Source: Cytophagales bacterium (GTDB taxonomy: Bacteria > Bacteroidota > Bacteroidia > Cytophagales > Cyclobacteriaceae). From it: a stretch of DNA of 26,128 nucleotides. Below the pieces are notes generated by a model, which had not been told where the DNA came from, searched no databases, and worked only from the letters and a program-made list of their open reading frames with translations. The DNA lies in assembly GCA_003500135.1 (NCBI GenBank), contig DNTA01000276.1:1-26128 (forward strand). The letters are read 5' to 3'. The translations under genes and the position numbers were made by a program. This document shows positions 1 through 26,128 of this stretch, in pieces (within the stretch, counting starts at the first letter, position 1; every line of letters begins with the position of its first letter).

Positions 1-25
1 AAAGTGATCAGGCCTTGGTAACAAC

Positions 26-235
26 AAATATATACTTAACTAAAAACAAGTATATATAAAAATGAAGTTAAGTATATACTTATTGTAGGATAAGTATATA
101 TATTATCTCAGAAAAGTATATATTTAATTTAATACAAGTATATATTTGTTTTCATAAAAGTATATACTTAAATTAAATAAAGTATATATTTGAACTGAAT
201 AAAGTATATATTTGAATCAAATAAAGTATATATAA
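26..235. repeat. 22-bp-period array of AT-rich AAGTATATA cores
   Basis: Ten cores start at 26, 48, 70, 92, 114, 136, 158, 180, 202 and 224, each exactly 22 bp after the last. Nine begin AAGTATATA and the first reads AAATATATACTT. The copies at 70 and 158 are the perfect 12-bp palindrome AAGTATATACTT; most others read AAGTATATATTT. The roughly 10 bp between cores vary, although the last few spacers resemble each other (ending in ata). No gene lies in 1-400. Beyond the array, 236-400 shows nothing recognisable. The spacing is close to two helical turns, so all cores face the same side of the helix. It could be a cooperative protein-binding array, a curved-DNA element or an iteron-like element; the sequence alone does not decide. 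Confidence 0.9.
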
Positions 236-400
236 AAATTTCTATTCCTCAGAGAGGTCGACCTAAAGGGCTGTTTAAAACTGTAATTGTCATTAGGAAC
301 ATCTATTGAAGACGGACGATCCCGTGTTAAAGGTTTCGATGAAGCATAGACTTAATATATGTTTTGGGAGCGTACTCAGCAGCCAATGATAAATGACATC

Positions 401-982
401 TTAATGCATCCGGTCACCTCTCAGCTCCAGGCGCTTCATGATCCCAGCTTCGGCGTTGAGGTACTCCTGCCATCTCTGCTTTACCTTATCTTCCGGCCAA
501 TAGGTTTTGGCCAGGTCGATGAAGTTGACATAATGCGTGGCCTCGGAAATCATTAAATCGCGATAGAATGTCTTCAGGTGTGGGTCTTCAAGCCCCTCGG
601 ACAATACGCGGAACCGCTCACAGCTTCGTGCTTCGATCAGCGCGTTGACCAGGCATTCTTCCATCAGCCGTTGTTCCTTTGAGCCTCCTTTTTGCTTTAC
701 CTGCATCAGGGCTTTTACATATTCATCAGTGCGAGGCCGGCCCAGAACGTACCCTCTCTTTTTCAATTCCTTCAACACCATTCTGAAGTGGCCCCATTCT
801 TCTGCCACTACGGGTGTCAGTACTTCCACTACTTTTGGGTATTCGGAAAAAGTAACGATCATTGAAATACAGGAGGAGGCTGCTTTTTGTTCACAGTACG
901 CGTGATCCACCAGTATTTCTTCAGTACTCTTTTCAGCCAGGTTTATCCACCTGGGGTCTGTGGGTAGTTTAAGGCCAAGCAT
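401..982 (-). CDS. miaE: tRNA-(ms2i6A37) hydroxylase, MiaE family
   Basis: A 193-residue protein of the MiaE family: carboxylate-bridged diiron, ferritin-like enzymes that hydroxylate the isopentenyl group of 2-methylthio-N6-isopentenyladenosine at tRNA position 37. Visible in the sequence are the diiron-type ligands: Glu31 in the DHAYCEQKAAS segment, an ExxH at Glu62/His65 (EEWGHF), Glu117 in EARSCERF, and a second ExxH at Glu147/His150 (SEATHY). Length is normal for the family. It is the last gene of a minus-strand run with lpxK and the porin gene, starting 16 bp after the porin stop. The substrate would have to be made by MiaA and MiaB, which are not in the window. Family assignment is strong; the exact substrate in this organism is inferred. 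Confidence 0.92.
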   Translation of the reverse strand: MLGLKLPTDPRWINLAEKSTEEILVDHAYCEQKAASSCISMIVTFSEYPKVVEVLTPVVAEEWGHFRMVLKELKKRGYVLGRPRTDEYVKALMQVKQKGGSKEQRLMEECLVNALIEARSCERFRVLSEGLEDPHLKTFYRDLMISEATHYVNFIDLAKTYWPEDKVKQRWQEYLNAEAGIMKRLELRGDRMH

Positions 983-998
983 GTATCAAATATATGGG

Positions 999-2873
999 TT
1001 AATCAAAAAACATCCAGCCAATTCCCAGTGAAATAAATCCCGGTGTGCCAGGGTAATATGGCGTAGTAAAATATCCACCATTGGGTGGCTGGTTGATATT
1101 CTCAAATTTTATAAAGGCGTCGAAGCTGTCGATTCTGAAGTTTACATAAGCATCGAGCAGCAGGTATTCGGGAATTACAAACTCGTCCTGCAGGTAGAAT
1201 TGCTGGAGTACCGGATCATATGCTTTGGCATAATAGTCGGTTTTGTAGTGCCCTTCAACTCCGATCTGAACTTCCAGTTTGCCATCGAACAGGATGTTAT
1301 AATAATAAAGGCGCCCGTTCACAAATATTTCCGGTATCCGAAAGGTATTGATGGCCTCGGAGTCGCCGGTCAGCTGCGTATAAATACCTTCGCCTTCGAG
1401 GTGGAACTTGCCCACCTGAAAGTGTACATCGAGCCCGGGAGATAGTATCTGTACTGCACCACCGGTTTGCTGTGGGGTGATCTCATTGTCGAGGTATATG
1501 TTATTGACCACGTTGCTCAGGGTAAGCTTTGGGGCGATCTTTTGTTTGCCCAATGGAAATATGGCCTGTCCTTTCAATTGGTCCGCATTAACATTATTGA
1601 AACTGTTTTCCCAGAAATGATGATTGCTGTAGTGCCTGTTAAATATATATCCCGGTTTGCTACTCGACCTGGTATAACTGGCTTCAAGGAATTTGCCTTT
1701 GTAGTTGGCATGAAACCGGTAGGCATTTCCTGTCACATAAGACCCTTCTGCTTTGAGTTTTCTCGTTTTACCAATATCGTAATCGAGATAAAACCCAGCG
1801 TATAATTCATCATCTACATTTGTTTTGGGCAGGTGGTTTTGAATAAAGTCCAGGTAACGGTATTTCAGGTAAAAATTGTAGTGGAAATTTCCGATATCCC
1901 CCTTTATACCTCCTTCATTATTGATTTCCGTGAATTTTGCCGATCGGTTTGTGCTATCGGGATTAATAAGAATCGGTCCGTAGAATTGCTCATAAAATTC
2001 AATGTCACCGGAGTTAGCGCCCGAACGTAGGGGGATATCATCGAAAAAGTTTCTGTATTGGGCATAGTAAAAGTCGTAGTACACCTGTACCAGCTCATCG
2101 AGTTTATAGTGGCTGTAGAGGTGGCTCGATAACCTGAAGTCCATCGACTCTGCATTTTGCAGGTTCGGATTGGCCGTATTGTCATCGAAATAGTCAGGTA
2201 ATACCGTTGTGGAATCCGTTTTAACCCCGCCACTTTCCTGCACTTCGTGCTTATTTCTGGCAAAATATCCCATTAAGGCAAATTTGCCGTTTTGCGAAAT
2301 GTAGTGTGAGTGGAAATAATAGGCTGTGGCTACCGTTTGCCGGTCGTTCCTTCCCGACGAGCCGATCTGTTTTTCCGTACCAATACGCCGGTAGAAAAAG
2401 CCCACATTCCAAAAAGGGTTGACGTTGCGTGTAAGGTTGACCTCGGTAACATTTCTCCTTTGTCCGCCAAATACGGCATTGATCTTTGAATACGGGCTTT
2501 TGGAATCGTAGTATTTAACATCTTCAGGGTTAATGTGAAAGGGCGCGTAAGCATTAAAACCGGTTTTGGCGCCGAAATTCACATCCGGCGTAAAAAATAC
2601 CGGCTCCATGGCCGTACCGATATTGCCGAGGTTCTGAAATTTTCTTCTGGAGGCTTCTACCCAGGTATACTCGTGCAATTCCCCGATTGCCGTGTCGACA
2701 TTGGAAAGTGAATAATCGTTGTGCTTGATCCGGTCGTAGGTGGTATAAAAGGTGGTATGGGGCCCATAAACCATCTCGGTGGTGTCGTCGAGTACCTGTG
2801 CGAAAGCGGCCGTCTGCACCGCCCACAACAAGATAAATGAAAAAAATCGTAAAGTCCTCAAAACTCCGTCCAC
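999..2873 (-). CDS. putative outer-membrane porin (Bacteroidota Porin_10-like)
   Basis: A protein of about 624 residues with an N-terminal signal peptide (hydrophobic stretch at residues 10-25, cleavage probably after AFA) and a body rich in aromatic residues and short alternating polar/hydrophobic stretches, as in beta-barrels. It ends in an aromatic C-terminus (GWMFFD) of the kind recognised by outer-membrane assembly. It resembles the large putative porin family of Bacteroidota; the transported solute is unknown. The frame opens with GTG at 2873, three bases after the lpxK stop. The purine-rich stretch AAAGGG is almost touching that GTG, so an internal TTG at 2861 is an alternative start. 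Its position between lpxK and miaE suggests co-transcription with lipid A synthesis. Function is inferred from family likeness and barrel character. Confidence 0.8.
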   Translation of the reverse strand: MDGVLRTLRFFSFILLWAVQTAAFAQVLDDTTEMVYGPHTTFYTTYDRIKHNDYSLSNVDTAIGELHEYTWVEASRRKFQNLGNIGTAMEPVFFTPDVNFGAKTGFNAYAPFHINPEDVKYYDSKSPYSKINAVFGGQRRNVTEVNLTRNVNPFWNVGFFYRRIGTEKQIGSSGRNDRQTVATAYYFHSHYISQNGKFALMGYFARNKHEVQESGGVKTDSTTVLPDYFDDNTANPNLQNAESMDFRLSSHLYSHYKLDELVQVYYDFYYAQYRNFFDDIPLRSGANSGDIEFYEQFYGPILINPDSTNRSAKFTEINNEGGIKGDIGNFHYNFYLKYRYLDFIQNHLPKTNVDDELYAGFYLDYDIGKTRKLKAEGSYVTGNAYRFHANYKGKFLEASYTRSSSKPGYIFNRHYSNHHFWENSFNNVNADQLKGQAIFPLGKQKIAPKLTLSNVVNNIYLDNEITPQQTGGAVQILSPGLDVHFQVGKFHLEGEGIYTQLTGDSEAINTFRIPEIFVNGRLYYYNILFDGKLEVQIGVEGHYKTDYYAKAYDPVLQQFYLQDEFVIPEYLLLDAYVNFRIDSFDAFIKFENINQPPNGGYFTTPYYPGTPGFISLGIGWMFFD

Positions 2874-2876
2874 CCT

Positions 2877-3932
2877 TTAAATTTTGGCGATTATAGTATC
2901 AATTAATCTTTTCTCAAAGTTTTCCTTTTGATTTAACAGCACTTGTCGTGCCGGAAGATAGCAAATAGGCCACTTTTTAACCGCCTCGGGCCACTCACTC
3001 TGCAAACGCATCATATCTTTTTCTGTTGTGATAATTGAAAAACTACCGTGATTGCCTTTTTTTTCTCGCAGCCACAGTTCGATGTTTTCAATATCCTTCC
3101 GGGAAAAATTGTGGTGATCGGGGTATTTTAAATGTCCGATTACCCTGGTTTTTTGCTTCAGGTGTTCCAGCATATCTTTTGGGTCGGCAATACCTGTTAT
3201 TACCAGTGCATTTTCCGGAAAAGCAGTGTTTTCACCTTTTATCCCTACAAGTTGGTCGTATTTCCAGCCCGTCCAAGAAATTATCGTATCGGCGGTAGTG
3301 TATCGCTTAATTGCCTTTACCTGGTCTTCCATTGCAGTCTGGCCGAGACTTGTAGGGCATTTGGTCATAAACACCATATCGGCCCGCTTTGCGCCATATC
3401 TCGATTCGCGCAACCTGCCTGAAGGCAAAACAGTATCGTTGTAAAAAGGCTGGCTAAAGGCAGAAAGCAGAATGTTCAGTTGCCGGTCGATATAGCGGTG
3501 CTGATAGGCATCATCGAGGAGAAGCACCTGTATATCCGGGTACATTTCCTTTAGTTTTTGCGCTCCTTGCACACGATCTTCGCAAACAAACACTTTTATG
3601 GAACCTTTGAATTTTCTACAGATCTGCAAGGGTTCATCACCTGTCATTGAACTGTTGTCGGTAGCCTTAACTTCCAGGAAACCTTTTGTTTTCCGGCCAT
3701 AACCCCGGCTGAGCACGGCCATCTTGAATTTTGGCGATAATATATGGATCAACATTTCCGTTACCGGTGTTTTACCCGTACCACCAACACGCAGGTTGCC
3801 CACATTAATCACAAATAAATTTGGAATTGTATGAACTTTTAGCCACCCTGCATCGAACAGGCGGTTGCGCACATACATGACAAATTGGTAGATTAATGAT
3901 AAGGGGAAGAGCAAAATGTTGATAAATCCCAT
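2877..3932 (-). CDS. lpxK: tetraacyldisaccharide 4'-kinase LpxK
   Basis: A 351-residue protein matching LpxK, the inner-membrane kinase that phosphorylates the 4' position of the tetraacyl disaccharide-1-phosphate in lipid A synthesis. The N-terminus carries a hydrophobic membrane-associating helix (residues 5-20), followed by the family's P-loop at residues 45-56 (GNLRVGGTGKTP), including Gly53-Lys54-Thr55. Conserved segments such as LSRGYGRKTKG and LLDDAYQHR (the usual DDGFQH motif, here with Ala-Tyr) follow. Length is typical. It opens a minus-strand run with the porin and miaE genes (3-bp and 16-bp gaps). It is divergent from the nif3-like gene, sharing about 100 bp of upstream DNA. Presence of lpxK implies a Gram-negative lipopolysaccharide envelope. 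Confidence 0.95.
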   Translation of the reverse strand: MGFINILLFPLSLIYQFVMYVRNRLFDAGWLKVHTIPNLFVINVGNLRVGGTGKTPVTEMLIHILSPKFKMAVLSRGYGRKTKGFLEVKATDNSSMTGDEPLQICRKFKGSIKVFVCEDRVQGAQKLKEMYPDIQVLLLDDAYQHRYIDRQLNILLSAFSQPFYNDTVLPSGRLRESRYGAKRADMVFMTKCPTSLGQTAMEDQVKAIKRYTTADTIISWTGWKYDQLVGIKGENTAFPENALVITGIADPKDMLEHLKQKTRVIGHLKYPDHHNFSRKDIENIELWLREKKGNHGSFSIITTEKDMMRLQSEWPEAVKKWPICYLPARQVLLNQKENFEKRLIDTIIAKI

Positions 3933-4035
3933 ACCTTTGCATCACAAAATCCGGGTGCAAATATCAGGATAATAAATGAATTGAACGCAACCTTTTGTGC
4001 CCTTAATTGATTTACTGTCGATAAAGGTATCATTT

Positions 4036-5130
4036 ATGAAAATTAAAGAGCTAACCTCATACCTGGAATCATTTGCTCCGGTAGCTTATCAGGAAAGCTA
4101 TGACAACAGCGGCCTGATTGTGGGCGACGCGAATAAAGACATCACCGGGGCGCTGATCACGCTCGATGTAAATGAGTTAGTGCTGGACGAGGCCGTTTCA
4201 ACGGGGTGCAACCTCATTGTAGCGCACCATCCCATTATTTTTAAAGGTTTAAAAAGGCTGACGGGAAAAAGCTATGTAGAGCGCACCGTGATGGCCGCCA
4301 TCAAGAATGACGTGGCCATTTACGCCATTCACACCAACCTGGACAACGTGCATACGGGTGTGAACCGGAAGATCAGTGAATTGCTTGAATTGAGCAATAC
4401 CAGGGTACTGGTGCCCAAAAATGAAACGCTGGGCAAGCTTACTACTTTTATTCCTTCCGATAAAACGGAGGAAGTGCTGTCCGCCATTCATGAAGCCGGC
4501 GCAGGGTCTATCGGCGATTATGATTCCTGTAGCTTTCGGGTGGCTGGTACAGGCGCATTCCGGCCCAATGAATCAGCTGATCCCTATATCGGTTCGGCAA
4601 ATGAATTGGAAAAAGTGGAAGAAGACCGCGTAGAATTGATATTTCCCTTACCAATTCAGCAGAGGGTAATATCAGCACTTAAAAAGGCGCATCCATATGA
4701 AGAGGTGGCCTTTTATCTTCATGTACTGGAAAACGAAAATCCGGAGGTAGGCTCAGGTATGATCGGTAATCTTCCCTGGGAAATGGAAGGTAAGGCATTT
4801 ATTCCCTACTTAAAGGAAAAAATGAACCTTGAAGTGGTGAGGTCGACTTTTTTTATTAAAAGATCAATTAAAAAAGTAGCAGTTTGCGGAGGCTCGGGAA
4901 GTTTTTTGCTTAAAGCGGCCATAGCGGCCGGTGCAGACGCTTTTGTGTCAGCGGATTTCAAATATCACGAGTTTTTTGATGCCGATGGCAAGATATTAAT
5001 TGCCGATATAGGGCATTATGAAAGCGAAGTTTACACAAAAGATTTAATTTATGCGCTATTAAGTGAAAAATTTTCTAATATTGCACTCCGTTTGTCAAAG
5101 GTAAATACGAATCCAATACATTACGCATAG
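4036..5130 (+). CDS. Nif3-like dinuclear metal-centre protein
   Basis: A 364-residue member of the NIF3/YqfO family, cytoplasmic ring-forming hexamers with a two-metal site; the physiological substrate is unsettled, and annotation as GTP cyclohydrolase type 2 is tentative. Seen here: the DNSGL motif (residues 23-27), the metal-binding AHHP (His64, His65), HTNLDN with Asp103, and near the C-terminus DIGHYESE, which supplies the remaining His and Glu ligands. About residues 125-235 form the inserted domain typical of the longer bacterial form. I chose the ATG at 4036 because AAAGG lies 9 bp upstream and the residues after it match the family start; an in-frame GTG at 3997 would add 13 unlikely residues. 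It lies 3 bp upstream of the zinc-ribbon gene, a common pairing in Bacteroidota. Confidence 0.92.
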   Translation: MKIKELTSYLESFAPVAYQESYDNSGLIVGDANKDITGALITLDVNELVLDEAVSTGCNLIVAHHPIIFKGLKRLTGKSYVERTVMAAIKNDVAIYAIHTNLDNVHTGVNRKISELLELSNTRVLVPKNETLGKLTTFIPSDKTEEVLSAIHEAGAGSIGDYDSCSFRVAGTGAFRPNESADPYIGSANELEKVEEDRVELIFPLPIQQRVISALKKAHPYEEVAFYLHVLENENPEVGSGMIGNLPWEMEGKAFIPYLKEKMNLEVVRSTFFIKRSIKKVAVCGGSGSFLLKAAIAAGADAFVSADFKYHEFFDADGKILIADIGHYESEVYTKDLIYALLSEKFSNIALRLSKVNTNPIHYA

Positions 5131-5133
5131 TTA

Positions 5134-5913
5134 ATGGAAAAATCAATAGTTCAAAAGATCGAAGCGCTTGTAAAGCTTCAAAAAATCGATTCAGAACTCG
5201 ACGAAATCAAAAAAGTTAGAGGAGCCCTACCTGAGGAAGTTAGTGATCTCGAAGATGAAATCGAGGGCTATAAGACCAGGATTGAAAAGTTTGAAGGGGA
5301 AATAGGAGCTCAGAACGAAGAGATCGAGTCGAATAAGGTGGCCATCAACAATGCTGAAAAGCTCATTAAAAAGTATGAGGAGCAGCAAATGAATGTTCGC
5401 AACAACCGCGAATATGATGCCATCACCAAGGAAGTAGAGCTGCAACAACTCGAAATTCAAATTTCAGAAAAACGCATTAAAGAGGCAGCAGCCAGGATAG
5501 ATGCTAAAAAAGAAGAGATAGAAGCGACCGTTGAGACTCAGAAAGAGCGTCAGAAAGACCTCGAAAGCAAAAAGAAAGAGCTTGATAATATCGTTTCGGA
5601 AAGTGAGGAAGAAGAAAAAGCATTAATGGCAAGTCGTGAAAAGGCGACTAAAAATGTGGAAGAAAGACTTTACAAGTCTTACCAAAAAATCCGCAAGAAT
5701 GCCCGCAATGGTCTCGCTGTTGTGAATGTTAAGCGTAATGCCTGCGGTGGCTGCTTCAATGTAGTGCCCCCACAAAGACAGGCTGAGGTACGTGAGAAAA
5801 AGAAAATTATCGTTTGCGAGCATTGTGGAAGGATCTTTGCCGATGTGGAAGATCTGCCGGTAGAAGAAGAGAAGCCGAAGAAATCGAGAAGAACGGTTAA
5901 GAAACGCTCATAA
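5134..5913 (+). CDS. coiled-coil protein with C4-type zinc ribbon
   Basis: A 259-residue protein. Residues 10-185 are almost entirely charged heptad-like sequence (Glu/Lys-rich, long coiled coil), followed by a four-cysteine zinc ribbon with CxxC pairs at Cys204/Cys207 and Cys228/Cys231, then a short basic tail (residues 245-259). This matches the zf-RING_7 (PF02591-type) family of putative nucleic-acid-binding proteins. Their molecular role is not established, though they are widely conserved beside nif3-like genes. The start lies 3 bp after the nif3-like stop, so the two are surely translated from one message. A hairpin terminator at 5949-5978 ends the unit. Family confident; function unknown. 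Confidence 0.88.
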   Translation: MEKSIVQKIEALVKLQKIDSELDEIKKVRGALPEEVSDLEDEIEGYKTRIEKFEGEIGAQNEEIESNKVAINNAEKLIKKYEEQQMNVRNNREYDAITKEVELQQLEIQISEKRIKEAAARIDAKKEEIEATVETQKERQKDLESKKKELDNIVSESEEEEKALMASREKATKNVEERLYKSYQKIRKNARNGLAVVNVKRNACGGCFNVVPPQRQAEVREKKKIIVCEHCGRIFADVEDLPVEEEKPKKSRRTVKKRS

Positions 5914-5919
5914 AGGCCC

Positions 5920-7368
5920 ATGCCTTTGCGATGTATGATATGTAAGTTAAAGGTGAATCTTGGGGTTCACCTTTTTTTGTGGTACGCCTGCTGCCTGCCC
6001 CCCGTGGCGCTTACAGCACAATCGCCTGATGTGCTTGAACACTGGCAAAACCTGCAACTCAGGAACATGAGTGACGAAATAGAGCAAAATGCCACTAATT
6101 GGCCCAGGGAGAGGTATTGGCAGTACCGCCTGCTCCATGCAGGTACCCTCGCTCTTTTACACCCGTCTGAAAAGAACTATGAGAACTTCGACTGGGTTCG
6201 TGCTAACTTCAAAAAGGAAGATGTTGACGCAGCGCTTGAATCATTTGCCAAATTGGAAGGCGCTTTATTGGAACTGGCCGATGGTTCGGAATGGTCGGGC
6301 TTCTGGCAACTGTTACAATCCTATAAACTGGCCCGTAAGGCATATGAAGATGATAATGCCTCCGGTCTGGCTCAGCTAATGTATGGCTTGCACCTGGTGA
6401 TATTTGGTGTGGTACCCGATAAGTATCAGTGGCTCATGCGTATAACGGGAACCACGGGAGATGTGGTTACCGGCACAAAAATGCTCAAAGGAGCGTTGAA
6501 TGCCAATAATGCCATGGTCAGCGTTTTAGCTGAATATGCTTTATTGCTCACCCAGGTTTATTTGCTGGAAAAAACGCCGGACAGAAGCCTTTCGTTGAGT
6601 GATGATACTTTTATGGATCGCTACCTCGCCGCCCAGTGTTATTCCAAAATGCATGAGGGAAGCATGGCGCTTGAGGAAATGCAAAAGGCACGGGCCTTTC
6701 TCAGTGATGAGAACCATTTTGCCAGCTTTTATTATACCCTTGGCGAATTGTATTTGTGGAAAGGCGATTATGCACGAGCGATTATTGCCTACCACGATTT
6801 TTTAAAGTTGCGAAGTCAGGGTAAATATGTGAAAGATGTGTATTTTAAAATTGCACTATGCCATTGGTTCCGGAAGGAAAGCAAGGAAATGGAAAGGTAT
6901 ATAGCATTAGCTAAAGAAAGTGGCGGAACACAGACTGAGGCAGACAAGAATGCGGATTATTATTTAAAAACCGACAAGTGGCCGGCCAGGAAACTTTTCG
7001 AGGCGCGATTTGCCTTCGATGGCGGGTATTTTACTTCTGCATTGCAAAAGCTTAAGCAGCTGGATATTAATAACCTGTCAGACAATGATCAGGTGGAGTA
7101 CTGGTATCGCTTAGGACGATTGCATCAGGCTACCGAAAAGTACGGGCAGGCCGTTGGCGCTTTCAGGAGGTGCATCGATTTACAGGGAGATACACAGGGT
7201 TTGTACTTTGCTCCAAATTCCTGGCTACAAATGGGGTATATCTATCGCGAAAATAATGAGGAAGAAAAAGCCATGGAATGTTTTGAACAGGTTCTGGCCT
7301 ACAAGGATCATCCCTATGCCTTCAGTTTGCAAAGAAAGGCCAATATAGCCATGAAGCGCTGCAATTGA
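5920..7368 (+). CDS. secreted TPR-repeat protein of unknown function
   Basis: A protein of about 482 residues. Residues 10-33 look like a signal peptide (basic start, hydrophobic core, cleavage near LTAQS), so it is probably periplasmic. The C-terminal half carries at least four helix-turn-helix units of tetratricopeptide type, at roughly residues 268-298, 306-333, 393-420 and 433-461, each with the usual pattern of a Leu/Gly/Tyr helix followed by an Ala-rich one. The N-terminal 230 residues are helical but unrecognised. TPR proteins are scaffolds, so no enzyme activity is implied. The ATG at 5920 lies 6 bp after the upstream stop; an ATG at 5935 is equally possible. The intrinsic terminator at 5949-5978 lies within the signal-peptide codons, so expression probably needs readthrough or a promoter I cannot see. 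Its stop abuts that of the opposing gene. Confidence 0.75.
   Translation: MPLRCMICKLKVNLGVHLFLWYACCLPPVALTAQSPDVLEHWQNLQLRNMSDEIEQNATNWPRERYWQYRLLHAGTLALLHPSEKNYENFDWVRANFKKEDVDAALESFAKLEGALLELADGSEWSGFWQLLQSYKLARKAYEDDNASGLAQLMYGLHLVIFGVVPDKYQWLMRITGTTGDVVTGTKMLKGALNANNAMVSVLAEYALLLTQVYLLEKTPDRSLSLSDDTFMDRYLAAQCYSKMHEGSMALEEMQKARAFLSDENHFASFYYTLGELYLWKGDYARAIIAYHDFLKLRSQGKYVKDVYFKIALCHWFRKESKEMERYIALAKESGGTQTEADKNADYYLKTDKWPARKLFEARFAFDGGYFTSALQKLKQLDINNLSDNDQVEYWYRLGRLHQATEKYGQAVGAFRRCIDLQGDTQGLYFAPNSWLQMGYIYRENNEEEKAMECFEQVLAYKDHPYAFSLQRKANIAMKRCN
5949..5978 (+). terminator. intrinsic terminator of the nif3-like/zinc-ribbon unit
   Basis: A perfect 9-bp stem, AAAGGTGAA (5949-5957) and TTCACCTTT (5966-5974), with an 8-base loop and a seven-T run (5972-5978). 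It sits 36 bp after the zinc-ribbon stop codon. It also lies inside the first codons of the following TPR gene, within its signal-peptide region. Confidence 0.8.
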
Positions 7369-8628
7369 TCAGGTCTTTTGCTTCTTCTTTTTGGCTGCAG
7401 GAAACAAAATGTTGTTCAGGATCAGCCGGTACCCAGGTGAATTGGGGTGCAGGTTTAAGTCCGTCGGCTGCTCACCAACTATATGCTGGTAGTCTTCGGG
7501 GTCATGTCCGCCGTAGAAAGTCCAGAAACCCTTACCGAAAATGCCATGGATGTATTTCGCCTCGCCGATGGCCTTGTTTTCACCCATGATCACCACATCT
7601 GATTTCACCAGTGACTTACGGAAAGCCGTGGTTTGCCCCATAAAGGATTTGATGATCTTTTGATGGTTTTGCGTCAACATGGTTGGTATGGGGTCCCATT
7701 TGGCAGAAAACTCAAACAGCGTAAAAAAGTCGTTTTTCTCGGTGATCCCACGTTCTTCAGGCTGCATGTCAATGTTGGAATACTCGTATTTGTAGGGGTT
7801 CATTTCAAGCACAAAATCGTCAAAAGCAAATGTATGCTGGTATTCCAGATCGTGCTGGGCAGTAGGGCTGGGAGGGTCGCCATCATAAACGGCAGCACAA
7901 ATATCGGTATGCTGCGCCGCTAGGGCAATATCGTAGGTATCAGTGGCCGAACACATAGCGAACAGAAATCCGCCGCTACCTACATAATCCCTGATCTTTT
8001 TGACCACTGCCAGCTTTAATTGGGAAACTTTATCGAAACCGTGCTTTCTTGCCGACTCATTGAATTCCCTTTTTTGTTGCTGGTACCAGGGGAAATTGCG
8101 ATAGCTGCTTTCAAATTTGCCGAACTGTCCGGTAAAATCCTCGTGGTGTAGGTGCAGCCAATCGTATTTGGGAAGTTCATTGTTAAGCAGTTCATCATCA
8201 AAAATCACGTCATAGGGTATTTCGGCATAGGAAAGTACCAGGGTTACGGCATCATCCCATGGCTGTGCGGTTTTAGGGGAGTACACGGCAATATTGGGGG
8301 CCTTATCCAGTCGCATCATGTCCTGATTGGATGACGGACTTACGATCTGCTGTACTATTTGATTGGATTGTGCGTCGGAAATCACCTGATAGGAAACCCC
8401 CCTTATGATCAATTCATTCTCTATTTTCTGGTAATATTTTACCATAAAGCTACCGCCTTCGTAGTTGAGCAGCCAGTCCACCTCAATTTCCTGTTGTAGA
8501 ATCCAGTAGGCAACGCCATAGGCCTTTAAATGATTCGTTTGTGATTCATTCATGGGGATGTATATGTAGGAGGCAGTGGCAAGGTTCCAACCACATAAAA
8601 AGAGAACAAGAACAATTAACTTTCGCAT
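7369..8628 (-). CDS. secreted glutamine-amidotransferase-like protein (often labelled asparagine synthetase B)
   Basis: A 419-residue protein with a signal peptide (residues 1-19, cleavage near ATAS), so exported. Residues 110-250 have the look of a class I glutamine-amidotransferase-like/ThuA-type Rossmann fold. There is a strand IAVYSP, a LHLHHEDF segment, and then a Gly-Gly strand leading to Cys226 (FLFAMCSATDTYD) in the place of a nucleophile elbow. Similar Bacteroidota proteins are, as I recall, labelled asparagine synthetase B, but nothing here resembles the ATP-dependent synthetase domain and the protein is exported, so that name is doubtful. No substrate can be named. Its stop directly abuts the stop of the TPR gene (TGATCA across the junction). 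Upstream, 189 bp separate it from the divergent permease gene. Confidence 0.7.
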   Translation of the reverse strand: MRKLIVLVLFLCGWNLATASYIYIPMNESQTNHLKAYGVAYWILQQEIEVDWLLNYEGGSFMVKYYQKIENELIIRGVSYQVISDAQSNQIVQQIVSPSSNQDMMRLDKAPNIAVYSPKTAQPWDDAVTLVLSYAEIPYDVIFDDELLNNELPKYDWLHLHHEDFTGQFGKFESSYRNFPWYQQQKREFNESARKHGFDKVSQLKLAVVKKIRDYVGSGGFLFAMCSATDTYDIALAAQHTDICAAVYDGDPPSPTAQHDLEYQHTFAFDDFVLEMNPYKYEYSNIDMQPEERGITEKNDFFTLFEFSAKWDPIPTMLTQNHQKIIKSFMGQTTAFRKSLVKSDVVIMGENKAIGEAKYIHGIFGKGFWTFYGGHDPEDYQHIVGEQPTDLNLHPNSPGYRLILNNILFPAAKKKKQKT

Positions 8629-8773
8629 TTCAACACAATTAACAACCGTTAATAAGCAAATAAAGAAAAGTAATATAAATTGAATTAAAAAATCCGGTAA
8701 TTATCCTTTTCTTTATTTTGTTATATGATAAATAAATGAGGCCGGCGAGGCCTGGTAATTCATATTACATTAA

Positions 8774-8788
8774 CGTACATATTGTACG
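8774..8788. promoter_or_regulatory. perfect inverted repeat upstream of the ABC permease
   Basis: CGTACA-TAT-TGTACG is a perfect 6-bp inverted repeat with a 3-bp centre. It lies 29 bp before the chosen ATG of the permease gene, in the divergent intergenic region 8629-8817. The size and symmetry fit a dimeric regulator's operator, but no regulator gene is nearby and chance is possible. Confidence 0.4.
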
Positions 8789-8817
8789 GATGTTTTACGA
8801 CGGTAAAATATACTTAT

Positions 8818-10053
8818 ATGATAGTAGTAGAAAACGTTCGTGAAGGTATTAGATCAATCAGGGCCAATATGTTAAGGTCGGTTCTAACGGCCATTATTAT
8901 TGCATTTGGTATTATGGCCCTTGTGGGCATGCTTACTGCTATCGATGGCCTGAAGGCTTCCATTAACAGCAGTTTCAGCAGCCTGGGCGCCAATACATTT
9001 GATGTTCGCAATAAAGAAAATAGTCGTGATCGAAGGGGTGGGGTTCAGGAACGGTTGGCGCCACCACTTGAATTGAAGGAAGTAGAAACATTTAAGGAGA
9101 AATTCAATGTCGGACGATTGACCCTACACACTAGGGTAACGAGTATTGCTGAATTGAAAAGGCAGTCGGAAAAAACAAATCCCAATGTCACGCTCCGGGG
9201 TATTGATGAAGAGTACATGCTCATAAAAGATTACACTATTGAAGAGGGTAGAAATTTCACTGCGCTCGATATTCGTTACAATAGCAACTTATGTATTATC
9301 GGTTCAGAAGTAAAAAAAGCACTTTTTAAAGAGAATGAAAGCCCGATTAATGAGTTGATATCCTTTTATGGCACACAATACAAGGTGATTGGTGTTTTGG
9401 AAGAGAAGGGTGGTTTTGGTGGCAATACCTATGCCGACCGGACTGTATTTGTATCGCTTGACAATGCTGTAAGAATAGCCGCTGACCGGCAGTTAAATTA
9501 TACGATCACTGTTGCCATAGAAGACCCTTCGAAAATGCAGTATGCCATTGGGGAGGCAACCGGTTTGATGCGTAAAGTAAGAAAAGATCCTCCGGGCTCT
9601 GATCTGAGTTTTGAGATATCGCGCAATAAAACGCTGGAAGAAGAACTGGAAGAAATTGGGGGGTACATGCGGATTGGTGGTTTTGTGATCGGGGCTATTA
9701 CCCTGTTAGGAGCATCGGTGGCCCTGATGAATATCATGCTGGTTTCGGTAACTGAACGCACCAGGGAAATTGGCGTACGAAAAGCTACAGGGGCCACACC
9801 GAAGAGAATACGTCAGCAGTTTTTAATCGAAGCGATACTGATATGTATCCTTGGCGGACTGGGAGGCGTCATACTGGGGCTGATCGTTGGCAACCTGGTA
9901 GCAAATTTAATTGACGCAGGGGTATTTGTTACCCCGTGGGAATGGGTATCCATCGGATTGGTGGTTTGTTTTGTTGTGGGAATGATTTCAGGGTATTATC
10001 CGGCATACAAAGCTTCACGGCTCGACCCGATTGAATCATTGCGCTACGAATAG
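8818..10053 (+). CDS. MacB/FtsX-type ABC transporter permease
   Basis: A 411-residue inner-membrane protein of the MacB/FtsX permease type. It has one N-terminal membrane helix (about residues 20-43), a large periplasmic domain (about 44-280), and a C-terminal FtsX domain with three helices. The FtsX domain includes the family's VSVTERTREIGVRKATGA segment, which contacts the ATPase, and ends in YPAYKASRLDPIESLRYE. Such permeases pair with an ABC ATPase for mechanotransmission or export of peptides, lipids or lipoproteins. No ATPase gene lies beside it, so the partner is encoded elsewhere. I chose the ATG at 8818 over an in-frame TTG at 8782 because the residues from MIVVENVREG match the family start. 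Its stop is 1 bp from the opposing mscS-like gene's stop. Confidence 0.9.
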   Translation: MIVVENVREGIRSIRANMLRSVLTAIIIAFGIMALVGMLTAIDGLKASINSSFSSLGANTFDVRNKENSRDRRGGVQERLAPPLELKEVETFKEKFNVGRLTLHTRVTSIAELKRQSEKTNPNVTLRGIDEEYMLIKDYTIEEGRNFTALDIRYNSNLCIIGSEVKKALFKENESPINELISFYGTQYKVIGVLEEKGGFGGNTYADRTVFVSLDNAVRIAADRQLNYTITVAIEDPSKMQYAIGEATGLMRKVRKDPPGSDLSFEISRNKTLEEELEEIGGYMRIGGFVIGAITLLGASVALMNIMLVSVTERTREIGVRKATGATPKRIRQQFLIEAILICILGGLGGVILGLIVGNLVANLIDAGVFVTPWEWVSIGLVVCFVVGMISGYYPAYKASRLDPIESLRYE

Positions 10054-10054
10054 A

Positions 10055-12523
10055 TCACTTATTCTTTTTATCATCACCAGTTTTGCCAGGCTCGTCCATC
10101 CTGATAGGGATATTGGGTATTTGTACTGAGCGAACATGCAAATCCCGCTGCGGGAATGGTATTTCAATTCCTTCTCTTTTGATTGCATCGTGAACAAGTA
10201 AAGTCACTTCGCTTCGTATGCGCAGCCAGTCGTCAAAGTGGGTCGTCCAGAAGAGCAGCCTGAAATCCAGTGAGCTGTCGCCAAAACCCGTGAATAAGCC
10301 AATTGGCTTGGGTATTGAAAGCACATCGGGGTGCAGGATGCTTTCTTCAGTAATTATTTTGATCACTTTATGTGGATCTGTGCCATATGCCACTCCTACT
10401 ATTACTTCCAGTCTTTTTTGCTTATCTGACAAAGTCCAGTTGATCAGTTCGTTTGAAATGAGATTGCCGTTGGGCACGATCACTTCCGACCCTTCGAAGG
10501 TCCGGATGCGACTGGAGCGGAAGCCTATTTCCTTAACATGGCCCAACAGATCGCCCAGTTGCACTACGTCACCCTGTTGGATGGGCCGCTCAAACACCAA
10601 TATGAGACCTGAGACCAGGTTATTGAATATATTTTGTAAACCAAAGCCTATACCCACACCGAGGGCGCCCAAAAGGATAGAGATTTTTTCCAGTTCTATT
10701 CCTGTTGCCGCCAGGGCAATTAAAAAACCAATGGAATACAATGATATCCGTATCATCAATGAAATGGCGGTCGGCATGCCTCGCGGTAAGGTGTACCGGG
10801 GCATCACTTCCTGCTCCATGACAATGCGCAATATTTTGACAAGCCAGGCCGTGAGGTAGGTGATCAGAAAAAATATCAGAATATTGCCAAGGCTTATATT
10901 GATCGAACCGATCTCATGCGATTTCGATAAAAACTCCAGGACACTTTCTTTAACCGGAGTATAAATGGAATAAAACTTCATGCTGATGACGATCCATACG
11001 ATCACCATGATGAAATTGATATATCCCGGAATTTTTTTAATGATAGCATCCGCATTCAGCCGGATAATGCTCGAGTATTGCTGCCCAAAGCGACTGTAAA
11101 CCAGAGAGTACAAAAGTGCCTGCAGTATGTTAGCAATCGTGTAGAGCAGTATGCCTAAATACACGCTTTCTATGGTGCTGATATTGAGCCTGTTGGATAA
11201 ATTATAATAACCGGTGAGATTTGCCAGTATGGAGCCGGCCAGCAATACCGTAAAAAAACGAATAAAAAAACTGACATAAGGATATATGGGGCTCTTACTT
11301 ATTTCCTTTTGTTCATAAAATATACGGTACCGGATAAAGTGAACAAACAGGAGCAGGGCCAGAAAGCTCACCACCAATCCGCTTAACCAATTGAGTTCGG
11401 TATAATTAAATAGAATATTGTGGGTGGTCTCAATAATGTATAGTACTGCAAAGATCAGGGAGATCTTAAAAATACGGCTTGAAACCAGTTCTGAATATTC
11501 ATATATCAATGGGATAAGCACAATGATAGAAGCGGTTTCATAGATAAATAGCGGGGCGTTGGGATAAATGAAGTTGACTATTGAAAAGGAAATAATTAAG
11601 GTGGAATTGATAGCGGGAAACAGCAATTTTTTATATCTCCTGGTTTCTTCTTCGTCTTTTTTAAGTCCATTTGCCAGTTGTTTCCTGGCCGTGTAAACCA
11701 AAGCCCACAACAGCAAAGTAACGATCAGGTGAATGATAAATGCCCTGGTATATTCCTTGAGAAAAATCCTTAAAGCATCCCTTATCTCATCAATTGAACT
11801 GAGAATGATGCTTTTTATTGAAACCTGCGAGAAATCAAACCGGTCTTTTCGCCAGATAGGAGGGGTGTCGCGTATTAACAGCGCCTGATCCCTTCGGATT
11901 ATCTCGGTCGACAAATTTTGTATTTTCTGGGTCAACCTTAGCGCCAGCTGGCTGGCGTCGTCCTGTAGCTTTAATGACTGATTGAATTTGGTATTTAAAA
12001 ACGACTTTGTTTGTTCCGAATCATTTAATACAATTTCGATACGATTGATTATCGTGTTCGAAGTATTATTTTGACCTAGTTCGTTTACCGTCGTTTGCCA
12101 TTTCTCCTGAAGTGTGTTGATCCTATCCAGGTCAGAATCGATCTTTTGCGAATAGGGATTGATCTTATCCAGAAATTCGTTTAGCTGGGAGTTCAGGCGC
12201 TCCCATTCCCGGCTCAAATTTTCAAGCTTTCGGTAAGAAAGTTTCTCATAAACACCTTTTGAAATGCCTGAGGTGGATTCTTCTATGTCCTTTTCTATAC
12301 GCTGATAACTATCCTTTAAATCATTAATTACATTCTCCGAAGTGTAATTCTGCCCTAACTGATCAAGCCAAAGCATATCTTTTTCAGAAATGTTGGAAAT
12401 GTTGGAAACCTCTACAGTTTGAACCGTTTCCAACTGTGTCGTATCCGTCGGCTCTTCCTGGGAATGCAAGGCCAATGGGAAAAATATGCCCAGAAGAAAA
12501 AACAATCCTTGTCGCTTCTTCAT
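10055..12523 (-). CDS. large MscS-family mechanosensitive channel
   Basis: An 822-residue protein from the ATG at 12523. A signal peptide (residues 1-21) is followed by a periplasmic, coiled-coil-rich domain (about 50-215), then roughly ten hydrophobic segments from residue 260 to 605. The MscS core is at the C-terminus: the glycine/alanine-rich pore helix near residues 619-640 (GALGVGIGFGLQ), then the beta domain with FERPIQQGDVV and IVPNGNLISNELINW, and an alpha/beta tail to about 800. The architecture resembles the large KefA/YbdG-like members rather than the small MscS. The role is release of solutes under hypo-osmotic stress at the inner membrane. An upstream in-frame ATG at 12574 would add 17 residues before the signal peptide and is unlikely. 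The last 15 residues are charged. Confidence 0.92.
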   Translation of the reverse strand: MKKRQGLFFLLGIFFPLALHSQEEPTDTTQLETVQTVEVSNISNISEKDMLWLDQLGQNYTSENVINDLKDSYQRIEKDIEESTSGISKGVYEKLSYRKLENLSREWERLNSQLNEFLDKINPYSQKIDSDLDRINTLQEKWQTTVNELGQNNTSNTIINRIEIVLNDSEQTKSFLNTKFNQSLKLQDDASQLALRLTQKIQNLSTEIIRRDQALLIRDTPPIWRKDRFDFSQVSIKSIILSSIDEIRDALRIFLKEYTRAFIIHLIVTLLLWALVYTARKQLANGLKKDEEETRRYKKLLFPAINSTLIISFSIVNFIYPNAPLFIYETASIIVLIPLIYEYSELVSSRIFKISLIFAVLYIIETTHNILFNYTELNWLSGLVVSFLALLLFVHFIRYRIFYEQKEISKSPIYPYVSFFIRFFTVLLAGSILANLTGYYNLSNRLNISTIESVYLGILLYTIANILQALLYSLVYSRFGQQYSSIIRLNADAIIKKIPGYINFIMVIVWIVISMKFYSIYTPVKESVLEFLSKSHEIGSINISLGNILIFFLITYLTAWLVKILRIVMEQEVMPRYTLPRGMPTAISLMIRISLYSIGFLIALAATGIELEKISILLGALGVGIGFGLQNIFNNLVSGLILVFERPIQQGDVVQLGDLLGHVKEIGFRSSRIRTFEGSEVIVPNGNLISNELINWTLSDKQKRLEVIVGVAYGTDPHKVIKIITEESILHPDVLSIPKPIGLFTGFGDSSLDFRLLFWTTHFDDWLRIRSEVTLLVHDAIKREGIEIPFPQRDLHVRSVQIPNIPIRMDEPGKTGDDKKNK

Positions 12524-12644
12524 AATATAAGTGTAAGAAACTATAAAAAATTGAGAAATTACAATATAGGGCATATTTCACAATGATGTTTTAGTCTGAC
12601 GAAAGTTTCTGTTGGTCGAACCGGATCATCCAACATGCTGAATG

Positions 12645-12677
12645 TTTTTGCTTTTATGATGAATTGATTTAGTTTTG
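12645..12677 (+). promoter_or_regulatory. candidate Bacteroidota promoter for the secreted T9SS-type gene
   Basis: A TTTTTG ending at 12650 and TAGTTTTG at 12670-12677 match the Bacteroidota -33 (TTTG) and -7 (TAnnTTTG) boxes with a 19-bp spacer. Transcription would start near 12684, about 137 bp before the ATG at 12821. The -7 box falls on the loop of the inverted repeat at 12660-12690. The match is by eye against the known consensus. Confidence 0.55.
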
Positions 12678-12690
12678 TTAAATCAATTCA
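12660..12690. repeat. perfect 12-bp inverted repeat embracing a -7 box
   Basis: TGAATTGATTTA (12660-12671) and TAAATCAATTCA (12679-12690) are exact reverse complements around the 7-base centre GTTTTGT. It lies between the divergent mscS-like gene (start 12523) and the secreted-protein gene (start 12821). It has no T-run close behind it and is far from any gene end, so it is more likely an operator than a terminator. The rest of 12524-12820 is AT-rich with no gene. Confidence 0.8.
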
Positions 12691-12820
12691 ATAATTATTC
12701 ATATTTTTTTAATTCACATGAAACGTCCAGCTATTTTTTTATTGTAAGAGTTCATGAATTCTTTTGTAAGTTTAAGCGGAAATCCACACTTTTGTCGATT
12801 AGATATTACCTTTTAATTGA

Positions 12821-13615
12821 ATGTGTAAGGGGGTGAAAATTAGACTGATATTATTTTTTGTAGGGGCAATCATTTTTTATCTACCTGTAAAAGGCCAGGA
12901 GTTCTCACTGGCAGGGGAATATCAGGGAAAAAACCTCTATGTACAAAACCCGCTTTCCAAAGACAGCCGGAATTTTTGCACCGATGAGGTATATCTCAAT
13001 GATGAAAGAGTGCTTGTTCAACCCAAAACTTCAGCATTTGAGATTAAGCTGGATCACTTAAATATCGGAGATCCGGTGGTAGTCCGTATCACCTATAAGT
13101 CTGAGTGTTTACCCAAAATCATCAATCCGCAGGTAATACGTTCCAAAAGCAGGTTTCATTTTGAAGATGAATATGCAGACCTGAAATCATTGAGCTGGAT
13201 CACTAAAGGGGAGCAACCTAATGGGAAATTTATTATCGAACACTACCGCAATGAAAAATGGGTGGCTTTTGAAACGATCAGGGGCAAAGGTAGTTTTGAA
13301 TACAATCAGTATTCGGTTACTTCACGAAACCACTCGGGCAACAATAAGTACCGTGTAAAATACCTCCAAAGTGGTGGTAAGGTGTTTTTCAGTAAAGTGA
13401 TGGAATTCGATCATGATATCGAACCGGTCACTTTTTTTCCTACCCGGGTGACTGACAAAATCACCTTTTCCAGAGAGGCCGATTATGAGATTCTCGATAC
13501 ATATGGCAATTTAGTTGACAAGGGGAGCGCCCAGGTGGTCAGTGTGGATGCACTTAAATCGGGTCTTTACTACCTGAATATCGATAACAGAACAGAGAAG
13601 TTCGTTAAAAAGTAG
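12821..13615 (+). CDS. secreted protein with T9SS-like C-terminal sorting domain
   Basis: A 264-residue protein. Residues 5-25 form a signal peptide ending VKGQ. The central part (about 30-195) is beta-rich and unrecognised. The last 65 residues (from FFPTRVTDKITF through EILDTYGNLVDKG and LKSGLYYLNI to FVKK) follow the pattern of the Por/type IX secretion sorting domain (type A): a short strand with a Pro, a hydrophobic strand before a Tyr-Gly turn, Leu-x-Ser-Gly-x-Tyr, and a basic end. This suggests transport across the outer membrane by the type IX system and attachment or release at the surface. No catalytic motif is seen. It converges on mtaB and the two coding regions overlap by 11 bp. 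A promoter and an inverted repeat lie upstream. Confidence 0.75.
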   Translation: MCKGVKIRLILFFVGAIIFYLPVKGQEFSLAGEYQGKNLYVQNPLSKDSRNFCTDEVYLNDERVLVQPKTSAFEIKLDHLNIGDPVVVRITYKSECLPKIINPQVIRSKSRFHFEDEYADLKSLSWITKGEQPNGKFIIEHYRNEKWVAFETIRGKGSFEYNQYSVTSRNHSGNNKYRVKYLQSGGKVFFSKVMEFDHDIEPVTFFPTRVTDKITFSREADYEILDTYGNLVDKGSAQVVSVDALKSGLYYLNIDNRTEKFVKK

Positions 13616-14990
13616 GCGCCGGGTCTGAAGCTGCCAATACTTCAGTCGCCACTACATTTCCCGAATCATTTATTTCACCAAGCTTTACATTTCTTATTTC
13701 ATTGATCCAAAGAGGGTCAAAAGGGACGGCTACCCTGATGTAGTTTCTGGTAAAGCCATGCATAAGCCCGTTGTCCACATCGTTTTCGAAAAGCACTTTC
13801 ATCGTTTTTCCAAGGCGCTGATCATAAAAATACCGGCGCTTTTTTACCGATAGATTGCGCAACATACGCGAACGGCGCTGCCTCTCTTTCATCGACACGG
13901 CACCAGGCATTTCCGTTGCCACAGTGTTGGCGCGTTCAGAATAGGGGAATACGTGTAAATAAGAAATATCCAACTCATTTAGAAACTGATAGGTTTCGAG
14001 AAAGTCTTCTTCCTTTTCTCCCGGAAACCCTACAATTACATCTACACCAATACAGGCGTCAGGCATCAATGATTTGATATTTTTTACCCTTTCAGCATAA
14101 AGTTCGCGCAGATAGCGACGGCGCATTGCCTTAAGGATTTTATTGCAGCCCGATTGCAACGGCATATGAAAGTGGTGTACAAACTTGTCGGAATGCGCCA
14201 CAAATTCTATGATCTCGTTGGTGAGCAGGTTGGGCTCTATAGATGAGATCCTGTATCTTTGAATGCCACTATCCTGTGCGTCCAAAGCTTTGACAAGGTC
14301 AATAAAGCGGTCTTCCCTTTTTCCGTTCCTGATGCCAAAGTCACCGGTATTTACACCGGTCAGTACAATTTCCTTTACATCATCGGCAGCAATATCGGAG
14401 ACGTTTTGCAGTACATTTTCAATGGTATCGCTACGGCTATGGCCTCGTGCCAGGGGAATGGTGCAAAAAGAACAACTGTAATCGCAGCCATCCTGTACTT
14501 TTAAGAAAGTACGGGTTCGGTCATTGATGGAATACGATTTATTAAAACCGTCTACAGCTTCAATCTCAGAGGCCAAAATGCGCGGTTGCTCAGATTTCGT
14601 AAATCCATCCAGCAGATCGATCAGTCTGAATTTTTCCGCCGCCCCGAGTACGGCATCTACCCCGGGTATTTCCACAATTTCCTGGGGCTTCAGTTGTGCG
14701 TAACAACCAATAATGGCAATGTATGGGTTAGGCGAGATCTTCCGGGCTTCTTTAACTACCTTACGGCATTTTTTATCGGCATTATCGGTTACCGAACAGG
14801 TATTGATAATGAAAATATCAGGTGTATCGTAGAAAGCTACTTTTTCGTACCCCTTTTCTTCGAACATCCTGGAAATAGTGGAGGTTTCCGAAAAGTTGAG
14901 TTTACATCCCAGCGTATAGAAAGCCACCTTCTTATTTTTTTCTATAAAAGCCCTTCTTGCCTGCATTTTATGAGTCACATTTCTGTTCAA
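13605..14990 (-). CDS. mtaB: tRNA t6A37 methylthiotransferase MtaB
   Basis: A 461-residue radical SAM enzyme. The methylthiotransferase N-terminal domain has its auxiliary-cluster cysteines at Cys29 (TLGCKLN), Cys65 (NTCSVTD) and Cys96 (GCYAQ). The radical SAM core has Cys169/Cys173/Cys176 (GCDYSCSFCTIP), and a TRAM-like RNA-binding domain fills about residues 385-450. The GCKLN and NTCSVT wording is typical of MtaB rather than MiaB, so the likely reaction is methylthiolation of N6-threonylcarbamoyladenosine at tRNA position 37. The start is uncertain. A -7-like box (14995-15002) would place the transcript start almost on the first ATG, so the ATG at 14966 (sequence MQARRAF) may be the true start. 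It overlaps the convergent secreted-protein gene by 11 bp. Confidence 0.93.
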   Translation of the reverse strand: MNRNVTHKMQARRAFIEKNKKVAFYTLGCKLNFSETSTISRMFEEKGYEKVAFYDTPDIFIINTCSVTDNADKKCRKVVKEARKISPNPYIAIIGCYAQLKPQEIVEIPGVDAVLGAAEKFRLIDLLDGFTKSEQPRILASEIEAVDGFNKSYSINDRTRTFLKVQDGCDYSCSFCTIPLARGHSRSDTIENVLQNVSDIAADDVKEIVLTGVNTGDFGIRNGKREDRFIDLVKALDAQDSGIQRYRISSIEPNLLTNEIIEFVAHSDKFVHHFHMPLQSGCNKILKAMRRRYLRELYAERVKNIKSLMPDACIGVDVIVGFPGEKEEDFLETYQFLNELDISYLHVFPYSERANTVATEMPGAVSMKERQRRSRMLRNLSVKKRRYFYDQRLGKTMKVLFENDVDNGLMHGFTRNYIRVAVPFDPLWINEIRNVKLGEINDSGNVVATEVLAASDPAPTF

Positions 14991-14994
14991 GCGG

Positions 14995-15002
14995 CAAAAT
15001 TA
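14995..15002 (-). promoter_or_regulatory. candidate -7 box of mtaB
   Basis: On the minus strand this reads TAATTTTG, matching TAnnTTTG, just upstream of mtaB. No good -33 TTTG is seen at the usual distance, so support is partial. If real, the message starts at about the first ATG, favouring the internal start at 14966. Confidence 0.35.
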
Positions 15003-15089
15003 CAAAAAAATGATAAGTATGTTACAGGGAAGCATGAATGACTTTATGATTGCACTGAGAAGGCTTAGGAAAAAAGGAGGGTGGAAAGG

Positions 15090-15200
15090 AAAAAACTACC
15101 CGGCACTGCGGCGCGATTAAACTTCATACGAGCTTGCAGACCAAACAATAGAAATTAACCTGAAACCTACTGAAGACTAGGAAGACAAGATGCCGGGTAG
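15090..15200 (-). ncRNA. long terminal hairpin with U-tract; 3' UTR structure or small RNA
   Basis: On the minus strand, CTACCCGGCA (15200-15191) pairs perfectly with TGCCGGGTAG (15105-15096), which is followed at once by TTTTTT (15095-15090). About 85 bases lie between the arms, with a possible inner CTTCA/TGAAG pairing. GC-rich closing arms next to a U-tract look like a factor-independent terminator with an unusually large structured loop. It begins 8 bp after the stop of the ArsC-like gene, so it may be that gene's 3' end. I see no TAnnTTTG box of its own, and it matches no RNA family I can name. Confidence 0.5.
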
Positions 15201-15207
15201 CTATATT

Positions 15208-15567
15208 TTATGCGATTTTATATACGTCATTAGGGTTTACACAAAGAACAGCTTTATCGCCATGGATCGCGATAGGACCTTTCAAAAGCTTGGGGTTTTT
15301 ATGTAAAATCTCAAGCCAATCCTCTTCATCAAAATCATGACCTCTCAGCTCTTCCTGATACTTCCTGTCCGCCTTGTTCAGCAATTGTTTTGGTTGCATA
15401 TGGAGTAAGTCCAAAATGTCCTTCCACATCCAATTGCTAACCTCATTACAATTCAGGTCCAGGTCATGCACATGTTTGCTTATAGAGTAAGCCATAGCTT
15501 TCACTCTTTTGTGGCTGGGATTACTACTATCGTAATAAATCCACACTTCATTTTTGTTATGTTTCAT
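15208..15567 (-). CDS. ArsC/Spx-like thioredoxin-fold protein lacking the active-site cysteines
   Basis: A 119-residue protein with the layout of the ArsC/Spx/YffB family: an N-terminal strand VWIYYDSSN, a helical middle, and the C-terminal NPKLLKGPIAIHGDKAVLC, which corresponds to the family's P-x-L-x-x-R-P-I segment. An ungapped comparison with the Spx/ArsC start places Asn16 and His19 (NPSH) where the CxxC cysteines would be. The only cysteines are Cys40 and Cys109, neither in the catalytic place. Arsenate reduction by the usual mechanism is therefore unlikely; a binding or regulatory role is possible but unsupported. It is divergent from the cysteine-cluster gene and is followed by the long hairpin at 15090-15200. 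Confidence 0.65.
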   Translation of the reverse strand: MKHNKNEVWIYYDSSNPSHKRVKAMAYSISKHVHDLDLNCNEVSNWMWKDILDLLHMQPKQLLNKADRKYQEELRGHDFDEEDWLEILHKNPKLLKGPIAIHGDKAVLCVNPNDVYKIA

Positions 15568-15616
15568 GGTCCCAGGAATTAGTCCGATATTATTCTAGTC
15601 TCTACAGTAAAAACAA

Positions 15617-15624
15617 TATTTTTG
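15617..15624 (+). promoter_or_regulatory. candidate -7 box of the cysteine-cluster gene
   Basis: TATTTTTG fits TAnnTTTG 41 bp before the ATG at 15665. A clear -33 TTTG is not seen about 19 bp upstream, so this is a partial match in a 97-bp divergent intergenic region. Confidence 0.35.
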
Positions 15625-15664
15625 TGAAAATAATTTTAATTAAGCCGGAAATTATCAGAATGAT

Positions 15665-16165
15665 ATGGATGTAGGGTTTGAACTGTACCAGGCGGGCAAG
15701 CGCTTCGACCGCTACAAGCAGTTGATGAAAGAGATCAGAAAAAAGTACAAAAAAAAATTGGACAGGATATTTCATCCGCTTCATGAGGAGGTGTTCCATG
15801 AAATTGATTGTCTTCAATGTGCCAATTGTTGTAAGACGACAAGCCCGATATTTTATGAAAACGACATCCAAAGGGCTTCTAAAGCATTGTGCATGAAAGT
15901 TGCGGAATTTACTAACGCCTACCTTCGTATCGACAGTGACGGAGATTATGTATTGAAATCTTTACCCTGTCCGTTTTTGGGTTACGACAATAAATGCATC
16001 ATATACGAAAGTCGTCCTACGGCCTGTCGTGAATATCCGCACACCAACAGGAAACGCATGTATCAGATCGGCAATCTGACCCTGCGCAACAGCCTGGTTT
16101 GTCCGACAGTAGCCCGTATTTTCAACAAGCTGGAAGAAAAAGATTATAATGAATTGTTATCCTGA
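15665..16165 (+). CDS. YkgJ-family cysteine-cluster protein
   Basis: A 166-residue cytoplasmic protein of the CxxCxxCC (YkgJ, PF03692-type) family, thought to bind zinc or an iron-sulfur cluster. Seen here are Cys49-x2-Cys52-x2-Cys55-Cys56 (CLQCANCC), then Cys102 (PCPFL), Cys111 (KCIIYESRP) and Cys121 (ACREYP), with a further Cys146. The arrangement PCPFLxxxxxxCxIYxxRPxxCRxYP is the family hallmark. The molecular role of the family is not settled. The N-terminal 45 residues are basic and helical. A weak hairpin terminator follows the stop at 16183-16205. Confidence 0.85.
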   Translation: MDVGFELYQAGKRFDRYKQLMKEIRKKYKKKLDRIFHPLHEEVFHEIDCLQCANCCKTTSPIFYENDIQRASKALCMKVAEFTNAYLRIDSDGDYVLKSLPCPFLGYDNKCIIYESRPTACREYPHTNRKRMYQIGNLTLRNSLVCPTVARIFNKLEEKDYNELLS

Positions 16166-16182
16166 CCGTAAGACGTGACCCT

Positions 16183-16205
16183 AATCCGTAGTCGGATTGT
16201 TCTTT
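16183..16205 (+). terminator. weak hairpin terminator after the cysteine-cluster gene
   Basis: AATCCG (16183-16188), loop TAGT, CGGATT (16193-16198), followed by a T-rich stretch. The stem is only 6 bp, and it lies 18 bp after the stop. Confidence 0.5.
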
Positions 16206-16210
16206 TATTT

Positions 16211-16592
16211 CACTGTTTAACTTATTCACCGTTTCTTTAATGATTTAAAGCCCCAATCCTGAGCCCTTGGCATTTTTCGTTGCCCTAAAGAACAAATCTA
16301 ATATCCTGTCCTGCAAGGCCAGGTCAATTCCAATGCACAGTTGAAACCATCAATAGTTATTCCTGCCGATAATAAATGTATTAAAAACATGACCGTTTTA
16401 GTAGTTTTTAAACCAGATTATACATTGCATTTAGTTACCATGAAAAGTTATTCGTTTAAATAAATGATAAGTAGATATCCTGTTAAACAATTTTGAAAAA
16501 TCAGATGCGATCGAAATTCAGTTCATGGAATTTAAACATAACCTGATCTCAAAAATGAATTTATATTTCCGGACGATCAATCTGTTATATTT
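16211..16592. other. gene-free stretch downstream of moaA
   Basis: This 382-bp stretch lies between the weak terminator of the cysteine-cluster gene and the moaA stop. It has frequent stops in all frames, no convincing start with a ribosome site, no strong hairpin and no repeat that I can see. It is AT-rich, especially 16370-16500. Confidence 0.6.
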
Positions 16593-17588
16593 TTATCCCC
16601 CAAGGATAGACATAGAGGTACTTTTCTCTTTCGCCAGCTTTTCTGCTTGCAAGCCATTCCTGGCCCTTTTTTCAATAACTTTTTTGAAAGCTTCAATTAA
16701 TGCATCATCTGAATGTCCACTGCGCATGAAGTCCCTGAAATTTAAAACTTCCGGCCCGTATAAGCATGTGCGAAAACCACCGGTTGCACCGATCCTAATG
16801 CGGTTACAAGTCCCGCAGAATGTACGGCTGTAGGCAGCGATAATGCCCAGGTCTCCAGGCATGTCCTCCGCCCTGAACCTTTCGGCGGTACTGTCCTTTT
16901 CAGAAGCTACCGGAACAAGCTTACCAAAATGCTGATGAAGGGATTCTTTTATTTTCACATGGTTCCAGCGGAGTGTTGGCTGTCGGCCAGAGCCTCCATT
17001 GAATGGCATTTCTTCGATAAAACGTACTGATATGGGATATCTCATGGCCAGTTCGGCCATTGGATTGATCTCGTGTTCATTTACCCCTTCCATTACCACC
17101 ATGTTGATTTTAACCATAAAGTCTAGGTCTATTAAAGCATGAAAGGTATCCATTACTTTTTCGAAATCGTCTCTCCGTGTTATCTCATTAAATCTCTTTC
17201 GGTCCAATGAGTCGAGGGATAAGTTGATGGAATTGATGCCCAAATCTTTTAAACCAGGCAGGTATTCACCCAAAAACACTCCGTTGGAAGTGATAGAGAT
17301 CTTTTTTAGGTTTTTTAGGCCGGATATGGAGGCAAGGAATTTCATAAGGTCCTTTCTCACAAATGGCTCCCCACCTGTAATGCGCAATTTCCCAACTCCG
17401 TGCTCACTCAGCAAATTGACCAGACGGTACATTTCCTCGTATGACAAAAGCATACTTCTTTTCACATAATCTATTCCCCCTGCGGGCATACAATAGTGGC
17501 ACCGCAGGTTGCACCTGTCGGTCACGGAAAGCCGTAAATATTGAATGGGCCTGCCGTATGGATCTGTTATGGGATTTTCAGATGTCAA
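16593..17588 (-). CDS. moaA: GTP 3',8-cyclase MoaA
   Basis: A 331-residue radical SAM enzyme. It performs the first step of molybdenum cofactor synthesis, turning GTP into 3',8-cyclo-dihydro-GTP. The N-terminal cluster is Cys26/Cys30/Cys33 (CNLRCHYC), preceded by YLRLSVTDR. The second cluster is Cys258/Cys261/Cys275 (FCGTCNRIR ... FRTCL). The C-terminus ends in the Gly-Gly needed for activity in known MoaA (SILGG). KLRITGGEP is the usual SAM-contact segment. The start codon is TTG at 17588, overlapping the TGA stop of the upstream small gene (TTGA), so translation is coupled. Length is normal. MoaC, the next enzyme, is encoded about 2.4 kb away. Confidence 0.96.
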   Translation of the reverse strand: MTSENPITDPYGRPIQYLRLSVTDRCNLRCHYCMPAGGIDYVKRSMLLSYEEMYRLVNLLSEHGVGKLRITGGEPFVRKDLMKFLASISGLKNLKKISITSNGVFLGEYLPGLKDLGINSINLSLDSLDRKRFNEITRRDDFEKVMDTFHALIDLDFMVKINMVVMEGVNEHEINPMAELAMRYPISVRFIEEMPFNGGSGRQPTLRWNHVKIKESLHQHFGKLVPVASEKDSTAERFRAEDMPGDLGIIAAYSRTFCGTCNRIRIGATGGFRTCLYGPEVLNFRDFMRSGHSDDALIEAFKKVIEKRARNGLQAEKLAKEKSTSMSILGG

Positions 17589-17905
17589 TTCTTCGCTTTT
17601 TTTCTTGGGGCCAGGTCTTTTTCCACGATGATCGAAATATTTTGTTGCATCGTTTGCAAGCTAATCTCGTTTGAACTTAGCCACTTTTTTGCCGTTTCTG
17701 CTTCAAGCCATATTTTGACCTGTGTCCCTTCATAGGTAACCGAAAATGGCGTATCGTCCCTAGCGATCAAAAGCTGGAACATCAGCTGATGGTTGTTGGG
17801 AGGGAAGGCAAAGCATTCCGTTAACTGACCAAAATCCCTTAGCTGTTGGATTTCTTCATCGCTAATCCTTACCACCAATTTGTTTTTGTCAAATCTTATC
17901 TTCAT
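17585..17905 (-). CDS. small unknown protein coupled to moaA
   Basis: A 106-residue protein with no signal peptide or membrane helix. It starts MKIRFDKNKLVVRIS and looks beta-rich, with alternating hydrophobic and charged residues, one cysteine (Cys31) and a basic end (APRKKAKN). I do not recognise an enzyme motif; it may belong to a Bacteroidota DUF family (DUF7009-like). It lies directly upstream of moaA with its TGA overlapping the moaA TTG start, and is divergent from moaD across 107 bp. That context suggests a link to cofactor synthesis, perhaps regulatory or structural, but this is inference only. Confidence 0.7.
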   Translation of the reverse strand: MKIRFDKNKLVVRISDEEIQQLRDFGQLTECFAFPPNNHQLMFQLLIARDDTPFSVTYEGTQVKIWLEAETAKKWLSSNEISLQTMQQNISIIVEKDLAPRKKAKN

Positions 17906-18012
17906 CCCTAAATCTTTCCCCTATTAAAAAAATGTCTTTTTTGGTTATAAAACTTTCTTCTAATTTAGAGGGAAATATGTGAAGTGGACAAGGGTTTTAA
18001 GGATTTTTAATT

Positions 18013-18270
18013 GTGATTGATCGAAAAATAGCATTGGAAATACTGGCTTTTGGTATAACCAAAGAGGTATTAAAGGCCAGAAGCATTGAAATTGAATTGA
18101 ATGAGCCGGTGAATATAGCACACCTAAAGGAAGTTTTATTACAGGAATATCCTGAACTGGGCGATTTGAATTCGTTGGCAATTGCCGTCAATTCGGAGTA
18201 TGCCGAAGATGATACTCAGTTGAGCGAGCATGATGAAGTTGCACTCATTCCACCTGTAAGCGGAGGTTGA
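18013..18270 (+). CDS. moaD: molybdopterin synthase small subunit MoaD
   Basis: An 85-residue ubiquitin-fold sulfur carrier ending PPVSGG. The C-terminal glycine is converted to a thiocarboxylate that donates sulfur to cPMP in the MoaD-MoaE complex. The frame starts with GTG at 18013, with AAGG 9-12 bp upstream; the first residues VIDRKIALEILAFGI match the family's first strand, so no later ATG is needed. It forms a two-gene unit with moaE, and the codons for the last two glycines form moaE's ribosome site. The adenylating partner (MoeB/ThiF type) is not in the window. Confidence 0.93.
   Translation: MIDRKIALEILAFGITKEVLKARSIEIELNEPVNIAHLKEVLLQEYPELGDLNSLAIAVNSEYAEDDTQLSEHDEVALIPPVSGG
18262..18266 (+). 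promoter_or_regulatory. ribosome-binding site of moaE inside moaD
   Basis: GGAGG, formed by the Gly-Gly codons of MoaD (GGA GGT), lies 6 bp before ATG 18273. It rules out the in-frame TTG at 18267, which it would touch. Such a full Shine-Dalgarno is unusual in this window. Confidence 0.75.
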
Positions 18271-18272
18271 CC

Positions 18273-18683
18273 ATGATCAGGCTGACAAAAGAAAACATAG
18301 ATATCCATCAACTTTTTGAAGAGGTAAATAGCGGCTCGGCCGGAGGAGTGGATATTTTTGTAGGGACTGTGCGAAATGCCACGAAAGGAAAAGAAGTAAT
18401 TGCGCTTGAATTTGAAGCTTATGAGAAAATGGCAATAAGCGAATTGCAAAAGATCGTGGATACGGTAATAAGCCGATGGCCGGTACAAAAGGTAGCCGTG
18501 ATTCATGCTGTTGGCTATAAAAAAGTTGGGGAGATTGCCGTGGCGATCGCAGTGGCCTGTCCTCATCGCAATGAAGCTTTTGAGGCTTGCAGATATATAA
18601 TCGATACCTTAAAGGAAACGGTGCCTATTTGGAAAAAAGAAATTTTCCATGACGGCGAGGTATGGGTTTCTGCACACCCTTGA
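18273..18683 (+). CDS. moaE: molybdopterin synthase large subunit MoaE
   Basis: A 136-residue protein; with MoaD it converts cPMP to molybdopterin by inserting two sulfurs. The family pattern is clear: GGVDIFVGTVRN near residues 24-35, HRNEAFEAC at 98-106, and two lysines seven residues apart (Lys114 and Lys121, in LKETVPIWKK), matching the catalytic pair of the E. coli enzyme. The C-terminus ends WVSAHP, as usual. The ATG at 18273 is chosen because GGAGG sits 6 bp upstream. It is coupled to moaD, whose stop is 2 bp before the ATG. A 7-bp tandem repeat begins 5 bp after its stop. Confidence 0.95.
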   Translation: MIRLTKENIDIHQLFEEVNSGSAGGVDIFVGTVRNATKGKEVIALEFEAYEKMAISELQKIVDTVISRWPVQKVAVIHAVGYKKVGEIAVAIAVACPHRNEAFEACRYIIDTLKETVPIWKKEIFHDGEVWVSAHP

Positions 18684-18687
18684 TATT

Positions 18688-18757
18688 GAAGTTTAAAGTT
18701 TAAGGTTTAAAGTTTAAGGTTTAAAGTTTAAGGTTTGAAGTTTCATGTTTGAAGTTT
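18688..18757. repeat. 7-bp tandem repeat, ten units
   Basis: Ten consecutive heptamers of the form RARGTTT: GAAGTTT, then AAAGTTT and AAGGTTT alternating three times, then GAAGTTT, CATGTTT and GAAGTTT. It lies between the convergent moaE and mobA-like genes, 4 bp after the moaE stop. It may vary in copy number by slippage. The remaining 18758-18862 shows no gene. Confidence 0.95.
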
Positions 18758-18862
18758 GAAACGGGGCTGTAGGGGCTTTTTAGGCAGCTTTTGGCCCGTC
18801 CCGTATGAATATGGGGCGCTCCTGTTGACTTTTTCGCCCAGTAGGAAAATCGGGCCATAGTA

Positions 18863-20017
18863 TTAGCTCCCTTGCAGTTGCGCCATGATCTTTTCATACT
18901 CTTCCGGATTATTGGCATTCCGGAGTATATCCTGGTCCCCCGGTTCAATAATATGTGCATTGCTATTGATCAGCACTTTACGAGGGCAAGAATATCCAAG
19001 GCCCAGAAAATGCAACATTACAGAATAAGCCCGTGGCTCCCATAGTGTGATCAGTGGTTCGGGAAACCCGGTGGTGACATTGTGGTATGCCGTAGCTATT
19101 GATCCCGTATCGCGTTGATCAATGAGCTTTTGTAGTGAACCGGCATGGATTAGGGGCAAGTCACATGCCGCAACCAGCCATGCCGAATCGGGGTGTTCGC
19201 GAAAGGCGCTGAGGATACCGCCAAATGGCCCCAATTGATCGAAGCTATCCGGAATTACGCGGTAATCATTGCCCCATTCCGCAGCCTGGTCCGGACGACA
19301 GGATAAATAGGTTTCCGGACCCAACCCTTCCATCATTTCATAAATATGATCCTTCTGCGGCTTATCGTGATAGACCATTTCACTTTTGTCGCGCCCCATC
19401 CGGGTGCTTTTGCCCCCGGTAAGTACTAGGCCTTTTATGGGAGCAATATTTTCCTGAACCACTCCACTAATGATTTGGTACATCTTATCGTTTTCACCCC
19501 AGCTGACCACGGGGATATTCTCAACAGATAAATTTTCTTTTAAAAAATCCGGTATCTCATTCGTGTCTTTCAATATTATAGCCACTACATCATTGATCCG
19601 GTCCAGCTTTTTCTTAAGGTCCTTTTTAGGATCAATCACCAGAATTTGTTTTTGGGCCTTAAAGTGGTTGCCATTTACAATGACCAGTTCAAATTCATTG
19701 AAAAGGGCTTTTCGCTGAAATTTGCCCAACAGTTCGTTTGAATAATCTATTCTTTGATGACTGATCTTATCAGTGTAGACCAGATGTGAATTTTTATCCA
19801 GGTGAATGGGTTTGTCTTTTTCACCGGATTGATGATCGGCATCCACATATGCCATTTTATATGGCAGTGTATTGATCACTTCATTGGCCAGCTGCTTAAT
19901 ATTGCCACAGGGTGTTCCCATTATGGCCACTTCAAGTCTGCCGAACTCGCCAAATGGGGCAAGTTTTGTTTTTCCGTGTTTGCGGTGTTTAGCTTTTGAA
20001 ATCGCTTTTTCCTCCAC
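18863..20017 (-). CDS. mobA: MobA guanylyltransferase fused to a degenerate MobB-like domain
   Basis: A 384-residue protein in two parts. From about residue 196 it is a MobA-type nucleotidyltransferase: GLVLTGGKSTRMGRDKS (196-212), then GPFGGILSAF and the metal-binding AACDLPLI (Asp286), as in enzymes that attach GMP to molybdenum cofactor. Residues 27-190 resemble the MobB GTP-binding fold in length and order (VAIMGTP strand, YVDADH, ELVIVNGN, VVAII). However, the P-loop is degenerate (GTPCGNIKQ instead of GxxxxGKT), so GTP hydrolysis is doubtful. MobA alone is usually about 190 residues, so this is a fusion. The start overlaps the moaC end by 29 bp. The cofactor made here is probably the guanine-dinucleotide form, though MobA-like proteins can also use CTP. 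Confidence 0.85.
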   Translation of the reverse strand: MEEKAISKAKHRKHGKTKLAPFGEFGRLEVAIMGTPCGNIKQLANEVINTLPYKMAYVDADHQSGEKDKPIHLDKNSHLVYTDKISHQRIDYSNELLGKFQRKALFNEFELVIVNGNHFKAQKQILVIDPKKDLKKKLDRINDVVAIILKDTNEIPDFLKENLSVENIPVVSWGENDKMYQIISGVVQENIAPIKGLVLTGGKSTRMGRDKSEMVYHDKPQKDHIYEMMEGLGPETYLSCRPDQAAEWGNDYRVIPDSFDQLGPFGGILSAFREHPDSAWLVAACDLPLIHAGSLQKLIDQRDTGSIATAYHNVTTGFPEPLITLWEPRAYSVMLHFLGLGYSCPRKVLINSNAHIIEPGDQDILRNANNPEEYEKIMAQLQGS

Positions 20018-20462
20018 TTTTTTCCATCAGTTTTATTTCCCGAATTACAATATCATGCGACATGGCCTTGCACATGTCGTATATGGTGAGTGCCGCAACG
20101 GAAGCTGCGGTTAACGCCTCCATTTCAACGCCTGTTTTGGCCGTTAAAGAGGTCTCCGATATTATCCTCACCTCGTTTTTTCCTGTCACATTGATGTGTA
20201 TATCACAATTATCCAAACCCAGGGGGTGGCAAAGCGGAATTAATTCACCGGTTTTTTTTGCCGCCATAATGCCTGCCAAAATAGCGGTATGAAAAACGCC
20301 ACCTTTTTTCGTTTGTATATCATCACCTATCAATAAGGCCATAACTTCATCGGGCAAATACACGAGCGCCTGGGCCTTGGCTACACGAGCTGTAGCTTTT
20401 TTGGCTCCCACATCCACCATTCGTGCTTTGCCTTCCTGGTCTAAATGACTAAATCCACCCAT
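19989..20462 (-). CDS. moaC: cyclic pyranopterin monophosphate synthase MoaC
   Basis: A 157-residue protein that converts the MoaA product to cPMP. Conserved features are MVDVGAK near residue 15, KKGGVFHTAILAGI (52-65), the TGELIPLCHP segment (71-80), GVEMEALTAASVAALTIYD (111-129), and Asp129 with Lys132 of the YDMCKA motif, equivalent to the catalytic Asp/Lys of E. coli MoaC. Length is typical. It is the first gene of the minus-strand moaC-mobA unit. It is divergent from moeA across 96 bp, which must hold the promoters of both units. Confidence 0.96.
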   Translation of the reverse strand: MGGFSHLDQEGKARMVDVGAKKATARVAKAQALVYLPDEVMALLIGDDIQTKKGGVFHTAILAGIMAAKKTGELIPLCHPLGLDNCDIHINVTGKNEVRIISETSLTAKTGVEMEALTAASVAALTIYDMCKAMSHDIVIREIKLMEKSGGKSDFKS

Positions 20463-20558
20463 ATCATCGTGATTTCTTTCCTTGCAAGGTAAAAAAATGC
20501 TTTCAATCCATTGTGAAAAGGCAAATTATAATCAATTTTATTCGAAAGCAAAATTTCT

Positions 20559-21791
20559 ATGATCGATACGCAAACGGCATCCCAAATCATATTGGAAACG
20601 GCCTTATTAAGACCTTCAGAGGAAATAAAGTTAACCGATGCCACGGGCCGCGTGCTACGTGAAAATATTTATGCGGATCAGGATTTTCCACCCTTTCACC
20701 GCGTCATGATGGATGGCATAGCGATACGTTATGAAGCGCTCAGCCAGGGACAATCAAGTTTTGAAATTGATGGATTACAGGCCGCCGGAGATCCGCAAAT
20801 GCATCTGTCCAATGAGGATGCCTGCCTTGAAGTGATGACAGGCGCTGTATTGCCCAAAGGAACCGATACGGTGGTAAAGGTAGAGTGGACCGCCAAAAAA
20901 GATAATGGGAAAATAGAAATACTGGCGGAACATATAAATGAGGTATTTGAAGGTCAGCACGTACATGATCAGGCGAAAGACCGGTCAAAGGGAGATCTTT
21001 TAATTAAAGAAGGACGAAGGATAAGCGCTGTTGAAGTGGCCATTGCTGCATCGGTCGGAAAGCATAGGGTACAGGTAAGTCAGTTGCCACGCATTGCGGT
21101 CATTTCTACCGGCAATGAGTTGGTGGAAATAACGGAGAATCCGGAAACCCACCAGATACGCAGAAGCAATGTTTACGCCCTGCACTCGGCACTGGCACAG
21201 CAGGGAATCAAGCCCAACCTGTATCATTTAAATGATGACGCAGAGGAATTAAAGGTCAGTCTGGATAAAATACTGGAAGAGCATGATGTCTTGCTTTTAA
21301 GTGGAGGGGTATCAAAGGGTAAATTCGATTTCTTGCCTGAGGTATTTCTAAAAATAGGGGTGGAGAAGCTTTTTCACCGAATAGCCCAAAAACCGGGGAA
21401 GCCCTTTTGGTTTGGAAAAACCAAATCAAATAAGGTTGTTTTTGCTTTTCCGGGCAACCCGGTTTCGACTTTTATGTGTTTTTGCCGTTACTTCACCCCC
21501 TGGCTTCAACGCTCCCTGGGCGACCTGCACCACTTGCATATGCAGGCTGGGCTTGAAGAGGATTTTATTCTCAAAAAGTCTGATCTAACGTACTTTTTAC
21601 AAATAAAGATACGCATCGATCCCAACGGGCAGTTGATGGCCATCCCTCTTCGTGGTGGTGGCTCGGGCGATCATGCCAATCTTTTGCACGCTGATGGTTT
21701 TATGCAACTTCCCCCCGGAAAAGATGTATATCGCGAGGGCGAGGTTTACCCGGTATTTTTATTCAGGTCTTTTTCTAATACGGTGATATGA
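20559..21791 (+). CDS. moeA: molybdopterin molybdotransferase MoeA
   Basis: A 410-residue enzyme that inserts molybdate into adenylated molybdopterin. Motifs in order: DFPPFHRVMMDGIAI (42-56, with Asp52), ISTGNELVE, the SGGVSKGKFDF segment that binds the cofactor phosphate, and AFPGNPVSTFMC. The C-terminal domain (about 330-405) is beta-rich, as in the family. Length fits a single-domain-set MoeA. The ATG at 20559 has only a weak purine stretch (GAAAGCAAAA) upstream. Its TGA overlaps the ATG of the next gene (ATGA), so the two are translated together. Confidence 0.95.
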   Translation: MIDTQTASQIILETALLRPSEEIKLTDATGRVLRENIYADQDFPPFHRVMMDGIAIRYEALSQGQSSFEIDGLQAAGDPQMHLSNEDACLEVMTGAVLPKGTDTVVKVEWTAKKDNGKIEILAEHINEVFEGQHVHDQAKDRSKGDLLIKEGRRISAVEVAIAASVGKHRVQVSQLPRIAVISTGNELVEITENPETHQIRRSNVYALHSALAQQGIKPNLYHLNDDAEELKVSLDKILEEHDVLLLSGGVSKGKFDFLPEVFLKIGVEKLFHRIAQKPGKPFWFGKTKSNKVVFAFPGNPVSTFMCFCRYFTPWLQRSLGDLHHLHMQAGLEEDFILKKSDLTYFLQIKIRIDPNGQLMAIPLRGGGSGDHANLLHADGFMQLPPGKDVYREGEVYPVFLFRSFSNTVI

Positions 21792-23188
21792 ATGTCAGAA
21801 TGAAGTTTCTCGGTGGCGCCGGCACGGTTACCGGTTCCCGTCATTTGGTTGAGGTCGACAATTTTGCTTTGCTTGTTGATTGTGGCATGTTTCAGGGTCT
21901 CAAAGAGCTGAGGCTAAAGAACTGGGAGCCTTTTCCCGTGGATCCTGAAAGTATTGATGCCATTGTGATCACACATGCCCATATTGATCATACGGGTTAC
22001 TTGCCGAGAATCGTCAATCAGGGTTTTCAAGGGCCTGTTTATTGTACTGAGGCCACCGCGGATTTAATGGAGTTGCTGCTGATGGATTCGGCAAAGCTCC
22101 AGGAAGAAGAAGCCGCCTTTGCCAAAAAGAAAGGTTATTCCAAGCACGAGGATCCGAAACCATTGTACAATTCGGATGATGTAACGAAGGTATTGCCATT
22201 GATCAAAACCTGCGATTATAACCAGGTCATTCAAATTGAACCTCGTATTCAGGCGACATTTCATAATGCCGGCCATATTTTAGGCGCTTCTATTGTTGAG
22301 ATGGAACTGACCGGTAGTTATCAGAAAAAGAAAATCGTTTTTTCAGGCGATTTAGGTCGTTTTCATGATCCTATGCTCGAAGCTCCCACAAAAATATCCA
22401 ATGCAGATATTCTGGTGGTGGAATCCACCTATGGCGACCGAGATAACCCGATGAACAACCCGCTGGAGCAGTTTGAAGAGGTGGTGAAAAGGGCCATGGA
22501 CCGAAACGGATGCTTGTTAATCCCGGCATTTTCGGTGGGAAGGACCCAGCTTTTGTTGTACTATCTTCACGAATTGTTCCTGCAAAAAAGGATTGACCCT
22601 GATATTCAGGTGTTTTTAGATAGTCCGATGGCCATTAGCGCCACCAATCTGCATAAAAAATATTTTGACTACCATAAGCTCGACGAATTCACCTTGTCGG
22701 GCCAACATGCTGTTTTTGATTACAAGAAATTTCAATACGTACAAAAGCAGTCGGACAGTATGCAACTGAATTATAAGAAAAACAGGGCAATTATCATTTC
22801 GGCGTCCGGAATGTGTACCGGTGGTCGGATTATGCATCATTTGTACAACAGGCTGCAAAATGAGCAGGATACCATAATGTTTGTAGGGTACCAGGCAGAG
22901 GGCACGCGTGGCAGGCGGATTCTGGACGGGGAAGAAAAAGTTCGGATGTTCGGTTATAACATTCCGGTGAAATGCCATGTAGAAAAAATTGACGGTCTTT
23001 CCGCCCATGCTGATCGGTCCGAATTGTTCAATTGGTTGGATAACTTCACATCCAGTCCGAAGCAAACCTTTACTGTTCATGGTGAAGAAAAGGCGCTTCA
23101 AAAATATGCCGCGGGCATAAGAGAAAAAGGCTGGAATGTAAGCGTGCCGGAGTACCAGGAAACATTTTCTGTATTTGAAGGGATATAA
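21788..23188 (+). CDS. beta-CASP metallo-beta-lactamase-fold ribonuclease-like protein
   Basis: A 466-residue protein of the metallo-beta-lactamase fold with beta-CASP and RNA-specificity domains (CPSF-73/YSH1-like). The zinc motif HAHIDH gives His63, His65, Asp67 and His68 (the family HxHxDH). FHNAGHILGAS supplies the next His, and SGDLGR the Asp. ESTYGDR, ISASGMCTGGRIMHHL and SAHADRSEL are the beta-CASP motifs, the last with its C-terminal His. Members cut or trim RNA, but the target of this one is unknown. Its ATG overlaps the moeA stop (ATGA), linking it to molybdenum cofactor genes by expression, though no role there is known. A bidirectional hairpin terminator follows the stop. Confidence 0.93.
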   Translation: MNVRMKFLGGAGTVTGSRHLVEVDNFALLVDCGMFQGLKELRLKNWEPFPVDPESIDAIVITHAHIDHTGYLPRIVNQGFQGPVYCTEATADLMELLLMDSAKLQEEEAAFAKKKGYSKHEDPKPLYNSDDVTKVLPLIKTCDYNQVIQIEPRIQATFHNAGHILGASIVEMELTGSYQKKKIVFSGDLGRFHDPMLEAPTKISNADILVVESTYGDRDNPMNNPLEQFEEVVKRAMDRNGCLLIPAFSVGRTQLLLYYLHELFLQKRIDPDIQVFLDSPMAISATNLHKKYFDYHKLDEFTLSGQHAVFDYKKFQYVQKQSDSMQLNYKKNRAIIISASGMCTGGRIMHHLYNRLQNEQDTIMFVGYQAEGTRGRRILDGEEKVRMFGYNIPVKCHVEKIDGLSAHADRSELFNWLDNFTSSPKQTFTVHGEEKALQKYAAGIREKGWNVSVPEYQETFSVFEGI

Positions 23189-23220
23189 AAAAGCTGTTGA
23201 GAGCGAATCCAACAGCTTTT
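23189..23220. terminator. bidirectional intrinsic terminator
   Basis: AAAAGCTGTTG (23189-23199) and CAACAGCTTTT (23210-23220) form a perfect 11-bp stem with a 10-base loop. A T-run ends the plus strand. The complementary run on the minus strand (TTTTTT) can stop the opposing DUF4251 gene, whose stop is 26 bp away. Confidence 0.88.
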
Positions 23221-23245
23221 GCCTGTAATGCATTTCATCAATTTA

Positions 23246-23821
23246 CTAAAACAAAGAAGTGCCCTTATAAATATTCGACATTTCCAAAGGCGACAATTTA
23301 CCGGTGAATGTCAAACGGTCATTGCTAAAAGCCCCTGATACAGTGGCCCTTGCATGCCCGTCTGAAGTAACCGTCATAATAATATTGGCTGGCCCTGTGC
23401 CGGGAGCCATAGTATTCATGCGAATGCTTATGGCCGATTTGGCTTTTTTGCCAGGGCTTACTTCATATTTAGTAACCTTACCGTCGATGGTGATACCACC
23501 AATACCATTCCAGCCTATTAAACCGTTAAAAGCGAACTGCCATACATTTCGATCACCTTTTACAGCCACGAAGTTAGTGGTGGGGCTTAAATTGAATGTC
23601 TGTCCGTATTTTCCCTGTAACTGATAAGCTTCCAACACCCATTGTTTATTTTCAATAATCTGCAACAATGAGTCCTTGTTCGCTTTCATTTCAGCTTGCT
23701 TGAGCGCTTTTTTCTCAGCTTTTGACATTTTTTCCATCTCTTTGCCCTTATCGCTTTGGGCAAAGGAAATCGCTGTCATGCTGATAATAAACATCAAGGT
23801 CAATAATATTGTCCTTTTCAT
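23246..23821 (-). CDS. DUF4251-like secreted protein
   Basis: A 191-residue protein with a signal peptide (residues 1-21, ending SFAQ) and then a Lys/Glu-rich helical stretch (22-48). The rest is beta-rich, with the pattern of the Bacteroidota DUF4251 family: VLEAYQLQGKYGQTFNLSPTTNF, then VWQFAFNGLIGWNGIGGITIDG and a final LSPLEMSNIYKG. The function is unknown; such proteins are exported, possibly to the periplasm or as lipoproteins, but no lipobox is seen here. The terminator at 23189-23220 lies beyond its stop. Confidence 0.75.
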   Translation of the reverse strand: MKRTILLTLMFIISMTAISFAQSDKGKEMEKMSKAEKKALKQAEMKANKDSLLQIIENKQWVLEAYQLQGKYGQTFNLSPTTNFVAVKGDRNVWQFAFNGLIGWNGIGGITIDGKVTKYEVSPGKKAKSAISIRMNTMAPGTGPANIIMTVTSDGHARATVSGAFSNDRLTFTGKLSPLEMSNIYKGTSLF

Positions 23822-23989
23822 AGTTTGCCTTTCTTTAAGTTATAACAGCCAGTAAATTGCAAATAATATGCCATTAACCTTTCTATTAAGATTGAATATT
23901 AATGGCCTAGTTTTCTACTGATTAAAAATATTTCGGGTAACCATTCCATCTGGAAATTAGTTAATAATTATACTTAATTCAAATTAGCA

Positions 23990-24754
23990 ATGATTTTGTA
24001 TTCTGAACCTGTTTCGAAGTATTACGACAGCCGATTGGACGGTGGCCCTGTATACACTGAGTACCATTCGGACTGGATCATAGTAGAGCCGTGGAATGCC
24101 ATATCATCACTTATTATAGCCTTACCAGCAATATATTTTGCCATAAAGCTTTTCCCTAAATACAGGTCATTTCCGTTTTTAAGCTTATGTATCCCTTTGC
24201 TCTTTCTCAATGGAATAGGAAGCACACTTTTTCATGCTTTTCGTGCAACCCCCGCGTTTTTGTTTCTGGATGCCCTTCCTGCTGCTATTTTGACATTGGC
24301 AGTCGGCATTCATTTCTGGTCGAAGGTTTTATCGTTTAAATGGATGGCTTGGTTGGTGGTATTTTCAGCGCTGATGCTCCGGTTTGTAGTGGGTCAGTTT
24401 TTTGCACCACATACTGCTATTAATATTTCCTATGGCATAACCGGTGTTTTGATGTTTTTGCCCATGGTAATTTATTTAAAACGGACCAATTACTATAAGA
24501 TCCGTTTTATCATAATTTCTGTAATTAGCCTTATCCTGGCGCTTTTTTTCCGGGAGGCAGATGCATGGCCCAATCAATTTTTGCCCATGGGAACGCACTT
24601 CCTATGGCATGTCTTCAGTGGCATCGGCGGGTTTTACCTGGCTTCTTATTTATATGACGATCGTATAAAAACCCTTAAAAAACGAGGGGAATATAATGTT
24701 GTAAAAACTGCCAATACACCTCATATTGGTATTGATTCTCAACGTAGTGCTTAA
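23990..24754 (+). CDS. CREST-superfamily (ceramidase-like) membrane hydrolase
   Basis: A 254-residue integral membrane protein with about seven hydrophobic segments between residues 35 and 220. It carries the metal-hydrolase signature of the CREST group (alkaline ceramidase, PAQR, Per1): Ser78-x3-His82 (STLFH) in the second helix, Asp94 in the third (FLFLD), and an HxxxH at His203/His207 (HFLWH) in the last. The N-terminal YTEYHSDWIIVEPWNAISSL resembles the ceramidase start. Bacteroidota make sphingolipids, so an amide-bond hydrolysis role in that metabolism is plausible but not shown. It is convergent with the membrane-protein gene at 24764 and 9 bp from it. Confidence 0.72.
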   Translation: MILYSEPVSKYYDSRLDGGPVYTEYHSDWIIVEPWNAISSLIIALPAIYFAIKLFPKYRSFPFLSLCIPLLFLNGIGSTLFHAFRATPAFLFLDALPAAILTLAVGIHFWSKVLSFKWMAWLVVFSALMLRFVVGQFFAPHTAINISYGITGVLMFLPMVIYLKRTNYYKIRFIIISVISLILALFFREADAWPNQFLPMGTHFLWHVFSGIGGFYLASYLYDDRIKTLKKRGEYNVVKTANTPHIGIDSQRSA

Positions 24755-24763
24755 TTGATCCTT

Positions 24764-25345
24764 TTAAACCTCATTTAAGAGGTCAATGGATTGCTTGAGG
24801 TTTTTCAACTTATTGCCGTACAGGATTTTAATGACATAGCGAATTGCAAGTACCACCAGCGATGCTCCTACCACAAGGGCAATCAGGGTAAAAGGATTTT
24901 GTAAATGATCCCATTCTGAACCATTTTCTTTTCCCGACCAGTAAACACCAAAAATGAACCCGGCCAATCCGGCCATATAGCTGATGATTTTATAATGATT
25001 CACAAACCTTTTCAGAATATGAAACATTTGCTTCAGGTACTGCTTCAATGAATCATTAAAGGAAATACGATTAATACTTTTGATTAAGAGACTATAATAG
25101 GTGATGGAGAATATACCGAATAAAAGAATTACAATGCCTATTGTGTTTTCTCCTTTGATAAAAAGCCAAATATTTACTAACGGAAATACCACCATATTCA
25201 GGTAGTGCTCCACCATAATGGTTTTTTTTATTTTGTCGATAATGTGCATAGGCTTTTTATTTTTTACTTCAGATAAATACTCATCTGACAACTCCTGATC
25301 AGATGGATTTTTTTGCCATATATTTTTCAATTCATCCATTGCCAT
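24764..25345 (-). CDS. four-helix membrane protein paired with an ECF sigma factor
   Basis: A 193-residue protein with a charged cytoplasmic N-terminus (1-46) starting MAMDELKNIWQKN. It has about four membrane helices: residues 47-64, 68-90, 120-138 and 152-172. A charged tail follows. It begins inside the sigma-factor gene (14-bp overlap), so it is co-translated, a common arrangement for anti-sigma factors. The N-terminal helix and multi-pass topology suggest a membrane regulator that holds the sigma factor, but no zinc-binding HxxxCxxC motif or named anti-sigma domain is visible, so this role is an inference from position. The ATG two codons on (M3) is an alternative start. Confidence 0.6.
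   Translation of the reverse strand: MAMDELKNIWQKNPSDQELSDEYLSEVKNKKPMHIIDKIKKTIMVEHYLNMVVFPLVNIWLFIKGENTIGIVILLFGIFSITYYSLLIKSINRISFNDSLKQYLKQMFHILKRFVNHYKIISYMAGLAGFIFGVYWSGKENGSEWDHLQNPFTLIALVVGASLVVLAIRYVIKILYGNKLKNLKQSIDLLNEV
24766..24805 (+). terminator. possible terminator of the ceramidase-like gene
   Basis: AAACCTCA (24766-24773) and TGAGGTTT (24796-24803) form a perfect 8-bp stem with a 22-base loop and a short T-run (24801-24805). It lies inside the 3' end of the opposing gene, so it is also constrained by coding sequence. Confidence 0.35.
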
Positions 25346-25808
25346 TCAACATTTTTTTGAGCTGTGCTTTAATTCGATTGAGTTTCACACCAACATGGCT
25401 GATAGAAATCCCCAATATTTCGGCCATTTCTTTATAGCTTTTGTCTTCCAGGTAAAGCAAAATGACGGCCCTGTCCGGTTCCGGTAGTTTTTTAAGAGCG
25501 CGGTATAATTGCTGTATGGTCTCTTCCTTTTCAACAACTTCATCTTCAAACTGGTCATAGTTTTGAAGGGGAACCGTATCAATTGAATTCTTTCGTTGCT
25601 GGGTTAAGCAAACATTTAAGGTTACCCGGTATACCCACGTCGATGGTTGGGCTTCCCCCCGGAACGATTTCAAAGATCGCCACAGTTGAATAGAAACCTC
25701 CTGGAAATAATCTTTGAATTCTTCCTCGCCATTGGTGTAGGCCCGGCAAATCCTTGATATGATTGCTGAATTTTTCCTGATCAACTCATTGAAAGTCGCT
25801 TCCTCCAT
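25332..25808 (-). CDS. ECF-type RNA polymerase sigma factor
   Basis: A 158-residue sigma-70 family factor of the extracytoplasmic-function type, lacking regions 1 and 3. Region 2 is about residues 10-72, with EFKDYFQEVSIQLWRSL and the FRGEAQPSTWVYRVTLN segment that contacts the -10 element. Region 4 is about 98-153 and has the helix-turn-helix sequence YKEMAEILGISISHVGVKLNR. The start is ATG at 25808. It overlaps the next gene by 14 bp. It is divergent from the TraB/GumN-like gene, and 188 bp with a palindrome lie between. It probably activates a small regulon, perhaps including its own operon. Confidence 0.93.
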   Translation of the reverse strand: MEEATFNELIRKNSAIISRICRAYTNGEEEFKDYFQEVSIQLWRSLKSFRGEAQPSTWVYRVTLNVCLTQQRKNSIDTVPLQNYDQFEDEVVEKEETIQQLYRALKKLPEPDRAVILLYLEDKSYKEMAEILGISISHVGVKLNRIKAQLKKMLNGNG

Positions 25809-25943
25809 TGTGGCGGTTTATGTAGTTAGTATCGAGGTCCTTCAATTTATTACAAGGTTTACAAAAAAAAATATCCTGGAATTGATTTTTAAAAATAATC
25901 GCCAAGAAGTGTAATAAATCTGAACCCTGTGCTACTAACTAAA

Positions 25944-25961
25944 TGAGTTTGATCAAACCAA
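25944..25961. promoter_or_regulatory. palindromic operator-like site upstream of the TraB/GumN-like gene
   Basis: GTTTGATCAAAC (25947-25958) is a perfect 12-bp palindrome, extended by outer TG/CA with one mismatched pair on each side. It lies 38 bp before the ATG at 25997 and 136 bp from the sigma-factor start. TGAGTTTG within it is one mismatch from the TAnnTTTG box. Confidence 0.4.
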
Positions 25962-25996
25962 TAATTCTAAAATGTAAAACCGAAAATATTAAAACA

Positions 25997-26128
25997 ATGA
26001 AAAAGATATTATTGGCATTCTTATTTGTATTCGTTATTCTTTCTGGCAATAAGGAAGTTAAAGGTCAGGATCAATCCCTTCTCTGGAAGATCACAGGCAA
26101 TGAACTGGAAGAACCCTCATATTTATAC
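25997..26128 (+). CDS. TraB/GumN-family protein, N-terminal fragment
   Basis: The first 44 codons of a gene cut by the window end. A signal peptide occupies residues 1-24 (MKKILLAFLFVFVILSGNK, ending near VKGQ). The mature start SLLWKITGNELEEPSYLY is the typical opening of TraB/GumN (PF01963-type) proteins, a family with a metalloprotease-like fold related to eukaryotic TIKI. The rest of the motif set, including the GTIHV segment expected next, lies outside the window. It is divergent from the ECF sigma factor gene and has no obvious Shine-Dalgarno; the upstream sequence is A-rich. Confidence 0.75.
   Translation, partial: MKKILLAFLFVFVILSGNKEVKGQDQSLLWKITGNELEEPSYLY

Follow-up and report, generated by a model that had tools for sequence, protein, structure and literature searches.

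The described systems closest to the locus reported here are plasmid iterons, with their Rep proteins, and plasmid centromeres. Iterons are direct repeats of ∼22 bp that occur in few copies beside the gene for the presumed binder, and centromeres place the small gene of a ParR, StbA, or SopB-type binder by a private phased repeat array. Both use protein folds other than HU. Canonical HU is mostly non-sequence-specific. The HU-HIG (HU_rel) proteins belong to the HU-IHF superfamily and were reportedly analyzed in a 2017 paper on that superfamily by Burroughs and colleagues. A limited literature search that covered few subscription papers returned, among the matches listed, neither a cognate DNA site for HU-HIG/HU_rel nor a pairing of HU_rel with a repeat array. 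Within the Bacteroidales, the BrickBuilt MITE of Porphyromonas gingivalis is described as an intergenic tandem array with a 23-nt period, the unit AGAYCATARTATCCTCTCRTRTG, and terminal inverted repeats, and the same paper mentions 22-nt repeats in strain W83 (PMC4596501).

The window analyzed here is a whole contig (C188) of 26,128 nucleotides from a Cytophagales genome (G000) that is assembled in 332 contigs and is 94% complete. Near one end it carries a ten-unit, 22-bp array, which is probably (about three chances in four) a remote copy of the platform on which an HU-HIG (HU_rel) protein binds; the gene for this protein lies on a different contig of G000, C239. The resemblance to iterons lies in the ∼22-bp direct repeats in few copies beside a presumed binder gene; the differences are that the candidate binder is of the HU family, that the spacers diverge, and that the arrays are chromosomal and in some genomes lie far from the gene. 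Plasmid centromeres likewise pair a small binder gene with a private phased array, but here the fold is that of HU and no motor or ATPase partner recurs among the neighboring genes. A binder gene with its own phased array is a known design, which in this case would be built on the HU fold.

Architecture of the array

The features of the array and its surroundings are as follows, in window coordinates (a point in place of the strand means that none is assigned).

1..22, strand., identical to the terminal bases of contig C171; probable contig junction
26..245, strand., whole array: ten 22-bp units, each a 12-bp core (best form AAGTATATACTT) and a 10-bp variable AT-rich spacer
26..37, strand., core 1, AAATATATACTT
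48..59, strand., core 2, AAGTATATATAA
70..81, strand., core 3, AAGTATATACTT, exact palindrome
92..103, strand., core 4, AAGTATATATAT
114..125, strand., core 5, AAGTATATATTT
136..147, strand., core 6, AAGTATATATTT
158..169, strand., core 7, AAGTATATACTT, exact palindrome
180..191, strand., core 8, AAGTATATATTT
202..213, strand., core 9, AAGTATATATTT
224..235, strand., core 10, AAGTATATATAA
401..982, strand -, MiaE-like gene (PF06175), 3' end facing the array; context, outside the array

The first-pass annotation had placed the core starts at 26, 48, 70, 92, 114, 136, 158, 180, 202, and 224; all ten are correct, and the 22-bp register is exact. Tandem Repeats Finder reports positions 29-240 with a period of 22, 9.6 copies, and 0% indels. 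Within a 14-nt stretch, eight columns are invariant across the ten units, the corresponding figure being at most 2 in 2000 first-order Markov reshufflings of positions 1-245. The core opens with AAATATATA in the first copy and with AAGTATATA in the other nine, where it continues as CTT or TTT in the best forms of 7/9 and as other AT triplets in the remainder. As had been noticed, the palindrome AAGTATATACTT is exact in two of the ten cores; one mismatched pair is present in five more and two or three in the other three. The divergence of the spacers is equally real, with a mean pairwise identity of 0.44 for the last 10 bases of the unit vs 0.98 for the first nine, and the G+C content is 14% in the array vs 42% in the window. 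The proposal that all cores face one side of the helix holds roughly and not exactly, because 22 bp corresponds to ∼2.1 turns at 10.5 bp per turn and ten units therefore drift by most of one turn. With ten units at 22 bp, the array falls within the period class (21-23 bp, at least three units) of the HU_rel-linked arrays described below, and its core is palindromic, as in many of them.

A functionless AT-rich minisatellite produced by slippage is a very improbable origin: the units are tandem and head-to-tail, and in some genomes near-identical, but the cores are conserved against diverged spacers with zero indels, and such arrays are strongly associated with one gene family (see below). A CRISPR was rejected for the window array on the build of the repeats, which are 12-bp cores with 10-bp AT-rich spacers vs the near-identical repeats of at least ∼23 nt with unique spacers of a CRISPR. 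No RNA feature was found in the window at gathering thresholds. A separate 14-bp tandem repeat (GTTTAAAGTTTAAG, 4.8 copies) occupies window positions 18691-18757, intergenic and beside a molybdopterin-like gene cluster as read from the ORFs.

Flanking genes

The window array abuts the contig end. Extension to the left was checked, and contig C171, the probable neighbor, ends in a dnaB-like ORF (a label that comes from reading the ORF, not from a search) whose 3' end points towards the array. The array thus sits between this probable dnaB-like neighbor and the MiaE-like gene, without an adjacent HU_rel gene. Both flanking genes point at the array, so that no called gene starts there, and the earlier suggestion of an operator serving the left-hand gene is not supported.

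Same-core arrays and an HU-HIG gene in the source genome

G000 contains two additional arrays of this core and period, one of eleven units on contig C239 and one of ten units on contig C14. The C14 array, like that of the window, lies between convergent called genes. On C239, ∼27 bp separate the start of the array from the start codon of the HU_rel gene that follows it, which encodes 131 aa, and the palindromy of this array exceeds that of column shuffles (p = 0.003). Because no HU_rel gene stands next to the window array and one does stand beside the C239 array of the same core, we describe the window array as remote. The C239 protein scores above both curated cut-offs, with 107.6 bits against PF18291 (HU-HIG; gathering cut-off 26.2) and 75.1 bits against TIGR01201 (HU_rel; cut-off 68.6). 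A sequence search returned no close solved relative, only canonical HU and IHF chains. The AF2 model of a homologue (P0004, 50% identical to the C239 protein; pLDDT 92.9) predicts an HU fold extended by an N-terminal strand pair that canonical HU is not known to have. Among PDB entries, the model matches 4fmr (BVU_2165 of Bacteroides vulgatus) best, followed by HU and IHF chains.

Pairwise comparison of the three arrays reveals that differences are concentrated in the spacers. Core and spacer differ at 17/120 vs 45/100 positions between the window and C14, at 10/120 vs 52/100 between the window and C239, and at 15/120 vs 53/100 between C239 and C14 (p from 5e-7 to 5e-13). This far lower divergence of the core favors selection on core and register, and thus supports the first-pass view that core and spacing are selected over one of recent duplication. 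Index-by-index descent of the three arrays from one array is weakly indicated (best-offset permutation p of 0.04, 0.06, and 0.29). BLAST matches between the arrays are confined to the repeats and their immediate vicinity (query 26-253 at most), and flanks are not shared. BrickBuilt, an intergenic tandem array of similar period, was considered as an identity for the window array and, with other MITEs, is disfavored: the unit is different, and BLAST alignment among the G000 arrays extends little beyond the repeats.

The C239 array overlies the expected promoter region of its gene, unless the gene is transcribed from further upstream. TAnnTTTG, a promoter element of this phylum, has a single match in the 345 bp upstream of the gene, at -143 and inside the array, so that autoregulation of the C239 gene is plausible. 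Among the five HU_rel genes of G000, those on C239 and C192 have clear arrays, that on C233 has a weak three-copy array, and those on C190 and C275 have none. Directly 3' of the C239 HU_rel gene and on the same strand is a DUF4332 gene (L009:9428-10102); DUF4332 is absent from the 25 families displayed in the tally of HU_rel neighbors.

Arrays at HU_rel genes

In 60 genomes of the same family, HU_rel was detected at E ≤ 0.001 in nine, with 20 genes in total. A period scan around these 20 genes that was blind to the core ranked a period of 22 or 23 first at 11 of them, and the cores at these loci differ from that of the window (for example, TCTAGCGCTAGA, AGTCTGCGCAGACT, and ACATAGCTATGT). The main criterion for the de novo scan was five units with at least five conserved columns. 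By this criterion, an array is present at 16/34 HU_rel loci, all with periods of 21-23 bp (one at 21, 14 at 22, and one at 23), in a set that includes the discovery locus and of which 20 loci had been inspected while the idea formed. Bacteroidaceae-type loci have an array in 7/30 cases, six at 21-23 bp and one at 15 bp, and arrays remain a minority in this set at the stricter thresholds (7/30 and 11/30). At 44 canonical-HU control loci, taken from the weak matches of the TIGR01201 search, a single array was found, with a period of 24, and none at 21-23 bp.

For replication, 60 further HU_rel loci were compared with 40 stretches displaced by 20-30 kb in genomes of that set. Arrays of 21-23 bp were found at 14, 34, 39, and 43 of the 60 loci at four thresholds vs 0/40 each, affording Fisher p values of 6e-4, 1e-10, 1e-12, and 1e-14 for loci that derive partly from sister species and are to that extent not independent. 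Repeats of other periods numbered 1, 1, 1, and 2 of 60 vs 0, 1, 1, and 3 of 40 at the same thresholds. By a criterion looser than that of the main tests, an array is present at 93/130 HU_rel loci (22/34, 17/30, 48/60, and 6/6, the last six chosen because an array was already known there) and absent from the remaining 37/130. In the own family of the source genome, 14 of 16 HU_rel-bearing genera have at least one array by this looser criterion. The period is 22 in 77 of the 93 arrays, 21 in 12, and 23 in four, and the copy number ranges from 3 to 12 with a mode of 5. Relative to the HU_rel gene, 64 arrays lie upstream (median of 204 bp from the start), 28 lie downstream (median of 66 bp), and one lies inside. 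The apparent 21-bp array at L368 is a 7-bp microsatellite; it was left out of the palindromy test and kept in the 60-locus and 93/130 counts.

The association can also be approached from the repeat. Searching public genomes by pattern alone yielded at least 119 GTATATA arrays, with eight HU_rel genes in the flanks among the matches listed; for six of these eight, the distance to an array is at most 53 bp, and one of the six matches the family weakly, at 44 bits.

The genes neighboring HU_rel bear on a further interpretation, in which the arrays belong to a plasmid-derived partition or iteron system and act in segregation or replication like parC or iterons. We consider this reading improbable. 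The layout, a binder gene beside direct repeats of ∼22 bp, is that of iteron and centromere modules, and the pattern scan also picked up contigs of Lactococcus and Enterococcus with sets of 22-bp repeats that we take to be plasmid iterons. The candidate binder, however, is an HU-family protein, the contigs read as carrying housekeeping genes, and no NTPase or ATPase family that would indicate a partition centromere recurs among the 92 of 131 listed neighbors that were scanned. The iteron reading of the first-pass annotation fares no better, as the protein beside the home array is of the HU family and is not a replication initiator. Nor did any other conserved partner emerge, with no Pfam family occurring in more than three of the 92 neighbors.

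Against a control of 83 of 95 genes, the 92 HU_rel neighbors matched 130 PADLOC defense families, including type I methyltransferases, mad2/3/8, PtuA, and AriA, vs 17 families for the 83 control genes; this excess is a hint only, because one protein can match many families.

Palindromy and co-variation of core and protein

Palindromy beyond column shuffles (p ≤ 0.05) was found in 50 of the 92 arrays that entered the test (of 93), where 4.6 are expected. Core similarity rises with the similarity of the adjacent HU_rel protein. For the 74 of 93 arrays with at least four of six symmetric half-site matches, a Mantel test of protein identity against core similarity gives r = 0.28 (p = 0.0003), and restriction to pairs under 50% identity gives r = 0.11 (p = 0.001); the correlation is modest. 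The core of the nearest protein neighbor ranks in the top tenth for 36% of arrays, with 10% expected. Two proteins that are 52% identical, from a Chitinophagaceae and a Bacteroidales assembly (L124 and L103), have the common core TATATACC, and the C192 paralogue in G000, 43% identical to the C239 protein, is accompanied by a core that reads by eye as A[AT]GTAnnTAC[AT]T and has its half-site in common with the core of the window. A counter-example is the G597 protein (L346): its identity to the C239 protein is 50%, yet the core of its array is a different one, with GTTAACCGGTTAAC in the best unit. At L364, whose protein is 46% identical to that of C239, no clear array was found.

These relationships can be set against the possibility that some other DNA-binding protein of a more general kind (a nucleoid protein or a transcription factor) binds the arrays and controls the HU_rel genes, with HU_rel itself not reading the core. 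Such a protein would fit the 64 of 93 arrays that lie 5' of the gene, the cover that the C239 array gives to the region just upstream of its gene and to the sole TAnnTTTG match there, and the simple composition of the AT-rich cores. It is at odds with the 28 arrays that lie 3' of the gene, with paralogues in one genome that have different cores and even different periods (22 and 23 bp in G027), and with core similarity that tracks HU_rel similarity, and no second gene recurs beside the arrays. We therefore judge a general binder unlikely and favor the HU_rel protein itself as the reader of the core.

Proposed model

HU_rel genes often adjoin phased arrays with private cores, and from these observations we infer that HU_rel proteins bind the arrays. 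The first-pass annotation had raised the possibility that a dimeric protein binds here, in a cooperative array of the nucleoid-protein kind; this view is supported, and the likely binder is an HU-HIG protein. A two-fold symmetric HU_rel dimer would bind each 12-bp palindrome, and the 22-bp spacing (∼two helical turns) would place neighboring dimers on nearly the same face of the DNA, allowing cooperative binding. The cooperating dimers may then assemble into a nucleoprotein filament that is compact and bent. The home array spans the sequence ahead of the HU_rel gene, where such a filament could tune the expression of that gene. The two remote arrays of G000, both between convergent called genes, would be expected to serve nucleoid structure or to act as a bridge, and not as operators, a role that is drawn from very few cases.

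More tentatively, the HU-HIG family, which is expanded in parts of the Bacteroidota, may consist of sequence-specific histone-like proteins with private palindromic addresses at two-turn repeats. Gene and address would co-diverge, home arrays would provide self-control, and copied remote arrays would, for some of the proteins, mark a few chosen chromosome sites, so that a non-specific packing fold would have given rise to multi-channel addressing of the chromosome. For many HU_rel proteins, the cognate array beside the gene is a ready-made target for experiment. Should binding be confirmed, these proteins would show the HU fold at work in sequence-specific, address-like recognition, and the loci would form a natural set of protein-DNA pairs with fast-diverging specificity.

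Remote arrays and the distribution of the core

The closed genome G027 contains two home arrays of different period, each with a remote counterpart: a AAGCGCTT array (23 bp) beside its HU_rel gene and a second 0.9 Mb away, and a TAGCGCTA array (22 bp) beside its HU_rel gene and a second 0.3 Mb away. Elsewhere in this genome, only three isolated unit pairs were found, one of them with 23-bp spacing, and the reversed pattern gave zero matches. Aligned in register, the 23-bp home array and its remote counterpart agree at 54/60 core and 37/55 spacer positions, and the likeness continues ∼55 bp beyond the end of the array; the remote array is therefore an old copy. In G070 and G011 the home array is present and no remote array was found.

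The first-pass annotation had called for a search for the core in related genomes and had counted uniqueness to one assembly against selected spacing. For this core in the sampled relatives, such uniqueness is what was found, and the architecture recurs with other cores. Among 59 genomes of the same order (G000 included), matches outside G000 are scattered and have two or three mismatches, some being short 22-bp repeats with other sequences, and in the phylum draw 2/395 genomes match, one of which is G000. Similar GTATATA arrays are present in the Bacteroidales. Across the 132 GTATATA arrays among the matches listed, viral ones included, no orientation preference was seen (43 lie between tandem genes, 22 between divergent and 19 between convergent ones, 17 within a called ORF, and 31 at an edge). 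Several Bacteroidales assemblies (e.g., RUI084, Hs463_bin99, RUG14845, and RUG12444; L069-L185) each have several GTATATAC arrays with genome-specific flanking bases. The HU_rel gene itself is patchy in the family of the source genome, where 26/390 genomes have it at E ≤ 1e-10. It is numerous in some Bacteroidota, with 25/41 genomes of one Bacteroidaceae-type family exceeding the TIGR01201 cut-off, and patchy elsewhere, in 11/148 genomes of a phylum draw and 3/118 of an order draw.

An 82.9-kb contig of the IMG/VR viral collection (2602041664_000001) has three three-copy arrays of 22-bp period in which the window core takes the form of AAGTATATACTTT or a close variant:

L186:1468-1533, three-copy array
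L194:1637-1702, three-copy array
L197:3110-3175, three-copy array

The L186 array precedes, by ∼40 bp, an ORF that has a glycine-rich tail and scores 20.8 bits against HU-HIG, below the cut-off of 26.2.

Patchy genes, several arrays per genome in some Bacteroidales, a viral-collection contig with three window-core arrays, one near a sub-cut-off HU-HIG-like ORF, and a remote G027 array that is a diverged copy of its home array including ∼55 bp beyond it would all be in keeping with a selfish or mobile module, MITE-like or minisatellite-like, in which the HU_rel gene and its array are copied around the genome and the remote arrays are functionless debris. This account is compatible with HU_rel binding, and we regard it as possible but doubtful: the G000 arrays share no flanks by BLAST, and their cores and register are held while the spacers diverge, which would be unexpected of debris. 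For the window array, our preferred reading remains that of a remote platform for the C239 protein.

Arrays of related build were also noted in other settings. In G031, one dispersed element is present on two contigs (L051:1346-1587 and L059:1346-1587); it contains a degenerate 22-bp array whose core is again another one (AACCACGTGTGGTT-like), and an ORF near the array in L051 is RAYT-like by reading. Outside the Bacteroidota, on the Treponema saccharophilum plasmid pTS1, an HU-HIG gene (105.5 bits) has ACTGAG-type repeats of ∼21-22 bp on its upstream side (L332:2150-2259).
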